Part shown: in pieces, positions 1 to 64,000 of the stretch
Position numbering within the stretch: the stretch's first letter is position 1
How the letters are laid out: every line of letters begins with the position of its first letter
Source of the DNA: Pseudomonas sp. Ga0074129
Lineage (GTDB): Bacteria; Pseudomonadota; Gammaproteobacteria; Pseudomonadales; Pseudomonadaceae
Direction: 5' to 3'
DNA length: 64,000 bases
Assembly: GCA_001465025.1 (NCBI GenBank)
Contig: LNDO01000050.1
Coordinates: forward strand, 1-64,000
The notes under the pieces: generated by a model
The model's database searches: none
What the model saw: only the letters and a program-made list of their open reading frames with translations
What the model was told of the DNA's origin: nothing
Program-made: the position numbers and the translations under genes

Positions 1-27
1 ATGCCCGCGAAGTCGCTATCGCGGGCA
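1..27. repeat. Short palindromic repeat (REP-like)
   Basis: The first 27 bases form a perfect inverted repeat with 10-bp arms (ATGCCCGCGA / TCGCGGGCAT) around a 7-bp loop, followed by a GGCCCGCTCCTACG tail as is common in Pseudomonas intergenic palindromes. It may be the end of a larger element cut by the window edge. Function unknown; such elements often lie between genes and can stabilise or end transcripts. Confidence 0.65.
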
Positions 28-52
28 TGGCCCGCTCCTACGCTTAGAACTC

Positions 53-123
53 TAGGGTGTATGACGCTCTTTCATCCACCATAAGGTCGCTGTGGGTGGA
101 TGGGTAAAGCGTCATCCACCCTA
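53..123. repeat. Intergenic inverted repeat, TAGGGTG...CACCCTA family
   Basis: An imperfect inverted repeat of about 70 bp. The outer arms are TAGGGTG and CACCCTA. Inside are ATGACGCTCTTT against AAAGCGTCAT, and CATCCACC against GGTGGATG. It lies in the intergenic stretch after lapD and before the window edge. Its outline matches a repeat family widespread between Pseudomonas genes (recalled, not searched). Confidence 0.6.
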
Positions 124-144
124 CGCTTGCTCGCAGAGGCTCAT

Positions 145-204
145 GTAGCCCGGATGCAATCCGGGGATGAACCTTAACAACTCCCTGGCTTGCATCCGGG
201 CTGC
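145..204. repeat. Intergenic palindrome, GTAGCCCGGAT...ATCCGGGCT family (copy 1)
   Basis: Two inverted arms, GTAGCCCGGATGCAATCC and TTGCATCCGGGCTGC, flank a short spacer just beyond the lapD stop codon. The same family recurs in this window at 31369-31430 and 36300-36367. Because it follows the 3' end of a gene it could act as a transcript-end hairpin. Confidence 0.7.
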
Positions 205-212
205 GACGCTGA

Positions 213-2189
213 TTAATCCTGCCATGGCTCTGGTGCACCCAGCAGGCGGCCCATGGCACCGTATAGCCCCAACTCCTTGACCACGGCGAGTTCGCCCTCG
301 GTTTCCACCATTTCGGCAATCAGCGGCAGGTCAATGCTGTTGGTGGCGCGGAAGACCGCTTCAATAAACATGCGCTTGTCGCTTTCTTGATCGATGGCGC
401 GAATGTAGGTGCCGTCGAGTTTCAGGTATGCCAGTCCCAAATGGGTAAGGTTACCGATCAGGCTAAAGCGGCCACCGAAGTGTTGCAGGCCCATGCAGCA
501 GCCGGTGTTGCGGATACTCTGGCTGAGCGCCTCCAGTTCGGCGGCGGGTGGCAAATGGCGTTCATCCACTTCGAGGGTCAGCAGGCGGGCTTGGAGCGGA
601 TGCTGCCTGAGTACCTCGATCATGCACTTGAGGGTGTCGCTGTTGCGCAAGGTGGCGGCTGACAAACTGAGGGCCAGCGGCGCCGGGTGCTGCGTGAGGT
701 GCGTAAGGCTGTGTTCGAGCATGGCCAGGTCGAAGCGCTCAGTCCAGCCCAGACGTTCGATCCACGGTAGGAAACGGCCTGCGGCGATGGTGTCGCCCTC
801 CGGATCAAGCAGGCGGGCGAGCACCTTGTGGTGCAGCAGTTGATCTTGTGCGGCGCACTGCAGCACCGGTTGGAAATACAGCTGCAGCTTGCCCTGGTTC
901 AGCGCCGCATCGATCCAGCTGCGCCATGCGTGAAGATCCTGAGCCCGTTGTGCATTGAAATCATCCAGGCGCACCCATGCTCGGCTTGAGTCATTTTGCG
1001 CTTGGGCCAGAGCCTGATCGGCCCGGCTGATGACCTGGCTGGGTTCCTCGCCGGGACGAAAGGCACCTATGCCAATGTGGGCAACGGGCGTGCAGTCGCT
1101 GGCTCCGGTCTGGCGCAGGGTTTCCAGAGCGGCATGCAGCTCGTTGGCAAGCTGTTCCACTTCCTCGCTGCCGATGCCTGGCGCCAGTAGGCTGAACTCG
1201 CCGCCCCGGTTGCGTGAAGCCAGCCACTCGGCGCGGTTGCGTGAAGCCAGCCACTCGGCGCGGTTGGTTGGGCTAAGCAGGCGCTTGAGCAGCTCGCCGA
1301 TGGCCGCGATCAAGGCGTCGGTGTGCGGGCCGCCGAGGCGTTGATTGAGCCCGCCGAGGTCGTTGATGCGCAGCAGTAGCAGGTAGCCTTCGGCGTTCTG
1401 TTCGTTGAGCGCCAGCTGGTGCGCCAGGTGGATATCAAATAAACGACGATTAGCCAGGCCGGTGATGCTGTCCTGATAGGCTTCTTCGCGGAGTTTTTCG
1501 CTGCGGGCAGCTTCTTCAGCGAACAGGGTTTTGAGTTTTTCCACCATTTGGTTCATAGCCGTGACCACGCGCTTGAGTTCAGGTGTGCGCGGCACGTTGG
1601 GCAGGGTGAGGAACTCCCGACGGCTAATGGCTTGGGCTTGTTGCACCATGGCGTCGAGTGGCCGCAGTTGGGTGCGCAGCAACCAGCCACCCAGGATTGC
1701 ACTGACCAAACCGCAGAGCAATAGCCACAGCAGGCTGCCCACGGCACTGTCCCAGAGTTTGGCCAAAGCGAATTGTGGGTGGCTGAGCACTTCAACCCGT
1801 GCAGCTTGCTCCCAGCCACGCATGATCAGCGCATCGCCCGCTTGCGGCTGCAAATCCACCAGCGCGCTGAACCAGGCGGGCACGCTCTCGGCACTGGTAG
1901 TGGCGCTGAGCCGCTCGATCATCACGTGCTCATCGGCAATGCGTACCACACGAATGCGGGTGAAGTAGCCGCTGTCGAAAATCGAACTGACCATCAGCTC
2001 AACCATCGCGGGGTCGTCCACGTGTGGGGTCATCGACAAGCCCAGAGCCGTGGCTGCATCTTGAGCGTGAGAGCGTAACTGGCCGAGTAATTGTTCCCGC
2101 GAGCTTTCCACGCCGACAATAAAACTGCCGGTGAAGGCCACCACCAGAAACAGGCAGATGGCCAGAAACAGCTGTTTGAGCAAGGACAT
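213..2189 (-). CDS. lapD: LapD, inner-membrane c-di-GMP receptor controlling adhesin cleavage
   Basis: LapD binds c-di-GMP in the cytoplasm and then holds the periplasmic protease LapG so that it cannot cut the surface adhesin (family knowledge). The 658-residue protein has a membrane helix at about 5-27, a periplasmic sensor domain, a second helix at about 152-172, HAMP, a degenerate GGDEF domain (RGGEF near residue 330) and a degenerate EAL domain with KVLARL near 455 in place of EAL. This fits a receptor rather than an enzyme. It follows lapG by 9 bp with a strong AGGAGG site, so the two form an operon. Oddity: residues about 308-325 carry a direct duplication of NRAEWLASR just before RGGEF. 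Without it the length would be 649, the usual LapD size as I recall it. Confidence 0.93.
   Translation of the reverse strand: MSLLKQLFLAICLFLVVAFTGSFIVGVESSREQLLGQLRSHAQDAATALGLSMTPHVDDPAMVELMVSSIFDSGYFTRIRVVRIADEHVMIERLSATTSAESVPAWFSALVDLQPQAGDALIMRGWEQAARVEVLSHPQFALAKLWDSAVGSLLWLLLCGLVSAILGGWLLRTQLRPLDAMVQQAQAISRREFLTLPNVPRTPELKRVVTAMNQMVEKLKTLFAEEAARSEKLREEAYQDSITGLANRRLFDIHLAHQLALNEQNAEGYLLLLRINDLGGLNQRLGGPHTDALIAAIGELLKRLLSPTNRAEWLASRNRAEWLASRNRGGEFSLLAPGIGSEEVEQLANELHAALETLRQTGASDCTPVAHIGIGAFRPGEEPSQVISRADQALAQAQNDSSRAWVRLDDFNAQRAQDLHAWRSWIDAALNQGKLQLYFQPVLQCAAQDQLLHHKVLARLLDPEGDTIAAGRFLPWIERLGWTERFDLAMLEHSLTHLTQHPAPLALSLSAATLRNSDTLKCMIEVLRQHPLQARLLTLEVDERHLPPAAELEALSQSIRNTGCCMGLQHFGGRFSLIGNLTHLGLAYLKLDGTYIRAIDQESDKRMFIEAVFRATNSIDLPLIAEMVETEGELAVVKELGLYGAMGRLLGAPEPWQD
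1207..1266. repeat. 27-bp in-frame tandem duplication inside lapD
   Basis: Two identical 27-bp copies (1207-1233 and 1234-1260) plus a 6-bp start of a third (CGGTTG). It encodes NRAEWLASR twice, followed by NR. Since 27 is a multiple of three the reading frame is kept. It probably arose by slippage or unequal recombination; an assembly artefact is possible. Confidence 0.9.
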
Positions 2190-2198
2190 AGGTTCCTC

Positions 2199-2891
2199 CT
2201 AGCCTTCGCCGATGGCGAAGCCCTCAGCACGCATTTTTTTCAGCAGGTCCTGCCAGCGCGACAGTCGTTTGGAATCACTCTTTTTGCTGTTGGAACCCGG
2301 CAGGTAGAGCCCTTCAGCGTTGAAGGCATAAACCGGCAGCAGGTCGCGTCGTTGGGACGCGGGCTTGATCTGGTTGATCAGGTTGTCCAGCACCAGAGGC
2401 TCGGCGCTAGGCGTGGCGTAGTAGGTGAGTACCATGTGCGCCTGGTTGTAGTTGAGTGCCTTGACGTAGGTGATGCGCAGTTTTTCGCTGGGGATGCCCA
2501 GGCGGCGCAAGGTGAAATACTTGGCGATGGAGTAATCCTCACAGTCGCCTTCACCTTGAACCAGCATCTCAATGGGCGTGGCCCAGTAATCGTTTTGCCG
2601 CCAGATTTTAATGTCATCGGAGAAGCGGATTTGCCGGTTGAAGAAGCGATTGACCTCAATCAGCTTGTCTTCCTCGCTGCTGGTGCTGCTGGCCTTAATT
2701 TGCGCTTCCCAGGCCAGGATGCGCTTCTTGGCTGAGCCCAGTTGCCCATAGCGGCTTTCGGCTTTTTGCAGGATCGCAGCAAAATCCCAGTCGGCTAGAG
2801 CGCTGGTCAGCCCAATTAACAGGATGCAGCCGGCCAGCAAGCCTGCTGCGAGCCGTTTGAGGCATCCGTTGATGAGCTGACGGGGTTGCAT
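2199..2891 (-). CDS. lapG: LapG, periplasmic cysteine protease of surface adhesins
   Basis: LapG is a calcium-dependent, transglutaminase-like cysteine protease that cuts the N-terminus of LapA/CdrA-type adhesins and releases them from the cell surface when c-di-GMP is low (family knowledge). The 230-residue protein has an N-terminal signal or anchor segment (about 11-33). The catalytic triad is visible as Cys117 in EGDCEDYSIAKY, His152 in QAHMVL and Asp169 in VLDN. It lies immediately upstream of lapD in the same direction. The adhesin and its LapEBC exporter are not in this window. Confidence 0.93.
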   Translation of the reverse strand: MQPRQLINGCLKRLAAGLLAGCILLIGLTSALADWDFAAILQKAESRYGQLGSAKKRILAWEAQIKASSTSSEEDKLIEVNRFFNRQIRFSDDIKIWRQNDYWATPIEMLVQGEGDCEDYSIAKYFTLRRLGIPSEKLRITYVKALNYNQAHMVLTYYATPSAEPLVLDNLINQIKPASQRRDLLPVYAFNAEGLYLPGSNSKKSDSKRLSRWQDLLKKMRAEGFAIGEG

Positions 2892-2976
2892 GTACCGCGC
2901 CTCGGTCAGAGATGGGGGAAGTGTAGGAGCCGGTTTTGGCGTTTGCCGCGCTGAATATACCGAATGTATACCGGCT

Positions 2977-3396
2977 TTAGCGCCGGCTGGATTCGGTCGT
3001 GGCTTTGTTCAGGGTTTTCTGTTTGAGGATGTACACACTCACTAACACGGCGCTGGTCAGCATAAAGGCCCTGGCCCAGAACAACGGTACCAAGTAGGAC
3101 GACACGCCAATGCTTAGCCACATCAGACTGATCGCGTACACCTTGGCTTTGAGCGGAATGCCTTCGCCTTGCAGGTAATCGACAATCCAGGGACCAAGGT
3201 GGCGGTGGTTGATCAGCCACAGGTAGAACCGCTTTGAGCTGCGCATAAAGCAGGCGGCTGCCAGCAGGAGGAAGGGCGTGGTGGGCAACACCGGCAGGAA
3301 TATCCCGATAACCCCCAGGGCGACACTGAGCCAGCCAATGGCCAGCAGCGTAAAGCGGATGACCGGATTACGCTGTTCTCGAGTGGGCTGCACCAC
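2977..3396 (-). CDS. YbaN/DUF454 family inner-membrane protein
   Basis: A small membrane protein of unknown function with the DUF454 signature: hydrophobic helix GWLSVALGVIGIFLPVLPTT, then PFLLLAAACFMRSS, a polar stretch with the HRHLGPWI motif, and two more hydrophobic helices. No ATG is available before the first helix. A GTG at 3396 starts just after the stop codon of the upstream UPF0149 gene and gives 139 residues, near the usual family length. A longer form starting with GTG at 3456 would overlap that gene by 52 bp. Neither start has a convincing ribosome-binding site, so translational coupling is likely. Confidence 0.75.
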   Translation of the reverse strand: MVQPTREQRNPVIRFTLLAIGWLSVALGVIGIFLPVLPTTPFLLLAAACFMRSSKRFYLWLINHRHLGPWIVDYLQGEGIPLKAKVYAISLMWLSIGVSSYLVPLFWARAFMLTSAVLVSVYILKQKTLNKATTESSRR

Positions 3397-3404
3397 GGCG
3401 TGAC

Positions 3405-3992
3405 TTAGTGGTGACGGGGTTTCAGTAGGGCGGGCTTTTCTTCCGGGGCGTTGCACAGCAAGAACAGTGCAGTCAGAAGTTCCGGGATCTGATCAACCAT
3501 GCTGTCTACCAGGTCGCGATCACGGGCGATTTCGGCAAACTCGGGCTGCTCATCGAACAGACCGGACGCCACCATGATCGGCAGCAGCAGTTCGCTGACT
3601 TCATCTTCAGCGTCGTCAAACCACACCGCTTCGCGCAGGAAAACGCCTTCCATAAAGCCGATGCACCAGCCGCGCAGGTCGGAATCATCCGGCTCATCGC
3701 CCAGGTCAAGGTCGCACGGCACGTCCGGCTCGTCATCGCTGGCCAGTTGGCGAGCGATATGGCTTTGCAGCTGAATTAGAGTGGCCTCGATCTCTTCGCG
3801 TTCGGCATCACTGCGGTAATGCGGTGGCTCGGAGAACAGCGCATCAATCCACTCGCGCTCTGGCACCTGCTCGGGGCAGATCGACAGGGCGGTCAGGTAG
3901 CCGTGCGCGGCTATGTAGTCCAGTGCCTCTTCATGCAGCTCATCGGCATCGAGGAAGGCTTGCAGGCGGGAGAGTTGCTCGGCGAAGGACAT
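3405..3992 (-). CDS. UPF0149/YecA-YgfB family protein
   Basis: A 195-residue acidic, helical cytosolic protein of the UPF0149 family. Typical features are the N-terminal helical segment beginning MSFAEQLSRLQAFLDADELH and the conserved core WCIGFMEGVFLR, followed by acidic helices. Molecular role not established; I see no catalytic residues. The related C-terminal SEC-C zinc motif of some YecA proteins is absent. It is divergent from recQ with a 149-bp shared upstream region, and the DUF454 gene follows directly. Confidence 0.8.
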   Translation of the reverse strand: MSFAEQLSRLQAFLDADELHEEALDYIAAHGYLTALSICPEQVPEREWIDALFSEPPHYRSDAEREEIEATLIQLQSHIARQLASDDEPDVPCDLDLGDEPDDSDLRGWCIGFMEGVFLREAVWFDDAEDEVSELLLPIMVASGLFDEQPEFAEIARDRDLVDSMVDQIPELLTALFLLCNAPEEKPALLKPRHH

Positions 3993-4110
3993 CGGGGGCT
4001 ACCTTGAGAGGAGTAAACGAGGCCAGATTTTAGCAGCCTGTGGCATTTAATGCTGGGTGAAAATCGGATCAAACGGCGTATCTGCGGCGCGTGTGCAGGC
4101 AGCACTTGCG

Positions 4111-4116
4111 TATAAT
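4111..4116 (+). promoter_or_regulatory. Candidate -10 box for recQ
   Basis: A perfect TATAAT lies 25 bp before the recQ ATG, in the context TTGCGTATAATGCGC. No good TTGACA-like -35 is visible 16-18 bp upstream, so only the -10 element is supported. Confidence 0.5.
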
Positions 4117-4141
4117 GCGCTGCCTGTTTCGGAGACCCTTC

Positions 4142-6268
4142 ATGCTCGAGCACGCGCAGCGCATCCTCAAAGACGTATTCGGTTACGACAGCTTTCGTGG
4201 TCGTCAGGGTGCCATTATCGAGCGCGTGGCCAATGGCGGTGATGCCTTGGTGCTGATGCCCACTGGCGGCGGCAAGTCGCTGTGCTTCCAAGTGCCGGCA
4301 TTGTTGCGTGAAGGCTTGGCGGTGGTGGTTTCACCGCTGATTGCGTTGATGGATGACCAAGTGGCAACCCTCGACGAACTGGGTGTGGCGGCCGCGGCGC
4401 TGAACTCCACCTTGAGCGCCGACGCGCAGCGCGAGATTGCCGAGCGGATCAAGCGCGGCGAGATCAAGATGCTCTACCTGGCCCCCGAGCGGCTGGTGCA
4501 GCCGCGCATGCTGAGTTTTCTGCAGAATTTGGATATCGCCCTGTTTGCTATCGACGAGGCGCATTGCGTGTCGCAGTGGGGGCATGATTTCCGTCCGGAA
4601 TACTTGCAACTGGGCCAACTGGCTGAGTTGTTCCCCAATGTCCCGCGTATTGCCCTGACCGCCACGGCAGACATGCGCACCCGCGAAGAAATCGTCCAGC
4701 GTTTGCACTTGCAGAATGCCGAACGCTTTCTGTCGAGTTTCGACCGGCCGAATATTTTCTACCGCATCGTACCCAAGGAGCAGCCGCGCAAGCAGTTGCT
4801 GAGCTTTCTCGGTGCGCGCAAAGGTGATGCCGGCATTGTCTATTGCCTCTCGCGCAAGAAAGTTGAAGAAGTGGCGGCGTTTCTCAGTGAGCAAGGTTTC
4901 CCGGCGCTGCCTTACCACGCCGGGTTAGCCAATGAGTTGCGGGCCTATCACCAAAAGCGCTTCCTCAATGAGGAAGGGCTGATCATGGTCGCGACCATCG
5001 CCTTCGGCATGGGCATCGATAAGCCCAACGTCCGTTTTGTGGCTCACCTCGATTTGCCCAAGTCGCTGGAAGCTTACTATCAGGAAACCGGCCGGGCAGG
5101 GCGTGATGGCCTGCCAGCAGATGCTTGGATGGCCTATGGCCTGCAGGATGTGATTTTCCTCAAGCAGATGCTCAACAACTCCGAAGGTGACGAGCGACAC
5201 AAGCGCGTTGAGCAGCACAAACTCGATGCCATGCTGGCGCTGTGCGAGGAAACCCGCTGCCGGCGTCAGGCGTTGCTCGCCTATTTCGACGAAGAGATGC
5301 CGCAGCCCTGCGGGCACTGCGACAACTGCATCGACGGTGTGCAAACCTGGGATGCCACCGAGCCTGCGCGCCAGGCGCTCTCGGCCATTTATCGCACGGG
5401 GCAGCGCTACGGCGTGGGGCATTTGGTGGATGTGCTGCTGGGCCGTGACAACGATAAGATTCGTGCTGTAGGGCATCAACATCTAGCTGTATTCGGTATC
5501 GGCAAGGCCCTGAATGAAGGTGAATGGCGCTCGTTGTTTCGCCAGTTGGTGGCGCGTGGTTTGGCCGACGTCGACCTTGAAGGATTTGGCGGTTTGCGTT
5601 TGGCCGACAGTTGCCGGCCTTTGCTCAAAGGCGAAGTGAGCCTGCAACTGCGCCGCGATCTCAAACCGCAACAAAGCGCCAAAGCCTCCAGCAGCGCCGC
5701 CAGCCAGTTGGTGCGTGGTGAGGAACGCAGCCAGTGGGAAGCGCTGCGCACGCTACGGCGCAAGTTGGCGGAAGAGCATGGGGTGCCGCCTTATGTGATC
5801 TTCCCCGATGCTACCTTGCTGGAAATGCTGCGCAGCAAACCCAGTACCTTGGCAGAGATGGCGCGGGTCAGTGGGGTGGGGGCGCGTAAGCTGGATCGTT
5901 ACGGCGAGGCTTTTCTGGACGTGCTGGGTGCTGCCGATGAAGCGCCGCGTGCTGTCCTTGATTTGCGCCACGAGTTGGTCAGCCTGGCGCGCGCCGGTAT
6001 GACGCCTGCGCAAATAGCCGCACAGCTTAAATGCAGTGAAAAGAATGTCTACGGCATGTTGGCTGAAGCCATCACCCAGCAGCAATTGAGCCTGGAGCAC
6101 GCGCTTGATCTGCCTGAGGCCTTGCTGGCGGAAATTCAGGATGCATTCCTCGATGGCGAGGGCGAACTGCCAACGGCGGCCGCGATTGGTGAGCAGTTTG
6201 CCGGGCGTGTTGAGTTGGGTGTGCTGCATTGCGTGCGTGCCGCGCTGCAGGCGGAATTTGAGACCTGA
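4142..6268 (+). CDS. recQ: RecQ, ATP-dependent DNA helicase
   Basis: A 3'-5' DNA helicase for recombination and replication-fork repair. From the ATG at 4142 (GGAG site upstream) the protein has 708 residues. The order is: Walker A PTGGGKS (40-46), DEAH box [19 protein letters not shown], helicase C domain with [10 protein letters not shown], RecQ-C-terminal zinc-binding cysteines (CEETRCRR, then CGHCDNC), and an HRDC domain near the C-terminus ([20 protein letters not shown]). An in-frame start at 4091 would add 17 residues but has no ribosome-binding site and precedes the TATAAT box, so it was not used. The diguanylate cyclase gene follows in the same direction. Confidence 0.96.
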
Positions 6269-6365
6269 GATGCAGAGCGCTGCAGGTGAAAGCCTTCGGG
6301 CTGTCCTTGTGGCGCTGCTTTTCAGGGGCTAAGGTTTAACCAGCCATTCTGCTTTAGAGGTTTCT

Positions 6366-7529
6366 GTGTCCCTCCCCCCCGCGTGGCTTGATGATGTTCG
6401 CCCCAGCCCCTATGCAGACCAACTGGCTTTGGGCTTTCGCCTGTTGCGTTTCTCGCGCCCGTTGGAGCAGGAGTACCGCGACTACCTGCGCGATGACACT
6501 TTTGAACTCAAACGCATTGCCCTTGTGGTCGGTATTCTGGTTTGGCTGGCTTTCGCTGTTTTTGATTTTGTATTGATCAGTGGTCCAGAAGTCTGGTGGA
6601 TGCTGGCCATCCGTCTCGCTGTCTTGCTGCTGCTGTGTGTGTTTGGCGTGCTGCTGATACAGGCTAAGCACACGCATTTATTGCAACCGCTGACTTTGGT
6701 CAGTTTGCTTGCCCTCGGCGCGGCGGCCTCTCTGGTGGTGGGCATCGCTCATCGTGTTGACCCCAGCTATCCCTATGAAGGCCTTCTGCTTGTGTGCATG
6801 GCGGCTTACTTCCTGGCGGGCCTGCGTCTACTGGAAGCGTTGGCTTGCTCGCTGCTGGTGTTGCTGGTTTATATCGCGGTGGAGTTGTTTGTGGCCCAAC
6901 TGCCCAGTACACGCTTGATCAATAACGCCTTGTTTTTGCTGTTTGGCAATCTGATGGGAGCCGTTGGCTGCTACCTGTTGGAGTTCAAGTCTCGCGAGCA
7001 TTTTCTGATCAGCCGACTGATGCGTGTATTGGCGGATCACGACAGCCTTACCGGGCTGCACAACCGGCGCAGTTTCAATCGGCATTTCGAGCGACTTTGG
7101 CGACAGGCCCAGCGCGAGAAGCGATGCTTAGGGTTACTGCTCTGCGATATCGACCATTTTAAAGCGTACAACGATCATTACGGCCATCAGGCCGGCGACA
7201 ACGTGTTGCATCGAGTGGGCAGCGTCCTGCACGAGGCGGCCCGTCGACCTTTAGACATGGCGGTGCGCTTGGGGGGCGAAGAGTTTGCCGTGTTGCTTTA
7301 CGACATCAGTGATCAAGAGGCCTTGCAACGTGCCGAGGCGCTGCGTTTGGCGCTGCAAAACCTAAAGATCGAACATGCCGGATCGAAAACCGCCAGCGTG
7401 CTGACCATGTCGATTGGCGTGGCCTGTATCCAACCGGATCAGGTCGATGCACTGGCTAAACTGTATGAACACGCTGACCGCGCCCTTTACGAAGCCAAGG
7501 CCTTTGGCCGCAATCAGGTGGTGGCTTAG
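6366..7529 (+). CDS. Membrane-bound diguanylate cyclase (HsbD-like position)
   Basis: Makes c-di-GMP from two GTP. Start is GTG at 6366 after AGAGG; the protein has 387 residues. About six hydrophobic helices span roughly 50-215. The C-terminal GGDEF domain begins at DSLTGLHNRRSFNRHF, with metal-binding DIDHFK and the active-site signature GGEEF at about 303-307. An intact inhibitory I-site, RPLD, stands five residues before GGEEF, so product inhibition is expected. In P. aeruginosa the gene after recQ is, from memory, hsbD, a membrane diguanylate cyclase of similar size linked to motility and biofilm; orthology is inferred from position only. Seven C residues follow the start codon closely. 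Confidence 0.88.
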   Translation: MSLPPAWLDDVRPSPYADQLALGFRLLRFSRPLEQEYRDYLRDDTFELKRIALVVGILVWLAFAVFDFVLISGPEVWWMLAIRLAVLLLLCVFGVLLIQAKHTHLLQPLTLVSLLALGAAASLVVGIAHRVDPSYPYEGLLLVCMAAYFLAGLRLLEALACSLLVLLVYIAVELFVAQLPSTRLINNALFLLFGNLMGAVGCYLLEFKSREHFLISRLMRVLADHDSLTGLHNRRSFNRHFERLWRQAQREKRCLGLLLCDIDHFKAYNDHYGHQAGDNVLHRVGSVLHEAARRPLDMAVRLGGEEFAVLLYDISDQEALQRAEALRLALQNLKIEHAGSKTASVLTMSIGVACIQPDQVDALAKLYEHADRALYEAKAFGRNQVVA

Positions 7530-7733
7530 CGTCTGTTGGTGTTTCGCGGCAACAGACTCCAGGGCGCGCTAAGCCGAGTCTAGACTAAGTAGCGCTGTTA
7601 AGTTGTGCGCTCTTGAGCTCAGCCTGCATATGAATGGCCGATTTTGCCGCTGAGCGTGGCGCGTGCGGTGAATGCTGGTGTTTACCCCTCGGTGCTAGCA
7701 TCGAAGGCTTTCCATCCTGCGAATTGCCCACCC

Positions 7734-8750
7734 ATGGACCGACTGATTCAGGCCAACGGCCAGCCACATTACGGCATCTTTCCCAGCGCGCCGGGGCTGA
7801 TTAATTACCGCGACTTTGACTTTCGCTCACCCATGGGGCGCAAGCTCGGCGCGCTGGCCAAATGGCGGCGTTTTCACCAGTTTCAGTACTTTGGCTTGAT
7901 CAGCGATGAGCTGATCGGCGGCTGCGCGCTGGCCAATCTAAGCCTACTGGGCGTGGGGTTTGTGTACCTGTTTCACCCAGCCAGCGGGCGGATGATCGCG
8001 CGTCAGTTCAAATTACCGCTGGGTTTTGGTAGCCATTTTTCGCAGGCGCCTGATCAGGGAGTGTGCGAACTGCGCGTTGGGCGCAATCTACTGCGCCTGG
8101 AAAATAGCGCCGCATCGAAGGAAAAACGCCTGCTGGTAGAGTTGGATGACGGCACGCGCATCGACGCTTCGTTTTCCGAAGCTGAACCGGCTTTTCAGCC
8201 GATGTACATCAATACGCCGACCGCCGTTAATGGTTGGGTCTATGCACAGAAGGTCGCCGGGGTGCGCTGTACGGGGCAGGTGCGCAGTGCTTTGGGGGAT
8301 TTTGACCTGGCGCAGATTGCAGCGTTTGCCCATCACGATTGGTCGGCCGGTTATATGCGGCCTGAAACGCATTGGAACTGGGCGTGTCTGTCTGGTCAGG
8401 CCGGTGCACAGCGTGTGGGGTTGAACCTGTCTTGCGGGGTCAATGAAACCAGCTTTACCGAAAACTGCTTTTGGCTGGATGGCGAACTGCTCAAGGTCGA
8501 TACGGTGCGTTTTGTCTTCGACCGCGATCAACCGCTGCAGCCTTGGACCATCACCTCTCATGATGGTCAGGTGCAATTGCAGTTTGCCGGGCATGGCCTG
8601 CACAAAGAGCGCTTGAACGTGGGTGTGTTGGCGAGCAACTTCAAGCAAATTTTCGGTCGCTTCAAGGGCGTCTTAAGGCCCTTTGGCCGGCCAGAAGTGC
8701 ACATCGATAACCTGTGGGGCTTTGTTGAAGACCAATACGTAAAGTGGTGA
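7734..8750 (+). CDS. DUF2804 family protein
   Basis: A 338-residue protein with the full DUF2804 domain, function unknown. Recognisable segments are NYRDFDFRSPMGRKLGALAK near the start, the GGCALANLSLLGVGFVYLF stretch and FAHHDWSAGYMRPETHWNWA in the middle. The fold is expected to be beta-rich and related to lipocalin-like or AttH-like proteins; a substrate cannot be named. The ATG at 7734 was preferred over an in-frame start at 7644, because conserved similarity starts at MDRLIQANGQ; no clear ribosome-binding site precedes it. The 204 bp between the preceding gene and this start show no feature I could name. Confidence 0.82.
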   Translation: MDRLIQANGQPHYGIFPSAPGLINYRDFDFRSPMGRKLGALAKWRRFHQFQYFGLISDELIGGCALANLSLLGVGFVYLFHPASGRMIARQFKLPLGFGSHFSQAPDQGVCELRVGRNLLRLENSAASKEKRLLVELDDGTRIDASFSEAEPAFQPMYINTPTAVNGWVYAQKVAGVRCTGQVRSALGDFDLAQIAAFAHHDWSAGYMRPETHWNWACLSGQAGAQRVGLNLSCGVNETSFTENCFWLDGELLKVDTVRFVFDRDQPLQPWTITSHDGQVQLQFAGHGLHKERLNVGVLASNFKQIFGRFKGVLRPFGRPEVHIDNLWGFVEDQYVKW

Positions 8751-8841
8751 AACGCTTGTGCCCGGCAGCAGGCTTGCCTCGATAAAGCGATTATGGTTAG
8801 CTGGCTAATAATTAGTTTTTTATAGTTAAGAGCCGCTGTCC

Positions 8842-9276
8842 ATGTCGCATACCGATCAACACCGTTTTGCCATGCAAGTAGCCCAATTATCACGTGCCTG
8901 GCGCGCTGAACTGGATCGTCGTCTGGTCGAGCTTGGGCTTTCCCAGGCGCGCTGGCTGGTGCTGTTGCACCTGGGTCGTTTTGCCGAGTTGCCCACTCAG
9001 CGAGAGTTGGCGCAAAGCGTTGGGGTAGAAGGGCCGACCTTGGCGCGCTTGCTCGATAGCCTTGAAGCCCAAGGTCTGGTGACGCGGCAAGCTGTGCCTG
9101 AAGACCGCCGCGCCAAGAAAATTGCCTTATGTCCCGAGGCCAGGCCGCTGATTGAAAAAATTGAAGCCATTTCGGCTCAACTGCGCCAGGAGGTGTTCGC
9201 CGGTATCGACGAAGACGAACTGCGGCGTTGCCAGCAAGTGCATGCGCAAGTGCTGAGAAACCTGGAAAAAAGCTGA
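8842..9276 (+). CDS. MarR/SlyA-family transcriptional regulator
   Basis: A 144-residue winged-helix dimeric regulator. The MarR core is visible as LGLSQARWLVLLHLGRFAELPTQ, then the recognition helix region VEGPTLARLLDSLEAQGLV and the wing RQAVPEDRRAKKIAL. It overlaps the efflux gene downstream in a TGATG junction, so it probably controls that transporter and itself, with a small hydrophobic or phenolic ligand as the usual type of inducer (inference from family). Confidence 0.9.
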   Translation: MSHTDQHRFAMQVAQLSRAWRAELDRRLVELGLSQARWLVLLHLGRFAELPTQRELAQSVGVEGPTLARLLDSLEAQGLVTRQAVPEDRRAKKIALCPEARPLIEKIEAISAQLRQEVFAGIDEDELRRCQQVHAQVLRNLEKS

Positions 9277-10679
9277 TGGGTGTTGACCTGCAAGCATTGC
9301 AGCAACGCTTCGGCTCCCGCTACCCAGGGCTGCTGTTGGCATTGTTGATGGTGGCCAGCATGGCCATGATTTTGGCATCGACCAGCATCAATGTGGCCTT
9401 GCCGGCGATCATGCATGACTTTGCCATTGGCCGGCCGTTGGCTCAGTGGTTGTCCACCGGATTTCTCGCCGCCATGACCGCCGGGCTGCTGCTCTCGGCT
9501 TGGGCCCAGGCACGGTTTGGTGCCCGGCGCACGGTTCAGGTTGGCCTTCTATTTTTCATTATGACCTCGCTGCTGGCGCTGGTTGCTGGCGCCGCTTGGC
9601 AGCTCATTACGCTGCGTATTGTGCAAGGGTTGTGTGCCGGGATTATCCAGCCGTTAGCCATGGTGTTGATCTTCCGCGTTTATGCCGATGGCGGGCGTGG
9701 CATGGCACTGGGCATTTATGGCCTGGGGGTGATGCTGGCGCCTTCCCTGGGCCCAGCGGTGGGTGGTTATCTAGTCGACCATTTTGGTTGGGCGGCGATT
9801 TTCTGGATGCCGCTGCCGATGTGCCTGCTGGCGCTGGTGGTGGGGCAATGGCTGTTGCCTGATCAACGGGAACGCAGCACGCCGCGGTTGGATGTTCTGG
9901 CGTTTGTCTGGCTGTGCGTAGCAATCTTTGCCGCCCTTGGATTTCTTGCTGAAGCGCAGCGCTTTGCCTTGAATGCGCCTCGGGTTTGGCTCCCAGGGTG
10001 CGTTGCTGTTGTGGCTGGTGCGCTGTTTTTCCTGCATACACGTAAGGCCATTCAGCCTTTGTTGCCGCTTGCTCTTTGGCAGCATGCCGGATTTCGCAGT
10101 GCCAGTTGGGTTGCGCTCACCTTGGGCATCGGGCTTTATGGCTCCACCTACCTGATACCGTTGTACCTGCAAACGGTCGAGGGCTTTAGTGCCGGCCGTT
10201 CTGGCCTGCTGCTGCTACCTGCCGGACTGTTTATGGGGATGGCGGCGTTTATGGGCGGCTGGTTAAGTGACCGTTTATCAGCCGCTGTGCTGTTGAGTGT
10301 TGGGTTGCTGATCTTTGCGCTCTCCGCTGCCGGGCTGGGTTGGGTCGGCCAGGGCGCTTCGTTCTTGCTGCTGTGTTTCTGGGCCTGCGTGGGGCGAGTC
10401 GGGTTGGGTATTTTACTACCCGCGCTGAGCACCGGCTCGCTGGACATCCTTAACGCTGAAGAACTGGCCCAAGGCGCAGGTGCGATTACCTTTGTTCGCC
10501 AGCTAGGTGGCGCTTTTGGGGTCAATCTGCTGACATTCTTTCTGGAGTGGCGGCACCGTGCAGAAGGGACCAGCCAACTGGCCGAGTTGATTGCCTTCAA
10601 GCAGAGCTTCTGGCTGGTGGCGGTGATCTTCGCTCTCACCGTTGTGGCCGCAGTGGGCGTTAAGTCAACCAAGCGCTGA
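9276..10679 (+). CDS. DHA2-family (EmrB/QacA) major facilitator efflux protein
   Basis: A proton-coupled drug or metabolite exporter of the 14-helix DHA2 group. From the ATG at 9276, which overlaps the MarR stop codon, the protein has 467 residues and many hydrophobic helices. Family signatures are the N-terminal LASTSINVALPAIMHDF with LAQWLSTGFLAAMT and, in helix 5, GIYGLGVMLAPSLGPAVGGY. There is no adjacent membrane-fusion partner gene, so if it works with EmrA/OprM-type partners they are elsewhere. The start at 9228 would lie inside the regulator gene and was not used. Confidence 0.9.
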   Translation: MGVDLQALQQRFGSRYPGLLLALLMVASMAMILASTSINVALPAIMHDFAIGRPLAQWLSTGFLAAMTAGLLLSAWAQARFGARRTVQVGLLFFIMTSLLALVAGAAWQLITLRIVQGLCAGIIQPLAMVLIFRVYADGGRGMALGIYGLGVMLAPSLGPAVGGYLVDHFGWAAIFWMPLPMCLLALVVGQWLLPDQRERSTPRLDVLAFVWLCVAIFAALGFLAEAQRFALNAPRVWLPGCVAVVAGALFFLHTRKAIQPLLPLALWQHAGFRSASWVALTLGIGLYGSTYLIPLYLQTVEGFSAGRSGLLLLPAGLFMGMAAFMGGWLSDRLSAAVLLSVGLLIFALSAAGLGWVGQGASFLLLCFWACVGRVGLGILLPALSTGSLDILNAEELAQGAGAITFVRQLGGAFGVNLLTFFLEWRHRAEGTSQLAELIAFKQSFWLVAVIFALTVVAAVGVKSTKR

Positions 10680-10693
10680 GCGCTCAGCGTTTT
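10674..10693 (+). terminator. Possible terminator at the end of the efflux gene
   Basis: The perfect palindrome CGCTGAGCGCTCAGCG spans the stop codon of the efflux gene and is followed by TTTT. The stem is short (6 bp with a 4-base loop) and the T-run short, so termination would be weak at best. Confidence 0.4.
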
Positions 10694-11006
10694 GATGGTT
10701 CATTTACCGCGACGCCATCTGTTTAGGCATGGGGCTGCGCATGAGCTCATTCACTTAATGGCTCGAGGTCAGGATGTGACGCGGTTGTCATTATATTGAC
10801 TGTGGGCCTATGCTTAACCTCGGTAGCTTTTTAGCAAGCGGCGACTGTTTTACCTTCAACGCGCCGTCATTCTTATTGCCTGGCACCGGGTTGCACACGG
10901 AACGTACTCTCCCCAGGTATTTTTGCCACCTTCAACCACCATCACCAGCCCTTGATCGGGCGCAGTCAGGTGAGTGCAGGGTGTGTGTTTACCGGGAGCA
11001 CTTTTT
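10680..11006. other. 327-bp intergenic region before fimV
   Basis: No convincing gene was found here; a frame opening at 10810 lacks a ribosome-binding site and resembles nothing. The region holds the fimV upstream sequence, with a possible -10 element TATATT at 10792-10797 and a GGGAG ribosome-binding site at about 10994-10998. No repeat was seen. Confidence 0.5.
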
Positions 11007-13082
11007 ATGACCATTGTCCGTCAATTACTGATCGGTCTGGCTTCCAGCTCGGCGTTGTACTCCGGGCTGGTACCCGCTCTTGGCTTGGGTGAAATCAGCC
11101 TTAACTCGGCCTTGAGCCAACCGCTGGATGCTGAAATCAAACTGCTGGATGTGGGCAACCTCACCGATGCAGATGTGCGCGTTCGTCTGGCCCCGGCGGA
11201 TGTGTTCAGTCGTTCGGGCGTTGAGCGCCTGTACTTCTTCAATGACCTGCGCTTTGAGCCGCTGTTGCGCGGTGACAGCAGCGTGATTCGTGTCCTGTCG
11301 ACCCAGCCGGTACGCGAGCCTTACCTGAACTTTATCGTGGAAGTGGCAAGGCCAAGCGGGCGGTTGTATCGCGAGTACACCGTTTTGCTCGATCCGCCTG
11401 GCTCGGCCAGTCTTGTAACGGCAGCCAGTCCTGCTGCGCCAGCATTTGTGGCATCTGCGCGTCCTGTCGCGAGCGAGCGACCACGCCCGACTGCTATGCC
11501 CGCAGCTCAATTGGGCAATCGCTACAGCGTTGTGGGCGGCGATAGCTTGTGGAAAATCGCTACACGGCTGGCAGGCAATACCGGTTCATCGGTAACGGCC
11601 GCCGCGTTGGTGGATCACCTGTATGCGCTCAATCCTCAGGCATTTATCAATGGCGACGTGAGCCGCCTGCGAGTCGGCGCGCAGTTGTTACTGCCGGATC
11701 GCGTGGCACCTCTATCAACTGCGGGCACTGGCGCTTCTGCAAACCCAGCAGTTTTTTCCGTGGTGCAAGCCGAGGCCGTTGAGGCCCAAGCCCAGCCCGC
11801 AACTGCGCAGGCGGCGCTGGATCCTGCCGCAGAGCTGCAACGGCTGGAGCAGGCAAGGGTCGAGCGCGAGCTGGCCAGCCAGATCGCCGAAACCCTGCAA
11901 TTGCAGCAGAGCCTTGCTGAGCTTGGCGTGCAGGTGCAGCAGTTGCAGCAACAGATGCAAGCACGTGATGAGCAGATTGCCGGCTTGCTGGCAGAGTTGG
12001 CCGCGCGCCGAACCGAAACTGATGCCACCCCAGTTGCAGCATCGTCCGCGGCTGTGAGCCCCGCAGCGGCTGCGGCCGAGCCGGGTAATCACTGGTTGGC
12101 TTGGATCACCGCCATGTTGGCCTTGTTATTGGCCGGTGTGGCTGGGTTGCTCTGGCGTGTCAGAAATCCCGGCGTGCCGCCTGTAGCCCTGGCGATTTCT
12201 CAACCGGAGCAACCCCCAGCAGCAGCGCTTGTCGCTGAGGCCTTGGCGCAGGTGGGGCCAGCAACACAGGCTCAAGCGAGCCCAGCAGTGCCGCGCACTG
12301 GCCCGGTTTGGCCGGCGGGTGATGAAGATGCCTTGCAAAGCGCCAATGTTTATATCGCGTATGGGCGCTTGAGTGAGGCGCTCGATACGCTGCGCAAGGC
12401 CTGGGACGCGCAGCCACAGCGTGGCGATATTGGCTTCCGTTTATTGGAAGTGCTGGCTTTGGCCGGTGATGCGCAGGGTTTTCTTGCACTGGAAGCGCCT
12501 GTGCGAGAATCGGGTTTTAGCCCAGTGCGCATTGACGAGCTCAAGGCGCGGCATGCCGATTTGCTCAATCAGTCGAATGCCAGCCTGTTAGACGAGGTGG
12601 TATTGGTGCTTGATGAGTCGCAAGTACCTCAGCCGCCGCAACCGTTAAACAGCGCGGCCAATGATGCCCAATTGAATCTGGATGACTTGTCGTTGGATGC
12701 CGACTGGGACTTGGTCAGCCCCTTTGCACCCGAAAAAAGGCCGAGCAAAACCGTTGTCAGTGAAACACTACCAGAGCTTGATGAGCCTGATTTTTTCCAG
12801 CGGTCTGATAACCACAACGTACGCAGCCCTTTTGCTGAAACCATGCTGGTTGAAGAAACGGATCACCCGGACTGGTCGGCGGGTGAGTTTCAGGTGTCTT
12901 TGTTGGATGACTTGGATGCCTTGGCCGGTGATCATGACAACCTGTCCAAATTGAATTTAGCCCTGGCTTACATTGAGCAGGGCAGCGTGGAAAGTGCCTG
13001 CCAGATTCTCAATCAGGTGTTGGTCGAGGGCGACGAGCAGCAAAAACAGGAAGCCCTGCAATTGCTCGCCAAAATCGCCTGA
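11007..13082 (+). CDS. fimV: FimV/HubP-family polar organising protein
   Basis: FimV is an inner-membrane, peptidoglycan-binding polar hub needed for type IV pilus assembly and, in P. aeruginosa, for CyaB-dependent cAMP production. From the ATG at 11007 the protein has 691 residues: signal peptide (1-24, ending near ALGLGEISL), the conserved FimV N-terminal domain, a LysM domain at about 170-230 (RYSVVGGDSLWKIATRL), a coiled coil at about 285-345, a membrane helix at about 364-385, acidic linkers, and the C-terminal FimV/TPR motif NLALAYIEQGSVESACQILN. It is clearly shorter than the roughly 900-residue P. aeruginosa FimV, mainly in the acidic cytoplasmic part. A frame start at 10974 lacks the signal peptide position and was rejected. 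Confidence 0.92.
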   Translation: MTIVRQLLIGLASSSALYSGLVPALGLGEISLNSALSQPLDAEIKLLDVGNLTDADVRVRLAPADVFSRSGVERLYFFNDLRFEPLLRGDSSVIRVLSTQPVREPYLNFIVEVARPSGRLYREYTVLLDPPGSASLVTAASPAAPAFVASARPVASERPRPTAMPAAQLGNRYSVVGGDSLWKIATRLAGNTGSSVTAAALVDHLYALNPQAFINGDVSRLRVGAQLLLPDRVAPLSTAGTGASANPAVFSVVQAEAVEAQAQPATAQAALDPAAELQRLEQARVERELASQIAETLQLQQSLAELGVQVQQLQQQMQARDEQIAGLLAELAARRTETDATPVAASSAAVSPAAAAAEPGNHWLAWITAMLALLLAGVAGLLWRVRNPGVPPVALAISQPEQPPAAALVAEALAQVGPATQAQASPAVPRTGPVWPAGDEDALQSANVYIAYGRLSEALDTLRKAWDAQPQRGDIGFRLLEVLALAGDAQGFLALEAPVRESGFSPVRIDELKARHADLLNQSNASLLDEVVLVLDESQVPQPPQPLNSAANDAQLNLDDLSLDADWDLVSPFAPEKRPSKTVVSETLPELDEPDFFQRSDNHNVRSPFAETMLVEETDHPDWSAGEFQVSLLDDLDALAGDHDNLSKLNLALAYIEQGSVESACQILNQVLVEGDEQQKQEALQLLAKIA

Positions 13083-13181
13083 CACGCTGGCCTTCTACCC
13101 GGCCGTGCCACTCTTGGCGCGGGCGCTTAGCCAAGGCAGCCCTTCGGCTGTCTGTGTCCAAACCCGGTAACGAGTGAATCC

Positions 13182-13472
13182 ATGTCCCATGTCAAAGCCG
13201 AAGTGGTCATCACCTATTGCAGCCAATGCCAATGGTTGCTGCGCGCTGCCTGGTTGGCTCAGGAGTTACTTTCGACCTTCAGCGACGATCTAGCCCGCGT
13301 CAGTCTTGAACCGGGCACCGGTGGCGTGTTTCGGGTCACCTGCGACGGTGCGCAGATCTGGGAGCGTAAGGCCGATGGCGGCTTCCCCGAAGCCAAGGTG
13401 CTAAAGCAGCGCCTGCGCGATCAGATTGACCCACAGCGGGACTTGGGCCACAGCGATCGTCCGTCAGCCTGA
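13182..13472 (+). CDS. SelT/SelW/SelH (Rdx) family thioredoxin-like protein
   Basis: A 96-residue small redox protein. The Rdx fold is indicated by VVITYCSQCQW with a CxxC pair at Cys13 and Cys16 and by the C-terminal signature GGFPEAKVLKQRLRD. Animal homologues have selenocysteine in the second position; here it is a normal cysteine codon, so no SECIS element is needed. The electron donor and target are unknown. It lies between fimV and a DMT transporter, converging on the latter. Confidence 0.88.
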   Translation: MSHVKAEVVITYCSQCQWLLRAAWLAQELLSTFSDDLARVSLEPGTGGVFRVTCDGAQIWERKADGGFPEAKVLKQRLRDQIDPQRDLGHSDRPSA

Positions 13473-13503
13473 TTGACCTTTATCACCCGCTGTATCGAAT
13501 GGC

Positions 13504-14355
13504 TTATCGAGCGCTGCGTGCCGAGATAAAAATCGCACACACAATCAGCGCGCCCCCGGCGAGCATGCGCAGGGTCGGCACTTCGCTGAACAGCAGCCAG
13601 GCGAAGGTGATGCCATAGATCGGTTCCAAGGCAAAAATCACCGCTGTGGTGCGTGCTTTGAGCACACGCAGGCTGGCGACAAACAGGCTGTGTGCCAGCC
13701 CGGTGCAGAAGATGCCGAGCATGGCCATCCACAACCAGTCTTGAGCCTGCACGCTGGGCAGCGTCGGCCAGGCCAGCGGCAGGAAGACCAATAGCACAGC
13801 AATATTCTGGTACAGCGCTGCCTGGATTGGCTCAATGCCACGGGTGCTGGCACGGTTTAGCAGGGACAACAGAGCAAACAACAGGCCCGACAACACCGCC
13901 CACAGCAAACCGCTGGTGGCCTCGCTGCCGAGGGTGAAATCCGGCGTGACGAGGATCAGCCCCAGGCACACCAGCACAACCATGGCGTATTCCATGGGCC
14001 GTGTGCGCTCACGGAACAGCACGCCTTCGAGCAGCACGGTAAAAGCCGGGAAGCTGGCAAAACCGAGGGTGGCAATGGCCACGCCTGAGAGCTGCACGGC
14101 TTCAAAAAAACTCCACCAATGCGCGCCAAGCAAGAGGCCGCCAAGGGCTAAGAGAGCGGTTTGCCGCAGGCTAAGCCGCACCAGGCGGGCGTTGCTGAAC
14201 AACTGGGCGAATAGTAGTAATGCCGCAATGGCAAAAATCGCTCGTCCGGCGGAGATCATCTGCGGCGTGGTGTTGGCCAGTTTGCCGAAGATGCCAGAAA
14301 GACCGAACAGCAGCGCGCCCAGGTGAATGGCCCACAGTGCATTGCGCTGATTCAT
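13504..14355 (-). CDS. EamA-family DMT superfamily transporter
   Basis: A 283-residue inner-membrane protein with about ten hydrophobic helices arranged as two EamA repeats: the first begins ALWAIHLGALLFGLSGIFGK, the second at about TSGLLWAVLSGLLFALLSLL. Family members export amino acids or other small metabolites; the substrate cannot be told from sequence. The AraC-type regulator gene lies directly upstream in the same direction (137 bp gap) and may control it. Confidence 0.88.
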   Translation of the reverse strand: MNQRNALWAIHLGALLFGLSGIFGKLANTTPQMISAGRAIFAIAALLLFAQLFSNARLVRLSLRQTALLALGGLLLGAHWWSFFEAVQLSGVAIATLGFASFPAFTVLLEGVLFRERTRPMEYAMVVLVCLGLILVTPDFTLGSEATSGLLWAVLSGLLFALLSLLNRASTRGIEPIQAALYQNIAVLLVFLPLAWPTLPSVQAQDWLWMAMLGIFCTGLAHSLFVASLRVLKARTTAVIFALEPIYGITFAWLLFSEVPTLRMLAGGALIVCAIFISARSAR

Positions 14356-14492
14356 GAGTGTGACGCACCTGATCGATTGCGCTGCATAAGAGACTCCAAG
14401 GTTGCGCCGCGCAGTCTAGGCGTCATCGTGCGGTGTTGTCTGTCTTGGGAATCACCGATTTTGTCGTCAGGCTCGCATATGCTGTTGGCCTG

Positions 14493-15242
14493 TTAACGGT
14501 TGCGGCGCAGCTGCCTTGGGTTAACCCCAAAATGGCGCGAGAGGGCGGCGCTAAACGCGCTCTGCGAGCTGTAGCCGACCCGCGCGGCGATCTCACCAAT
14601 GGCCAAGTTGCTGCCTTGTAACAGCTGACGCGCCAACTGCAAGCGGCGGCTGCGCACATAGTCCATGGGAGTTTGTCCGGTTTCATGCAGGAAGCGGGCA
14701 TGGAAGCGCGCCACCGAAAGCCCACTCAGGCGCGCCAGGTCGCGGACCTGCAGCGGATAGGCCGCATGTTGGTCGATGTGTGCATCCAAAACCGTCAATG
14801 GCAGTGCCTTGTAGGCCGGAGCCGGGGCATCAACGCAGGCCAGGCTGGCCAACAACAGGGCCGAGCCTTGCTGAGCGATGACCGGGTCTGCAATCGGGCT
14901 GTTGGCCAGCCAGGCGACCAATTGGCTCTGGGCCGGTGTCAGGCTGAGGGTGGCGGGCTTTTCCAGCAATCGATGAGTGGCGTCCAGGTGTGGGCCCAGC
15001 TGCTGTTGTAACCAGGGCTGCGCAGGCACGTCGAGCACCAGGCACTGGCTGCCAGATTGGCTGGCGCAGGCATGCTGCGCAGTGCTGGGTACCACAGCCA
15101 AGGTTTGCCGGGTGATTAGCCTGCCTTGTCCGTTGATTTCGACATCCAGTTGGCCACTGATGCCAAACACTAACTGTGCATGATCATGGCTGTGGCTTAA
15201 TCGTTCATGGCTGTAATGACGCAGCGAAAGCAGCGAAGACAT
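14493..15242 (-). CDS. AraC-family transcriptional regulator (cupin type)
   Basis: A 249-residue regulator with an N-terminal cupin-like sensor (HSHDHAQLVFGISGQLDVEI) and a C-terminal double helix-turn-helix: first HTH LQVRDLARLSGLSVARFHARF, second IGEIAARVGYSSQSAFSAALS followed by HFGVNPRQLRR. The length and layout match regulators that act on an adjacent exporter. It is transcribed away from the phosphoesterase gene, so the PHO-box-like repeat at 15294-15322 lies in the shared upstream region. Confidence 0.88.
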   Translation of the reverse strand: MSSLLSLRHYSHERLSHSHDHAQLVFGISGQLDVEINGQGRLITRQTLAVVPSTAQHACASQSGSQCLVLDVPAQPWLQQQLGPHLDATHRLLEKPATLSLTPAQSQLVAWLANSPIADPVIAQQGSALLLASLACVDAPAPAYKALPLTVLDAHIDQHAAYPLQVRDLARLSGLSVARFHARFLHETGQTPMDYVRSRRLQLARQLLQGSNLAIGEIAARVGYSSQSAFSAALSRHFGVNPRQLRRNR

Positions 15243-15293
15243 GCTGGGCTCCTTGTTCAGGCGCTCAAGTCTACCTGCCTGCGGTGGTTTGGG

Positions 15294-15322
15294 TTGTCAC
15301 CGAATTGCCATGCAGTTGTCAT
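15294..15322 (+). promoter_or_regulatory. PHO-box-like direct repeats (candidate PhoB site)
   Basis: Three 7-bp units, TTGTCAC, TTGCCAT and TTGTCAT, are separated by exactly 4 bp each, giving an 11-bp period. The known PhoB box is two CTGTCAT-like units with a 4-bp spacer. A weaker fourth unit, GTTTCAC, follows in phase at 15327-15333. The array ends 53 bp before the ATG of the phosphoesterase gene. No clear -10 element was found. Confidence 0.65.
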
Positions 15323-15375
15323 GCACGTTTCACCCCGGCTGCGCAGACTCAAGCAAACCCAGCCGGAGGTCGTCC

Positions 15376-16200
15376 ATGACCAGCGCTCAGCTCGCCAAGC
15401 CCAGCCGCAAGCAACGTGTCCGTACCCTGTGGATTTCCGATGTTCATTTAGGTACGCGTGATTGTCAGGCCGAACACTTGGCGGCCTTTCTCAAGCGTTA
15501 TCACACGGACAAGATCTATTTGGTCGGCGACATCATTGACGGCTGGAAGCTGCGCAGCGGGGTGTACTGGCCGCAATCGCACAGCAACGTGATTCGCCGT
15601 CTGCTGACCATGAGCAAGCGTGGCACCGAGGTGATTTATGTCACCGGCAACCATGATGAATTTTTGCGCCGCTACTCCAGCCTGATGCTGGGTAATTTGC
15701 AGTTGGTGGATGAGGCCGAGCACGTCACGGCCGATGGCCGCAGTTTGCTGGTGATTCACGGTGATCAGTTTGATGTGATCACTCGCTACCACCGTTGGCT
15801 GGCGTTCCTCGGTGACTCGGCCTACGAGTTCACCCTGACCCTCAACCGCTGGCTTAACTTCTGGCGCAGCCGTTATGGCTACGGTTATTGGTCGCTGTCT
15901 GCTTACCTCAAGCACAAGGTCAAGACAGCGGTTAATTTCATCAGCGACTTTGAAGAAGCCATCGTCCATGAGTGCGCCAAGCGTGGTTTCAATGGTGTGG
16001 TCTGCGGGCATATTCACCATGCTGAAATTCGTCCGATGGGCGATGTGGTGTACATGAACTGCGGCGATTGGGTGGAGTCCTGTACGGCGTTGATCGAACA
16101 CCTGGATGGCAGCATCGAGTTGTATCGCCTGGCCGATGATCAGGCCCGTCAGGCGCAGCTCGAGCCGACGCCTGTGGTTGCTGCCGAGCCTGCGCTGTGA
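15376..16200 (+). CDS. plcP: PlcP-like metallophosphoesterase (annotated family: UDP-2,3-diacylglucosamine diphosphatase)
   Basis: A 274-residue calcineurin-like phosphoesterase. The metal-binding motifs are all present in order: SDVHLG, GDIIDGW, GNHDEF, HGDQFD and GHIHHAE. Sequence searches usually name this family after LpxH. Its position, overlapping a glycosyltransferase and next to an AraC regulator and cyaB, equals P. aeruginosa PA3219-PA3218-PA3217 as I recall them, where the pair is PlcP (a phospholipase C acting on phospholipids in phosphate starvation) and Agt1. The PHO-box-like array upstream supports that role. Start at 15376 follows GGAGGT at 15365-15370; an in-frame start at 15241 lies before the PHO-like sites and was rejected. 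Confidence 0.82.
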   Translation: MTSAQLAKPSRKQRVRTLWISDVHLGTRDCQAEHLAAFLKRYHTDKIYLVGDIIDGWKLRSGVYWPQSHSNVIRRLLTMSKRGTEVIYVTGNHDEFLRRYSSLMLGNLQLVDEAEHVTADGRSLLVIHGDQFDVITRYHRWLAFLGDSAYEFTLTLNRWLNFWRSRYGYGYWSLSAYLKHKVKTAVNFISDFEEAIVHECAKRGFNGVVCGHIHHAEIRPMGDVVYMNCGDWVESCTALIEHLDGSIELYRLADDQARQAQLEPTPVVAAEPAL

Positions 16201-17255
16201 GAATCCTGATTGTTTCCGATGCCTGGACGCCACAGGTCAACGGCGTGGTCACCAGCCTGCAAGCCTTGATCAGCGAACTGCGAGGCTTGGGGCATCAGGT
16301 CAAACTGCTGTCGCCCGCCGTTTTTCGCGCCGTACCGTGCCCCAGTTATGCGGAAATTCCGCTGGTCTGGAACCTGTGGCGAGTAGGCCCGGCTATTCGC
16401 GCCTATCAACCGGATTGCGTGCATCTGGCCACTGAAGGCCCGCTGGGTTGGGCCGCGCGGCGCTGGTTGAGCGCGCGCGGGTTGGCTTTCTCCAGTGCCA
16501 TCCACACGCGCTTTCCCGAATACGTACACACCCGCTGGCCCTGGGTGCCGTTGCGCTGGGGTTATGCCTTTTTGCGCGCGTTTCATCGGCCAAGCCAGGC
16601 GGTATTGGTGACCACTGAACGCATGCGTGATGAGTTTGCAGGGTGGGGCTTCAAGCGTCTGGTGCTGTGGCGCAAGGGCGTCGACACACGGTTATTTCGT
16701 CCATCGGCGACATCGCCCTGCCGGGTTGAACCGGTATTTCTGTATGTGGGGCGGATTGCCCCGGAAAAGAACATCGAAGCTTTCCTTACCCTTGATTTAC
16801 CGGGGGAGAAGCGCGTGGTCGGCGATGGCCCGCAACGCGCCGCTTTGCAGGCTGCTTATCCGCAGGTGCGTTTTCTCGGCTATCAGCATGGTCAGGCGCT
16901 GGCCCAGGCTTTTCAACATGCCAGCGTGCTGGTGTTCCCCTCGCGCACTGATACCTATGGTTTGGTGATGCTGGAGGCCATGGCTTGCGGTACGCCGGTG
17001 GCTGCCTTTCCGGTGGCCGGGCCATTGGATGTGTTGCAGGCGGATGTAAGCGGGGTGATGGATGAGGATTTGCGCGCGGCCTGTCTGGCAGCCTTGGACT
17101 TGAACCGTGAGCGCTGCGCCACTGCCGCCGCGCAGCAATCCTGGCGAGCCTCGGCGCTGGAGTTTTTGGCGCAGCAGCCTTTGCTTGATGGTGAGCTATG
17201 CATGCCCGTCAGGCCATGTTCACAGCGCGCAACGGGCGAGCAGGCGCTTACATAA
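16197..17255 (+). CDS. Agt-like glycosyltransferase family 4 (putative glycolipid synthase)
   Basis: A 352-residue GT-B glycosyltransferase. The N-terminal domain begins RILIVSDAWTPQVNGVVTSL with the typical QVNGV motif; the C-terminal nucleotide-sugar domain has YVGRIAPEKNIEAF, GDGPQR and FPSRTDTYGLVMLEAMACGTPVAA (in the EX7E region). GTG start at 16197 overlaps the upstream TGA, so translation is coupled to the phosphoesterase. By analogy to P. aeruginosa Agt1 it would glycosylate diacylglycerol released by PlcP, replacing phospholipids by glycolipids under phosphate limitation (inference). Its 3' end overlaps the end of convergent cyaB by 8 bp. Confidence 0.82.
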   Translation: MRILIVSDAWTPQVNGVVTSLQALISELRGLGHQVKLLSPAVFRAVPCPSYAEIPLVWNLWRVGPAIRAYQPDCVHLATEGPLGWAARRWLSARGLAFSSAIHTRFPEYVHTRWPWVPLRWGYAFLRAFHRPSQAVLVTTERMRDEFAGWGFKRLVLWRKGVDTRLFRPSATSPCRVEPVFLYVGRIAPEKNIEAFLTLDLPGEKRVVGDGPQRAALQAAYPQVRFLGYQHGQALAQAFQHASVLVFPSRTDTYGLVMLEAMACGTPVAAFPVAGPLDVLQADVSGVMDEDLRAACLAALDLNRERCATAAAQQSWRASALEFLAQQPLLDGELCMPVRPCSQRATGEQALT

Positions 17256-18636
17256 TGACTTTGTCGCGCAGCTTGTTAGCGGCGTGATCAAGTGCCTGGA
17301 TGACTTTTTCTTTGTCGAAGTTCTGGATGCCATTAGTGTCCAGATACATGGAAAAACCCGGCAACTCATGTTCGACATAGCTCGATGTCGCGCCCAAGTC
17401 ACGGCGGAAGTCCACCACCTGATAAATCTGCACCGGACGGGTAAAACCTTTGACGGTGATCTGGCCTTTATCGCGGCACATGATCACGTCTTTGACCAGT
17501 GAGTAGGTCTCGTGAGAAATCAGGATTTCACCTGATTCCGCAGCGCTCTCCAAACGGCTGGCCAGGTTCACGTCGCGACCGATAATGGTGTAATCCATGC
17601 GCGTGTCAGCGCCGAAATTACCCACGGTGCAGTAACCGGTGTTCAGCCCCATGCGGATTTCCAGTGGCTTGGTGATGCCCTGGGCTCGCCACTGTTGGCG
17701 CAGTACTTTCATGTGTTTGCGCATGGCGATGGCCATGGAGACTGCATTCACCGCATCTTTCTTAGCGCCTTTGCTGCTCGGGTCGCCAAAGAAAACCATC
17801 ACACAATCGCCGACGAACTTGTCGATGGTGCCGCCGTATTTCAGGCAGATCTTCGACATTTCGTTGAGGTAAGTGTTGAGCAAATCGGTCAGGGCTTCGG
17901 CTTCCAGTTCTTCAGAGAGTTCGGTAAAGCCCTTGATGTCGGAGAAGAACACCGTGAGTTTTTTGCGCTGGGTTTCCAAGCGCACACTCTTCTTGCCGGT
18001 GAAGATCGATTCCCATACTTGAGGTGACAAGTACTTAGCCAGGTTGCGTGCCAGGCGCGCGGCCTTTTCCTGTTCGCGACTGATCTCCGCCCGCACCTGC
18101 GCCAGGCGCAGCCCTTGCTGGTGGACGTAGTAGGCGGTGATGCAGATGTACAGTGTGGTGAACCCGATGCTAACCAAGGCAACCAGAGCGGGGGTGTGGA
18201 TGTTGGGCGTGATACCCGTCAAGGCCAGGGTGAACACCGCGCTGCTTGCGGCGATCAGGCTGGCGAGCCCTAGGTAACGCAAGCCGCCAATCACCAGGGC
18301 GCTAAAGGCCATTATCAGCAGGGCCATTAGGCTCGGCACCACAGAAAAACCAAGTAAGGAAAGCGTGGCGCCGCAATGTAAAGCGTCGACAAATAACAGG
18401 CTGAGGGTGGTGCGTTGCGGGTGATCGCGCTTGAAGCGCAGGCTTAAATGATGAGCCAGATGCGGGTAGAGCAGGGCGTAGGGCACCATCCACAAAATCA
18501 CATAGCTGAAGTGCTGGGTATAGGTGCCGGCCGCGATGCTGGCGGCCATGGCGATATAAGCGAGCACGCGTGTGTAGTATTCGCGCAGTGGCGGGGCGGG
18601 CAATTCAGAAAGACGCGGGGTGCTTTTAACGTTCAT
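17248..18636 (-). CDS. cyaB: CyaB, class III adenylate cyclase with MASE2 sensor
   Basis: Makes cAMP from ATP, feeding Vfr in P. aeruginosa. The 462-residue protein begins with a membrane MASE2 domain (about 17-200, several helices) and ends in a class III cyclase domain. Metal-binding aspartates lie in FFSDIKGFT and KFVGDCVMVFFG; the transition-state region GRDVNLASRLES is intact. Length and layout equal P. aeruginosa CyaB (about 463 residues as recalled). FimV, needed for CyaB activity in P. aeruginosa, is encoded 4 kb upstream in this window. Confidence 0.92.
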   Translation of the reverse strand: MNVKSTPRLSELPAPPLREYYTRVLAYIAMAASIAAGTYTQHFSYVILWMVPYALLYPHLAHHLSLRFKRDHPQRTTLSLLFVDALHCGATLSLLGFSVVPSLMALLIMAFSALVIGGLRYLGLASLIAASSAVFTLALTGITPNIHTPALVALVSIGFTTLYICITAYYVHQQGLRLAQVRAEISREQEKAARLARNLAKYLSPQVWESIFTGKKSVRLETQRKKLTVFFSDIKGFTELSEELEAEALTDLLNTYLNEMSKICLKYGGTIDKFVGDCVMVFFGDPSSKGAKKDAVNAVSMAIAMRKHMKVLRQQWRAQGITKPLEIRMGLNTGYCTVGNFGADTRMDYTIIGRDVNLASRLESAAESGEILISHETYSLVKDVIMCRDKGQITVKGFTRPVQIYQVVDFRRDLGATSSYVEHELPGFSMYLDTNGIQNFDKEKVIQALDHAANKLRDKVIM

Positions 18637-18838
18637 CCGGGTGAGCTGTCCCTACTGCTAGCAGATGCGCCGTTGGCCGAGCGCCGGGTTTGCAGACGCC
18701 ATCTAGCCTGCAAAGAGCCGGGATCATAACCAAGCACAGGACAAGCGCCAAGGGTATCGGCTCAAAGGTGTGCGATCAGTGACGGTCGGCCAGCCCAACC
18801 TTTATTCGAGTATGCCGCGTAAGGCGTGCGCGCGGTTG

Positions 18839-19153
18839 TTAGAACTTGATTCGGCCGGTGAACGCATCCTTGAGCATCACCCAGTCCCCCAATAGTGAAT
18901 AGAGCGGGTAATCGAAGGTTGCGGGGCGGTTCTTTTCAAAAACAAAGTGGCCGATCCAAGCAAATCCATAGCCAATCACGGGCAGGGCCAGCAGCCATAA
19001 CCATTGTTGCGTCAGCAGGGTATAGGCCAGCACGCTGAGTACGAGCAGGCTACCTACATAATGCAGGCGACGGCAGGTGGCATTACTGTGCTCTTGCAGG
19101 TAATAAGGGTAAAACTCGGCAAAACTTTTGAAGCGGTCAGCAGGCGCGGTCAT
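18839..19153 (-). CDS. Mpo1-like (DUF962) membrane protein
   Basis: A 104-residue protein of the DUF962/Mpo1 family. The motifs FAEFYPYYLQEHSNATCRRLHYVG and GYGFAWIGHFVFEKNRPATF are diagnostic, with conserved histidines between hydrophobic helices and the C-terminal SLLGDWVMLKDAFTGRI. The yeast member is an iron-dependent dioxygenase acting on 2-hydroxy fatty acids; a similar role here is only inference. Confidence 0.88.
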   Translation of the reverse strand: MTAPADRFKSFAEFYPYYLQEHSNATCRRLHYVGSLLVLSVLAYTLLTQQWLWLLALPVIGYGFAWIGHFVFEKNRPATFDYPLYSLLGDWVMLKDAFTGRIKF

Positions 19154-19310
19154 CGGTTGCCTCCGGTTTTATGCGAGTGGCTGCTGCGCGGTATTGCTTT
19201 GATGGCAGCTTGGTCTGAGTCTAGGTCGGCGGGCGCGCTAAGCCACTGACATTCGGTGCCAGTTTAGTATCCTTGGGCCGTCCTCCCTTTTGCCGACAAT
19301 AAGAATAACC

Positions 19311-20324
19311 ATGAGCGAACGAACCACTTCCTCCAGTTGGGCTTCTGGCATTGTCGCTGCGCTTGAGCTGGGCGGCGTTGATTGCCGCCAGTTGTTTGCC
19401 CAACTGGGTCTCGATTACGCGGCATTGACCAACCCTGATGCGCGCTTTGCGCAAGATGCCATGACCCGCTTGTGGCACCGGGCGGTTGAGGCTTCGGGTA
19501 ATCCGGCCATTGGCTTGAACATGGCGAAGACGCTGCGTCCATCCTCGTTCAATGTGGTCGGTTATGCGGTGATGAGCAGCCGCAATCTGCAGGAGGGGTT
19601 TACCCGCCTGGTGCGCTACCAACGGATTATTGGTGAGGGCGCTGACCTGAGTTTTCAGCCAACGCCTGAAGGCTATGAAATGGTCCTGGCGATCCATGGT
19701 GACCGTTTGCCCTCGGCGCGGCAAAGTGCCGAAGCCTGCCTGGCTTATGCCCTGGCTTTTTGCCGTTGGCTCACGGGGACGCCCCTGCACCCACGGCTGG
19801 TTAGCCTGATGGGGCCGCCACCTGCTGACCTTGCACCCTATGAAGAGGTGTTTCAGTGCCCGTTGCAATTCAATGCCGAGCAATACGCTTTGCTGTTTGA
19901 ACGGGCTGATCTAGATGCGCCGCTGCCCTCGGCGAATGAGGCGCTGGCGCAACTGCATGATCGCTTTGCGGGTGACTATCTGGCGCGGTTTTCCGGCACG
20001 CGGGTGACGCACCAGACCCGTCAGGTGATTTGCCGGTTGCTGCCGCAAGGTGAGCCTAAGCGTGAGGCGGTGGCTCAAGCGCTGCTGTTATCCGAACGCA
20101 CCTTGCAGCGTCGTTTGCAGGACGAAGGCACACGCTACCAGCAATTGCTCGATGACACGCGACGCGAGTTGGCGGGCCAGTATTTGGCGCAGGCCAGCCT
20201 GACCTTGCTGGAAGTGTCCTATTTGCTGGGGTTTGCCGACCCCAGCAACTTCTACCGTGCCTTTCGCCGCTGGTTTGATACCACACCCAGCGAATACCGC
20301 ACGCGGATGTTCAACCTCAGCTGA
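19311..20324 (+). CDS. AraC-family regulator with arabinose-binding-like N-terminus (OruR type)
   Basis: A 337-residue regulator. The N-terminal 190 residues match the PF12625-type ligand domain seen in OruR/ArgR-like and hydrocarbon-utilisation regulators. The C-terminus holds the AraC HTH pair: EAVAQALLLSERTLQRRLQD and LLEVSYLLGFADPSNFYRAF, then DTTPSEYR. The ATG at 19311 fits the conserved beginning better than the start at 19290. It is divergent from the Mpo1-like gene and convergent to trkH; no target operon is obvious. Confidence 0.88.
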   Translation: MSERTTSSSWASGIVAALELGGVDCRQLFAQLGLDYAALTNPDARFAQDAMTRLWHRAVEASGNPAIGLNMAKTLRPSSFNVVGYAVMSSRNLQEGFTRLVRYQRIIGEGADLSFQPTPEGYEMVLAIHGDRLPSARQSAEACLAYALAFCRWLTGTPLHPRLVSLMGPPPADLAPYEEVFQCPLQFNAEQYALLFERADLDAPLPSANEALAQLHDRFAGDYLARFSGTRVTHQTRQVICRLLPQGEPKREAVAQALLLSERTLQRRLQDEGTRYQQLLDDTRRELAGQYLAQASLTLLEVSYLLGFADPSNFYRAFRRWFDTTPSEYRTRMFNLS

Positions 20325-20348
20325 ACGTGGCGGCGGCCGGGCGGCCTG

Positions 20349-21803
20349 TTAATGCCGCCAGAAGGCCGGCAGCATCAAGACCAGCACGGTCAAGATCTCC
20401 AGGCGGCCCAGCAGCATGCCGAATGTCAGCAGCCACTTGGCGGTGTCGGGCAGGCTGGAGAAATTGCCCGCCGGGCCGATGATCGGCCCCATGCCCGGTC
20501 CGACACCGGAAACGGTGCTGGCCGCACCGCTGAGTGCGGTGATCCAGTCCAGGCCGCACAGCGTCAGGCCCAAGGCCAGTAAGGCGATGGTGATGGTGAA
20601 AAAGAACGAGAAGGTCAGGATCGAGCGGACAATGTCTTCATCCAGGTTATGGCCGTTGTATTGCTGTTTGATCACTGCACGCGGATGCACCAGTTGCATC
20701 AAGTTGGCCTTGAGCAACACGTACGCCACTTGAAAACGGAAAATTTTCAGTCCGCCTGCGGTTGAGCCAGAGCAGCCGCCAATAAAACCCAGGTAGAAGA
20801 ACAGCATGCCAGCAAAACCTCCCCAGAGCGTGTAGTCGCCCAAGGCAAAGCCGGTGGTGGTCATGATCGAGGTGGTGTTAAACGCTACGTGGCGAATGGC
20901 TTCCAGCCAATGTAACTCGGTGCTCAGGCAGTACCAGGTGCCCAAAACCAGCCAAATACTCAACAGAATCGCCAGAAAGCCCCGCACTTGCTGGTCCCTG
21001 ATCAGGGCCATGTAATTGCCGCGTAGCATGGATGCCAACAGCACAAAGGGCACGCTGCCGAGGATCATCAGCACGATGATGACCCAGTGCACGGCCGGCT
21101 CGGTCCACTTACCCACCGATTGATCTGACGTGGAAAATCCGCCGGTGGAGATGGCCGACATGGTGTGGTTGATCGCATCAAAACCACCCATGCCAACGCT
21201 CCACAGGACCACGCAGCCAATGATGCTGATGCCCAGATAAGCCGCGATCATGTATTTAGCGACCATGTGTGAGCGCGGCATGATCTTTTCGGATCGATCC
21301 GACGATTCAGTCTGGAACAGGCGCATGCCACCGATGCGCAGCATGGGCAGAATCGCCACGGCCATGGCGATAAAACCAATACCGCCCAGCCAATGCAGCA
21401 ACGAGCGCCAGATCAGAATCCCCGGTGACATGGTGTCGAGGCCGACGAGCACGGTGGCGCCTGTTGCAGTGATGCCGGACATGCTCTCAAAAACGGCGTC
21501 GGTCACCCCCAAATGCTGGGAAAACATAAATGGCAACGAGGCAAACAGCCCCACCAGTATCCAACTGGAGACCGTCAGCAGGTACATGTCGCGGGGGCGC
21601 AGCTGAATATCCTTGGGCTTGCCTTGAGCGATCATCGCCATCCCGGCGATAAAGGTGATCATGCTCGACCAGAGAAAAGCGTTGAGCTCATGGGCGAGAT
21701 CGAACAGCACCAAGGTCAGCATGGGCACGGCCATGCTGATCGCCAGTGTCAGCAGGAAGATGCCATTGATGAAGGTGATGATGCGTAAGGTTGGCCAAGC
21801 CAT
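20349..21803 (-). CDS. trkH: TrkH-family potassium uptake protein (downstream paralogue)
   Basis: The channel subunit of the Trk K+ uptake system, working with cytosolic TrkA (not in this window). The 484-residue protein has four membrane-P-loop-membrane units; selectivity-filter-like glycine motifs are visible at GITATGATVL, ISTGGFSTSD, TTTGFALGD and GGCSGSTAGGLKIFR. It follows a second trkH of the same length by only 46 bp; the two share most of these motifs and long identical stretches, so they are a tandem duplication. Confidence 0.93.
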   Translation of the reverse strand: MAWPTLRIITFINGIFLLTLAISMAVPMLTLVLFDLAHELNAFLWSSMITFIAGMAMIAQGKPKDIQLRPRDMYLLTVSSWILVGLFASLPFMFSQHLGVTDAVFESMSGITATGATVLVGLDTMSPGILIWRSLLHWLGGIGFIAMAVAILPMLRIGGMRLFQTESSDRSEKIMPRSHMVAKYMIAAYLGISIIGCVVLWSVGMGGFDAINHTMSAISTGGFSTSDQSVGKWTEPAVHWVIIVLMILGSVPFVLLASMLRGNYMALIRDQQVRGFLAILLSIWLVLGTWYCLSTELHWLEAIRHVAFNTTSIMTTTGFALGDYTLWGGFAGMLFFYLGFIGGCSGSTAGGLKIFRFQVAYVLLKANLMQLVHPRAVIKQQYNGHNLDEDIVRSILTFSFFFTITIALLALGLTLCGLDWITALSGAASTVSGVGPGMGPIIGPAGNFSSLPDTAKWLLTFGMLLGRLEILTVLVLMLPAFWRH

Positions 21804-21849
21804 CTACGTGGGTTCCATTTTGAGTAGACCTGCGGTCTAACAACTCTAG

Positions 21850-23304
21850 TCAGTGGCGCCAGAAGGCCCGCGTTACCAGCACTAAAACGGTGAGAATTTC
21901 CAGGCGACCCAGCAGCATGCCCAAGGTCAACAACCACTTTGCCGAATCGGGCAGGCTGGAGAAATTACCGGCCGGGCCAATAATGGGGCCAAGCCCGGGG
22001 CCAACGTTACACACCGCTGTAGCCGCCGCTGTGAGTGCCGTTACCCAGTCCAGGCCAATCAATGCGAGACCCAAAGCGATCAGACCGATGGTGATGGCAA
22101 AGAAAAAAGAGAAGGTGATCAGCGAGCGGACAATCTCTTCATCGAGATTGTGGTTGTTGTACTGCTGTTTGATCACTGCGCGTGGGTGAATCAGTTGCTG
22201 CAGGTTGGCCTTGAGCAACACATAAGCCACCTGGAAACGGAAGATTTTCAAGCCGCCGGCGGTCGAGCCAGAGCAGCCGCCGACAAACGTCAGGTAGAAA
22301 AACAGCAGCACGGCAAAGCTGCCCCAGGTGGTGTAGTCACCCAGTGCCACGCCCGTGGTTGTTACAATCGATGTGACGTTAACCGCGACGATGCGGAAGG
22401 CATCCAGCCAACTGTTGTCAGAGTTTAGCCACAGCCAAGTGCCGAAGATTAGCCATGTGATCAGCAAAAAACCGAGGAAACCACGAACCTGATGGTCCTT
22501 GAGTAGTGCGCGTCGATTGCCACGCAGGGTGGCTACATAGAGCGTGAAGGGAAGGCTGCCAAAAATCATCACAACAACTGCAATCCAGTGAATAGAGGGC
22601 TGGGGCCAGTTGGCAAGTGACATATCGGAAGTAGAGAAACCACCTGTAGAAATAAGCGACATGGCGTGATTTATTGCGTCGAATGGCGTCATGCCCGCTG
22701 CCCATAACGCCAAAAAACTAACAAGTGTCAGTCCGCTGTATATCAGTAGGATGTATTTGGCCGCCATGTGTGAGCGTGGCATGACCTTATCGCCCCAGTC
22801 CGATGATTCGGTCTGGAACAGGCGCATGCCCCCCACGCGCAGCAGCGGTAAAATCGCTACCGCCATGCCGATAAAGCCGATACCGCCGAGCCAGTGCAGC
22901 ATCGAGCGCCAAATCAACAACCCAGGTGAGGCGTTATCGAGGCCGACCAGGACGGTGGAACCAGTGGTGGTGATGCCTGACATGGTTTCAAAGAACGCAT
23001 CGGTGTAACTGATGTGGTGAATCAACACCATGGGCAGCGCAGCAAAGATGCACACCACCAACCAGCTGGCGGTGGTCAGCAGGTACATGTCGCGGGGGCG
23101 TAACTGCGCGTCCTTGGGCCTGCCTGGGATAACCATGGCGATACCGGCCACCGCAGTGGCCAGGCTTGACCACAGAAAAGCATCTAGGTCATCAGCGCGT
23201 GAATATGCCAATAGCGTCAGCATGGGAATGAGCATGCTGACAGCCAGGGTGATCAAAAATATGCCGAGAATAAAAGCGATGATGCGCAACGTCGACAATG
23301 ACAT
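21850..23304 (-). CDS. trkH: TrkH-family potassium uptake protein (upstream paralogue)
   Basis: Second Trk channel subunit of 484 residues, first gene of the tandem pair. P-loop motifs are GITTTGSTVL, ISTGGFSTSD, TTTGVALGD (Val where the other copy has Phe) and GGCSGSTAGGLKIFR. The C-terminal halves of the two copies are the most alike; the regions between helices differ more, which points to an old duplication with divergence, not a recent copy. The pair may differ in affinity or in Na+/K+ preference (inference). Confidence 0.93.
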   Translation of the reverse strand: MSLSTLRIIAFILGIFLITLAVSMLIPMLTLLAYSRADDLDAFLWSSLATAVAGIAMVIPGRPKDAQLRPRDMYLLTTASWLVVCIFAALPMVLIHHISYTDAFFETMSGITTTGSTVLVGLDNASPGLLIWRSMLHWLGGIGFIGMAVAILPLLRVGGMRLFQTESSDWGDKVMPRSHMAAKYILLIYSGLTLVSFLALWAAGMTPFDAINHAMSLISTGGFSTSDMSLANWPQPSIHWIAVVVMIFGSLPFTLYVATLRGNRRALLKDHQVRGFLGFLLITWLIFGTWLWLNSDNSWLDAFRIVAVNVTSIVTTTGVALGDYTTWGSFAVLLFFYLTFVGGCSGSTAGGLKIFRFQVAYVLLKANLQQLIHPRAVIKQQYNNHNLDEEIVRSLITFSFFFAITIGLIALGLALIGLDWVTALTAAATAVCNVGPGLGPIIGPAGNFSSLPDSAKWLLTLGMLLGRLEILTVLVLVTRAFWRH

Positions 23305-23456
23305 GAATACCAGCTCGTGCTCACAAGCAAAGGGGCGTCATTCTACGCGCGCTGGTGCTGCTGTACAGCGTGCATAAAGGCCGCTTTACAAGCGCATGGC
23401 GCAGCATAGAATAGCCGCCAAGTGCCGTCCTTTGCCGGTTTCTGAGCCCTTCGATC

Positions 23457-23798
23457 ATGTCTGATAGCAATCCCTGCTTAACCTGTGGCGCCTGCTGCGC
23501 GCACTTCCGTGTTTCTTTTTTTTGGGGTGAGTGCCAATCGGCGGGTGGTGTTGTGCCCGATGATCAGGTGGTGCTGATTACACCGCACCGGGTGGCGATG
23601 CGTGGCACGGATGCAAAACCTGCGCGTTGCATCGGGCTTGCCGGTGAAGTGGGTAAAGGCGTGAGTTGTTCGCTCTATGAGCAGCGCTCCAGTCCTTGTC
23701 GCGAGTTTGATGCCTCTTGGGTTAATGGCGAGCACAATCCCCGATGTGATACCGCGCGTCAGGCGCATGGGTTACCACCCTTGATGCCGCCTGCCTGA
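23457..23798 (+). CDS. YkgJ-family cysteine cluster protein
   Basis: A 113-residue protein with the CxxCxxCC-type N-terminal cluster (CLTCGACCAHFRV) and further cysteines in WGEC, ARCIGL, VSCSLYEQRSSPCREF and NPRCDTA. The family is thought to bind zinc or an iron-sulfur cluster; no reaction is established. It is divergent from the trkH pair with 152 bp between the start codons. Confidence 0.88.
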   Translation: MSDSNPCLTCGACCAHFRVSFFWGECQSAGGVVPDDQVVLITPHRVAMRGTDAKPARCIGLAGEVGKGVSCSLYEQRSSPCREFDASWVNGEHNPRCDTARQAHGLPPLMPPA

Positions 23799-23884
23799 GC
23801 GCTCACCTGCGGCTGTTGCCTGTGCATGCCCCCTTCACCTAATGGGGCTAAAATGACGGACTTTTTACTGCTGCGAGGTGGCTG

Positions 23885-24442
23885 ATGGACGCTTTAGATG
23901 CGCTGCTTAATCGTGTTTCCGCTCCGCGCTTGATCGCTCCTGCACCGGATGCTGCGCAGCGTGAGTTGCTGTTCCGTGCCGCCCTGCGCGCGCCCGACCA
24001 TGCCCAGCTAAAGCCTTGGCGCTTTCTTACGGTGGAAGGCGAGGGGCTGAATCAGTTGGGTGAGTTGTTTGCCCGTGCACTGCCTGCCGACGCTGCGCCT
24101 GAAGCGCTTTCCAAAGCCCGTGCCATGCCATTACGAGCGCCGCTGCTGGTACTGGTGATCGCCCATGTGCAGGCCCACGCCAAGGTGCCGGAGTTGGAGC
24201 AAGTATTGGCAGCCGGTTGCGCCGCCCATGCAATTTTGCTGGCCGCTCATGCGCAAGGCATTGGTGCGGTATGGCGCACCGGTGATATGGCCTACAACGC
24301 CACGGTAGCGGCAGGTTTGGGCTTGGCTGACGGCGAGCAGTTGATCGCATACCTCTACCTGGGGACGCCTGAGCGTGAATTGCGCGCCGTGCCGCAGGTA
24401 ACGGTGGCTGATTACGTCAGGGCCTGGCCGCTGGTTGATTAA
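23885..24442 (+). CDS. YdjA-like nitroreductase family protein
   Basis: An FMN-dependent nitroreductase-fold oxidoreductase of 185 residues. The N-terminal signature RAALRAPDHAQLKPWRFLTV and the mid-protein AILLAAHAQGIGAVWRTGDMAYN are typical of YdjA, the smallest members of the family. The natural substrate is unknown. Good ribosome-binding site GAGGTGG before the ATG. Its 3' end overlaps the convergent sensor kinase gene by 26 bp. Confidence 0.9.
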   Translation: MDALDALLNRVSAPRLIAPAPDAAQRELLFRAALRAPDHAQLKPWRFLTVEGEGLNQLGELFARALPADAAPEALSKARAMPLRAPLLVLVIAHVQAHAKVPELEQVLAAGCAAHAILLAAHAQGIGAVWRTGDMAYNATVAAGLGLADGEQLIAYLYLGTPERELRAVPQVTVADYVRAWPLVD

Positions 24443-25751
24443 GCGGTAAACGCAGGGCTGCAACAAAGCCGCCCTGTGCATGGTTGGCCAGTTCCAGCTG
24501 GCCGCCGTGGCGTTCTGCAGCGCGTCGCGCAATTGCCAGGCCAAGGCCATGACCGCTGCTGGTCTGACCTGGGGCACGGTAAAACGGTTCGCCCAGATGC
24601 TTGAGGTGTTCGTTCGCGACGCCGGGGCCGTGATCACGTACGCGGATAATCAGCTGATCGGCCTCTCGCTGGGCGCTGATTTCAATAGGCCGACCCGCCG
24701 GATTAAAGCGCAGCGCGTTTCGCAGCAGGTTGTCGAGCGCGCGCTGCAGCATGTCGGGCCAGCCGCTGAACTGCAGGCTGTCGTCCAGTTGGATCGAAAT
24801 AGCCTGCTCTGGCGCGTCAAGGCGCGCATCGTCTTCCAGTTTGTATAGCAAGTCTTTTAGGTCAATGGGCTGCGCGGCTCCGGGCTCAGCGTCTAGCCTC
24901 GCCAAGGCGAGTATTTCGCTGATCAGCGCCTCTAGGCGGTCACACTCCTGATCCAGTCGCGGCCAGTATTTCTCACGCTCCTGCGCATCTGCCCGAGCTG
25001 TCAGCGCCAAGGCGATGCGCAGACGAGCCAGTGGCGAGCGTAGTTCGTGGGACACATCCCGCAGCAGTTGCCGTTGACTGCTGATCAGGCCTTGCACGCG
25101 CTCACCCATGCGGTTGAAGTCAGCGGCCAGAACGCCAAGCTCATCACGTCGGCGCGCCAGCTTTGCCAGGCTATTTTGCTGATAAGCGGTCTGCCCCAGA
25201 TCATGGACCGCGCCGCGCAGTCGATTCAGCGGGCGGGTGATGGACAGCGTCAGCAGTAGGCTGATCAAACTCAACACCAGCATGGCAATGCCTAGCGCAC
25301 TCAATGGCCAGAGCAGGCTATTGCGCTGCCAGGCGGCAATTTCAGGCAATGGCACGCGGTAGATCAGCAAGTAGGTGTCGCCGCTGGTTGGGCTGGTGTA
25401 TTCGGTACTCAAGCGCCGCCAAGGCAGACGTTTGCCATGGCGGTGACGGGCTTCAAACTCCGCTGCGCGAGGTGGAAAGGTGCCTTTGATCACCGGCTGA
25501 CCGCTTTCATCGAGCACTTGAATATCAATGTTAAAGCGTCGCTTGCGACGTTCCAGTAACGCTTGGGCTGCGTGTGGGCCCTGGGTTTCATAGTGCTGCG
25601 CCCATTTTTCGGCCAGATTTTCCAGGGCTGGGTGCTGGCTCAGTAGCCAGGCATCCTGATTAAGCATGCGTCCAAGCAGAATCGACAGGCCAGCCACCAA
25701 GGCTATCGCCAGCCAGAAGCTGGCAAAGATCCGCCAGAACAATGAACGCAC
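24417..25751 (-). CDS. cpxA: CpxA-like envelope-stress sensor histidine kinase
   Basis: Inner-membrane sensor of 444 residues: membrane helix at about 7-27, periplasmic domain to about 145, second helix at about 147-170, HAMP, the phosphorylated His in RDVSHELRSPLARLRIAL, N-box LDNLLRNALRFNPAG, and ATP-binding DHGPGVANEH and GHGLGLAIARRAAERHGG. It is the last gene of a minus-strand operon whose other members are a CpxP-like protein and a CpxR-like regulator; the order regulator-cpxP-sensor matches P. aeruginosa PA3204-PA3206 as recalled. Targets in that species include the mexAB-oprM efflux genes. Confidence 0.87.
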   Translation of the reverse strand: MRSLFWRIFASFWLAIALVAGLSILLGRMLNQDAWLLSQHPALENLAEKWAQHYETQGPHAAQALLERRKRRFNIDIQVLDESGQPVIKGTFPPRAAEFEARHRHGKRLPWRRLSTEYTSPTSGDTYLLIYRVPLPEIAAWQRNSLLWPLSALGIAMLVLSLISLLLTLSITRPLNRLRGAVHDLGQTAYQQNSLAKLARRRDELGVLAADFNRMGERVQGLISSQRQLLRDVSHELRSPLARLRIALALTARADAQEREKYWPRLDQECDRLEALISEILALARLDAEPGAAQPIDLKDLLYKLEDDARLDAPEQAISIQLDDSLQFSGWPDMLQRALDNLLRNALRFNPAGRPIEISAQREADQLIIRVRDHGPGVANEHLKHLGEPFYRAPGQTSSGHGLGLAIARRAAERHGGQLELANHAQGGFVAALRLPLNQPAARP

Positions 25752-25819
25752 GGGGTTTCCTCACAGAAAAACCGCCGAGCCTATGCGGCCCGGCGGTGGA
25801 TGGTTAAGCCAGCTTGGAT

Positions 25820-26242
25820 TTAGTTGGCCTGTTGGGCTTTCTCAGCCTTCCAGGCTTTGAATTCAGCCATTTCAGTTTGACGTTCCTGCATTTTTTTCAG
25901 CTGCTCGTCGAACGCTTTGTGTTGTTCGGGTTTGAGCAATGCGCGGATCGCGCTTTGCTGTTTGTCCTGCGCCGCCTTGATCTCGGCTTGCATGGCTTGT
26001 TTGTCACTGGCCGACAGTTTATCCAGGTAGCGCTGAGTGATTTCGTGGCGGCTCTTCATCTCACCGCCCATCAATTTACGGATTTCGCGATGCTGCTCTT
26101 TGCTCAAATCAAGCTCTTTGAACATCCGCGAGCCGTGTTCGCCGCGATGTTCGCCACCGTGACGCGGGCCGCCGTCTGGCATGGCCATCGCCAGGGTTGG
26201 CAGGGTTAAGGCCAGCAGTACAGCTGTCAGGGTCTTGCGCAT
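25820..26242 (-). CDS. CpxP/Spy-family periplasmic protein
   Basis: A 140-residue periplasmic helical chaperone-like protein. The start at 26242 (minus-strand GAGGAGAG site) gives a clean signal peptide, cut near TLAMAMPD. Two LTxxQ-like repeats are seen: LDLSKEQHREIRKLM and LLKPEQHKAFDEQL, and a histidine-rich segment GGPRHGGEHRGEHG follows the signal peptide and may bind metal. It is expected to bind the sensor domain of the kinase encoded next and to hold it inactive. The frame is open much further upstream (to 26857), but that part crosses the regulator gene and is not coding. Confidence 0.88.
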   Translation of the reverse strand: MRKTLTAVLLALTLPTLAMAMPDGGPRHGGEHRGEHGSRMFKELDLSKEQHREIRKLMGGEMKSRHEITQRYLDKLSASDKQAMQAEIKAAQDKQQSAIRALLKPEQHKAFDEQLKKMQERQTEMAEFKAWKAEKAQQAN

Positions 26243-26323
26243 GGTGTCTCTCCTCGTCTGAAACCGGTGGTTACCGGATGTGCCCAGTCTAGGGAGGTCA
26301 AGGTCAGGCGCCGTCAGGGCTAG

Positions 26324-26339
26324 GTAAAGCTTGGGTAAA
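26324..26339. promoter_or_regulatory. CpxR-box-like repeat GTAAA-N6-GTAAA
   Basis: Two GTAAA pentamers on the plus strand are separated by six bases. The E. coli CpxR box is GTAAA-N(4-8)-GTAAA, and this fits. It sits 82-97 bp before the cpxP-like start codon, in the 245-bp gap between the regulator and the cpxP-like gene, where an internal autoregulated promoter is expected. Orientation is reversed with respect to that gene. A single match of ten fixed bases can occur by chance. Confidence 0.5.
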
Positions 26340-26487
26340 GAGCGCGGTTGCACTGCTTTACATAGGGTGTTGCTGCCGTTATGTGTTGCAGCTGCGTTAA
26401 ATAGCGGCTTGCTGCTAAAAGCTGCGAAGCTCAACAGTTCAAGTCTTCTCTTGGCGATTGTAAAAGCGTGCTGTACCCCAGGCGGTT

Positions 26488-27165
26488 TTAAACGCTGTAG
26501 TAATAACCGCGGCTGCGCAAAGCCAAAATGCGCTGGCGGCCATCGGCATGTGGGCCGAGTTTTTTGCGCAGGTTGCTGACGTGCATGTCCAGGCTGCGGT
26601 CGTAAAGGGTGAGTTTGCGGCCGAGGGCCAATTGCGCCAGTTCCTGTTTGTCCACCGGCTCGCCGGGGTTGTGCAGCAGGGCTTCTAAAATACGGCTTTC
26701 TGACAGGGTCAGGAGTACTTCTTGATCCCCCAGCGTTACCGTGCCGCGTGCCTGGCTGTAATGCAGGTCGCCAAGGTCGAACGGGCTGGTCGGGCTGGCA
26801 GGGTGGCTGCGCCTTAAAACGGCGCGTAGGCGTGCAGTCAGCTCGCGGGGATCGCATGGCTTGGCCAGGTAATCATCTGCGCCCAGTTCCAAGCCGAGAA
26901 TTCGGTCCAGCGGCTCGCCGCGGGCTGAGAGCATCAGCACGGGTAATTCCGGGTGTTCGCTGCGCAGTTGCTTGAGCAGTTCCAGGCCGCTGCCATCGGG
27001 CAGCATCACATCCAGCACCACAGCGTCTGGGCTGCTCTGGCTTAGAGCCAGGCGAGCGCTGCTGCCATCGTGGCAGGCACTAACCAGAAAGCCTTCCTGG
27101 GTCAGCCAAGTGGTCAGCAGTTCGCAGAGTTCGACGTCGTCGTCGATTAACAGCAGGCTACTCAT
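26488..27165 (-). CDS. cpxR: CpxR-like OmpR-family response regulator
   Basis: A 225-residue regulator: receiver domain with acidic pocket LIDDDVELCELL, phosphoacceptor Asp in DAVVLDVMLPDGSG (about residue 52), switch Ser in MLSARGEPLDRILGLELGAD and Lys in DDYLAKPCDPREL; then a winged-helix DNA-binding domain with LTLSESRILEALLHNPGEPV and DRSLDMHVSNLRKKLG. It is the partner of the sensor encoded two genes downstream. It starts only 4 bp after the coiled-coil protein gene, so the two are co-transcribed. Confidence 0.9.
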   Translation of the reverse strand: MSSLLLIDDDVELCELLTTWLTQEGFLVSACHDGSSARLALSQSSPDAVVLDVMLPDGSGLELLKQLRSEHPELPVLMLSARGEPLDRILGLELGADDYLAKPCDPRELTARLRAVLRRSHPASPTSPFDLGDLHYSQARGTVTLGDQEVLLTLSESRILEALLHNPGEPVDKQELAQLALGRKLTLYDRSLDMHVSNLRKKLGPHADGRQRILALRSRGYYYSV

Positions 27166-27169
27166 GGAA

Positions 27170-27577
27170 TTAATTCAGCCACTCGCTTTGTGAGCGCCGG
27201 CCTCGGCGCAACAGCGCGCCGATGATCACGCCCAACAGACCCGCCCCAGCGCCGATGGCAAACCACATTTGCTGCTCACTGATAAAGGCGGGCGCAATGC
27301 TGGATTGGGCTTTCTTCAACTCCAGTTTAAGCCGCTGATTATCTTGGCGCAGGCGCAGGCGTTGCAGTTGCACGTTTTCACGTTCGCTGGCGCTGCTTTG
27401 TAACTCTGCGCCTAGGGCCTCGCGCTGCTGCTCGCTGATGGCCAGGCGTTGTTCCAACTCATCGATTTGCGCTTGCATAGAAGTAACCTCCGCCAATGGC
27501 TGAGGGGGCACTTCTTCGGCGAAGGCGAGGGGCGCTGTACACAGACTTAGGAGGAGGAACAATGGAGCTGCACGCAT
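27170..27577 (-). CDS. Membrane-anchored periplasmic coiled-coil protein, first gene of the Cpx-like operon
   Basis: A 135-residue protein of unknown function. It has a signal peptide (cut near PLAFAEEV), a heptad-rich coiled coil at about 33-93 (MQAQIDELEQRLAISEQQRE onward), one membrane helix at about 103-124 (MWFAIGAGAGLLGVIIGALL) and a short basic cytoplasmic tail RRGRR. The coil-plus-helix end resembles the C-terminus of TIGR04211-type SH3 proteins, but the SH3 domain is missing. Its 4-bp spacing to the cpxR-like gene suggests a role linked to envelope stress. Confidence 0.8.
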   Translation of the reverse strand: MRAAPLFLLLSLCTAPLAFAEEVPPQPLAEVTSMQAQIDELEQRLAISEQQREALGAELQSSASERENVQLQRLRLRQDNQRLKLELKKAQSSIAPAFISEQQMWFAIGAGAGLLGVIIGALLRRGRRSQSEWLN

Positions 27578-27635
27578 CGGAACTGTTCTCTTGTCGTTAT
27601 TATTGGCTGTTCAGCGGATGAGCGAACCGTGTGAG

Positions 27636-27935
27636 TTAGGGCAAAACCCGCTTGAAGGGTTTTACCATAACATTGGCGTATACACCGGCCGCCCGGTAAG
27701 GGTCTGCGTTGGCCCATTGTTCAGCGGCGCGCAGGGATTCGAATTCGGCAACGATCAAACTGCCAGAAAACCCGGCCGGTCCCGGATCGTTGCTGTCGAT
27801 GGCGGGATGTGGCCCCGCAAGAATCAGGCGGCCTTCGGTTTTCAATTGTTCCAGGCGAGCAAGGTGCGCAGGGCGCGCAGCAAGGCGGCTTTCCAGGGAA
27901 TTTGCCACGTCGGTGGCCATGATCGCGTAGAGCAT
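27636..27935 (-). CDS. YciI-family protein
   Basis: A 99-residue protein with the YciI fold: [20 protein letters not shown] at the start, the conserved His in [12 protein letters not shown], Asp in [20 protein letters not shown] and the C-terminal [20 protein letters not shown]. Members form dimers with a His-Asp pocket; a few act as dehydrochlorinases, but the E. coli role is unknown. The ATG at 27935 follows AAGGA; the longer frame from 28040 is not needed. Confidence 0.92.
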
Positions 27936-28085
27936 TTCAATCCTTAATTGGGTTGAGGGCGCGGGCTGCGGCTGCTGAGAAAAGCAGGCTATACAGCCGA
28001 CGTCGAGGAAAAACCGGCGCAAGCCAGCAAGAATCCACATCTACCGGCATAATAACAAACATAAATGACTCGGAAAGTGCCACCT

Positions 28086-28949
28086 ATGGACGTTGATTTA
28101 CATTGCCACAGTACGGCTTCTGACGGCGCGCTTGCACCCGCAATGGTGGTGGCGCGGGCGTTTGAGCGCGGTGTGCGCGTCCTGGCGCTGACTGACCACG
28201 ACACCCTTGATGGCCTGGGTGAAGCCAGCGAAGCCGCACGCGAACTGGGGATGCGGTTGATCAACGGCATCGAATTGTCCTGCACCTGGGGCGGGGCCAC
28301 CATTCATGTGCTGGGTTATGCCTTTAATCGTGACGCGCCGGCATTGCAGCAGTCGATTGCCGAATTGCACGAGGGGCGCTGGCTGCGCGCCGTGGAAATT
28401 GGTAAACGCCTTGAGGCCAAAGGCATGCCTGGTGCGCTGGAGGGCGCGCGCGCTCTACAGCAAGCGTTGGGCGACAGCGGTAATGCGCCGGCGCGGCCCC
28501 ATTTTGCCGACTTTCTGGTGCAGGCAGGCTACGTCAAAGACCGCGCCGAAGCGTTTCGTAAATGGCTTGGCTCGGGCAAACTGGGTGACGTCAAGCAGCA
28601 TTGGCCGGAGCTGGCGCAGGCCGTTGATACGTTGCGTCGGGCCGGTGCGTGGGTCAGTTTGGCGCATCCTTGGCAATACGATTTCACCCGCACCAAACGG
28701 CGCAAGCTGGTGGCGGATTTTGTCGCGGCAGGCGGGCACTCGCTCGAGGTGGTCAATGGCATGCAGCCCGCCGAGCAGGTTGGCAGCTTGGCGATTCTGG
28801 CCCGCGAATTTGGCACATTCGTAACCGCCGGCAGTGATTTTCATGCGCCGGGCTTATGGTCAGAACTGGGCGTTTATCGTCCTATACCAGAAGATTTACC
28901 GCCCCTCTGGGCACGGTTTCAGCATGTCCAGCAGCCCACAACAGTGTGA
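28086..28949 (+). CDS. PHP-domain exonuclease, RNase AM (YciV/TrpH) family
   Basis: A 287-residue PHP phosphoesterase. Metal ligands are visible in DVDLHCHSTASDGALAP, LALTDHDT, GIELSC, SLAHPWQYD and AGSDFHAPG. The E. coli homologue RNase AM is a 5'-3' exonuclease that trims the 5' ends of rRNAs and acts on short oligonucleotides and pAp-like substrates. The ATG at 28086 places the PHP motif at the N-terminus as usual. It overlaps or abuts the yciO gene depending on the start chosen there. Confidence 0.9.
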   Translation: MDVDLHCHSTASDGALAPAMVVARAFERGVRVLALTDHDTLDGLGEASEAARELGMRLINGIELSCTWGGATIHVLGYAFNRDAPALQQSIAELHEGRWLRAVEIGKRLEAKGMPGALEGARALQQALGDSGNAPARPHFADFLVQAGYVKDRAEAFRKWLGSGKLGDVKQHWPELAQAVDTLRRAGAWVSLAHPWQYDFTRTKRRKLVADFVAAGGHSLEVVNGMQPAEQVGSLAILAREFGTFVTAGSDFHAPGLWSELGVYRPIPEDLPPLWARFQHVQQPTTV

Positions 28950-28962
28950 TCAGGATGTCAGT

Positions 28963-29592
28963 GTGAGCCAATTCTTCCAGATTCATCCGGAAAACCCGCA
29001 AGCGCGGCTGATCAAACAAGCTGCCGAGATCATTCGTAACGGCGGCGTTGTGGTGTACCCCACCGATTCCTCGTATGCCGTCGGCTGTCACCTGGGTGAT
29101 AAAAGTGCAGTGGAGCGCATTCGCCGCCTGCGCCAGTTGGATGACAAACACAACTTCACCCTAGTCTGCCGTGACCTCTCGCAACTGAGCACCTTTGCCA
29201 AGGTTGATACCGCCGCCTTCCGCTTGCTCAAGAGCCACACGCCGGGGCCTTACACCTTTATTCTCAATGCCACCCGTGAAGTGCCGCGTATGGTGCTGCA
29301 CGCCAAACGCCGCACCATTGGTCTGCGCGTGCCAAGCCAGCCGATTGCCCTGGCTCTGCTGGCCGAGTTGGATGAGCCGCTGATGAGCGTCAGCCTGATT
29401 ATGCCCGGCGAGACGCTGCCCATGAGCGACCCCTATGAAATGCGCCAGATGCTTGAGCATCAGGTCGACCTGATTATTGATGGCGGCTTTGGTGGCATGG
29501 AAGCCTCCACGGTCGTCAGCTTGCTAGATGACCAGCCCGAGATCATCAGGGTCGGTTGCGGCGACCCTGCACCTTTTACCAGTAGCCGTTGA
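28963..29592 (+). CDS. YciO (Sua5/YciO/YrdC family)
   Basis: A 209-residue protein with the Sua5/YrdC fold (IIRNGGVVVYPTDSSYAVGC, then THTPGPYTFILNATREVPR-like and KRRTIGLRVPSQPIALALL). It belongs to the YciO branch, not the TsaC branch that makes threonylcarbamoyl-AMP for tRNA t6A; activity of YciO is weak and its role open. The GTG at 28963 after AGGA gives the usual SQFFQIHPENPQ beginning. An ATG at 28924 inside the PHP gene is the alternative. Confidence 0.85.
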   Translation: MSQFFQIHPENPQARLIKQAAEIIRNGGVVVYPTDSSYAVGCHLGDKSAVERIRRLRQLDDKHNFTLVCRDLSQLSTFAKVDTAAFRLLKSHTPGPYTFILNATREVPRMVLHAKRRTIGLRVPSQPIALALLAELDEPLMSVSLIMPGETLPMSDPYEMRQMLEHQVDLIIDGGFGGMEASTVVSLLDDQPEIIRVGCGDPAPFTSSR

Positions 29593-29686
29593 GCCTGGTT
29601 ATAATCGTCGCCGATCTTCATGCTAATGCCGCCTATCGTGCGGCAGCCGCCCCTGTTCTGCATGATCGCGGCAGCGAACCTTGAGT

Positions 29687-30517
29687 ATGTCCATGTCCAG
29701 CGCCCCTCAAGAACACCCCGACAGTCAGGCCAATGCCCAGCAGGAGCTGCCATTTGCCTTGGTCTATGGTCAGGCGGTCACCGAAATGCCGCTGGACCTG
29801 TATATCCCGCCGGATGCCCTTGAGGTGTTTCTCGAAGCCTTCGAAGGCCCGCTGGACCTGCTGCTGTACCTGATTCGCAAACAAAACATCGACGTGCTGG
29901 ACATCCCCGTGGCGGAAATCACCCGTCAGTACATGGGCTATGTCGAGCTGATGCAGTCGGTGCGCCTGGAGTTGGCAGCGGAGTACCTGGTGATGGCCGC
30001 CATGCTCGCCGAGATTAAATCGCGCATGTTGTTGCCGCGCTCCAGTGAAGTTGAGGCTGAAGAAGACGACCCTCGCGCCGAGTTGATTCGCCGCTTGCAA
30101 GAGTACGAGCGCTACAAGGCGGCTGCAGAGGGCATTGATGGCTTGAGCCGGGTTGGGCGTGACCTGACGGTGCCACGGTTGGACGCGCCCGAAGCGCGGG
30201 CGCGCAAGCTGCTGCCGGATGTCAGTCTGGAAGAGGTGCTGCTGTCGATGGCCGAAGTGCTGCGCCGCGCTGATATGTTCGAGAGCCACCAGGTCACCCG
30301 CGAGGCGTTGTCGACTCGCGAACGAATGAGTGAGGTGCTGGAGCGACTCAAAGGCGGTGAGTTTGTGCCTTTTGTCAGCCTTTTTAGCGCCGATGAAGGC
30401 AGACTTGGGGTGGTGGTGACCTTTATGGCGGTACTGGAATTGATCAAGGAGTCATTGGTCGAGCTGGTACAAAATGAGGCTTTCGGGCCCATCCATGTGC
30501 GTGCGCGGGCTGAATAA
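29687..30517 (+). CDS. scpA: ScpA, segregation and condensation protein A
   Basis: The kleisin subunit of the SMC-ScpAB complex that organises and separates chromosomes. Diagnostic is the N-terminal FEGPLDLLLYLIRKQNIDVL followed by IPVAEITRQYMGYVE; the C-terminal winged helix FVPFVSLFSADEGRLGVVVTF binds the SMC head. Three close starts exist (TTG 29681, ATG 29687, ATG 29693), none with a strong ribosome-binding site; I chose the first ATG (276 residues). The gene is 2 bp from scpB. Confidence 0.93.
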   Translation: MSMSSAPQEHPDSQANAQQELPFALVYGQAVTEMPLDLYIPPDALEVFLEAFEGPLDLLLYLIRKQNIDVLDIPVAEITRQYMGYVELMQSVRLELAAEYLVMAAMLAEIKSRMLLPRSSEVEAEEDDPRAELIRRLQEYERYKAAAEGIDGLSRVGRDLTVPRLDAPEARARKLLPDVSLEEVLLSMAEVLRRADMFESHQVTREALSTRERMSEVLERLKGGEFVPFVSLFSADEGRLGVVVTFMAVLELIKESLVELVQNEAFGPIHVRARAE

Positions 30518-30519
30518 GC

Positions 30520-31311
30520 ATGAACCTTAACGAACCTCGTGAGCTGGCCAGCCTGCTCGAAGCCTTTCTGCTGGCATCCGGCAAACCTCAGTCGCTTGAA
30601 CGACTGTACGAGCTGTTTGAAGAGGCAGAGCGGCCAGATCCGGCCGTTTTCAAAAAAGCCCTGAGCCACTTGAGTAAATCCTGTGAAGGGCGCGCCTTCG
30701 AGCTTATCGAGGTGGCCTCCGGCTTCCGTCTGCAGGTGCGCGAGCGTTTCGCCCCCTGGGTCGGCCGCCTGTGGGAAGAGCGTCCGCAGCGCTATTCGCG
30801 CGCTATGCTGGAAACCCTGGCGCTAATTGCCTACCGCCAACCCATCACCCGTGGTGAGATTGAAGACGTGCGCGGTGTGGCGGTTAACAGCCACATTGTT
30901 AAAACCCTGTTGGAGCGCGAGTGGATTCGTGTGGTGGGCCACCGCGATGTGCCGGGTAGGCCGGCGATGTTCGCCACCACCAAGGCTTTTCTTGATCACT
31001 TCAATTTGAAAAGTCTTGATGAATTACCGCCCTTGGCAGCCCTGCGTGAGCTGGAGCCTGAGCCGGTACTGGCCTTCGAGGATGACCTGGAAGCGCCGCA
31101 AAGCTTGCAGGCCCGTGCTGACCTGGCTTTGGCCGATGAGCCAGCGGTTGAGGCGAGCGAGGAAACCAGCTTTAGCAGCCTGTTGGCTGAACTGGACTCG
31201 ATGGAGTTGGGTTTGAAAACCGACTTCGATGATTTGCCTGAGCAGGACGATGAGCTTGACGAAGCCGATGAGCCTCACGAAACCCTGGATAAAGAGCAGC
31301 TGCCTGACTGA
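30520..31311 (+). CDS. scpB: ScpB, segregation and condensation protein B
   Basis: Winged-helix dimer that bridges ScpA in the SMC complex. Residues 1-170 carry the conserved core: LASLLEAFLLASGKPQSLER, ASGFRLQVRERFAPWV and the hallmark RYSRAMLETLALIAYRQPIT with ITRGEIEDVRGVAVNS. The last 90 residues are an acidic tail of low complexity, longer than in most phyla, common in pseudomonads. Total 263 residues. Confidence 0.94.
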   Translation: MNLNEPRELASLLEAFLLASGKPQSLERLYELFEEAERPDPAVFKKALSHLSKSCEGRAFELIEVASGFRLQVRERFAPWVGRLWEERPQRYSRAMLETLALIAYRQPITRGEIEDVRGVAVNSHIVKTLLEREWIRVVGHRDVPGRPAMFATTKAFLDHFNLKSLDELPPLAALRELEPEPVLAFEDDLEAPQSLQARADLALADEPAVEASEETSFSSLLAELDSMELGLKTDFDDLPEQDDELDEADEPHETLDKEQLPD

Positions 31312-31368
31312 GGGCGCGTAGGGCGCAGATGGGCGCTAACCCATCCATTCTTCGGCCAGCGATCGGTG

Positions 31369-31430
31369 GTAGCCCGGATAAGCCCTGGCGCAATCCGGGA
31401 TAGCAGCTCCCCGGATTTCATCCGGGCTAC
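31369..31430. repeat. Intergenic palindrome, GTAGCCCGGAT...ATCCGGGCTAC family (copy 2)
   Basis: Arms GTAGCCCGGAT and ATCCGGGCTAC flank inner repeats AATCCGGG and CCCCGGATT in the 277-bp gap between scpB and rluB. It is the same family as 145-204 and 36300-36367. Confidence 0.7.
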
Positions 31431-31588
31431 GGTAACTGCGCGAAGCGCTGACTGTCAGCAAGGCTGACGACTGCTCGTCTGCCCGCGCGCCTCAATTCGT
31501 GCTAATAGGTTAGCTTTCGCGTATGCTCCGCGCCCCTTCGACGGCTTGAGTCGTCCAATCACTAAAGAAAACACCGGGAGGTGCCCAG

Positions 31589-32767
31589 ATGAGTGAATCC
31601 GAAGAATACACCCCAGCAGGCGAAAAACTGCAGAAAGTCATGGCGCGCATGGGCCTGGCTTCACGCCGTGAAATCGAAGACTGGATTACCGCTGGCCGCG
31701 TTAAGGTCAATGGTGCAGTCGCCAGCCTTGGCGTGCGCGTCGACCTGCACGATGCGATTGCCGTCGATGGCAAAGTGATTCGCCGCGAAGAATCCGCCGA
31801 AAGCGTGCGCCGCGTGATCATTTACAACAAACCCGAAGGCGAGATCTGCACCCGTGACGACCCAGAAGGCCGTCCGACCGTGTTCGATCGCCTGCCACGG
31901 CCAAAAGACGGCCGCTGGATCAACATCGGTCGCCTCGACATCAACACCACCGGTTTGCTGATGTTCACCACCGATGGTGAGTTGGCCAACCGTTTGATGC
32001 ACCCGTCCTACCAGATGGACCGCGAATACGCCGTGCGCGTGCGTGGCGAAGTCGACGAAGAGATGATTGAGCGCCTGAAAGCCGGCGTGATGCTCGAAGA
32101 CGGCCCAGCCAAGTTCACCGACATCAAGGTCGCGCCGGGCGGCGTAGGTTTCAACCATTGGTACCACTGCGTGGTCATGGAAGGCCGCAACCGCGAAGTG
32201 CGTCGCCTGTGGGAATCCCAAGGCGTGGTGGTCAGCCGTCTGAAGCGCGTGCGTTTCGGCCCGGTGTTTATCACCTCGGACCTGACCATGGGCCGCTGGC
32301 GCGAAATGAGCCAGCGCGAAGTGGATATCCTCAGCGAAGAAGTCGGCCTCAAGCCCGTCGCTTTGCCGGATATGAAGGAAAAAGCCCGCGACAAAATTGA
32401 CCGTCTGCAGCGCAAATCGGCCAAGCCGGTTGGCCGTGCTGCGCGCCCTGAGCGGACCCTGCGTCCGGCCCATGGTGGCGGTTCGGCAGCGGGTGGCGAT
32501 CAGGGTCGTTCGCGTCCTGCGCGTGGTGAAGGTAGCGAGCGTCCGACACGCAGTCCGCGTGCTGATCAGGGTAAAGGTACGCCGGTGGCTGAGCGTCCAA
32601 GCGACGTCAACAAGAAGCGTCCGGCCAAGCCCGGTGCGCAGCGCCCTAGCGTTGAATTGACCGAGCGCCCCTCGCGCAAGCCTGCCGGTGCCCCGGTTAA
32701 GCGTCGCAGCCAGCCGGGCCGAGAAGGTCAGCGCCCTGGCTTTGGGCGTGATCGCAAGCCTGAATAA
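31589..32767 (+). CDS. rluB: RluB, 23S rRNA pseudouridine synthase B
   Basis: Makes pseudouridine 2605 (E. coli numbering) in 23S rRNA. The 392-residue protein has an S4 RNA-binding domain (KLQKVMARMGLASRREIEDWI), the catalytic Asp motif GRLDINTTGLLMFTTDGELANR, and EGRNREVRRLWESQGVVVSRL, all typical of the RsuA/RluB family. After about residue 265 comes a long basic, proline-, arginine- and lysine-rich tail of low complexity, probably for unspecific RNA contact. Good ribosome-binding site GGGAGGTG. A strong terminator follows. Confidence 0.94.
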   Translation: MSESEEYTPAGEKLQKVMARMGLASRREIEDWITAGRVKVNGAVASLGVRVDLHDAIAVDGKVIRREESAESVRRVIIYNKPEGEICTRDDPEGRPTVFDRLPRPKDGRWINIGRLDINTTGLLMFTTDGELANRLMHPSYQMDREYAVRVRGEVDEEMIERLKAGVMLEDGPAKFTDIKVAPGGVGFNHWYHCVVMEGRNREVRRLWESQGVVVSRLKRVRFGPVFITSDLTMGRWREMSQREVDILSEEVGLKPVALPDMKEKARDKIDRLQRKSAKPVGRAARPERTLRPAHGGGSAAGGDQGRSRPARGEGSERPTRSPRADQGKGTPVAERPSDVNKKRPAKPGAQRPSVELTERPSRKPAGAPVKRRSQPGREGQRPGFGRDRKPE

Positions 32768-32784
32768 GGCTTGTGCTGGAGACA

Positions 32785-32812
32785 AAAAAGGCGACCTTCG
32801 TGTCGCCTTTTT
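32785..32812. terminator. Bidirectional rho-independent terminator after rluB
   Basis: An inverted repeat with arms AAAAAGGCGAC and GTCGCCTTTTT around the loop CTTCGT. A-run and T-run flank the stem, so it can stop both rluB and the convergent diguanylate cyclase gene. Confidence 0.92.
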
Positions 32813-32826
32813 GCTGCGTGATGATT

Positions 32827-33753
32827 TTAGCCCGCCATCGACAGACGGTTACGGCCTTCGCGCTTGGATACATAAAGCGCGCTGTCGGCGCGGCGCAGCA
32901 GGCTGTCCATCGACTCACCCGGCAGCAGGGTGGCGCAACCCAGGCTAACCGACATTTCAATGGCGCGGTTTTCCACCAGGTATTGAACGCCCAGTACGGC
33001 CATGCGCAGGCGTTCACCGACCATTGAGGCGGCTTCGCGGCTGGTGTTGGAGAGCAGCACGACAAACTCTTCGCCGCCATAACGAAACACCATGTCCACG
33101 TTACGCAGGCTGTCTTTTAATGCGTTGGCAACGGCGATCAGGGCTTGGTCGCCAATGATGTGGCCGTGGCTGTCATTGATGCGTTTGAAATGATCGATAT
33201 CAACCATCAGTACAGACAGCGGTTGCAGGGTACGTTTGGCGATATCCACTTCACGCTTGAGCGTTTGCTGCAGGGCCACGCGGTTGCCGGTTGCAGTTAG
33301 TGGGTCGCGCAGCGCAGTTTGCAGGGCCGCACGGTAGAGTAGGGCGTTTCGCAGCGGGAACAGCAGGCTGGCCAGCAGCGATTCGAGCTGGGCCAGTTCT
33401 TCTTCGCTGAAGCGCTGGTTGCGCCGGAAGGTCAGTTCGCCGAGGAACTCGCCGTCGTGATTGAGGCGGTAACCGGCTGAGTGATTGCCGCGCTCGCCCA
33501 GGTCCAGGCGCAGATCGCACGAGGCCAATTGATAGCTCAGGGCGTTGAGTGGCACCAGGCGCTGCACTTCGCTGTAGAACAGTTCGAGGATCCGTTCGGC
33601 TTCCAGTGATGTTTGCAGGCGCAGACTCAGCTGCTGACGCAGTTGCGCCAGGCTCACGGGCTTGAGGGTCTTTTGAATGCGACCGGCATAGCCGAGGCGC
33701 TGCAGTTTGGCAGCGTCGAAATCAATGGTGTTGGATTGGTTGTGCGTGGCCAT
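32827..33753 (-). CDS. Soluble diguanylate cyclase (PA3177-like)
   Basis: A 308-residue protein without membrane helices. The N-terminal half (to about 140) resembles a small GAF-like sensor; the C-terminal GGDEF domain has VDIDHFKRINDSHGH, the active signature GGEEF at about 225-229 and an I-site RNVD five residues before it. Oddity: the start of the GGDEF domain reads DPLTATGNR instead of the usual DxLTGLxNR. Its place beside rluB matches PA3177 of P. aeruginosa (recalled), a diguanylate cyclase linked to biofilm responses to oxidants. Confidence 0.88.
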   Translation of the reverse strand: MATHNQSNTIDFDAAKLQRLGYAGRIQKTLKPVSLAQLRQQLSLRLQTSLEAERILELFYSEVQRLVPLNALSYQLASCDLRLDLGERGNHSAGYRLNHDGEFLGELTFRRNQRFSEEELAQLESLLASLLFPLRNALLYRAALQTALRDPLTATGNRVALQQTLKREVDIAKRTLQPLSVLMVDIDHFKRINDSHGHIIGDQALIAVANALKDSLRNVDMVFRYGGEEFVVLLSNTSREAASMVGERLRMAVLGVQYLVENRAIEMSVSLGCATLLPGESMDSLLRRADSALYVSKREGRNRLSMAG

Positions 33754-33969
33754 GAAGCTCTACCTCTAGCGCTGTACGCGTCGATGAGTAGGCTTCAGCG
33801 AAAACCATGCCAGTTTTCGTTTTTTGCTTAAATCGCTTTTATTTCAGTCACTTGGCGCTGTGTGCCGGTGCGGGGCGGCAAACCTTTGCCGGTTAACTGG
33901 CAGCGCTGCTGGCAATCTGATGCCAGTCAACTGCATCGCCGCCAGAAAACTGGCGGCGACGTGGGCTGG

Positions 33970-34710
33970 CTACTGCGCGTCAAAAGCCTGGCCATTAACG
34001 CCCTTGCTGTCCGGCCCCATGAGGTAGAGGTAGACCGGCATGATCGCTTCCGGCAGTGGGTTGTTGACTGGATTTTCACCGGGGTAGGCCTGGGCGCGCA
34101 TGTCTGTGCGGGTGGCGCCGGGGTTGACGCTGTTGGCACGCACATTGGTAATGCCATCGACTTCGTCAGCCAGAACCTGCATCAAGCCTTCGGTGGCGAA
34201 TTTTGACACCGCATATGCGCCCCAATAAGCACGACCCTTGCGGCCGACGCTGCTGGAGGTGAACACCACAGAGGCGTCGCTGGAGAGTTTAAGCAGCGGC
34301 AGCAAGGTGCTGGTCAGCATAAACATGGCGTTGACGTTGACCTGCATAACGCGGGCGAAATTGTCGCCCGACAGTTGCTCAATCGGCGTGCGCGGACCGA
34401 TGATCGAGGCGTTGTGCAGCACCCCGTCAACGTGGCCGAACTCGGTTTCAATCATGGCGGCCAGTTCGTCGTACTGATGCGGCAGGGCTGTTTCCAGGTT
34501 GAACGGGATAACTGCTGGCTGCGCGTGACCCGCTGCTTCGATGGCGTCGTAGACGCGGCTGAGGTTTTCTTCGGTCTTGCCCAGCAGCAACACCGTGGCA
34601 CCATGCGCGGCAAAGGTTTTAGCGGCCGTTGCACCAATGCCCCGGCCAGCGCCGGTCACCAGGATTACCCGGCCATTGAGCAGGTCGGGGCGTGCGGTGT
34701 AGTCAAACAT
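33970..34710 (-). CDS. YciK-family short-chain dehydrogenase
   Basis: A 246-residue NAD(P)-dependent SDR. Cofactor motif ILVTGAGRGIGATAAKTFAA, structural motif HNASIIGPRTPIEQL, catalytic Ser in VVFTSSSVGRKGRAYWG and YxxxK in YAVSKFATEGL. YciK members are conserved near mupP-ubiG in pseudomonads; the substrate is not established. Transcribed with mupP and ubiG (88 bp after mupP). Confidence 0.9.
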   Translation of the reverse strand: MFDYTARPDLLNGRVILVTGAGRGIGATAAKTFAAHGATVLLLGKTEENLSRVYDAIEAAGHAQPAVIPFNLETALPHQYDELAAMIETEFGHVDGVLHNASIIGPRTPIEQLSGDNFARVMQVNVNAMFMLTSTLLPLLKLSSDASVVFTSSSVGRKGRAYWGAYAVSKFATEGLMQVLADEVDGITNVRANSVNPGATRTDMRAQAYPGENPVNNPLPEAIMPVYLYLMGPDSKGVNGQAFDAQ

Positions 34711-34798
34711 GGAAACTCCTTGAGCGTGCGGCAGGCCTTGGCTGCTTGCATCTGATTAAAACGGGAATGGTACGCGGCCCATCGACTGGCTGCTTATC

Positions 34799-35470
34799 TC
34801 AGCAGTTGCACAGGGCGTTATCCAGCAGGGTGCGCAGTTGCAGCGGGTGATCCACCACGGCGTCAGCACCCCAGTTACGCGGGTTGTCCTGTGGGTGGAT
34901 GTAGCCGTAGCTGACGGCGGCTGTTTTGCAGCCCGCTGCGCGGCCAGCTTCGATGTCGCGCTCGTCATCGCCAACAAACAACGTGGCGGCAGGCTCTACG
35001 CCGATTTTTGCGCAAGCCAGCAGGATCATCTCCGGGTCTGGTTTGCTGCGGCTTACGTGGTCGGGGCACACCAGCACTGCCGAGCGCTCGGCCAAGCCAA
35101 GCTGCTGCATGATCGGCTCGGCATAGCGCAGCGGCTTGTTGGTGGCCACGCCCCAGATCAGCTTGGCCTGTTCGATATCGCGCAGCAGTTCATCCATGCC
35201 CTCAAAGGGGCGTGTCAGCACGGCGCAGTGCTGTTGATAGCGTTCGAGAAACTCCAGGCGCAGCGCTTCAAATTCGGCGGCATCCGGGCTCATCGCAAAA
35301 TTGGCCGCGACCATGGCGCGCGCGCCGCCACTGACCTGATCGCGGATCAGTTTGTCCGCAATCGGCGGCAAGTCGCGTACCGCGCGCATGGCCTGGCAGA
35401 TGGCGATAAAGTCCGGCGCGCTGTCGAGCAGGGTGCCGTCCATGTCAAAAAGAACCGCGCGTAAACGCAT
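34799..35470 (-). CDS. mupP: MupP, N-acetylmuramate 6-phosphate phosphatase
   Basis: HAD-family phosphatase of 223 residues: motif [18 protein letters not shown], motif [11 protein letters not shown], motif III/IV region [15 protein letters not shown] and [16 protein letters not shown]. Automatic pipelines may call it phosphoglycolate phosphatase; the position before ubiG (5 bp apart) and the family are those of MupP, which serves the cell-wall recycling bypass (anhMurNAc to UDP-MurNAc) linked to intrinsic fosfomycin resistance in pseudomonads. Confidence 0.88.
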
Positions 35471-35475
35471 GCGCC

Positions 35476-36174
35476 TTACTCCTCGCGCAGGGTCTGGATC
35501 ATGTAATTGACCTCTACGTCCGCTTCCAGCTTGTAGCGTTTGCTCAGCGGGTTGTAGGTCAGGCCGATGATGTCTTTGACGGTCAGGTTGGTTTCACGGC
35601 ACCAAGCGCCCAACTCGGAAGGTCGGATGAACTTCTTGAAGTCGTGGGTGCCGCGCGGCAGCAGGCGCAAAACGTACTCTGCGCCGATGATGGCAAACAG
35701 GTAGGCCTTGGGGTTGCGGTTGATGGTCGAGAAGAACACTTGGCCGCCGGGTTTGACCATGCGGTAACAGGCGCGAATCACCGAGGCGGGATCGGGGACG
35801 TGTTCAAGCATCTCAAGGCAGGTGATGACGTCGAACTGCTCGGGCATCTCGATGGCCAGAGCTTCGGCGGTAATTTGCCGGTACTCGACATTCACCCCCG
35901 ATTCCAGCTGGTGCAGTTGAGCGACGGCCAAGGGCGCTTCACCCATGTCGATACCGGTCACGCTGGCGCCGCGCTGAGCCATGGACTCGCTAAGGATGCC
36001 GCCGCCACAGCCTACGTCGAGCACTTTTTTGCCGGCCAGGCTGATGCGCTCATCGATCCAGTTGACGCGCAACGGGTTGATGTCATGCAGGGGCTTGAAC
36101 TCGCTCTCGCGGTCCCACCAGCGATGGGCGAGGGCTTCGAATTTGGCGATTTCAGCGTGGTCGACGTTGCTCAT
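35476..36174 (-). CDS. ubiG: UbiG, ubiquinone O-methyltransferase
   Basis: Performs both O-methylations of ubiquinone biosynthesis (EC 2.1.1.222/2.1.1.64). The 232-residue protein has the SAM motif [20 protein letters not shown], post-I acidic residue in [11 protein letters not shown], and the family-specific N-terminus [25 protein letters not shown]. First gene of the ubiG-mupP-yciK unit. Confidence 0.95.
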
Positions 36175-36299
36175 ATAAATCCCTGAATCAGGCTGCGGCG
36201 AGAGTGGGCGGGCAATATGCCCATGTTGCCAGTTTCGCGGGGTGGATTGGACGACTGATGCACGGCCAATGTATGTCAGTTTGTCGCAGTATCTGCTGT

Positions 36300-36367
36300 G
36301 TAGCCCGGATGAAATCCGGGGTGGGCGTAACAGGTGCGCGGTTGTTCCCGGATTTCATCCGGGCTAC
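36300..36367. repeat. Intergenic palindrome, GTAGCCCGGAT...ATCCGGGCTAC family (copy 3)
   Basis: Arms GTAGCCCGGATGAAATCC and GGATTTCATCCGGGCTAC are almost perfectly inverted around a GC-rich spacer. It lies in the 196-bp gap between the ends of mtaD and the start of ubiG and touches the mtaD stop codon. Same family as 145-204 and 31369-31430. Confidence 0.75.
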
Positions 36368-36370
36368 CTA

Positions 36371-37690
36371 TCATTTTGCAGCGATTTTCGCCCCCCAGTT
36401 GCGGGCGTTGCTGATGATGCGTTGTTCGTCCATGCGGGTCAGTTGTCCGGCGTTCAGCAGCTGTTTACCGCCGACCCACAGGTGCTCGACGCAGGCGCGT
36501 CCGCCGGCATAGAGCAGTTGAGAGACTGGGTCGTAGACGGGTTGTTGGGCCAGACCGTTGAGGTCGAAGGCGACGATGTCCGCAGCCTTACCCAGTTCCA
36601 GTGAGCCGATGTGCTCATCCATGCCCAGTGCGCGGGCTCCGTTGAGGGTGGCCATGCGCAGTGCGCGATGGGCATCGAGGGCGGTGGCTGACCCAGCAAC
36701 GGCCTTGGCCAGCAACGCCGCAGTGCGGGTTTCGCCGAGCAGGTCGAGGTCGTTATTGCTGGCGGCGCCGTCGGTGCCGATGGCGACATTCACGCCGGCC
36801 TGCCAGAGTTTTTCCACCGGGCAAAAGCCGCTGGCCAGTTTCAGGTTGGATTCGGGGCAGTGGATCACGCTGCTGTTGCTCTGCACCAGCAGGGCGATGT
36901 CTTCATCATTAATTTGCGTCATGTGCACGGCCTGGAAGCGCGGGCCGAGCAAATCAAGGCGCGCCAGCCGGGCCAGTGGCCGTTCGCCGCGTTGCTCCAG
37001 GCTCTGTTCAACTTCAACCGCCGTTTCGTGCACGTGCATGTGAATGCCGGCGTCCAGCTCCTCGGCGAGCATGCGGATGTTTTCCAGTTTGTCGTCGCTC
37101 ACGGTGTACGGTGCATGTGGGCCAAAGGCCACGCTGATGCGTGGGTGATGGCGCAGGTCATCAAGCAGCTCCAGCCCTTTGCGCAGCGACTCGTCGGCAT
37201 CGCGTGCGCCAGGTACGGGGAAGTCCAGTACGGGGATGGTGATTTGCGCGCGGATGCCGCTGTCGTGCACGCGCTGACTGGCAATGTGCGGGTAAAAGTA
37301 CATGTCCGAGAAGCAGCTGATGCCGCCTTTGAGCATTTCGGCGATGGCCAGTTCGGTGCCGTCCTCTACAAACTGCTCGTTAACCCACTTGGCCTCGGCT
37401 GGCCAGATGTGCTGTTCAAGCCAGGTCATCAGCGGTAAATCGTCGGCCAGGCCGCGAAACAAGGTCATGGCGGCGTGGCCGTGTGCATTCACTAGGCCGG
37501 GTGTCAGCAGTCGCCCTGGCAGTTCGCGAACCTCCAAGGCGGGGTGCTTAAGTGCTTCGGCGCGCGGGGCGATCAGGGCGATACGTCCGTCGCGGATGCC
37601 CAGACCATGCTCAAGCAGCACCACGCCCGCCGGTTCGACCGGGACCAACCAAGTGGGCAGCAGCAGCAGATCGAGCGGGGCGTGGGGCAT
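36371..37690 (-). CDS. mtaD: MtaD, 5'-methylthioadenosine/adenosine deaminase family amidohydrolase
   Basis: A 439-residue metal-dependent amidohydrolase (TRZ/ATZ group). Metal ligands lie in [25 protein letters not shown] and the later Asp of [31 protein letters not shown] is also conserved. In P. aeruginosa the same gene beside mtnA was shown to deaminate methylthioadenosine to methylthioinosine (knowledge of PA3170). Here it is divergent from mtnA with 136 bp between start codons, consistent with shared function in methionine salvage. Confidence 0.9.
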
Positions 37691-37792
37691 GGTGATGCTT
37701 CCGGCATTAATAAAGCGGCGAGTTTATAGGGGAACGCCACGGGCTTGAAGCTGTAAGGCTTTGATCTGGCGCGTTGTGTCAGCCGCTGTGCG

Positions 37793-37798
37793 TATAAT
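37793..37798 (+). promoter_or_regulatory. Candidate -10 box for mtnA
   Basis: A perfect TATAAT in the context GTGCGTATAATGTTCGG, 28 bp before the mtnA ATG. No clear -35 element with standard spacing. The surrounding CGTATAATG matches the recQ -10 context. Confidence 0.5.
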
Positions 37799-37826
37799 GT
37801 TCGGCTTTTTCCGGTGGAGGTGTGTC

Positions 37827-38903
37827 ATGCGCGAGCAATTGCTGGCGGCAGAGCAGGTGAAGGCCATTGATTGGCGTGACGGTGCGCTCTACCTGCTTGA
37901 TCAGCGCGCGCTGCCTTTTGCGCAAACCTGGCTGACCTACCATTGCGCCGTTGATGTGGCTGAGGCAATCCGCAGCATGGTGGTGCGCGGTGCTCCGGCT
38001 ATCGGCATTGCCGCGGCTTACGGTGTTGCGCTGTCTGTGGCTAAACATTTGCCACTTGGAGGCGATTGGCGGGCTGCCGTGTTGGCTGATATGGACCTGC
38101 TGGCGAGCTCGAGGCCCACGGCGGTCAATTTGTTTTGGGCACTCAGCTGCATGCGTGAGCGCATGGAGCGGCTTAAAAAGACCGACGACGTCCTGCGTGT
38201 GCTTGAAGCCGAGGCCGTTGGCATTCATCAAAGTGATCGCGAAGCCAACCTAACAATGGCGCTGTTGGGTCTTGAGCTGATCAGCAAGCATCAGGGTCAA
38301 CCGCAAAATCTTATGACTCACTGCAACGCCGGGGCGCTCGCCACCGGTGGCTTTGGCACGGCCCTGGGTGTGATTCGCGCCGCCTTTGCCGATGGCTTGG
38401 TGGAACGGGTGTATGCCGATGAAACCCGGCCCTGGCTGCAGGGCTCGCGCCTGACTGCCTGGGAGCTGGCGCAAGACGGCATTCCAGTGACGGTCAATGC
38501 CGATTCGGCCGCCGCCCATCTGATGAAAACCCGTGGTATTACCTGGGTAATCGTCGGTGCCGATCGGATTGCCGCCAATGGCGATGTGGCCAACAAAATC
38601 GGCACCTATCAATTGGCGGTCAACGCCATGCATCACGGCGTGCGCGTAATGGTGGTGGCCCCCAGCTCGACTATCGACATGGCCACCGAGCATGGCGATG
38701 ACATTGTGCTGGAAGAGCGTGCGGCCAGTGAGTTGCTGGAGTTGGGTGGCGTACCCATGGCGGCGGGTGTGGAGGCGTGCAACCCAGTGTTTGATGTAAC
38801 GCCTGCTGACTTGATCGACTTCCTTGTGACCGAAAAAGGTGTAATAGCCCGCCCGGACAGCGAAAAAATGGCGCAATTGATGTGCCGCAAACGGCTGCAC
38901 TGA
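37827..38903 (+). CDS. mtnA: MtnA, methylthioribose-1-phosphate isomerase
   Basis: Isomerises 5-methylthioribose 1-phosphate to methylthioribulose 1-phosphate. From ATG 37827 (GGAGG site) the protein has 358 residues. Conserved parts are [16 protein letters not shown], the catalytic Cys in [20 protein letters not shown], and the catalytic Asp in [20 protein letters not shown]. An in-frame start at 37761 lies before the TATAAT box and was rejected. Confidence 0.95.
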
Positions 38904-39148
38904 GTTTTTCTTGCGCAGCGCCGCAGTCAGTCGCCGAGCTGGCAGCGGGGATAGGTGCGCCGCAGTGATTGTGGTAAGCTCCGGCGGTTTTCAGGGATGC
39001 CCGTTACGGGGCTCTTACCTGCGCAGATACATGGCATAACTGATTGATTTGTCGTGAGTCGTTGTCAGCCTTGAGGCTCAGCGACAGGCTTCGCACCGCT
39101 CAGGACGAGTGAGGCGAAGTTTCACCAGAAAAAGGAACCAGGCTACTC

Positions 39149-41929
39149 ATGGGCGAACTGGCCAAAGAAATCCTCCCGGTCAACATTGAAGACGAACTCA
39201 AGCAGTCCTACCTCGACTACGCGATGAGCGTAATTGTTGGGCGAGCGCTGCCGGATGCACGTGATGGCTTAAAGCCCGTGCACCGCCGTGTGCTGTTTGC
39301 CATGAGTGAGTTGGGCAACGACTGGAACAAGGCTTACAAGAAGTCCGCCCGTGTGGTCGGTGACGTGATCGGTAAGTATCACCCGCATGGTGATACGGCC
39401 GTTTACGACACCATCGTGCGTATGGCTCAGCCGTTCTCGCTGCGCTACCTGCTGGTTGATGGTCAGGGTAACTTCGGTTCGGTAGACGGCGACAACGCCG
39501 CCGCCATGCGATACACCGAAGTGCGCATGACCAAGCTGGCGCATGAGTTGCTGGCTGACCTGCACAAAGAAACCGTGGATTGGGTGCCGAACTACGACGG
39601 CACCGAAATGATCCCGGCGGTTATGCCGACCAAGATCCCCAACTTGCTGGTCAACGGTTCCAGCGGCATCGCCGTGGGCATGGCCACCAATATTCCGCCG
39701 CACAACCTCACGGAAGTGATCAACGGCTGTTTGGCGCTGATCGACAACGGTGAGCTGACGGTCGATGAGCTGATGGAGTTCATCCCTGGCCCGGATTTCC
39801 CGACAGCGGCGATTATCAACGGTCGTGCCGGCATCATTGAGGCCTACCGTACCGGTCGTGGTCGCATCTACATGCGTGCCCGCGCCATTATCGAGGACAT
39901 CGATAAAGTCGGTGGTCGTCAGCAGATCATCGTCAGCGAGCTGCCGTATCAGCTGAATAAAGCGCGTTTGATCGAGAAGATCGCCGAGCTGGTTAAAGAG
40001 AAAAAGCTCGAAGGCATCACCGAGCTGCGCGATGAGTCCGACAAGGACGGCATGCGCATCGTGATTGAGCTGCGCCGTGGCGAAGTGGCCGAGGTTGTGC
40101 TGAACAACCTCTACGCGCAAACCCAGATGCAGTGCGTGTTCGGCATCAACGTGGTGGCGCTGATCGACGGCCAGCCGAAGGTCCTTAACCTCAAGGACAT
40201 GCTCGAAGCCTTTATCCTGCACCGCCGTGAAGTCGTGACCCGCCGCACCGTGTTCGAGCTGCGTAAAGCGCGCGAACGTGGCCATATCCTTGAAGGTCAG
40301 GCGGTTGCCCTGTCCAACATCGACCCGGTTATCGCCCTGATCAAAGCCTCGCCGACCCCGGCCGAAGCCAAGTTGGCGCTGATTGCCACGCCGTGGGAAT
40401 CCAGCGCCGTGGAAACCATGGTCGAGCGTGCCGGTGCCGACACCTGCCGCCCGGATGACCTTGATCCGCAATATGGTCTGCGTGACGGCAAGTACTTCCT
40501 TTCGCCGGAACAGGCTCAGGCCATCCTTGAGCTACGCCTGCACCGTCTGACCGGTCTTGAGCATGAAAAACTGCTGGCCGAGTACCAGGAAATCCTCACC
40601 CAGATCGGCGAGCTGATCCGCATCCTGACCAGCGCTGTGCGCCTGATGGAAGTGATTCGTGAGGAGCTGGAAGCGGTCAAGGCCGAGTTTGGCGACGCGC
40701 GTCGTACCGAAATCGTGGCGTCACGCATGGACTTGTCCATCGGCGACCTGATCACCGAGGAAGAGCGCGTCGTCACCATTTCCCACGGTGGCTATGCCAA
40801 GAGCCAGCCGCTGCATGCCTATCAGGCGCAGCGTCGCGGTGGTCGCGGCAAGTCTGCCACTGGCGTTAAAGACGAGGATTACATCGAACACCTGTTGGTA
40901 GCCAACAGCCACGCCACGCTGCTGCTGTTCTCCAGCAAAGGCAAAGTGTACTGGATGAAAACCTACGACATCCCCGAAGCGTCCCGCGCGGCCCGTGGCC
41001 GTCCACTGGTCAACTTGCTGCCGTTGGATGAGGGTGAGCGCATCACCGCGATGCTGCAGATTGACCTGGAAGCCTTGCAGCAAAGTGCTGGCGACGAAGA
41101 GCTGGATGACAGCGAAGGCGTGGTGCTCGAAGGTGAAGTGCTAGAGGCCGACATGGCTCAGGCCGAAGACGTTGACGCCGATGTGGCCGACGACGAGCAA
41201 GATGAACCGACCGGTGCCTACATCTTTATGGCCACCGCATTCGGTACCGTGAAGAAAACCCCGTTGGTGCAATTCAGCCGTCCGCGTACCAGCGGCCTGA
41301 TTGCCCTGAAACTGGAAGAGGGTGACACCCTGATCGCCGCCGCTATCACCGATGGCGCGCGTGAAGTGATGATGTTCTCTGACGGCGGCAAGGTGATTCG
41401 CTTCAAAGAGAAGCACGTGCGCACCATGGGCCGAACCGCTCGTGGCGTGCGTGGCATGCGTTTGCCGAAAGAACAGCGGATTATCTCCATGCTGATCCCG
41501 GAAACTGAGGCGCAGATTCTCACCGCCTCCGAGCGTGGCTACGGCAAACGCACCGCGATGGCTGAGTTCCCGCGTCGCGGTCGTGGCGGTCAGGGCGTGA
41601 TTGCCATGGTCAGCAACGAACGTAACGGTAAGCTGGTCGGTGCCGTACAAGTGCTTGAGGGTGAGGAAATCATGCTGATTTCCGACCAAGGCACACTGGT
41701 CCGTACCCGCGTCAGCGAGGTCTCCAGCCTGGGCCGCAACACCCAGGGTGTAACCCTGATCAAGCTGGCCAAGGATGAAACGCTGGTCGGTCTGGAGCGC
41801 GTGCAAGAGCCGTCTGCCGAAGACGACGATGAGCTGCTGGAAGGCGAAGAAGGCTTTGTCGAAGGGGGTGACGGTGCCGAAGACGCACCCGAGGCCGCTG
41901 CAGACGAAAGCCCGATCAGCGAAGAGTGA
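39149..41929 (+). CDS. gyrA: GyrA, DNA gyrase subunit A
   Basis: Type IIA topoisomerase subunit of 926 residues. The N-terminal half contains the quinolone-resistance region with Thr83 and Asp87 ([10 protein letters not shown], the wild-type state in P. aeruginosa) and catalytic Tyr122 in [11 protein letters not shown]. The C-terminal beta-pinwheel has the GyrA-box QRRGGRG. Oddity shared by pseudomonads: an acidic insertion within the pinwheel at about residues 645-685 (rich in Glu and Asp), plus an acidic C-terminal tail. AAGGA site before the ATG. The 245 bp between mtnA and gyrA hold the upstream region, but I could not fix a promoter. Confidence 0.98.
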
Positions 41930-41945
41930 TCTGTTGGGGTAAGTC

Positions 41946-42025
41946 CGTAGGGTGGGTTAGCCGAAGGCAGCCCGCCAGCCGGAACGGTGGTGGGTTACGC
42001 CGCTTCGCGGCTGACCCAGCCTACG
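41946..42025. repeat. Intergenic inverted repeat between gyrA and serC
   Basis: About 80 bp with outer arms CGTAGGGTGGGTTAGCCG and GCTGACCCAGCCTACG and a central GCCGCTTCGCGGC hairpin. It belongs to the family of GTAGG...CCTAC repeats that also covers 50352-50684. It lies between gyrA and the serC start and may affect read-through within the long operon. Confidence 0.65.
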
Positions 42026-42099
42026 CAGTCGCTATTAGTGCAGTGCATGGCGTCATCGCGCGGCGCGGTGGTGTTCAGTAATTCTGAGAGAGAGTGGAT

Positions 42100-43185
42100 G
42101 TGAGCAAGCGAGCCTTTAACTTCTGCGCCGGCCCGGCCGCGCTTCCTGAAGCTGTTCTGCAACGCGCCCAAGCGGAGCTCCTCGACTGGCAGGGGAAAGG
42201 CCTGTCGGTGATGGAAATGAGCCACCGCAGCGACGAATACACCGCCATCGCGGAAAAGGCCGAGCAGGATCTGCGTGATCTGATGGAGATTCCATCCGAC
42301 TACAAGGTGCTGTTCTTGCAGGGTGGTGCCAGCCAGCAGTTTGCCGAGATTCCGCTCAACCTGCTGCCCGAAGAGGGTGTGGCGGATTACATCGACACCG
42401 GTATCTGGTCGAAGAAAAGCATCGAAGAAGCCAGCCGCTACGGCCGCATCAACGTTGCCGCCAGCGCCAAGGCCTACGACTACTTTGCCATTCCCGGGCA
42501 AAACGAGTGGCACCTGTCGAAAGACGCCGCCTACCTGCACTACGCCAGTAACGAAACCATCGGCGGCCTGCAGTTCGACTGGATCCCCGACGTCGGTGAC
42601 GTACCGCTGGTCGCGGACATGTCGTCCGACATCCTCTCGCGCCCTATTGATGTGTCGAAATTTGGCCTGATCTACGCCGGTGCGCAGAAAAACATCGGCC
42701 CCAGCGGCCTGGTGGTGACCATCGTCCGTGAAGACCTGCTCGGCCGTGCCCGCAGTTTCTGCCCGACCATGCTCAATTACAAAGTCGCTGCCGACAACGG
42801 CTCGATGTACAACACCCCGGCGACGTTCTCTTGGTACCTCTCCGGCTTGGTGTTTGAGTGGCTGAAAGAGCAGGGCGGTGTCGCCGCGATGGAGCGCATC
42901 AATCGCGCCAAGAAAGACCTGCTGTACAAAGCCATTGATGCGAGTGACTTCTACAGCAACCCGATTGCGCACAATGCGCGCTCGTGGATGAACGTTCCAT
43001 TCCGCCTGGCCGACGAGAAGCTCGACAAAGCCTTCCTCGCCGGTGCTGATGCCCGTGGCCTGCTCAACCTAAAAGGCCATCGCTCGGTTGGTGGCATGCG
43101 TGCCTCTATCTATAACGCTGTCGGTATGGACGCCGTTGAAGCGCTGGTCGCCTACATGGCTGAGTTCGAGAAGGAGCACGGCTGA
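42100..43185 (+). CDS. serC: SerC, phosphoserine/phosphohydroxythreonine aminotransferase
   Basis: PLP enzyme for serine (and pyridoxal) synthesis. The GTG at 42100 gives the standard beginning SKRAFNFCAGPAALP and 361 residues; a GTG two codons earlier (42094) is possible. PLP-binding Lys lies in YAGAQKNIGPSG; substrate motifs GGASQQFAEIPLNLL and NTPATFSWYLSGLV are intact. It overlaps pheA by one base (TGATG), so the two are translationally coupled. Confidence 0.96.
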   Translation: MSKRAFNFCAGPAALPEAVLQRAQAELLDWQGKGLSVMEMSHRSDEYTAIAEKAEQDLRDLMEIPSDYKVLFLQGGASQQFAEIPLNLLPEEGVADYIDTGIWSKKSIEEASRYGRINVAASAKAYDYFAIPGQNEWHLSKDAAYLHYASNETIGGLQFDWIPDVGDVPLVADMSSDILSRPIDVSKFGLIYAGAQKNIGPSGLVVTIVREDLLGRARSFCPTMLNYKVAADNGSMYNTPATFSWYLSGLVFEWLKEQGGVAAMERINRAKKDLLYKAIDASDFYSNPIAHNARSWMNVPFRLADEKLDKAFLAGADARGLLNLKGHRSVGGMRASIYNAVGMDAVEALVAYMAEFEKEHG

Positions 43186-44291
43186 TGGCAGACGCAATTT
43201 CCGAACAGGAACTGCAAGCCCTGCGCGTGCGTATCGATACGCTGGATGAGCGCATTCTTGAGCTGATCAGTGACCGCGCCCGCTGCGCCGAAGAAGTGGC
43301 GCGGGTGAAAATGAAGGCACTCAAAGAAGGCGAAACGCCGGTCTATTATCGTCCCGAGCGCGAAGCACAGGTGCTCAAACGCATCATGCAGCGCAACCAG
43401 GGGCCGCTGGGTAATGAGGAAATGGCGCGGTTGTTCCGCGAAATCATGTCTTCGTGCCTGGCCTTGGAAAACCCGCTGAAGGTGGCGTACCTCGGCCCTG
43501 AGGGTACGTTCTCGCAGGCCGCGGCCATGAAGCACTTTGGCCATGCCGTGATCAGCCAGCCGATGGCGGCCATCGATGAAGTATTCCGTGAAGTGGCAGC
43601 TGGTGCGGTGAACTTTGGTGTGGTGCCCGTGGAAAACTCCACTGAAGGTGCCGTCAACCACACCCTCGACAGCTTCCTCGAACACGACATGGTCATTTGT
43701 GGCGAAGTCGAACTGCGTATTCACCACCACCTGCTGGTTGGTGATACCACCAAGACCGATCGCATTACCCGCATTTACTCCCACGCGCAGTCCTTGGCGC
43801 AGTGCCGCAAGTGGCTCGACGCGCACTACCCGAGCGTTGAACGTGTGGCAGTTTCCAGCAACGCCGAAGCCGCCAAACGGGTGAAAAGCGAGTGGAACAG
43901 CGCGGCAATTGCTGGCGACATGGCAGCCAGCCTGTACGGTTTGAGCAAGCTGGCGGAGAAGATTGAAGATCGCCCGGATAACTCCACGCGTTTCTTGATC
44001 ATTGGTAGCCAGGAAGTTCCACCGACCGGCGACGACAAAACCTCGGTCATTATTTCGATGCGTAACAAGCCGGGCGCGCTGCATGAACTGCTCGTGCCGT
44101 TCCACAACAACGGCATCGACCTGACCCGCATCGAAACTCGTCCGTCACGCAGCGGCAAGTGGACCTACGTGTTCTTTATCGACTTTGTCGGTCATCACCG
44201 TGACCCGCTGATCAAGGACGTGTTGGAAAAGATCAATCAGGAAGCTGTGGCGCTCAAAGTGCTGGGCTCCTACCCCAAAGCGGTACTTTAA
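43185..44291 (+). CDS. pheA: PheA, chorismate mutase/prephenate dehydratase (P-protein)
   Basis: Bifunctional enzyme of phenylalanine synthesis, 368 residues. Residues 1-95 are an AroQ-type chorismate mutase (LRVRIDTLDERILELISDRA, then YRPEREAQVLKRI). Residues about 100-270 are the dehydratase (YLGPEGTFSQAAAMKHFG; the catalytic TRF motif in NSTRFLIIG). The C-terminal ACT domain has GALHELLVPFHNNGIDLTRI and ETRPS, the phenylalanine feedback site. Confidence 0.97.
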   Translation: MADAISEQELQALRVRIDTLDERILELISDRARCAEEVARVKMKALKEGETPVYYRPEREAQVLKRIMQRNQGPLGNEEMARLFREIMSSCLALENPLKVAYLGPEGTFSQAAAMKHFGHAVISQPMAAIDEVFREVAAGAVNFGVVPVENSTEGAVNHTLDSFLEHDMVICGEVELRIHHHLLVGDTTKTDRITRIYSHAQSLAQCRKWLDAHYPSVERVAVSSNAEAAKRVKSEWNSAAIAGDMAASLYGLSKLAEKIEDRPDNSTRFLIIGSQEVPPTGDDKTSVIISMRNKPGALHELLVPFHNNGIDLTRIETRPSRSGKWTYVFFIDFVGHHRDPLIKDVLEKINQEAVALKVLGSYPKAVL

Positions 44292-44382
44292 AACTGCTGC
44301 GGCACGCCTCAGGTCTCAAGCTACACGCGCATCGACGCCGGGCTGTACTTGGGGCTTGCGGCTTTAAGCGTGAGGCCTTGCT

Positions 44383-45489
44383 ATGACCGATTTCCTCGCC
44401 CTGGCCCAGCCAGGCGTACAGCAGCTGTCGCCCTATGTGCCGGGCAAGCCGGTGGATGAACTGGCCCGTGAGCTGGATCTGGATCCGGCCAGCATCGTCA
44501 AGCTGGCCAGCAACGAGAATCCGCTAGGTCCAAGCCCCAAGGCGCTGGAAGCGATTCGCGGCGAGTTGGCCGAGCTGACCCGTTACCCTGATGGCAATGG
44601 TTTTGAGCTGAAAAGTCGCCTGGCTTCTCGTTGTGGCGTACAGATCAATCAGGTCACCTTGGGTAATGGCTCCAACGACATTCTTGATTTGGTGGCGCGT
44701 GCTTATCTGGCACCGGACCTCAACGCGGTGTTCAGCCAATACGCGTTTGCCGTCTACCCGATTGCCACACAGGCGGTTGGTGCTCAGGGCAAGGCAGTGC
44801 CAGCGCAGGCCTATGGTCATGACCTAGAAGCCATGTTGGCGGCCATCGACGAAAACACCCGCGTGGTCTTTATCGCCAACCCGAACAATCCAACAGGTAC
44901 CTGGTTTGGCCCTGATGCGCTGGAGCGCTTCCTTGCGCGCGTGCCGAGCAATGTGCTGGTGGTGCTGGATGAGGCCTACATCGAATACGCCGAAGGCGAC
45001 GAGTTGCCGGACGGCCTCACGTACCTCGCCCGTTACGACAACCTGCTGGTCTCGCGCACCTTCTCCAAGGCCTATGGCCTGGCGGCGCTGCGTGTCGGTT
45101 ACGCCATCTGTTCGGCGCAGATCGCCGATGTGCTCAATCGCGTGCGCCAGCCATTCAACGTCAACAGCCTGGCTCTGGCAGCGGCTTGCGCGGCGCTGGA
45201 TGATGCCGAGTACCTGGTGCAAAGCCGTCAGGTCAACGATGCCGGTATGGCGCAACTGGAAGCCGGTTTGCGTGAGCTGGGCCTGAGCTGGATTGCTTCG
45301 AAAGGCAACTTTATTGCCGTCGACTTTGGCCGCGACACAGCTGCCATTAATCAGGCATTGCTGCACGAAGGTGTGATTGTGCGTCCGGTCGCAGGCTACG
45401 GTATGCCGAACTTTCTGCGCGTCTCGATTGGCTTGCCCGCCGAAAATGCACGTTTTCTTGCGGCATTGGGCAAGGTGCTAAGCGCGTGA
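44383..45489 (+). CDS. hisC: HisC, histidinol-phosphate aminotransferase
   Basis: Class II aminotransferase of 368 residues, the second HisC type (hisC2) typical of the Pseudomonas aromatic supra-operon, where it may also act on aromatic amino acids. Motifs: ASNENPLGPSPKALEAI, FIANPNNPTGTW, DEAYIEYAEGDELP and the PLP-binding Lys in SRTFSKAYGLAALRVGY. Its stop codon overlaps the GTG start of tyrA-aroA. Confidence 0.95.
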   Translation: MTDFLALAQPGVQQLSPYVPGKPVDELARELDLDPASIVKLASNENPLGPSPKALEAIRGELAELTRYPDGNGFELKSRLASRCGVQINQVTLGNGSNDILDLVARAYLAPDLNAVFSQYAFAVYPIATQAVGAQGKAVPAQAYGHDLEAMLAAIDENTRVVFIANPNNPTGTWFGPDALERFLARVPSNVLVVLDEAYIEYAEGDELPDGLTYLARYDNLLVSRTFSKAYGLAALRVGYAICSAQIADVLNRVRQPFNVNSLALAAACAALDDAEYLVQSRQVNDAGMAQLEAGLRELGLSWIASKGNFIAVDFGRDTAAINQALLHEGVIVRPVAGYGMPNFLRVSIGLPAENARFLAALGKVLSA

Positions 45490-47744
45490 GTGAGGCCAAT
45501 ACGCGTGTAACAACTGGGCCATCTGCAGCGCCTAAACTGGGTCGCCTGGTGGTGATCGGTTTGGGCTTGATTGGCGGCTCTTTTGCAAAAGGCCTGCGTG
45601 AGCGCGGCCTGTGCCGTGAAGTGATTGGCGTTGATCTTGACCCGGAATCGCGCCGTTTGGCGGTTGAACTTGGCGTGGTTGATCGCTGTGAAACGGATTT
45701 GGCGACTGCCTGTGCTGGTGCTGAGGTCATCCAGTTGGCGGTGCCGATTCTGGCCATGGAAAAGCTGCTGGCGGAACTGGCCAAGCTTGACCTGGGCCAA
45801 GCTGTGCTCACCGATGTAGGCAGCGCCAAAGGCAATGTAGTGCGTGCTGCACGTTTAGCCTTCAGTGGCCAAGACGTGCGCTTTGTGCCGGGCCATCCGA
45901 TTGCCGGTTCCGAGCAGAGCGGGGTGGAGGCGGCCAATGCGCAGTTGTTCCGGCGGCATAAGGTCATTCTGACGCCCTCAGAGCAGAGTGATGAAGCGGC
46001 CCTGGCGTTGGTCGATGCGCTGTGGCGTGAGCTGGGTGCAGATGTGGAGCACATGGACGTCGAACATCACGACCAAGTGCTTGCCGCCACCAGCCATTTG
46101 CCGCATTTGTTGGCATTTACACTGGTTGACTCGCTGGCCAAGCGCAGCGAGAACCTGGAGATTTTTCGTTACGCCGCTGGCGGTTTTCGCGACTTTACGC
46201 GGATCGCTGGCAGTGACCCGGTGATGTGGCATGACATCTTTCTCGCCAACCGCGAGGCGGTGCTGCGCACGCTGGACGTATTTCGCGACGACCTCGACGC
46301 CTTGCGCGACGCGGTTGACGCAGGGGATGGGCATCAATTGTTGGGCGTCTTCACCCGCGCCCGCGTTGCCCGTGAGCATTTCGGCAAAATTTTGGCCCGC
46401 AGGGCTTATGTGGATGCTATGCACTCGAATGATCTGATTTTTGTGGCCAATCCTGGTGGCAGCCTGTCTGGGCGTATTCGCGTTCCGGGTGACAAATCCA
46501 TTTCCCACCGCTCAATCATGCTCGGCTCACTGGCTGAAGGCACCACCCATGTGGAAGGCTTTCTCGAGGGTGAAGACGCCCTGGCCACCTTGCAGGCCTT
46601 TCGCGACATGGGCGTGGTCATCGAAGGTCCGCACCACGGTCGCGTGACCATTCACGGTGTCGGCCTCAATGGCCTTAAAGCACCGGCTGGCCCGCTGTAC
46701 ATGGGTAACTCCGGCACGTCCATGCGCTTGCTGTCCGGTTTGTTGGCCGCTCAGCCGTTTGATACCACTCTGACCGGTGATGCGTCGCTGTCCAAGCGCC
46801 CGATGAACCGCGTGGCCAAGCCGCTGCGTGAGATGGGCGCGATCATTGAAACTGCGCCGGAAGGCCGTCCACCGCTGACCATCAAAGGCGGTCAGCGCCT
46901 GACTGGCATGGATTACGAGATGCCCATGGCCAGCGCTCAGGTAAAATCCTGCCTGCTGCTGGCGGGCTTGTATGCCGCCGGTCGCACAGCTGTGACCGAA
47001 CCGGCCCCCACCCGTGATCACACTGAACGCATGCTGCGTGGCTTCGGCTACCCGGTGACGGTGGATGGAAGCACCGCCAGTGTCGAGTCCGGGCATACCC
47101 TGACCGCGACCCATATTGAAGTACCTGCTGATATCTCCTCGGCGGCGTTCTTCCTCGTCGCAGGCAGCATTGCTGAGAATTCCGAGTTGGTCCTGGAGCA
47201 TGTCGGCATCAACCCGACGCGTACCGGTGTCATCGATATCCTCAAGCTGATGGGCGGCGACATCACTCTGGAAAACCAGCGTGAAGTGGGCGGCGAGCCG
47301 GTGGCTGATATCCGTGTGCGCAGCGCCAAACTCAAGGGTATCGATATTCCGGAAGACCTCGTGCCGCTGGCCATCGACGAGTTCCCGGTGTTGTTCGTTG
47401 CCGCCTCTGTGGCGGAAGGGCACACTGTGTTGCGCGGTGCTGAAGAGTTGCGAGTTAAAGAATCCGACCGTATTCAAGTGATGGCCGACGGCCTGATTGC
47501 GCTGGGCGTCAAGGCAGAGCCAACGCCTGATGGCATCATCATCGACGGCGGGAACAGTTTGGGCGGCGGCGAAGTGTGGGCGCATGGCGATCACCGTATT
47601 GCGATGTCGTTCAGCGTGGCCTCTCTGCGCGCTACCGCGCCGATTCGCATCCACGATTGCGCCAACGTAGCCACCTCATTCCCCAACTTCCTCGCCCTGT
47701 CGGCGCAAGTGGGTATCCGCGTGGCCGAAGAGGGTAAATCATGA
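45486..47744 (+). CDS. tyrA-aroA: TyrA-AroA fusion: prephenate dehydrogenase and EPSP synthase
   Basis: One 752-residue chain joins two pathway steps, as is typical of Pseudomonas. Residues 1-310 are the NAD-dependent cyclohexadienyl/prephenate dehydrogenase ([26 protein letters not shown]). From about 325 the EPSP synthase follows: [52 protein letters not shown] and [12 protein letters not shown]. The GTG start overlaps the hisC stop; the end overlaps cmk (ATGA). The EPSP synthase has the glyphosate-sensitive-type NSGT and DKSISHR motifs. Confidence 0.96.
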
Positions 47745-48427
47745 TTCAGGCACCGGTCATCACCATCGACGGCCCAAGCGGCTCGGGTAAAGGCACCGTT
47801 GCCGGCCTGCTGGCTAAGCAGTTGGGCTGGAATCTGCTAGATTCCGGCGCGCTGTATCGCCTATTGGCATTTGCCGCGGGCAACCATGGCGTTGACCTGA
47901 CCAACGAAGAATCGCTCAAACTGCTGGCCGCGCACCTGGATGTGCAATTTATCGCGTCCGGCAACGGTCAGGGGCAGCGCATCATCTTGGAAGGCGAAGA
48001 AGTCACTGATCTGATCCGCAATGAGCAGATCGGTGCTGGCGCTTCCCAGGTCGCCTCGTTGCCTGCGGTGCGTGACGCGTTGTTGCAGCGTCAGCAAGCT
48101 TTTCAGGAAATGCCAGGGCTGATCGCCGATGGTCGAGACATGGGCACCGTGGTGTTTCCCGATGCGCCGTTGAAGATTTTCCTCACGGCGAGTGCCGAGG
48201 AACGTGCCCGTCGTCGTTACTTGCAGTTGAAGGCCAAGGGTGATGATGTTAATCTCGCGAGTCTTCTTGATGAGATTCAAGCGCGCGATGAGCGCGATAC
48301 CCAGCGTGCAGTAGCCCCGCTCAAGCCGGCAGCTGATGCAATCGTATTGGATTCCACTGAACTCTCAATCGAGAAAGTGCTTGAACGAATTCTCAGTGAA
48401 GTCGCCATTCGCGACCTCGCTGGATGA
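47741..48427 (+). CDS. cmk: Cmk, (d)CMP kinase
   Basis: Phosphorylates CMP and dCMP. The 228-residue protein has P-loop [16 protein letters not shown], the LDSGALYR motif that contacts [21 protein letters not shown] and the LID arginines in ARRRYLQLK. Starts in the ATGA overlap with tyrA-aroA. Confidence 0.96.
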
Positions 48428-48488
48428 CCAGAGCTACAGCTGCTTTAAGCTGACCAGCTCGCCAAGGAAACGCTCGGGAACCCAGTCC

Positions 48489-48516
48489 TTGACCCGAATG
48501 TTTCTTTTTACATAAA
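48489..48516 (+). promoter_or_regulatory. Candidate sigma-70 promoter for rpsA
   Basis: TTGACC (48489-48494) and CATAAA (48511-48516) are separated by 16 bp within the 153-bp gap between cmk and rpsA. The E. coli rpsA gene also has its own promoters near the end of cmk. The -10 match is four of six. Confidence 0.45.
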
Positions 48517-48580
48517 CGTACCCACATTGTCTGGAGTGTGGTTTGGGCGGATTCCCTGCCCTGAATCAACAGGAATTAAA

Positions 48581-50272
48581 ATGAGCGAAAGCTTTGCTGA
48601 ACTGTTTGAAGAAAGCCTAAAAACCCTGAACCTTCAGGCTGGCTCGATCATCACCGCTATCATCGTCGACATCGATTACCAAGCTGGTTGGGTAACCGTT
48701 CACGCCGGTCTGAAGTCTGAAGGCCTCATCCCGCTTGAGCAGTTCTACAACGACGCTGGCGACCTGACCATTAAGGTTGGTGACGAAGTTCACGTTGCGC
48801 TGGACGCGGTTGAAGATGGCTTTGGTGAAACCAAGCTGTCCCGTGAAAAAGCCAAACGTGCTGAGTGCTGGATCGTTCTGGAAGCAGCTTTCGCCGCTGA
48901 GGAAGTGGTTACGGGCGTTATCAACGGTAAGGTTAAAGGCGGCTTCACAGTCGACGTTAACGGCATCCGTGCGTTCCTCCCAGGTTCCTTGGTCGATGTC
49001 CGTCCGGTGCGTGATACCACTCACCTGGAAGGCAAAGAGCTCGAATTCAAAGTTATCAAGCTGGACCAGAAGCGCAACAACGTTGTCGTTTCCCGCCGCA
49101 GCGTGCTGGAAGCCGAGAACAGCGCCGAGCGCGAAGCTCTGCTGGAATCCCTGCAGGAAGGTCAGCAAGTCAAAGGTATCGTCAAGAACCTCACCGACTA
49201 CGGCGCGTTCGTGGATTTGGGTGGCGTCGACGGTCTGCTGCACATCACCGACATGGCTTGGAAGCGCATCAAGCATCCGTCGGAAATCGTCAACGTTGGC
49301 GATGAAATCGACGTTAAGATCCTCAAGTACGATCGCGAGCGCAACCGTGTTTCCCTCGGCCTCAAGCAGCTGGGCGAAGACCCATGGGTTGCCATCAAGG
49401 CGCGTTACCCGCAGGACACTCGTGTTACTGCGCGCGTAACCAACCTGACCGACTACGGCTGCTTCGCAGAGCTGGAAGAAGGCGTGGAAGGCCTGGTGCA
49501 CGTATCCGAAATGGATTGGACCAACAAAAACATCCATCCTTCGAAAGTCGTTAACGTCGGCGACGAAGTGGAAGTTATGGTTCTGGATATCGACGAAGAG
49601 CGTCGTCGTATCTCCCTGGGTATCAAGCAGTGCAAAACTAACCCGTGGGAAGATTTCTCCGGTCAGTTCAACAAGGGCGACAAAATCTCCGGCACCATCA
49701 AGTCGATCACCGATTTCGGTATCTTCATTGGTCTGGATGGCGGCATCGACGGCCTCGTTCACCTGTCCGACATCTCCTGGAACGAAGTAGGCGAAGAAGC
49801 TGTACGCCGCTTCAAGAAAGGCGACGAGCTGGAAACCGTTATCCTCTCCGTTGATCCGGAGCGTGAGCGCATTTCCCTCGGCATCAAGCAACTGGAAGAA
49901 GATCCGTTCTCCGACTACGTTGCAGTCAACGACAAAGGCACTATCGTTCGCGGTACTGTGAAAGAAGTTGACGCCAAGGGCGCTGTAATCACCCTGGCTG
50001 ATGGCATCGAAGCTACCCTGAAAGCCTCCGAAATCAGCCGTGATCGCGTTGAAGACGCGCGCAACGTCCTGAAAGAAGGCGAAGAAGTAGAAGCCAAGAT
50101 CATCAGCGTTGACCGTAAGAGCCGCGTAATCAGCCTTTCGATCAAATCGAAAGACGTTGAAGACGAGAAGGAAGCTATCCAGACTCTGCGTAGCAAGCCT
50201 GAAAGCACCGAAAGCACCGGCCCGACCACCATTGGTGACCTGATCCGTGCACAAATGGAAAACCAGAACTAA
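48581..50272 (+). CDS. rpsA: RpsA, 30S ribosomal protein S1
   Basis: Binds mRNA on the 30S subunit. From ATG 48581 (AGGAATT upstream) the protein has 563 residues with six S1 repeats; repeats three to five are obvious from recurrent [31 protein letters not shown] and [11 protein letters not shown]-like blocks. The frame is open back to 48527, but the ATG gives the standard [13 protein letters not shown]. Codon use is highly biased towards preferred Pseudomonas codons, as expected for a highly expressed gene. Confidence 0.97.
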
Positions 50273-50289
50273 GTTCCGGTAATCCAGAG

Positions 50290-50318
50290 AAAAAGGGCGA
50301 CTTCGGTCGCCCTTTTTT
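50290..50318 (+). terminator. Rho-independent terminator after rpsA
   Basis: Stem GGGCGAC / GTCGCCC with a TTCG loop, flanked by an A-run before and six T after, 18 bp behind the rpsA stop codon. Confidence 0.95.
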
Positions 50319-50351
50319 GTGTCTGAAAAAGCACTGCTAGGCTGAGCTTAG

Positions 50352-50684
50352 TTCGTAGGTTGGGTTGAGTCGCGAAGTGCCGAAGCCCAACAGCTCATGC
50401 CCAAACCCGTTGGGCTTAGCTACGCTCCGCGCCAACCTGCGGCCTCTGCGGTATTCGTCCGTTATGTGGATATTCGTAGGTTGGGTTGAGACACGCAGCG
50501 CCGAAGCCCAACAGCTCATGCCAAAACCCGTTGGGCTTCGCTGCGCTCAACGCCAACCTACGGCCCCTGCGGCATTCGTCCGCTATATGGATATTCGTAG
50601 GTTGGGTTGAGAAGCGAAGCGCCGAAGCCCAACAGCTCATGCAAAACCCCGTTGGGCTTAGCTACGCATAGCGCTAACCTACGG
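50352..50684. repeat. Three tandem copies of a 121-bp palindromic repeat between rpsA and ihfB
   Basis: Copies begin at 50352, 50473 and 50594 with an exact 121-bp period; the third ends near 50684 without its spacer. Each unit is a nested palindrome: outer CGTAGGTTGG / CCAACCTACG, inner GAAGCCCAAC / GTTGGGCTT. Between the arms of neighbouring units lies a shared spacer with ATTCGTCCG and TGGATATTCG. Units differ from each other by a few bases. Together with the terminator they fill most of the 599-bp gap between rpsA and ihfB; the rest (50685-50871) carries the ihfB upstream region with AAGAAGGG before the ATG. Confidence 0.9.
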
Positions 50685-50871
50685 GTTCTGCAAAAGGCTG
50701 TGGCGCCGCGACTTCCTTACACAGACTGTCGCCATCACTGCCTCTCGCAACCCTTTGATCTTTCTGCAAACGATCAACCAAATCGACACCCTTCGGGCTG
50801 TTCAAATCATGTTCAGCGTGCTAAAAACTAACCACCTAGTGATCTAGCCGCTTGAAAAAGAAGGGAAAACC

Positions 50872-51156
50872 ATGACCAAGTCGGAGTTGATCGAACGCAT
50901 TGTCAGTCACCAAGGCCAGCTCTCATCTAAGGATGTAGAACTGGCTATCAAGACCATGCTTGAGCAAATGTCCCAGGCATTGTCGACGGGCGATCGTATC
51001 GAAATCCGTGGTTTTGGCAGCTTCTCGCTGCACTACCGCGCACCGCGTGTAGGGCGTAACCCGAAAACCGGTGACTCGGTACGGCTTGACGGCAAGTTTG
51101 TACCTCACTTCAAACCTGGCAAGGAATTGCGAGATCGGGTGAATGAAGATGAGTAG
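50872..51156 (+). CDS. ihfB: IhfB (HimD), integration host factor beta subunit
   Basis: DNA-bending protein of 94 residues. The HU/IHF signature is seen in [29 protein letters not shown]; the beta-subunit start [17 protein letters not shown] separates it from IhfA. In P. aeruginosa it also lies between rpsA and wzz at the edge of the O-antigen locus. Confidence 0.97.
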
Positions 51157-51263
51157 GGCGCGTTCTGTATCACCTTTGCGAGTTTTTGCGTCACGCTAGG
51201 ACTGCAGCAGTGGTCCGTAGTATTTTCAGCCAAAAATCCGCAGACGGAAAATATTTTCAAGAC

Positions 51264-51303
51264 TTGTAATAACCTCAGTCGCTGGCACAATTGCGGCGCA
51301 ATT
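51264..51303 (+). promoter_or_regulatory. Candidate promoter with operator-like inverted repeat before wzz
   Basis: TTGTAA (51264-51269) and CACAAT (51286-51291) at 16-bp spacing form a weak sigma-70-like promoter. A perfect inverted repeat AATTGC-GGC-GCAATT (51289-51303) starts within the -10 and covers the expected transcription start, the right place for a repressor. It is 120 bp before the wzz start, in the 268-bp gap after ihfB. Confidence 0.35.
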
Positions 51304-51424
51304 ACTGTTAGCGACATGGGTACAGCCCATTCATGCCATATGCTTTTGGCGGCGAATGGATAAGTAAGCCTATAGGTGGTCCGTTGGCAGGCAGTTGCCT
51401 CCTTTTTAAAGATGGATTTTGATC

Positions 51425-52726
51425 GTGAATGCAGCTTCCTCGGCGATGCAACAAGCCTCCAATGATGAAATCGATCTGGCGGCGCTTTTTCAAGCGCTCT
51501 GGGCGCAAAAGTTACTGATTACTCTGGTCACGCTGTCGGTTGGCATGTTGGCGCTGGCGTACGCGTTTCTTACAACCCCTGAGTATCAAGTGCAGAGTGT
51601 AGTGCGGCCTGCGGCGATTAAGGATCTGGACGCACTGAACCGCACAGGTGTCTATGAGCTTACGCCAGAGCAGGCTATGCAGCGTGTAGGCGCGAGCCTG
51701 GATTCTTATGACAGCCGATTGGGTTTTTTTCGCGCCAATCAGGGCCTCTTCGAGGCACTACGTCAGCCTAACCGTAGCCTTGAGCAGACCTTTGAAAACT
51801 TCAATAAACAAGCTTTCAAGATGCTCCAGCCCGACTCGAAAAAAACCGACAACCTCAGCGCCTACGTCGGCGTTCAGCTGACTTATCCGCAGGGTGTCGA
51901 TGGTGTTGCATTGCTTAATGGCTTGGTTGGTTACGTGGTTCAACGCGAGCGCGAGCGCATTGCCGACGACTTTACGGTGGTAATCCAGAATCACCTGGCT
52001 CAGCTGGACTCCAAGATGGCGGCAGCCCGTGCCAGCTATGAAGCCATTAAGGAAGCCAGGATCGCCGAGTTATTGGAGGCCGATAACCTCAAGCGCGCCG
52101 AGTTGCAGGACGAGCTCAAGGCTTTGCGTCAGCAGCTCAAGACGCATCGCGATAATCGTATTGCGCAGTTGGATGAAGCGGTTCGTATCGCTAAGGCTCT
52201 GGACATCCTCAAGCCCACCACACCTTCTGCTTTGGCTGAGGTGGGACGGGTGTCCCAGGGCAGCGTAATCCGTACCGAGGTCAACAATCAGCAAATCCCT
52301 CTGTATTTTATGGGCAGCGAGGCCCTGGAAGCCGAGCGCGCTGCGCTGCGGCAACGTCGTTCGGATGACTTTACCGAGCCGCGTATCGCACAGATCGCCA
52401 AAGAGCTCAAACTGTTAGAAAACAACCGGCAGGTTGAGATACTGAATAAACGCGAAAACCAGGACCTTTTTCTCAAGGACTTGGCCATCTGGCGGGAAGA
52501 GGCAGCCCAGCTGCGCAGCCTTGCAATCGACGCCTCTAACCTGAAGCTGGTTTCCGTCGATCAAGTAGCCATTGAGCCTTTAAGCCCAATAAAGCCCAAG
52601 AAAGCGTTGATTCTGGCTCTTGGGCTGGTGCTTGGCGGCATGCTGGGTCTGTTTATTGCCCTGATACGTCATATGATGCGGCGCGAGCCGGCAGCGCTTA
52701 GCTTGAGCGCAGGTGCAATCAGCTAG
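51425..52726 (+). CDS. wzz: Wzz, O-antigen chain-length determinant protein
   Basis: Inner-membrane polysaccharide co-polymerase setting O-antigen length. With GTG at 51425 (GATGGA upstream) it has 433 residues: cytoplasmic N-terminus with EIDLAALFQALWAQK, membrane helix at about 30-52, a long periplasmic helical region (about 60-395) and a second helix at about 398-418 preceded by the proline-rich PLSPIKPKKALILALGLVLGG. TTG 51419 and ATG 51446 are alternative starts. First gene of the O-antigen cluster and, as in P. aeruginosa, next to ihfB. Confidence 0.9.
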   Translation: MNAASSAMQQASNDEIDLAALFQALWAQKLLITLVTLSVGMLALAYAFLTTPEYQVQSVVRPAAIKDLDALNRTGVYELTPEQAMQRVGASLDSYDSRLGFFRANQGLFEALRQPNRSLEQTFENFNKQAFKMLQPDSKKTDNLSAYVGVQLTYPQGVDGVALLNGLVGYVVQRERERIADDFTVVIQNHLAQLDSKMAAARASYEAIKEARIAELLEADNLKRAELQDELKALRQQLKTHRDNRIAQLDEAVRIAKALDILKPTTPSALAEVGRVSQGSVIRTEVNNQQIPLYFMGSEALEAERAALRQRRSDDFTEPRIAQIAKELKLLENNRQVEILNKRENQDLFLKDLAIWREEAAQLRSLAIDASNLKLVSVDQVAIEPLSPIKPKKALILALGLVLGGMLGLFIALIRHMMRREPAALSLSAGAIS

Positions 52727-52845
52727 AGGCCCGGTAGGTGAGTAGCGCATTGAGTGCGTAGAGTCCTCATAAGTCGAGCATTAAAGCGCTTACGGTGCCG
52801 CCGCTGGCGAGTGCAATGGTTAACGGATTAACACGGATTACTTGC

Positions 52846-54375
52846 ATGGACTACCCCGACATCCTCCACCACGGCGCCAAAGATGGCGTGACTGGCTCCT
52901 GTCATCAACTACTGATGGATAGTCAGCACAGCCTGCTGATCGACTGCGGTTTGTTCCAGGGCGCGGAGACCTCGGCCGAAGGCAAGTCCGCCGCTGACCG
53001 GCTAGCCATCGAGTTTCCGCTGGATACCATCAAGGCACTGGTCGCCACCCACGTGCATATCGACCACGTCGGCCGCATTCCCTATTTGCTAGCCGCCGGG
53101 TTTAAAGGGCCGATTCTGTGCAGCGAACCCTCGGCCAAGCTGCTGCCCATCGTCCTGGAGGATGCCTTTAAGCTGGGTTTTAGTCGCGACCAGAAACAGG
53201 TCGAGCGTTACCTCAAACTGGTCGAGCAGCGCATCATCGCCTTGCCCTACAAAACCTGGTTCACCCTGTACGACAGCGAGAAGCTGATCTGCCGCATACG
53301 CCTGCAGCGCGCCGGGCATATCCTCGGTTCGGCCTATGTCGAGATCGACCTGCATTACCCCGAGACTGGCGAGAAAAAGCGCATCGTTTTTTCTGGCGAC
53401 CTCGGCGCGCCGCATTCGCCCCTGCTGCCAGCCCCCAAGCCTCCGTACCGCGCCGACATCCTGGTGATCGAAAGCACCTACGGCGACCGCCTGCACGAAG
53501 ACCGCCGCACCCGCCGCAAGCGCCTGGAAAGCGTCATCGAACAAGCCCTGGCCAACAACGGCACGGTCCTGATCCCCGCATTCAGCATCGGCCGCACCCA
53601 AGAGCTGCTCTACGAACTCGAAGACATCATCCACAGCAAAAAACTGCATTCCACTGGCGAAGGGCAGGCTGTTTTCCCCTCTCACTCCGGGAGAGGGGCT
53701 AGGGGTGAGGGTAAGAAGGTGCCGCGGGATCAAGATCAAGCCACGCAAACCATCAACTGGCCCACACTCCCCATCATCCTCGATTCCCCCTTGGCCAGCC
53801 GCTTTACCCAGGTATACCGCGAGCTGAAACCCTTCTGGGACAACGAAGCCCTGCAGCGCGTCAAACAAGGCCGCAACCCGCTGGCCTTCGAGCAGTTGAT
53901 CACCGTTGATAGCCACCAAGCCCACTTGGCCATGGTGCGCCACCTCACCGCCAACGCTCGTCCGGCCATCGTCATCGCCGGGAACGGCATGTGCAGCAGT
54001 GGTCGAATTGTCAATTACCTGAAAGCCATGCTCCACGACCCTCGGCATGACGTACTCTTCATCGGCTACCAGGCGCAAGGCACACCCGGCCGCGCCATCC
54101 AGATGTATGGTGAGCGTGGTGGTTATGTCGACCTGGATGACGAGCGCTATAAGATTGGCGCCAAAATCAATACCATAGGCGGCTACTCAGCCCATGCGGA
54201 TCAACAAGGCTTGCTGGGCTTCGTTACTCGCATGCGCCACTGGCCTAGCCAAGTGCGCATCGTCCATGGTGAAACCGGAGCCAAACACGAATACGGCGAG
54301 CGCCTCAAAGCGCTCTACAAAGAAAAACAGCGCCCCCTGGAACTAGTAATCCCCAGAGGCACAAACGATTCGTGA
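52846..54375 (+). CDS. MBL-fold/beta-CASP RNA-specificity nuclease family protein
   Basis: A 509-residue metallo-beta-lactamase-fold protein of the CPSF73/Ysh1-like group: HVHIDHVGRIPYLL (HxHxDH), RAGHILGSAYVEI, SGDLGAPHSPLLPAPKPPY, ESTYGDRLH, beta-CASP domain with IPAFSIGRTQELLYEL and PIILDSPLASRFT, and C-terminal RMMBL motifs GYSAHADQ and VHGETGAKHEYGERL. Expected to cut RNA or DNA; the substrate is unknown. Residues about 274-308 are an insertion encoded partly by a GC-rich palindrome (53676-53711), between the beta-CASP helices. ATG 52846 gives the usual start MDYPDILHHGAKDGVTGSCH. Its role in an O-antigen locus is unclear. Confidence 0.85.
   Translation: MDYPDILHHGAKDGVTGSCHQLLMDSQHSLLIDCGLFQGAETSAEGKSAADRLAIEFPLDTIKALVATHVHIDHVGRIPYLLAAGFKGPILCSEPSAKLLPIVLEDAFKLGFSRDQKQVERYLKLVEQRIIALPYKTWFTLYDSEKLICRIRLQRAGHILGSAYVEIDLHYPETGEKKRIVFSGDLGAPHSPLLPAPKPPYRADILVIESTYGDRLHEDRRTRRKRLESVIEQALANNGTVLIPAFSIGRTQELLYELEDIIHSKKLHSTGEGQAVFPSHSGRGARGEGKKVPRDQDQATQTINWPTLPIILDSPLASRFTQVYRELKPFWDNEALQRVKQGRNPLAFEQLITVDSHQAHLAMVRHLTANARPAIVIAGNGMCSSGRIVNYLKAMLHDPRHDVLFIGYQAQGTPGRAIQMYGERGGYVDLDDERYKIGAKINTIGGYSAHADQQGLLGFVTRMRHWPSQVRIVHGETGAKHEYGERLKALYKEKQRPLELVIPRGTNDS
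53676..53711. repeat. Palindromic repeat inside the MBL-fold gene
   Basis: CCCCTCTC / GAGAGGGG around ACTCCGG, followed by CTAGGGGTGAGGG. This sequence type is a well-known intergenic repeat in many pseudomonads (recalled). Here it is read in frame as part of the protein. Confidence 0.75.
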
Positions 54376-54491
54376 CCGCTACGAATATCGCGGATTCTGA
54401 ATTGATTACGGCAAATCGAGTGAAGTCTCTATCCCGACTAAGCAGCTGAGCTGCTTTAAGTTAACTAAAAAATGATGGTTCCAGCATTCTT

Positions 54492-55613
54492 ATGAAAATT
54501 CTTGTTACCGGCGGTGCTGGTTTTATTGGATCAGCGGTCATACGCCACATCATCGACAGCACCGCTGGTAGCGTGGTCAATCTCGACAAGCTCACCTATG
54601 CCGGCAACCTAGAGTCCCTGCTCGACGTCAGCGACAGTGAGCGGTACGCCTTCGAGCAAGTCGACATCTGCGACAGGGTAGCGCTTCAGAGAGTGTTCCA
54701 AGAGCATCAACCAGATGCCGTGATGCACCTAGCTGCTGAGTCTCACGTAGACCGCTCCATCGATGGCCCTGCCACATTTATTGAAACCAATATCGTTGGT
54801 ACTTACACGCTACTCGAGGCCACGCGTCAGTATTGGCAAGGGCTGGAAACAGCTCGTAAAGCAGCCTTCCGCTTTCATCACATTTCCACCGATGAAGTCT
54901 ATGGCGATCTGGAAGACCCAGAAGCGCTGTTCACCGAAACCACCCCCTACGCTCCCAGTTCACCCTACTCGGCGAGTAAGGCCAGCTCAGACCATTTGGT
55001 GCGTGCGTGGAGTCGTACCTACGGGCTGCCGATGCTGATTACCAACTGCTCAAATAACTATGGCCCGTACCACTTCCCGGAAAAACTCATTCCGCTGATC
55101 ATTCTTAACGCCCTTGAAGGCAAACCGCTGCCGGTCTATGGCAAAGGCAATCAAGTGCGCGACTGGCTGTATGTTGAAGATCATGCTCGTGCCCTATACA
55201 AGGTTGTGACCGAAGGCGTAGTGGGGGAGACCTACAACATTGGTGGCCACAATGAAAAACAGAACATCGAAGTTGTCCACGCCCTTTGCGAGCTGCTCGA
55301 TGAACTCCGGCCGATGCAAACACCAGTAGGAGCGAGCTTGCTCGCGATCAACGATTTAGCTGACGCCCAGATCAAGCATCAGCCAATGCGCTCTTACAAA
55401 GAACTCATCACCCATGTCCAAGACCGCCCCGGCCATGACCTGCGTTACGCCATCGACGCCAGCAAGATCCAGCGCGAACTGAATTGGACGCCTGTCGAAA
55501 CCTTCGAGTCAGGGATTCGCAAGACGGTTGAGTGGTATCTGAGTAACCAAGAGTGGTGCCGCCGCGTGCAAGATGGTAGCTATCAACGTGAGCGTTTGGG
55601 CGCGACAGCATAA
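54492..55613 (+). CDS. rmlB: RmlB, dTDP-glucose 4,6-dehydratase
   Basis: Makes dTDP-4-keto-6-deoxyglucose. The 373-residue SDR has NAD motif [31 protein letters not shown], catalytic [13 protein letters not shown] and YxxxK in [16 protein letters not shown], plus the family end [15 protein letters not shown]. It is 15-20 residues longer than usual: an extra segment at about 277-298 between ELRPM and SYKELITH is encoded by a REP-type palindrome plus flank. The catalytic parts are unaffected. Followed by rmlA (12 bp). Confidence 0.95.
55326..55347. repeat. REP-type palindrome inside rmlB
   Basis: GCGAGCTTGCTCGC, preceded by GTAGGA, is the core of the commonest intergenic REP sequence of fluorescent pseudomonads (recalled). 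Here it is translated in frame as VGASLLAI within RmlB. Confidence 0.85.
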
Positions 55614-55625
55614 AGGAAGCAATAC

Positions 55626-56492
55626 ATGAAAGGCATTCTTCTCGCCGGCGGTTCCGGCACACGGTTGTACCCGATCACTAAAGGTGTGTCCAAGCAACTG
55701 CTGCCCATTTACGACAAACCAATGATCTACTATCCCTTGTCCGTATTAATGTTGGCTGGTATCCGCGACATCCTACTGATAAGCACTCCGGAAGATATAA
55801 GCGGTTATCAGCGCCTACTGGGCGATGGTTCCGATTTTGGGATAACAATCAGCTATGCCGTACAACCCAGCCCGGATGGGCTAGCCCAAGCCTTTATTAT
55901 TGGCGAAGAATTTATTGGCAAGGATAGTGTTTGCTTGGTTCTGGGAGATAACATCTTTTATGGCCAAGGTTTTGGCCCTATGTTGCGCGCAGCCGCAGCT
56001 CGCTGTAAGGGTGCTACCGTATTCGGTTACCAGGTCAAAGACCCAGAGCGCTTCGGTGTGGTTGAGTTTGATGAAAATAAGCGTGCCATATCGATTGAGG
56101 AAAAGCCGCAAAAGCCAAAATCTCACTATGCCGTCACGGGTCTGTATTTCTACGATAATGATGTGGTGCAGATAGCCAAGCAGGTAAAGCCTTCTCATCG
56201 AGGGGAGCTGGAAATCACCTGCATCAACCAAGTCTATATGCAGCGCGGGGATCTTAACGTCGAGTTGCTTGGTCGTGGCTTTGCCTGGCTCGATACAGGT
56301 ACTCACGAAAGCCTGCTTGAGGCGGGTCTTTTCGTCGAAACTATTGAGAAGCGCCAAGGCTACAAAATCGCCTGCCTCGAAGAAATTGCTTTTACCAATG
56401 GCTGGTTAAGCAGCAATGATTTAAAACGCATAGGTCAGTCATTAAGCAAGAACAGTTATGGTCAGTATCTTCTATCCCTTTTGATACAGTAA
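55626..56492 (+). CDS. rmlA: RmlA, glucose-1-phosphate thymidylyltransferase
   Basis: Joins glucose 1-phosphate and dTTP to dTDP-glucose. The 288-residue protein shows the full signature [48 protein letters not shown] and [19 protein letters not shown]. Lies in the order rmlB-rmlA without rmlD or rmlC, as in the rffG-rffH part of the ECA operon. Confidence 0.96.
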
Positions 56493-56503
56493 AGAGGCTC
56501 GGC

Positions 56504-57067
56504 ATGGCATATTTATCCAGAGAAGCTCTTGAGCAAATGGGTTTCAAGAGTCTTGGACTGAATGTTCACATCAGTGATAAAGCCAGTATCTACAATGCTG
56601 ATCAGATTGAGATCGGCGATAACTCTAGAATTGATGATTTTTGCGTGGTATCAGGCAAGGTAAGAATTGGTAAATTTAACCATATTACTCCTATGTGTTT
56701 GATTGCCGGTGGAGAGCCCGGCGTATACTTTGAAGATTTTTGCACCCTAGCTTATGGTGCTAAAGTTTTTTCACAGTCAGACGACTACAGTGGCGAAACA
56801 ATGACTAATTCGCTGGTGGGGAAAAAGTATAAAAAAGAACGGTTCGAAAGTATTTATATTGGTAAGCACGTCATCGTTGGGGCTGGCTCCATTGTATTTC
56901 CCGGTGTCAACCTCGCAGTGGGTTGCTCTGTGGGCGCAATGTCATTGGTCATCCGTAGTACCGATCCATGGGGGATCTATGTTGGAAGTCCCGCACGAAG
57001 GGTAAACGAGCGTAAAAAAGATTTGCTTGAACTTGAGCCTAAATTTTTAGAAGATTTCTACAAATGA
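56504..57067 (+). CDS. Left-handed beta-helix (hexapeptide) acyltransferase
   Basis: A 187-residue trimeric O- or N-acyltransferase by fold: repeated hexapeptides such as IEIGDNSRIDDFCVVSG and IGKHVIVGAGSIVFPGVNLAVGCSVGAM, with the conserved nearby IRSTDPWGIYVGSPARRV. It sits between rmlA and wecE and overlaps wecE (ATGA). In the enterobacterial common antigen operon this place is held by the GNAT enzyme WecD, which acetylates dTDP-Fuc4N, so this protein most likely makes dTDP-Fuc4NAc (or another N-acyl form) by a different fold; inference only. Confidence 0.85.
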   Translation: MAYLSREALEQMGFKSLGLNVHISDKASIYNADQIEIGDNSRIDDFCVVSGKVRIGKFNHITPMCLIAGGEPGVYFEDFCTLAYGAKVFSQSDDYSGETMTNSLVGKKYKKERFESIYIGKHVIVGAGSIVFPGVNLAVGCSVGAMSLVIRSTDPWGIYVGSPARRVNERKKDLLELEPKFLEDFYK

Positions 57068-58194
57068 TCCCATTTAACAAGCCGCCCTATACCGGTAACG
57101 AAGATCAATATGTAATGTCTGCCATGCGCAGCAGCAAAATATCTGGCGACGGCCAGTTTACTCAGCTTTGCCATGAGTGGTTTGAAAAGAATACGGGCAC
57201 CAAGAAAGCACTATTAACACCATCATGTACTCAAGCGCTGGAGATGGCTGCAATCCTGCTAGATATTCAGCCCGGCGATGAAGTTATTATGCCGAGTTAC
57301 ACCTTTGTCAGCACCGCTAATGCTTTTGTTCTGCGCGGTGCAAAGATTGTTTTTGTCGATATCCGTCCAGATACAATGAATATCGATGAGAATCTAATTG
57401 AAGCCGCCATCACGCCCAAAACCAGAGCTATCGTGCCCGTCCATTATGCTGGTGTTGCCTGCGAAATGGACACCATCATGGCCATCGCAGATAAGCACCA
57501 ATTGTTTGTGATTGAAGATGCTGCACAAGGAATGATGGCCACTTACAAGGGCCGCGCGCTCGGCAGCATCGGGCATATGGGGGCCTATAGCTTCCATGAA
57601 ACCAAGAACTACACCAGCGGTGGTGAAGGTGGCGTGCTGCTGATTAACGATGAACGCTTCACTGCTAGAGCCGAAATTATCAGAGAGAAAGGCACGAATC
57701 GCAGCCAGTTTTTTAGGGGTATGGTCGATAAATATACTTGGGTAGATATTGGAAGCAGTTACTTACCTTCAGAGTTACAGGCAGCCTATCTCTATGGACA
57801 ACTTGAATGCGCAGAGGAGATAAATATCAATCGTCGAGCAACATGGGGGGCTTACATAAATGCCTTCTCCACTCTCACTGATAAGATAGCAACGCCTTAC
57901 ATTCCTTCTGGTTGTCAGCATAATGCACATATGTTTTACCTGAAACTTTCTGGTCTTGAGAGTCGAACCAAGTTCCTTGAGGTGATGAAAAATGAGTCGA
58001 TAATGGCTGTGTTTCATTATGTACCGTTGCACTCGTCAATCGCAGGCAAGAAGCTTGGCATATTTTCAGGCGCTGACAACTTTACCACTAAAGAAAGTGA
58101 GCGCCTTGTACGGTTACCACTTTGGTACGGTTTAAGCGAACAGGATGTAACTCGTGTTTTAGACGTTGTGTCTAATGCTATTGCATGCAATTAA
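57064..58194 (+). CDS. wecE: WecE, dTDP-4-amino-4,6-dideoxygalactose transaminase
   Basis: PLP aminotransferase that turns dTDP-4-keto-6-deoxyglucose into dTDP-Fuc4N. The 376-residue protein is close to E. coli WecE through its length: start MIPFNKPPYTGNEDQY, DIQPGDEVIMPSYTFVSTAN, PVHYAGVACEMDTIMAIA, PLP-binding Lys in FHETKNYTSGGEGG, and EKGTNRSQFFRGMVDKYTW. Base composition falls along the gene and becomes AT-rich. It is followed directly by a WzxE-like flippase, the same order as in the ECA operon. Confidence 0.93.
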   Translation: MIPFNKPPYTGNEDQYVMSAMRSSKISGDGQFTQLCHEWFEKNTGTKKALLTPSCTQALEMAAILLDIQPGDEVIMPSYTFVSTANAFVLRGAKIVFVDIRPDTMNIDENLIEAAITPKTRAIVPVHYAGVACEMDTIMAIADKHQLFVIEDAAQGMMATYKGRALGSIGHMGAYSFHETKNYTSGGEGGVLLINDERFTARAEIIREKGTNRSQFFRGMVDKYTWVDIGSSYLPSELQAAYLYGQLECAEEININRRATWGAYINAFSTLTDKIATPYIPSGCQHNAHMFYLKLSGLESRTKFLEVMKNESIMAVFHYVPLHSSIAGKKLGIFSGADNFTTKESERLVRLPLWYGLSEQDVTRVLDVVSNAIACN

Positions 58195-58200
58195 TTTCAT

Positions 58201-59448
58201 ATGAGCGCTATTTACAGTGTTTTATTAACAGGCTCTGCCCATCTTTCAAAGATATTGGTGGGCTTTGTTCTTTTAAAATTAATTGCCCTCTATTTGGGCG
58301 CTGAGGGGGTTGGGGTTTTAGGGCATTTCATGAGTGCAGTAACTATTGTTACCCTGCTCGCAGGGGGGGGGGTTGTTAATGGTGTTATAAAATACGTGGC
58401 GGAATATCGGGGTGAGCCACGGAAAATGCTATTATTTATATCTTCTGCGGCTTTTTATTCACTAGCTTTTTGCGTAATAGTATTAGCTTTAGGTGTTTTT
58501 TTTTCAAAGAGCATATCAGTATTTTTATTTCGGTCCGAAGATTTTTACTGGGTTGTTATGCTACTGGCAGTCGCACAGCTAGGATTTGCGTTTACCAACT
58601 TAGTCACAGGGGTCTGTAATGGACTAGGAGATACTAAGGGTTTTGCAATAATACAAATAATTGGCAATCTCTTGGCGCTTCCGCTAGCTTGGTTTTTGAT
58701 TTTTCACTATGAAATTGCTGGTGCTGCAATAGCAATAATAGCGGTTTTTTTTATGGGCGTTTTCCCTGGGTTTTATTTTTACTTTAAGTCTTCATTTTTT
58801 GGTCGAGTAAAATTTAGTGTAGTGACCAGGGTTGAGTTAAAGAAACTTTCTGCATTTACTGTCATGTTATTGGCTAGTGCTTTAACTTTTCCTTTAGTGG
58901 AAATGGTAGTGAGAGAATTTCTGATACATAACGGCGGGTATGCTGAGGCAGGTCTCTGGCAGGCTTCTATTAGATTATCTGCTGCATATCTTGGGTTTTT
59001 TGGTGTGTTTTTGGCGTATTATTTTATGCCTCTTATTTCGCCTATAGCTGATAAGAAAGTAATTGGTCAGTATGTGCGCAAATTCATGCTGCTAGTTATG
59101 GTTATATTTTTGATAGGTGCTTCGGTTTTTTATGTGGGGCGCAGTTTTTTTATTCCGGCATTATTGTCGAGTGATTTTTCTCGGCTTGAAGATTTGATAG
59201 TTTTCCAGTTGATTGGTGATTTTTTTAAGATATCTAGTTACGTTATAGGGTTTGTTGGTGTAGCTAAGGCAGCAACAAAGCTTTATGTAAGTGCAGAGCT
59301 TTTACAAGGGCTGTTGTTTTTAGGGGTGGCCTTACTGATTGGTAGCTTGTTGGGCGGTATCAAAGGAGTTCTTATCGGCTATATGCTGACCTATGTCATC
59401 TATTTTGTTTTGTGTACTTGTGCTTTCGTATTCTGGGCTCGGAGATAA
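58201..59448 (+). CDS. wzx: WzxE-like lipid-linked oligosaccharide flippase
   Basis: A 415-residue membrane protein with about 12 helices (MATE/MOP superfamily). It resembles E. coli WzxE at the start (LLKLIALYLGAEGVGVLGHF; GGVVNGVIKYVAEY) and at the end (FQLIGDFFKISSYVIGFVGVAKA). Moves the undecaprenyl-linked O-unit to the periplasm. Residues 55-57 (GGG) are encoded inside a run of ten G (58363-58372) in an otherwise AT-rich gene. One G more gives a stop within 3 codons after the run, one less within about 6, so the tract could switch the gene off. Confidence 0.9.
   Translation: MSAIYSVLLTGSAHLSKILVGFVLLKLIALYLGAEGVGVLGHFMSAVTIVTLLAGGGVVNGVIKYVAEYRGEPRKMLLFISSAAFYSLAFCVIVLALGVFFSKSISVFLFRSEDFYWVVMLLAVAQLGFAFTNLVTGVCNGLGDTKGFAIIQIIGNLLALPLAWFLIFHYEIAGAAIAIIAVFFMGVFPGFYFYFKSSFFGRVKFSVVTRVELKKLSAFTVMLLASALTFPLVEMVVREFLIHNGGYAEAGLWQASIRLSAAYLGFFGVFLAYYFMPLISPIADKKVIGQYVRKFMLLVMVIFLIGASVFYVGRSFFIPALLSSDFSRLEDLIVFQLIGDFFKISSYVIGFVGVAKAATKLYVSAELLQGLLFLGVALLIGSLLGGIKGVLIGYMLTYVIYFVLCTCAFVFWARR
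58363..58372 (+). repeat. Homopolymer of ten G in wzx
   Basis: Ten consecutive G, encoding three glycines plus the first base of the next valine codon. With 11 G the frame reads GGT TGT TAA; with 9 G it reads TTG TTA ATG GTG TTA TAA. Both are early stops, near residue 60 of 415. Confidence 0.95.
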
Positions 59449-59478
59449 AGTGTTTTTTGGGGCTAAAGGAGCGAAATT

Positions 59479-60585
59479 ATGATCATGTTGCCAATTTATT
59501 TGAGTTTTATTGTTGTCTCTATACTCTGTGCATTTGAGCATTTTAGCAATGGGCGCTCTTACAAGATTATATACTACTGGATTGTTATGTTTTTTCTTGT
59601 GCTTCTGGCCTCATTTAGAAGTATTGGTGTTGGGAGCGATGATCAGGCATATATGTTTATATTTCATGGTATTCCCTCGCTTCTAGAATGCGAGAGTTTT
59701 TTGTGTGGCTACAGTTACTCGATTTATAATATAGAATTTGGTTTTTTTTGGTTTTTATCTCTGTTGTTAGTTTTTAGTTCTTCGCAGTATTGGCTATTTT
59801 TTTCTGTAGCTTTTGCATCGGTTTGTTTTAATCTCAAAAGTATTCGATATTTTTCCCCTTATGCTGGGGCTTCTGTAGTGGTGTATTTCACTCACTTTTT
59901 CTTGGCAAAAGAGCTGAATGCTATCCGTCTTGGGCTGGCTACAGCTATTCTTTTTTATGCCGCATGTTTTTTAACTAAATGTCGTTATTCAATGATGTTT
60001 TTCTTGTTCGCTATAGCGGTCTCGTTGCATGTTTCGTCAATAATTTTTTTGATGCCCGTAGTCGTTTACTTACTTTCGCCAAACAGATCAGTTTTTGTTT
60101 TTGCGGGGATTACTTCTTTATTGCTCGCTTGGCTTTTCGATTTGGGTTTATTATTTAATTCACTTGCAGGTTTTGGCTTTATTGGTGAAAAAATAAGTCT
60201 TTATTTGAGCGCTGAAGAATATAACTATGCATTGCCTATATTTGATGTTGTAAATATTAAAAACTTGCTGGTATGTTCTATTTCGTTGTTGTTTTGGAAT
60301 CAACTTTTATCTCGATATGACTGGTTCAAGATTTCGTTTTGTTTTTTTTATAGTGCGACAATGTTTCGGATTTTATTCGGTGATTTTGCTATTCTTGCAG
60401 GGCGTGGATATTCCGTAATCTCAATGTTTGAATATGTTCTTATTCCTTGCCTTGCTTGTTTTTTTCTTGGGCGTGGGTTGGGGTATATAGTTGTTTTTAT
60501 ATATTCGTTTCTAACTCTTTGGCTTAATCTGACAATTAATGCTGGCTGGAGTGGCGGAGTAAATTATTTCCATGATTTTCTTTAA
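59479..60585 (+). CDS. wzy: EpsG/Wzy-type O-antigen polymerase
   Basis: A 368-residue membrane protein with about ten to twelve hydrophobic helices. The segment LASFRSIGVGSDDQAYMFIF is the EpsG-family hallmark (R-x-x-G-x-D-x-x-x-Y). By position between flippase and glycosyltransferases it is the O-unit polymerase; Wzy sequences are very diverse, so the specific linkage cannot be named. Very AT-rich with long T runs. Confidence 0.82.
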   Translation: MIMLPIYLSFIVVSILCAFEHFSNGRSYKIIYYWIVMFFLVLLASFRSIGVGSDDQAYMFIFHGIPSLLECESFLCGYSYSIYNIEFGFFWFLSLLLVFSSSQYWLFFSVAFASVCFNLKSIRYFSPYAGASVVVYFTHFFLAKELNAIRLGLATAILFYAACFLTKCRYSMMFFLFAIAVSLHVSSIIFLMPVVVYLLSPNRSVFVFAGITSLLLAWLFDLGLLFNSLAGFGFIGEKISLYLSAEEYNYALPIFDVVNIKNLLVCSISLLFWNQLLSRYDWFKISFCFFYSATMFRILFGDFAILAGRGYSVISMFEYVLIPCLACFFLGRGLGYIVVFIYSFLTLWLNLTINAGWSGGVNYFHDFL

Positions 60586-60603
60586 CTACCTCAAAGGTGC
60601 TCT

Positions 60604-61824
60604 GTGAAGAAAGTTTTATTTGTTCTTGGTGGTTTGCATATGGGGGGGGTCGAGACCTATATTGTTCGGTTGGCTAAAGAGCTTAATGCGTGTGGCTGCG
60701 AGGTCGATGTTTTAATAATCTCAAAGCAATATGATAGTGGTTTGATTTCTGAAATTTCTAAGTTTACAAATATATTTATCCATGAAAATGCGTCTTTTTT
60801 AAAGGCTTCAAGCTGGATTAATGCTTTTCTTCCTTTGAAATGGGAGGGTGAAAGAGCGTGCTATGACGTGGTTCATGTTGTTGATCTTCTAACGCTTGGA
60901 TTTGTTTTTTTAAATAGAAATGTTATTAAATTTAAGGCTCTTAGTATTGGTATTTACCACTCAATGGAGATGTATTGGTGGCGTAACAAAGGGGCTTATT
61001 TTAGGTCTAAGCTGCTTGAGTTATATGATAGCAATGTTAGCTTGACTCTTTTTCCTAGTGAGAGTGTTGCGATAATGGCCTCTGAGTTGACGGGGGTTGC
61101 TATAGATGATATGGATATTTTGCCTTTAGGTATTGAGCTTTCTAAATATAGTAATTGTGCTCCGTCCTTTAGCTCTAGAAAAATTGTTTCTGTTGGTAGA
61201 TTGGTTGATTTTAAAGTTTATAATCGCCATTTAATTTCTCAACTTTCAGAGCTTCGTAAGCTTGCGGAATTTGAATACTATATTTATGGCGAGGGGCCTG
61301 AGCTAGATGCTCTCCAGAAGCATGCAGTCGAGTGTGATGTTGATAGATATGTGCACTTTATGGGTGGTGTTAAGTATAAGGATTTACCGAGTGTACTAGA
61401 TGGTATATTTTGTTTTGTTGGTTCAGGCACTACTATCATCGAAGCCTCTGCTGCTGGAGTCCCTTCGCTTGTGGGTATTGAATCGATTAAACAACCGTTG
61501 ACGTGTGGTTTATTTTCTGATGTGGAAGGTTATTCTTATAATGAAGAATCAGCAACAACTAGGAGGTTGTCGTTTGTTGATGCCGTAAATGAGATTTATC
61601 AATTGAATGAGTCCGAATATGCTTATTTAGCAAGGTGTCACCGCACAAAGTCATCTTGTTTCGATATTAAGATTACAGCAGTGGAGTTCTTGAAGAAGTC
61701 GAATAAGCTACCTAATTTTAGTTTTAAATTTAATAGATGGTTGGCGATTCTTTCGTTTGTTTATTCTGTTTTCCGTTTTGGCCCTAGGGCGCTTAAGTCA
61801 AGATTCGAGAGTGGGAAAGATTAG
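60604..61824 (+). CDS. Glycosyltransferase family 4 (GT-B)
   Basis: A 406-residue glycosyltransferase: N-terminal KKVLFVLGGLHMGGVETYIV, C-terminal domain with SRKIVSVGRLVDFK, YIYGEGPELDALQKHA and IIEASAAGVPSLVG (EX7E-like). GTG start at 60604. A run of eight G (60642-60649) lies at codons 13-16; gain or loss of one G ends the frame within about 10 or 25 codons. The sugar cannot be named; in the ECA operon the Fuc4NAc transferase WecF lies here, but this protein does not look like WecF. Confidence 0.85.
   Translation: MKKVLFVLGGLHMGGVETYIVRLAKELNACGCEVDVLIISKQYDSGLISEISKFTNIFIHENASFLKASSWINAFLPLKWEGERACYDVVHVVDLLTLGFVFLNRNVIKFKALSIGIYHSMEMYWWRNKGAYFRSKLLELYDSNVSLTLFPSESVAIMASELTGVAIDDMDILPLGIELSKYSNCAPSFSSRKIVSVGRLVDFKVYNRHLISQLSELRKLAEFEYYIYGEGPELDALQKHAVECDVDRYVHFMGGVKYKDLPSVLDGIFCFVGSGTTIIEASAAGVPSLVGIESIKQPLTCGLFSDVEGYSYNEESATTRRLSFVDAVNEIYQLNESEYAYLARCHRTKSSCFDIKITAVEFLKKSNKLPNFSFKFNRWLAILSFVYSVFRFGPRALKSRFESGKD
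60642..60649 (+). repeat. Homopolymer of eight G near the start of a glycosyltransferase gene
   Basis: Eight G in an AT-rich gene, reading ATG GGG GGG GTC. It is shorter than the run in wzx and thus less prone to slippage. Confidence 0.85.
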
Positions 61825-61836
61825 GGGATTAATAAA

Positions 61837-63084
61837 TTGAGGATAGCTCTTGTTTCGCAGTATTTTTGGCCTGAGTCTTTTGTTATAAATGAACTTGTTA
61901 AATCTCTTGTTTCTCATGGGCATGTTGTAGAGGTTTTTACGGGGAAGCCTAATTATCCCGATGGTGAAGTTTATGAAGGCTATAATGCGGAAGGCTGCAT
62001 GGATGAGCTTTTCGAGGGTGAAATAATGGTCCATCGTGCGCCGCTCCGGCCGCGTGGGAGTGGCGGTGCTAAAAAATTATTACTCAATTATTTTTCATTT
62101 GTACTAAACGGTCTCCTGTTTTTTCGACGGGCAGTCAAGAATCGTTCCTTTGACGTGATTTTTGTTTTCGTACCATCGCCAATAACCTCTGTTATCCCAG
62201 CAATTTATCTAAAATGGCGTCTCAAGGCGCATCTTGCAGTTTGGGTACAAGACATATGGCCAGAAAGCCTCAGTGCTACGGGGTTTATACGTAATCGCTT
62301 CGCTCTACGTATAGTCGGTTGGTTGGTACGGGGGATCTATGCATGCACAGATACGTTGCTCGTGCAGTCAAAGGCATTCATTACTCCGGTTGCACGTTAT
62401 GCCCGACGCGACAAGATCGTTTATTACCCAAACTCTTATCAATACTCGCCTCCGGAGCCCGTAGCCTGTACTCAGGTACCTGCTGAGTTGCTGTCGCAGC
62501 TTGAGGATAATTTTTGCTTGGTTTTTGCGGGTAACCTTGGTAGGGCACAGTCTGTTGAGACTCTGATCCAGGCTGCGGAAAGTTTAAAGCATTTGTCTGA
62601 GTGTAAACTGGTGCTAGTAGGCAGCGGCAGCATGCTCGGTTGGGTGGAAGAGCAGAAGGCTCAAAAAGGCTTGGATAATTTGATCCTGACTGGGCGTTTC
62701 CCCCCTTCGGAAATGCCGCAATTTTTTAGCCGTGCAGCCGGATTGATAGTGACACTCAAGCGAGAGGAGATTTTTGCCTATACGATCCCTAGCAAGGTTC
62801 AAGCCTATCTCGCCGCAGGCCGTCCTGTGATCGCCGCGCTCGATGGTGAAGGGGCGCGTGTCATTGAGGAGGCGGGAGCTGGCTTGTCATGCCCCGCAGA
62901 AGACTCCGCAGGCTTGGCCCGCTGTATTGAGCAGCTCTTCAATATGCCGCCGGAAGCGCGCGAAAAGCTCGGGCAGTCTGGGCGAGAGTTTTTTGTGGCA
63001 AATTTTGAGATGGCGCGACAAAGCCAGCGTCTAGTGGAAATTCTTGAGAATAGAATCAGCGAAGGAAGAGGGATGTCGAAATGA
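61837..63084 (+). CDS. WbuB-like glycosyltransferase family 4
   Basis: A 415-residue GT-B enzyme close to WbuB/WbjE, which add L-FucNAc or L-QuiNAc to the lipid-linked unit. The diagnostic N-terminus is ALVSQYFWPESFVINELV with GKPNYPDGEVYEGY, and VWVQDIWPESLSATGF; C-terminal FAGNLGRAQSVETLIQAAE, GSGSMLGWVEEQ and IPSKVQAYLAAGRPVIAAL. Start TTG at 61837 after AGGGG. The first 190 bp are AT-rich and the rest near the chromosome average, so a junction may lie inside this gene. The end overlaps the reductase gene (ATGA). Confidence 0.87.
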   Translation: MRIALVSQYFWPESFVINELVKSLVSHGHVVEVFTGKPNYPDGEVYEGYNAEGCMDELFEGEIMVHRAPLRPRGSGGAKKLLLNYFSFVLNGLLFFRRAVKNRSFDVIFVFVPSPITSVIPAIYLKWRLKAHLAVWVQDIWPESLSATGFIRNRFALRIVGWLVRGIYACTDTLLVQSKAFITPVARYARRDKIVYYPNSYQYSPPEPVACTQVPAELLSQLEDNFCLVFAGNLGRAQSVETLIQAAESLKHLSECKLVLVGSGSMLGWVEEQKAQKGLDNLILTGRFPPSEMPQFFSRAAGLIVTLKREEIFAYTIPSKVQAYLAAGRPVIAALDGEGARVIEEAGAGLSCPAEDSAGLARCIEQLFNMPPEAREKLGQSGREFFVANFEMARQSQRLVEILENRISEGRGMSK

Positions 63085-63938
63085 ATGTTCTGGTGTTGGG
63101 CGTGACCGGTATGTTGGGCAGTGCTGTTTTCAAACAGTTTTCCCTCGACCAGCGATACCAGGTATCGGGCACATTGCGCAATGCCGGGGGGCGGCGGCAT
63201 TTTCCTGGACTACTTCATGCTCAATTGATTAGCAATGTCGATGTGCTCGATCAAGATGCGCTGATTAGTGTGTTGGAACGTGTTCGGCCAGATGTCGTCA
63301 TCAACTGTGTTGGACTGATCAAGCAGTTAGCCGACGCCAAGGATCCGCTTTCGGCCTTGCCGATTAACGCCATGCTGCCACACCGGTTGGCGAAGCTTTG
63401 TGGCCTGACGGGGGCTCGGCTGATCCATGTTAGTACGGATTGTGTGTTCTCTGGTCGTAAGGGGATGTATGCCGAGGCTGACCTGTCGGACGCAGAGGAT
63501 CTCTATGGCAAGTCGAAGTTCATTGGCGAACTGCATGAGGTGTCGCACGCGATTACGCTGCGTACGTCGATCATCGGTCATGAGCTAGGCACTCACTTCT
63601 CTTTGGTCGACTGGTTTCTTTCACAAAGCGGTCCGGTCAAGGGCTTTGCGAAAGCTATATTTTCCGGTTTGCCCACTGTCGAGCTGGCCCGGGTGATGAA
63701 GGACTATGTACTCCCGAATCCCGAACTTCATGGCCTTTATCACGTATCGGCCGAACCGATCGACAAGTTTTCACTGCTCAAACTAGTGGCCGAAGTCTAC
63801 GGGCACAAGATTCAGATCACTTCAGATGAGCAGCTTTGTATAGACCGTTCGCTGGATTCGTCTCGCTTACGTCTAGCAACTGGCTATATACCACCGGCTT
63901 GGCCTGAGCTGATCAGAATGATGTACGACCAGCGTTAA
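63081..63938 (+). CDS. RmlD-like sugar-nucleotide reductase (WbvR/QnlB type)
   Basis: A 285-residue short-chain reductase: NVLVLGVTGMLGSAVFKQFS, DVVINCVGLIKQLADAKDP, RLIHVSTDCVFSGRKGMYAE and the YxxxK in LYGKSKFIGELH. It belongs to the dTDP-4-dehydrorhamnose-reductase superfamily. No rmlC accompanies it, while the next gene begins like an inverting UDP-GlcNAc 4,6-dehydratase; thus it is probably the 4-reductase (WbvR/QnlB) that makes UDP-L-RhaNAc on the way to UDP-L-QuiNAc. It lacks the cupin half of WbjC/FnlB used for L-FucNAc. Confidence 0.8.
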   Translation: MNVLVLGVTGMLGSAVFKQFSLDQRYQVSGTLRNAGGRRHFPGLLHAQLISNVDVLDQDALISVLERVRPDVVINCVGLIKQLADAKDPLSALPINAMLPHRLAKLCGLTGARLIHVSTDCVFSGRKGMYAEADLSDAEDLYGKSKFIGELHEVSHAITLRTSIIGHELGTHFSLVDWFLSQSGPVKGFAKAIFSGLPTVELARVMKDYVLPNPELHGLYHVSAEPIDKFSLLKLVAEVYGHKIQITSDEQLCIDRSLDSSRLRLATGYIPPAWPELIRMMYDQR

Positions 63939-63966
63939 TTTTATTTTTTGAGTGTGGTGAGTGTTT

Positions 63967-64000
63967 ATGTTTGATGACAAAGTTTTAATGATTACCGGTG
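63967..64000 (+). CDS. Partial: start of an inverting UDP-GlcNAc 4,6-dehydratase (WbjB/FnlA/QnlA-like)
   Basis: The last 34 bases encode MFDDKVLMITG, cut by the window end. The WbjB/FnlA/QnlA family begins MFKxKxLLITGGTGSFGN, so the match is good for its length. GGTGAG lies ahead of the ATG. Only 11 residues are visible. Confidence 0.6.
   Translation, partial: MFDDKVLMITG

Follow-up and report, generated by a model that had tools for sequence, protein, structure and literature searches.

The 64,000-nucleotide stretch of DNA analysed here (the window) contains, on its + strand, an intact wzx gene (58201–59448) that encodes a WzxE-like O-unit flippase of 415 residues. The protein matches PF01943 (E 9e-9; 35.6 bits, over a cut-off of 28.2). 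It also matches the WzxE equivalog model NF011679 (E 1e-71; 242.3 bits) without reaching the curated cut-off of 325, so that it is WzxE-like rather than a WzxE equivalog by that measure. Homology to E. coli WzxE, the lipid III flippase whose structure has been solved (9g95), extends over residues 7–415 (E 2e-52). The predicted model is all-helical, with a mean pLDDT of 89.3. The sequence match and the helical membrane fold, the latter taken from the predicted model, place the protein among the Wzx flippases.

The genes on either side of wzx are all on the + strand. Upstream are a gene for a wzz-like chain-length regulator (51419–52726; PF02706, E 3e-12), two sugar-nucleotide ORFs (54492–56492, from the ORF calls), which from their translations we take to be rmlB-like (54492–55613) and rmlA-like (55626–56492), a hexapeptide-repeat acyltransferase gene (56504–57067; PF00132) and a WecE-like sugar transaminase gene (57064–58194; TIGR02379, 674 bits over a cut-off of 434.85). 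Downstream are an EpsG-family membrane protein gene (59479–60585; PF14897, E 3e-29), which is probably the O-antigen polymerase gene wzy, and a family 4 glycosyltransferase gene (60604–61824; PF13439 and PF00534). The neighborhood includes two glycosyltransferases. The 16 kb of contig beyond the window hold further sugar-nucleotide genes, and ORFs in that region are presumably WbpL-like and WbpM-like. With wzx, a polymerase whose role is assigned from the EpsG match, wzz, glycosyltransferases and sugar-nucleotide genes adjacent to each other, the locus around the tract described below qualifies as a Wzy-type O-antigen locus. Without wzx, export is blocked, whereas without wzy single O units still pass. 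A plasmid search with positions 57000–62000 gave no match.

The ten-G tract in wzx

A run of ten G (58363–58372, + strand) forms wzx codons 55–57 (GGG GGG GGG) and the first base of codon 58. The first-pass annotation had proposed that this run switches O-antigen export on and off. Its placement of the run in the flippase gene, counted from the ATG at 58201, was confirmed, and so was its frame arithmetic, with the stops read by eye. Gain of one G leads to GGT TGT TAA and a product of 59 residues, while loss of one G leads to five more codons and then TAA, for a product of 62 residues. Translation restart after the stop was considered and rejected, as the ATG just past the tract sits in a frame that, by eye, ends three codons on. 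The tract has the sequence layout of a simple-sequence contingency locus: it is an in-frame homopolymer, it is long enough to slip, and a change of one unit in either direction truncates the product. The assembled wzx is in the ON state: its reading frame is unbroken and can be aligned with the homologues over the full length.

The three glycines encoded by the tract, G55–G57, are invariant across 18 aligned Pseudomonas sequences and sit in the gap between helices 3–52 and 59–68 of the predicted model. E. coli WzxE has Gly-Ala-Gly at the place where the window Wzx has Gly-Gly-Gly.

The genome is a draft of 4.02 Mb in 124 contigs, and the wzx tract is its sole run of at least ten G. It had been argued that such a run was unlikely to occur by chance in AT-rich surroundings. 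The surroundings are AT-rich (GC 0.36–0.40 at 58–62 kb, with a positive GC skew), but the improbability was overstated. Outside the tract, the gene has 37 glycine codons, of which 11 (~30%) are GGG. Synonymous shuffling of wzx produced a G run of at least ten with P = 0.038, or P = 0.014 when the glycine usage of the whole cluster, excluding the tract, was applied; with the 57 genes called in the window all shuffled, such a run appeared in any gene with P = 0.037. Runs of 5, 6 and 7 G in the window genes (32, 6 and 1 observed) are below the shuffled values (57.9, 11.4 and 2.0), so that the tract stands out slightly more. Genome-wide, there are 14 distinct runs of at least eight G (ten G8, three G9 and one G10), and the geometric tail of the run lengths predicts 0.97 runs of at least ten. 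Of 99 genomes from the genus, this one included, 92 have at least one G10. At the level of the gene the G10 run is slightly unusual; at that of the genome it is ordinary. The P values of 0.014–0.038 for the tract itself still leave room for selection.

Two other homopolymers are located nearby. A T9 run (58496–58504, + strand), one of six T9 runs among those listed for the genome, is likewise within wzx. Besides the G10, the window has a further long G run, a G8 tract (60642–60649, + strand) at codons 13–16 (Met-Gly-Gly-Val) of the family 4 glycosyltransferase gene, which is the second gene after wzx.

Relatives and wzx clusters

The genus was sampled with one genome per species. A wzx match was found in 69 of 398 genomes (own included), and all 69 are unbroken; another sample of 392 genomes, which overlaps with the first, has 44 wzx matches, again all unbroken. 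None of the other matches is above 55% identity, the nearest relatives being at 46–55%.

We compared the codons of the glycine motif in 60 loci (L006–L065) after removal of L007, which is on the same contig as L028, and of L025, the window's own locus. The motif is present in 34 of the remaining 58. GGG accounts for 28 of the 102 motif codons in these 34 homologues, compared to 26.3 expected from the other glycines of each gene, and the G run at the motif is 2 to 9 long. The codon comparison ruled out a conserved tract, and the motif appears to give no sign of a tract maintained in the relatives. Among further homologues, one carries a G9 and another a G8 at the motif. Mixed GGN coding of these glycines in close relatives had been named beforehand as evidence against a switch. 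Mixed codons are present, but in relatives that are 46–55% identical and thus not close, so that the result is no test in close relatives.

The wzx homologue of P. wadenswilerensis (51% identical) has its own in-frame G11, at a different codon (L009:8906–8916). A C12 run in no called gene lies ~3.5 kb upstream of it (L009:5400–5411). This G11 is the strongest single hint of convergent tracts, and, together with the G9 and G8 at the motif of the two homologues mentioned above, it could be a case of convergence.

Long G runs were also counted in other wzx genes, using 24 of 25 clusters (L130 failed the size filter) and leaving out the window's own gene. Runs of at least eight G number 4 compared to 2.1 expected (P 0.16), those of at least nine 2 compared to 0.84 (P 0.20), and those of at least ten 1 compared to 0.24 (P 0.21). 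A second set of 20 wzx genes has no run of at least eight among the runs listed. There is no significant excess of long G tracts in wzx genes by any of the three tests (P 0.16–0.21).

We extended the count to all coding G/C runs of at least eight in wzx clusters (L114–L133, L006–L010 and L192–L211) and in control stretches (L134–L151 and L212–L231), with genes defined by a greedy longest-ORF rule. In set 1, 25 clusters have 8 runs compared to 8.83 expected, and 18 controls have none compared to 5.2 (P 0.025 for the contrast). In set 2, 20 clusters have 4 compared to 3.2, and 20 controls have 2 compared to 6.75 (P 0.089 alone). Pooled, the 45 clusters have 12 runs compared to 12.03 expected, whereas the 38 controls have 2 compared to 11.95, an approximately six-fold depletion (P 0.0067). 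The C11 of control L226 is in a probably antisense ORF, and the contrast is stronger without it.

Several features of these samples define the comparison. The clusters of set 2 lie around Wzx homologues that are more distant, and they need not all be O-antigen loci; one was cut to 11 kb, and ten of the 20 set 2 controls come from set 1 genomes. The control places were picked by hand, avoiding a G078 stretch with a known G13; this G13 is in no called gene, which leaves the coding counts unaffected. GC content is 0.50–0.53 in the clusters and 0.61 in the controls, a difference that the shuffle corrects only in part.

G:C runs are depleted in the coding DNA of P. aeruginosa, according to passages of PMC3837008. 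This depletion recurs in our data outside the wzx clusters and is absent inside them. The wzx clusters tolerate long G/C runs, without an excess, and relaxed purging suffices to account for them since no excess is present. The contrast between clusters and controls amounts to a general, testable statement on where Pseudomonas allows long G:C runs.

Possible slippage in the tract and its interpretation

We assign a probability of roughly 0.6 to the reading that the G10 tract is accidental and, at the same time, a probably hypermutable and reversible loss-of-function site; an evolved switch is not demonstrated. Wzx would need three consecutive glycines at the break between two helices. A triple GGG with a G at the start of the next codon could arise there by chance, since ~30% of the other glycines are GGG and the DNA is AT-rich, with G over C and T over A. 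Selection against long G:C runs, seen elsewhere in the genomes of the genus, would be weak or absent in clusters containing wzx, which may be why the run has persisted. Given its length of ten G, replication slippage should produce 9 or 11 G far above the mutation rate of an average site. Either slip would end Wzx at about residue 60, and a second slip would restore it. O-antigen export can probably be lost and regained here, for example when phages attack, even if the tract did not evolve to that end. The slip rate, the phenotype, the reversibility and the lack of selection keeping the tract are all points that we infer.

Homopolymer slippage in O-antigen genes has precedents. In V. cholerae O1, poly-A tracts in wbeL and manA are reported in passages of PMC3441752 to cause O-antigen phase variation. 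As in the window, a homopolymer (8–9 long in V. cholerae) lies in O-antigen genes and a one-base slip truncates the product early. The V. cholerae tracts, however, are poly-A in sugar-synthesis genes, whereas the window tract is poly-G in a flippase gene. The wbeL tract is conserved in 37 of 37 O1 strains of that study, unlike the window tract in the available relatives. Switching was shown there experimentally, with variants selected by phage and reversal demonstrated for manA, whereas switching of the window tract is predicted. Within the genus, phage-selected wzy mutations of P. aeruginosa are mainly homopolymer indels (passages of PMC10714927), and a T7 to T8 change in the Wzy-like ORF1587 is described in a work that terms such mononucleotide-stretch changes phase variation (passages of PMC6467409). 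These cases share the genus and pathway of the window tract, with indels in single-base runs removing O-antigen polymerization, but they concern a polymerase gene and a shorter run (T7 to T8 in ORF1587). A poly-G frameshift in P. putida flhB (Segura 2004, as cited in passages of PMC2831843 and PMC3056050) is likewise located in a Pseudomonas coding gene and termed phase variation, although flhB is a flagellar export gene and not an O-antigen gene. The first-pass annotation knew of no described G-tract switch in a Pseudomonas Wzx, and our literature search found none either among the titles and abstract openings listed. The wzx passages of papers on H. parasuis and H. parainfluenzae do not mention one, and neither 'wzx' nor 'flippase' occurs in the text of a phase-variation review (PMC11868660). 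The tract is a possible further case of this known type of slippage, with its status as an evolved switch unproven.

An evolved contingency locus, in which the G10 was established and maintained by selection (e.g. by O-antigen phages) to leave some cells without O antigen at any time, seems to us unlikely. In its favor, the longest G run of the genome falls near the start of the ORF of a surface-polysaccharide gene, both shifted frames stop at once, and a distant homologue carries a G11 of its own. The V. cholerae O1 switches and the phage-selected wzy indels of P. aeruginosa point the same way, as does the argument of Moyano et al., in passages of PMC3837008, that those G:C runs which coding sequences retain are of importance. 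However, there is no conservation and no GGG bias at the motif (28 of 102 compared to 26.3), no significant excess in wzx genes, no excess in the clusters (12 compared to 12.03), and all 69 wzx matches are ON. Flippase loss is also reported to be toxic in E. coli K-12 making O units, where it stops growth through sequestered undecaprenyl phosphate (passages of PMC11813082); switching wzx off would accordingly be costly. Thus, the gene, the frame arithmetic and the OFF consequence of the proposed phase switch hold, whereas its evolution as a switch finds no backing in conservation or in a significant excess. A wider version, in which tolerated G tracts act as contingency sites in Pseudomonas wzx clusters, flippases included, and make O-antigen export flicker, with the G10 of the window, the G11 of the P. 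wadenswilerensis wzx and the G9 of a third homologue as independent cases, is speculative and rather improbable.

Both mutS and mutL give matches over cut-off and are unbroken, which ruled out a mismatch-repair defect as the source of the tract. According to passages of PMC4702332, 9-bp runs slip very readily in P. aeruginosa lacking repair, with 0.13 changes per generation in a 9-bp homopolymer, and repair corrects 99.6% of raw errors. Multiplied by the uncorrected share, this gives ~5e-4 changes per generation with repair by our own arithmetic. Only one of eight indels in the wild-type lines of the same work was in a homopolymer, so that a high slip rate under working repair is presumptive. 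The unbroken repair genes, this low share and the ON state of the assembled gene would also fit a tract that hardly changes with repair intact and has no consequence. We regard such an inert run as doubtful, given the estimate of ~5e-4 for a shorter run and the common homopolymer changes of wzy in phage-resistant P. aeruginosa clones (passages of PMC10714927). By extension from these studies, wzx should often be lost and restored through changes in this tract.

If the tract slips as reported in P. aeruginosa, roughly one in every few thousand cells could, by extrapolation, lose or regain its O antigen in each generation. Such slippage would bear on phage resistance, on serotyping and on the reading of wzx 'pseudogenes'. 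An assembly or sequencing error, with a true run that is interrupted or of another length, is very improbable even though homopolymers are error-prone in sequencing and the draft has 124 contigs, because ten G keep the frame, homology is unbroken on both sides, and homologues have exactly three glycines there.

Long G runs were also surveyed across the genus. We examined 70 places with runs of at least ten G, consisting of 30 loci and 40 of 44 further distinct places among those listed (four near contig ends were excluded). No called ORF covers 27 of the 70; 14 fall in ORFs of less than 150 aa and the other 29 in longer ORFs, some of them apparently antisense on inspection by eye. A Pfam scan of 11 of the 29 longer ORFs gave six matches (aldo/keto reductase, MMPL, MFS, DUF2076, PepSY_TM and SPOR) and five ORFs without a match. 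A genus-wide class of coding poly-G in surface genes was rejected, as there is no surface-sugar gene among the 11 ORFs scanned. The genome of the window has a G9 within a very long Ig/cadherin-repeat surface-type protein of more than 1261 aa (L072:2001–2009; G000:C79:166548–166556), and a C8 within a type I restriction specificity (Methylase_S) gene (L066:2001–2008; G000:C5:32102–32109). Another genome of the genus has a G21 run, located in no long ORF (L098:1501–1521).

Follow-up and report, generated by a model that had tools for sequence, protein, structure and literature searches.

A ten-guanine tract in a predicted wzx flippase gene of a Pseudomonas O-antigen locus: a candidate hypermutable site, probably accidental in origin

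Slippery tracts in surface-polysaccharide genes

Among the described systems closest to the locus analyzed here is the wzy gene of Pseudomonas aeruginosa PAO1, in which 13 of the 16 mutants in Table 2 of one study carry a (T)7 tract altered to 8 or 6; these indels were selected by phage and give phage resistance (PMC10714927). The two cases share their genus and their pathway, and in PAO1 indels of a single base in a homopolymer knock out an O-antigen gene. They differ in that the PAO1 gene encodes the polymerase and carries a T7, described as a site of loss of function by strand slippage and not of phase variation, whereas our tract is a G10 in wzx. The PAO1 data indicate that even a shorter run in the O-antigen pathway is a hotspot under selection (PMC10714927).

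Two further systems frame the comparison. In Campylobacter jejuni, an intragenic poly-G tract in the surface-glycan gene wlaN has ON and OFF lengths, the change between 8G and 9G switching the gene and 11G raising the rate about tenfold over 8G (PMC7248181). The likeness to wzx lies in this architecture; the differences are that wlaN encodes a glycosyltransferase and that its switching is demonstrated, whereas the Wzx switch is a candidate from sequence (PMC7248181). The 7C tract of Neisseria meningitidis siaD, likewise a mutation-prone tract in a surface-polysaccharide gene, is termed accidental, not evolved, in a review; it differs in being shorter and in being one of about 40 such tracts per genome, in contrast to the single G10 here (PMC11868660). 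The same review reserves the term phase variation for changes at a single locus that run in both directions and are frequent enough to be seen in unselected cells (more than about 1 variant in 10^5); by these standards the wzx tract does not yet qualify for the term (PMC11868660). In the open-access literature, surveyed through titles and abstract openings and including few subscription papers, we recognized no G-tract phase variation of Wzx in Pseudomonas, which is weak evidence of novelty.

The flippase gene, its locus and its G10 tract

The window, that is, the whole stretch of 64,000 nucleotides analyzed (contig LNDO01000050.1 of Pseudomonas sp. Ga0074129, positions 1 to 64,000), contains a gene of 415 codons whose product is predicted from its sequence to be a Wzx-type or PST flippase. 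It matches Pfam family PF01943 with 35.6 bits, above the gathering cut-off of 28.2, and PDB entry 9g95, “Lipid III flippase,” aligns over residues 7-415 with E = 1.9e-52. The best NCBIfam model, the equivalog WzxE (NF011679), scores 242.3 bits, which is below its cut-off of 325, and for this reason we call the gene a Wzx flippase and not WzxE. The WzxE lipid III flippase of the 9g95 series is related over the same residues; its aligned glycine motif reads AGAG versus AGGG here, and a different locus and substrate are expected for the Wzx of this genome.

The surroundings of wzx are those of a Wzx/Wzy-dependent O-antigen locus, with wzx, a wzy-like gene, glycosyltransferase genes and rmlBA lying together beside ihfB (Table 1). 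Beyond the window end, the same contig continues with FnlA-, WecB-, WbpL- and WbpM-like genes, where the FnlA-, WbpL- and WbpM-type assignments, like that of the Wzz-type regulator, are based on NCBIfam matches below cut-off, and the names WbpL and WbpM are our assumption by resemblance. We take the gene order to be that of the Pseudomonas OSA-type O-antigen locus. The original prediction of a Wzx-type flippase gene in an O-antigen locus is therefore supported by PF01943, by 9g95 and by the neighboring genes.

Table 1. Predicted genes and homopolymeric tracts of the O-antigen locus (window coordinates), followed by genes elsewhere in the genome that carry G/C runs
Feature	Position	Strand	Evidence or remark
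ihfB, left locus border	50872..51156	+	TIGR00988, 174.8 bits (cut-off 119.95)
wzz-type chain-length regulator	51419..52726	+	Wzz(fepE) and other NCBIfam matches, all below cut-off
rmlB	54492..55613	+	TIGR01181, 520.6 bits (cut-off 365.1)
rmlA	55626..56492	+	TIGR01207, 511.6 bits (cut-off 360.65)
Hexapeptide sugar acetyltransferase	56504..57067	+	PF00132
WecE-type sugar aminotransferase	57064..58194	+	TIGR02379, 674 bits (cut-off 435)
wzx, predicted O-antigen flippase, 415 aa	58201..59448	+	PF01943, PDB 9g95; frame intact (ON) at G10
G10 tract in wzx (Gly-Gly-Gly and first base of Val58)	58363..58372	+	Sole G/C run of at least 10 in the assembly
T9 run in wzx, codon 99	58496..58504	+	Second slippery site
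wzy-like polymerase (EpsG family)	59479..60585	+	PF14897, 102.5 bits; two T8 runs
GT4-type glycosyltransferase	60604..61824	+	PF13439/PF00534
G8 tract in GT4-type glycosyltransferase	60642..60649	+	Third base of codon 13 to first base of codon 16
Second glycosyltransferase, WcaI-like	61837..63084	+	Below the models' cut-offs
RmlD-like reductase	63081..63938	+	PF04321
PilQ-type secretin, G8	contig C87 (L121)		Frame open
559-aa ORF, G8	contig C68 (L118)		No Pfam match; frame open
Giant Ig/cadherin/PA14 adhesin, G9	contig C79 (L120)		Seen in part; frame open
HsdS specificity subunit, C8	contig C5 (L002)		Frame open
IrrE-like protein, C8			
DUF3482 GTPase, C8			Run close to likely start

As originally predicted, ten consecutive G occupy codons 55-57 of the flippase gene: the three glycine codons are written GGG GGG GGG, and the Val58 codon that follows adds its first base. 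The assembly (4,017,355 bases in 124 contigs) holds this one G/C run of at least 10, and the predicted AT-rich setting is also found, wzx having a GC content of 39.2% versus 56.6% for the window. In silico, loss of one G gives a 62-residue product ending GGG-LLMVL-stop and gain of one G a 59-residue product ending GGGG-C-stop, so that the stop codons had been placed exactly and a one-base slip in either direction truncates Wzx near residue 60. Across run lengths from 6 to 14, the frame is open at 7, 10 and 13 only, and the other six of the nine lengths break it. After the tract, in-frame GTG and ATG codons occur at positions 66 and 76. T8 runs are also present in wzx in addition to the T9 run listed in Table 1, and across the 27 Wzx genes compared below T runs show no excess. 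The G8 of the GT4-type glycosyltransferase gene ranks second in length among the G runs of the window, and adding or removing one base there would end the product at 24 or 36 codons.

The glycine motif in relatives and the frequency of long G runs

The tract lies in a conserved protein motif. Of the 120 homologues listed out of 205 found, 118 contain [AS]GGG, and the three glycines are invariant in all 22 aligned N-termini, chosen from 29 rows. Among 26 relatives with at least 45% identity (counted without L041 and L043, which duplicate L013 and L068), GGG accounts for 28 of 78 motif codons versus 224 of 814 other glycine codons (Fisher P = 0.15); relatives below 45% identity, including Legionella, archaea and others, were read at the motif in 47 of 50 loci and stand outside these codon statistics. 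The GGN coding of the conserved glycines is free and mixed, and in 23 of the 26 relatives the motif contains fewer than 8 G. Similarly, two relatives with 90.5% DNA identity and 95.8% protein identity have G9 (L015) and G5 (L018) at this site: even close Wzx relatives do not share the tract, which turns over fast. The original prediction had named non-repetitive GGN coding of these glycines in close relatives as an observation that would speak against a switch. What we found comes near to it, within a DNA comparison that reaches up to about 55% protein identity, the closest homologues (P0001-P0005, 67-83%) being covered as proteins. Matches to wzx occur in 69 of 398 genomes of the genus, 20 of which, our own included, have at least 45% identity. 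Additionally, 22 plasmid records carry matches, all below 60% identity, the ten listed being at about 29-30%.

The original prediction also held that a run of this length was unlikely to have arisen by chance, and this part did not stand up well. G10 or longer appeared in 3.8% of 5000 synonymous-codon shuffles of wzx and, at the motif itself, in 4.3% of 4000 synonymous shuffles. At the motif, 4 of the 27 Wzx genes have runs of 8 G or longer (10 G in our own gene, 9 in L015, 8 in L017 and 8 in L069), versus 2.13 expected (P = 0.16). When runs anywhere in the 27 genes are counted, a slight excess emerges, with six of at least 8 G versus 2.53 expected (P = 0.041) and two of at least 10 G versus 0.31 expected (P = 0.039), and the seven ORFs of 56504-63938 hold one G10 versus 0.03 expected (P = 0.034) and two runs of at least 8 versus 0.28 expected (P = 0.024); these P values err on the optimistic side, since the tract was chosen for its prominence and several tests were made, and values near 0.04 are suggestive only. 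The claim is weakened because the glycines are conserved, about 4% of the shuffles reach G10, the motif shows no excess and the run differs between close Wzx genes. In 44 ORFs upstream of 56500, taken from crude calls, C runs of at least 5 are strongly avoided (14 versus 36.8 in synonymous shuffles) and G5 runs mildly so (15 versus 24.3), unlike in the O-antigen genes.

A G10 somewhere in a genome is ordinary for Pseudomonas, since 184 of 199 congeneric genomes carry one. As a control, we examined 30 loci with G10 or longer runs from 30 other Pseudomonas genomes: 14 lie in a stop-to-stop frame of at least 190 aa, although some runs, e.g., those of L116 and L100, may precede the true start, and 8 of the 14 frames have a Pfam match above cut-off. 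These matches correspond to LPD37, a sulphur transport protein, an FAD/2Fe-2S oxidoreductase, a PQQ enzyme, SPOR, PepSY_TM, an S-pyocin and a WbpL-like protein. The seven loci other than the WbpL-like one fall in unrelated genes, which indicates that G10 runs occur outside surface genes as well.

The WbpL-like case (L117; G186 C16, about 69647-69656; PF00953, 127.9 bits) is an in-frame G10 in the gene of an initiating transferase. The run is written CGG GGG GGG GGA within the conserved motif PTPRGGG, with the frame open, and one G less or more ends that frame; in the genome of the window this motif reads CGT GGT GGT GGG. The gene adjoins a WbpM-like gene and lies 5.4 kb from the distant wzx match of that genome. 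Drift of a conserved Gly-Gly-Gly into G10 is seen here in a second Pseudomonas O-antigen gene. Furthermore, a G11 is present at codon 321 of the L068 wzx, in a different glycine motif and with the frame open; this gene is the same as the L043 wzx of P. wadenswilerensis CCOS 864.

No internal stop was found in the wzx matches listed from the genus (69 genomes) and the family (44, overlapping). All 23 other genomes whose relative reaches 45% identity have this gene open nearly end to end, none of them broken, and the 120 homologues listed include no short C-terminal Wzx piece. Early-ending Wzx proteins were then sought among short proteins, with the first 58 native residues as the query (1 found) and with the alignment of 22 N-termini (15 found, P0121 included). 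Two of these 15 short N-terminal proteins break at the motif. P0126, of 75 aa on a JGI contig of 17,778 b, loses the frame after AGGG and ends after the tail YLTV, as would be expected, judging from the protein, if the frame had shifted by one base within the glycine motif. P0121, of 68 aa, comes from a P. orientalis assembly of 4 contigs (longest 5,929,469 b) and ends in LLAGGG; all 68 of its residues agree with the L015 Wzx, which has G9 there. We rejected a plain slip of that G9 as its origin, given that one- or two-G changes give other tails, and its ending calls for another kind of lesion or for a strain whose codons differ.

Among the remaining short proteins, eight (P0122, P0127, P0128, P0129, P0131, P0133, P0134 and P0135) agree with their relatives except for at most the last 7 residues, which precede either a stop or a contig end, and P0131 ends in frame six residues past the motif. 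Frame loss elsewhere may have occurred in P0124 and P0132, whose alignments disagree, and we took the tails of P0123, P0125 and P0130 to be sequencing-adapter read-through. Wzx proteins breaking at this motif apparently do exist in the databases in the form of P0126 and P0121, and two cases are too few to establish a hotspot.

Origin and consequences of the tract

We consider the G10 more likely to be a hypermutable, loss-prone site of accidental origin than a maintained phase switch. In the mechanism that we propose, the conserved Gly-Gly-Gly of Wzx happens to have become GGG GGG GGG in front of a valine codon, which would create a hypermutable spot. One-base replication slippage would then cut Wzx short near residue 60 and stop the flipping of O-units, and the resulting O-antigen-deficient cell would be expected to resist phages and tailocins that bind O-antigen. 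A second slip could restore the wzx frame, which would make the site contingency-like, and reversible phase variation at the tract is possible on the present sequence evidence. The slippage rate, phenotype, reversibility and selective value of the tract are what we infer and not what we observed.

The phase-switch reading of the original prediction is upheld in part: the position of Wzx in an O-antigen locus, the predicted truncation, the broken proteins and the PAO1 precedent support it (PMC10714927), and its argument from chance does not. In its stronger form, evolved SSR phase variation, the G10, perhaps together with the glycosyltransferase G8, would have been selected as a reversible O-antigen on/off switch, which we regard as unlikely. 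The truncation by a one-G slip, the placement of the only G10 of the genome in a surface-polysaccharide gene, the presence of two G runs of at least 8 in one operon and the proteins broken at the motif all speak for selection, as do the slight G-run excess in the 27 Wzx genes (P = 0.041, P = 0.039) and in the seven locus ORFs (P = 0.024), the G11 of the P. wadenswilerensis wzx (L068/L043) and the G10 of the L117 WbpL-like gene. A maintained switch is, however, difficult to reconcile with a tract that relatives do not keep, with the missing codon bias at the motif, and with intact wzx genes in all 23 other genomes that have a close relative. Moreover, a block of Wzx traps the undecaprenyl-phosphate carrier and is costly, which makes wzx a poor gene to toggle. 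The same intact genes, the shuffle probability of about 4% and the commonness of G10 among congeneric genomes would also suit a tract that arose as three GGG codons by drift, is kept stable by mismatch repair and has no special role. We find such an inert coincidence quite improbable, given that two database Wzx proteins break at the motif and that a shorter T7 dominates the phage-selected wzy mutations of PAO1 (PMC10714927).

Two other readings concern the tract length and its expression. Transcriptional or ribosomal slippage might yield some full-length Wzx from out-of-frame alleles and so soften the OFF state; the one argument for such a leaky switch is that long homopolymers are prone to slippage, a product restarted at GTG 66 or ATG 76 would lack the first membrane part, and we judge it very unlikely. 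A true run length other than ten, through an error in a draft of 124 contigs in which homopolymers are error-prone, is more unlikely still, considering that ten keeps the 415-codon frame with conserved flanks on both sides while most of the lengths tried destroy it.

The remaining G/C runs of the genome allow a broader proposal. There are 14 distinct runs of at least 8 genome-wide, of which 2 belong to the O-antigen locus; 8 of the 14 lie in plausible genes (Table 1), 5 are spanned by no start-to-stop ORF of at least 60 aa, and 1 falls in an ORF that matches no Pfam family. Six of the eight run-bearing genes belong to what we presume to be typically phase-variable classes, and the 559-aa ORF, in our estimation, resembles FimL, a pilus regulator. 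Such a set could represent a small evolved poly-G/C contingency repertoire against phage and tailocin entry, in which Wzx, the glycosyltransferase, PilQ, the FimL-like protein, the adhesin and HsdS would randomly switch O-antigen, type IV pili, adhesion and restriction specificity, with the G11 wzx and the G10 wbpL-like gene of other Pseudomonas acting likewise. We hold this to be decidedly doubtful, and the gene set is a lead and not a result, because the classes were named after the genes had been seen and because the Wzx run sits in the conserved Gly-Gly-Gly motif and the HsdS run, presumably, in a conserved Pro-Pro motif.

Taken as a probably accidental, loss-prone site, the wzx tract would still matter for the organism. 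If it slips at the usual rate of a G10, cultures would hold O-antigen-minus cells able to withstand phages and tailocins that depend on O-antigen, and the wzx frame could return by the same route. The conserved Gly-Gly-Gly of this Wzx group can drift into 8-10 G, and the WbpL-like gene can do likewise at its own motif, which implies that slippage-driven loss of O-antigen may recur, predictably, in Pseudomonas.

Follow-up and report, generated by a model that had tools for sequence, protein, structure and literature searches.

A ten-guanine tract over a near-invariant glycine triplet is a likely mutation hot spot in a predicted O-antigen flippase gene of Pseudomonas

We analyzed a run of ten consecutive guanines in wzx, a predicted O-antigen flippase gene, within a 64,000-nucleotide stretch of the draft genome of Pseudomonas sp. 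Ga0074129 (the window). Our results indicate that the tract is probably a mutation hot spot seated on the codons of near-invariant glycines, not an evolved switch, and that slips within it would give rise to reversible O-antigen-loss variants. An earlier note on this DNA had put the tract forward as a candidate on/off phase switch for O-antigen export and had argued that the AT-rich surroundings made a chance occurrence unlikely. As described below, its reading of the gene and of the reading frames held, while neither the evolved switch nor the argument from chance was supported.

The wzx gene lies at 58201..59448 on the forward strand and encodes a predicted Wzx/PST-family O-unit flippase of 415 amino acids. 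Its product matched PF01943 (Polysacc_synt) across residues 7-280 with 35.6 bits against a cut-off of 28.2, and residues 7-415 aligned with residues 8-416 of the solved E. coli WzxE (E 1.9e-52). The score against the WzxE equivalog NF011679 was 242.3 bits, below the curated cut-off of 325, and by sequence the product is WzxE-like, not WzxE, the ECA lipid III flippase. Across the genome, wzx was the sole PF01943 match over the cut-off, with one other match below it. Because of this homology, the single match over the cut-off and the cluster neighbors described next, an O-antigen flippase role for wzx is a sound prediction, and no spare Wzx copy is evident in the genome.

The gene is embedded in a putative O-antigen cluster that also includes wzz and wzy, genes for sugar nucleotides, a wbpM-like gene and the gene of an initiating transferase. 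Upstream on the same strand lie a gene for a wzz-like O-chain length regulator (51419..52726; PF02706, 47.3 bits), rmlB (54492-55613) and rmlA (55626-56492) for dTDP-sugar supply, a hexapeptide acetyltransferase gene with a probable role in sugar N-acetylation (56504..57067), and a gene for a wecE-like dTDP-4-amino-4,6-dideoxy sugar transaminase (57064..58194; TIGR02379, 674 bits). Downstream, again on the forward strand, are a candidate wzy-like gene of the EpsG family (59479..60585; PF14897) and glycosyltransferase genes, the first of which is gt1 (60604..61824; PF13439 and PF00534). Past the window, the same contig carries FnlA-like and WecB-like sugar enzymes, a PF00953 protein that is the putative initiating sugar-phosphate transferase (4077-5111 of locus L164) and a 703-amino-acid PF02719 protein, probably of the WbpM type (5823-7934 of L164). 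The genes preceding wzz resemble rpsA and ihfB by eye, a setting that is usual for the O-specific antigen cluster in Pseudomonas. GC content in the cluster is 36-40%, and the strand shown has a strong skew of G over C between 58 and 62 kb. Separately, overlapping short ORFs at 50337-50831 encode near-identical peptides on both strands, which suggests a repeated intergenic element.

Direct reading placed exactly ten G at 58363..58372 on the forward strand, with an A on the 5' side and a T on the 3' side. They make up wzx codons 55-57 (GGG GGG GGG) and supply the initial G of codon 58 (GTT), and at this length the frame is open for all 415 amino acids. Frame translation indicated that gain of one G yields a product of 59 amino acids ending in AGGGGC, and loss of one G a product of 62 amino acids ending in AGGGLLMVL; a change of three keeps the frame and leaves two glycines upon loss or four upon gain. 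Like a contingency locus, the tract is thus a long coding repeat in which a one-base slip, whether gain or loss, soon runs into a stop. It also has the features of a homopolymer hot spot, namely a run of at least 7 in a polysaccharide gene that a single slip inactivates, here by predicted truncation. The position of the ten G at codons 55-57 and the truncation of Wzx near residue 60 by either single slip, both claimed previously, were confirmed, and a run of ten falls in the slip-prone range, which begins at 7 in P. aeruginosa (PMC4702332).

Two other features of the local sequence were noted. A predicted RNA fold of 58351-58373 pairs the G tract with the C-rich stretch directly upstream, and a CCCTGC / GCAGGG inverted repeat, found by eye, runs into the tract and might influence slippage. 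A G-quadruplex drawing on the G runs just upstream at 58305, 58312 and 58321 was considered and rejected: permitting G-quadruplexes in the folding changed neither the minimum energy nor the structure.

The amino acids encoded by the tract are near-invariant. In an alignment of the window's Wzx with 120 listed of the 205 relatives found (n = 121), glycine occupied residues 55, 56 and 57 in 120, 121 and 121 of the 121 proteins, respectively, and none of the 120 listed relatives was shorter than 392 amino acids. The protein sequence fixes seven of the ten letters of the tract. In E. coli WzxE, the residues aligned to Gly55-57 are A54-G55-A56-G57 in transmembrane segment 2, a stretch described as a small disordered loop for which earlier studies had suggested functional importance (PMC11706664).

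To gauge how readily such a run arises, we used as the null model a shuffle of synonymous codons, which respects the protein, and set aside a window-wide dinucleotide shuffle. GGG accounts for 30% of the remaining glycine codons in the window's wzx. Of 1000 shuffles, 3.4% had a run of at least 10 at the motif, and of 300 shuffles, ~6% had a G/C run of at least 10 anywhere in the gene. Runs of at least 10 are also ordinary in the genus, being present in 138 of 149 genomes (source genome included). Because of the glycine constraint, the GGG usage, the shuffle rates and the commonness of such runs in the genus, AT-rich surroundings are a misleading null model for this tract, and the claim that chance was an unlikely source was not supported; the tract appears to exceed chance only modestly. 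The draft genome (4,017,355 bases in 124 contigs) contains 14 G/C runs of at least 8, ten of length 8, three of 9 and one of 10. The wzx tract is the longest of these, and a single run of 10 is expected from a tail of 10, 3 and 1. A G9 run elsewhere in the genome (locus L058, near 166547 of contig C79) encodes Gly-Gly-Gly in a frame that is open across the 3-kb locus (1002 codons); none of the genome's other G9 runs was located in a long frame.

We then compared the motif among related genes. Searches covering 117 loci gave 115 matches; 35 were duplicate genes, leaving 80 distinct genes, and the three glycines were present in 39 of them. Strong relatives, defined by a bit score of at least 340, numbered 27: the window's gene and 26 others at 45-55% identity. 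All 27 keep the glycines, and there were zero genes above 340 bits without them. The G run at the motif was 2 bases long in five genes, 3 in six, 4 in two, 5 in seven, 6 in three, 8 in two, 9 in one and 10 in one; the run of ten was absent from the 26 genes other than the window's, where lengths were 2-9. Runs of at least 8 at the motif were observed in 4 of the 27 genes versus 2.2 expected from synonymous shuffles (Poisson P 0.18), and runs of at least 10 in 1 of 27 versus 0.29 expected, with a chance of ~0.25 of seeing at least one. In this comparison, made only with relatives of 45-55% identity, the G run shows neither conservation nor a clear excess. Contingency loci are expected to keep the run in orthologues, and among the 26 relatives of 45-55% identity it was not kept. 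The earlier note had named conserved non-repetitive coding of these glycines in close relatives as grounds for refuting a switch. This was borne out in part, in that most of the 27 genes encode the same glycines without a long run, though these relatives are at most ~55% identical.

Proteins with 62-83% identity to Wzx exist, mostly on short contigs, and have the same motif. A search of the genus with one of the relatives (protein P0007) as query, over largely the same genomes, found no closer wzx DNA. We saw no OFF alleles among wzx matches of at least 45% identity, drawn from one assembly per species, which makes for a weak test: they span at least residues 7-410 of the query and have no internal stop. 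Viral contigs held no relative of the window's wzx, and matches in the plasmid collection (22 records) were all below 60% identity to it. The ten plasmid matches listed were enterobacterial, ~30% identical and wzxE where annotated.

Could the tract nonetheless be an evolved contingency locus, in which phage, tailocin or host selection keeps the ten G for high-frequency switching of O-antigen export? We consider this possible but unlikely. In its favor, the tract is the genome's longest G/C run and comes early in wzx (codon 55 of 415), where a shift into either of the other frames meets a stop at once. A second G run, of eight (60642..60649, forward strand), is found in gt1, the next-but-one gene, where it reads ATG GGG GGG GTC and encodes Met-Gly-Gly-Val near the N terminus; it is one of the genome's 14 G/C runs of at least 8. 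Together, wzx, wzy and gt1 hold two G runs of at least 8 versus 0.25 expected (P 0.014, for a gene set chosen post hoc), and a set of seven cluster genes holds two versus 0.28 expected (P 0.027). A/T runs of at least 8 showed no excess over synonymous shuffles (4 versus 3.0). A T9 run at 58496..58504 in wzx is a second predicted slip site, and T8 runs at 58745..58752 in wzx and at 59742-59749 and 60342-60349 in the wzy-like gene, all on the forward strand, are predicted slip sites as well.

Codon usage and the location of other runs point the same way as these cluster counts. Across the 27 genes, 31 of the 81 motif glycines were encoded by GGG, compared with 235 of 851 glycines elsewhere. A sample of long runs from 30 genus genomes, one run each, included 12 in frames of at least 200 amino acids; two beside unknown bases were excluded and ten were scanned for Pfam domains. 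A domain was found in seven of the ten, and the run preceded it in six and touched its first match residue in one (locus L114). Placement deep within a conserved domain, which the wzx tract shows, is uncommon among the few runs sampled and marks the locus as notable. Finally, the P. wadenswilerensis wzx (locus L034) has an independent G11 off the glycine motif, at codon 302 of the aligned gene, in frame and encoding Gly-Gly-Gly; the window's Wzx has no glycine triplet at that site. With this gene, G/C runs of at least 10 anywhere in the 27 wzx genes number two versus 0.36 expected (P 0.058). If either tract was recruited, the P. wadenswilerensis G11 may be the stronger candidate, ahead of the G10 of the window.

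Against an evolved locus stand the absence of a G10 from the motif of the 26 other wzx genes and the number of motif runs of at least 8, which was not clearly above expectation. The near-invariant glycines also argue that just one tract length is likely to be ON, because only ten G keep exactly three glycines. Undecaprenyl phosphate can become sequestered when a flippase is lost, and inactivation of wzx in P. aeruginosa is reported to select for suppressors that prevent O-antigen expression (reviewed in PMC12826051), a poor basis for a reversible switch. The single ten-G length that keeps the three glycines and the reported suppressors both disfavor a dedicated switch. A broader version of the idea would have Pseudomonas Wzx proteins repeatedly gain poly-G contingency tracts: in the window the tract would occupy a Gly-Gly-Gly hinge in transmembrane segment 2, with one length ON and each single slip producing a rough, phage-resistant cell, and the P. 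wadenswilerensis G11 would be a sister case. We regard this version as rather unlikely.

The preferred reading, of a hot spot on near-invariant glycines, would work as follows. The tract would have originated through use of GGG codons for a fixed Gly-Gly-Gly in a low-GC, G-skewed cluster. DNA polymerase slippage would add or remove one G at ~10^-4 to 10^-3 per generation, as estimated from P. aeruginosa data, and the slipped Wzx would stop after residue 59 or 62, which the WzxE alignment places in transmembrane segment 2. O-unit flipping would then stop, giving a rough cell that would be resistant to O-antigen-dependent phages or tailocins, and the reading frame would be regained through a further slip. 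OFF cells are likely to be unfit or to gain second mutations, because lipid-linked O-units would pile up.

Rates measured in P. aeruginosa, together with the homopolymers of P. aeruginosa wzy, A. baumannii wzx and V. cholerae manA described below, make hypermutability of the tract likely. In mismatch-repair-deficient P. aeruginosa, G:C homopolymers slip more than A:T homopolymers, each 9-bp homopolymer accumulates ~0.13 mutations per generation, and rates level off at 7 bp and above; overall, mismatch repair removes 99.6% of pre-mutations, and a single homopolymer indel was observed in wild-type lines (PMC4702332). Combining the 0.13 and 99.6% figures, we estimate that the slip rate with repair on may be ~5e-4 per generation. 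The source genome has mutS and mutL, both full length, so lower slip rates than in repair-deficient cells are expected.

Intact mutS and mutL also fit an inert coding coincidence, in which GGG codons fall on a fixed glycine triplet and mismatch repair keeps slippage biologically inconsequential. The shuffle probability at the motif and the presence of comparable runs in most genus genomes agree with such a coincidence. P. aeruginosa PAO1, however, is repair-proficient. A slip in the T7 tract of wzy is listed for 10 of the 12 PAO1 mutants obtained by selection with the CK4 cocktail or with phage DEV (PMC10714927), and the 9-bp rate in repair-deficient cells, with its plateau from 7 bp, likewise speaks against inconsequential slippage. 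We judge an inert coincidence improbable. Consensus sequences commonly err in the length of homopolymers, and this is a draft genome, but an assembly error that conceals a run length other than ten is very improbable, since ten G give an intact frame and the exact glycines of 120 of the 121 proteins, 9 or 11 G would break wzx, and 7 or 13 G would alter the near-invariant motif.

Several known systems resemble the predicted behavior of the tract. Like the wzx G10, the PAO1 wzy T7 is a homopolymer in a Pseudomonas O-antigen assembly gene, and single-base slips inactivate wzy; its authors attributed frequent phage resistance in PAO1 mainly to indels in homopolymeric stretches (PMC10714927). The two differ in gene and in tract, and slips have been observed in the wzy T7 (PMC10714927), whereas those in the wzx G10 are only predicted. 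A closer match by gene is A. baumannii 17978, in which a slip from T9 to T10 in wzx accompanied escape from phage: as predicted here, a homopolymer slip in a Wzx flippase gene causes a frameshift and a premature stop (PMC10249906). Loss of capsule was expected in that mutant. The A. baumannii protein is, in contrast, a capsule flippase, the T tract lies at nucleotide 377, and the slip was found in 1 of 3 selected mutants (PMC10249906).

In V. cholerae O1, wbeL (A8) and manA (A9) each carry, like the wzx G10, an early homopolymer in an O-antigen gene in which a single slip truncates the product, which in the case of wbeL has 42 of 471 amino acids (PMC3441752). The wbeL tract was conserved in 37 of 37 strains and manA had an OFF length in 2 of 37; reversal was shown for manA, not for wbeL (PMC3441752). 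Unlike the wzx G10, these are A tracts for which phase variation was shown experimentally (PMC3441752), and the G10 is not conserved across related species. Phase variation in LPS and pilus genes was held responsible for phage-resistant variants of P. aeruginosa and was named as a chief origin of receptor mutations in Pseudomonas (the authors' earlier work, as cited in PMC6467409). The wzx G10 also shares a long poly-G tract in a surface-polysaccharide gene with Neisseria and Campylobacter, and differs in that it overlaps a near-invariant protein motif. In those genera, long poly-G tracts in surface-polysaccharide genes set the ON or OFF state by reading frame, and tract lengths vary between isolates. 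Among the matches listed in searches of open-licence literature, we found no description of a G-tract phase-variable wzx in Pseudomonas.

On our best reading, the wzx G10 would be a new example of an O-antigen gene with a homopolymer hot spot; an evolved contingency locus is a possibility. Poly-G runs need to be tested against protein constraint, as a glycine triplet combined with GGG use mimics a "phase switch" at a per-gene frequency that can reach a few percent. If the tract slips as predicted, rough phage-resistant variants would arise mostly by one predictable, reversible mutation, and this would matter for the reading of phage- and tailocin-resistance experiments and for O-typing from assemblies.
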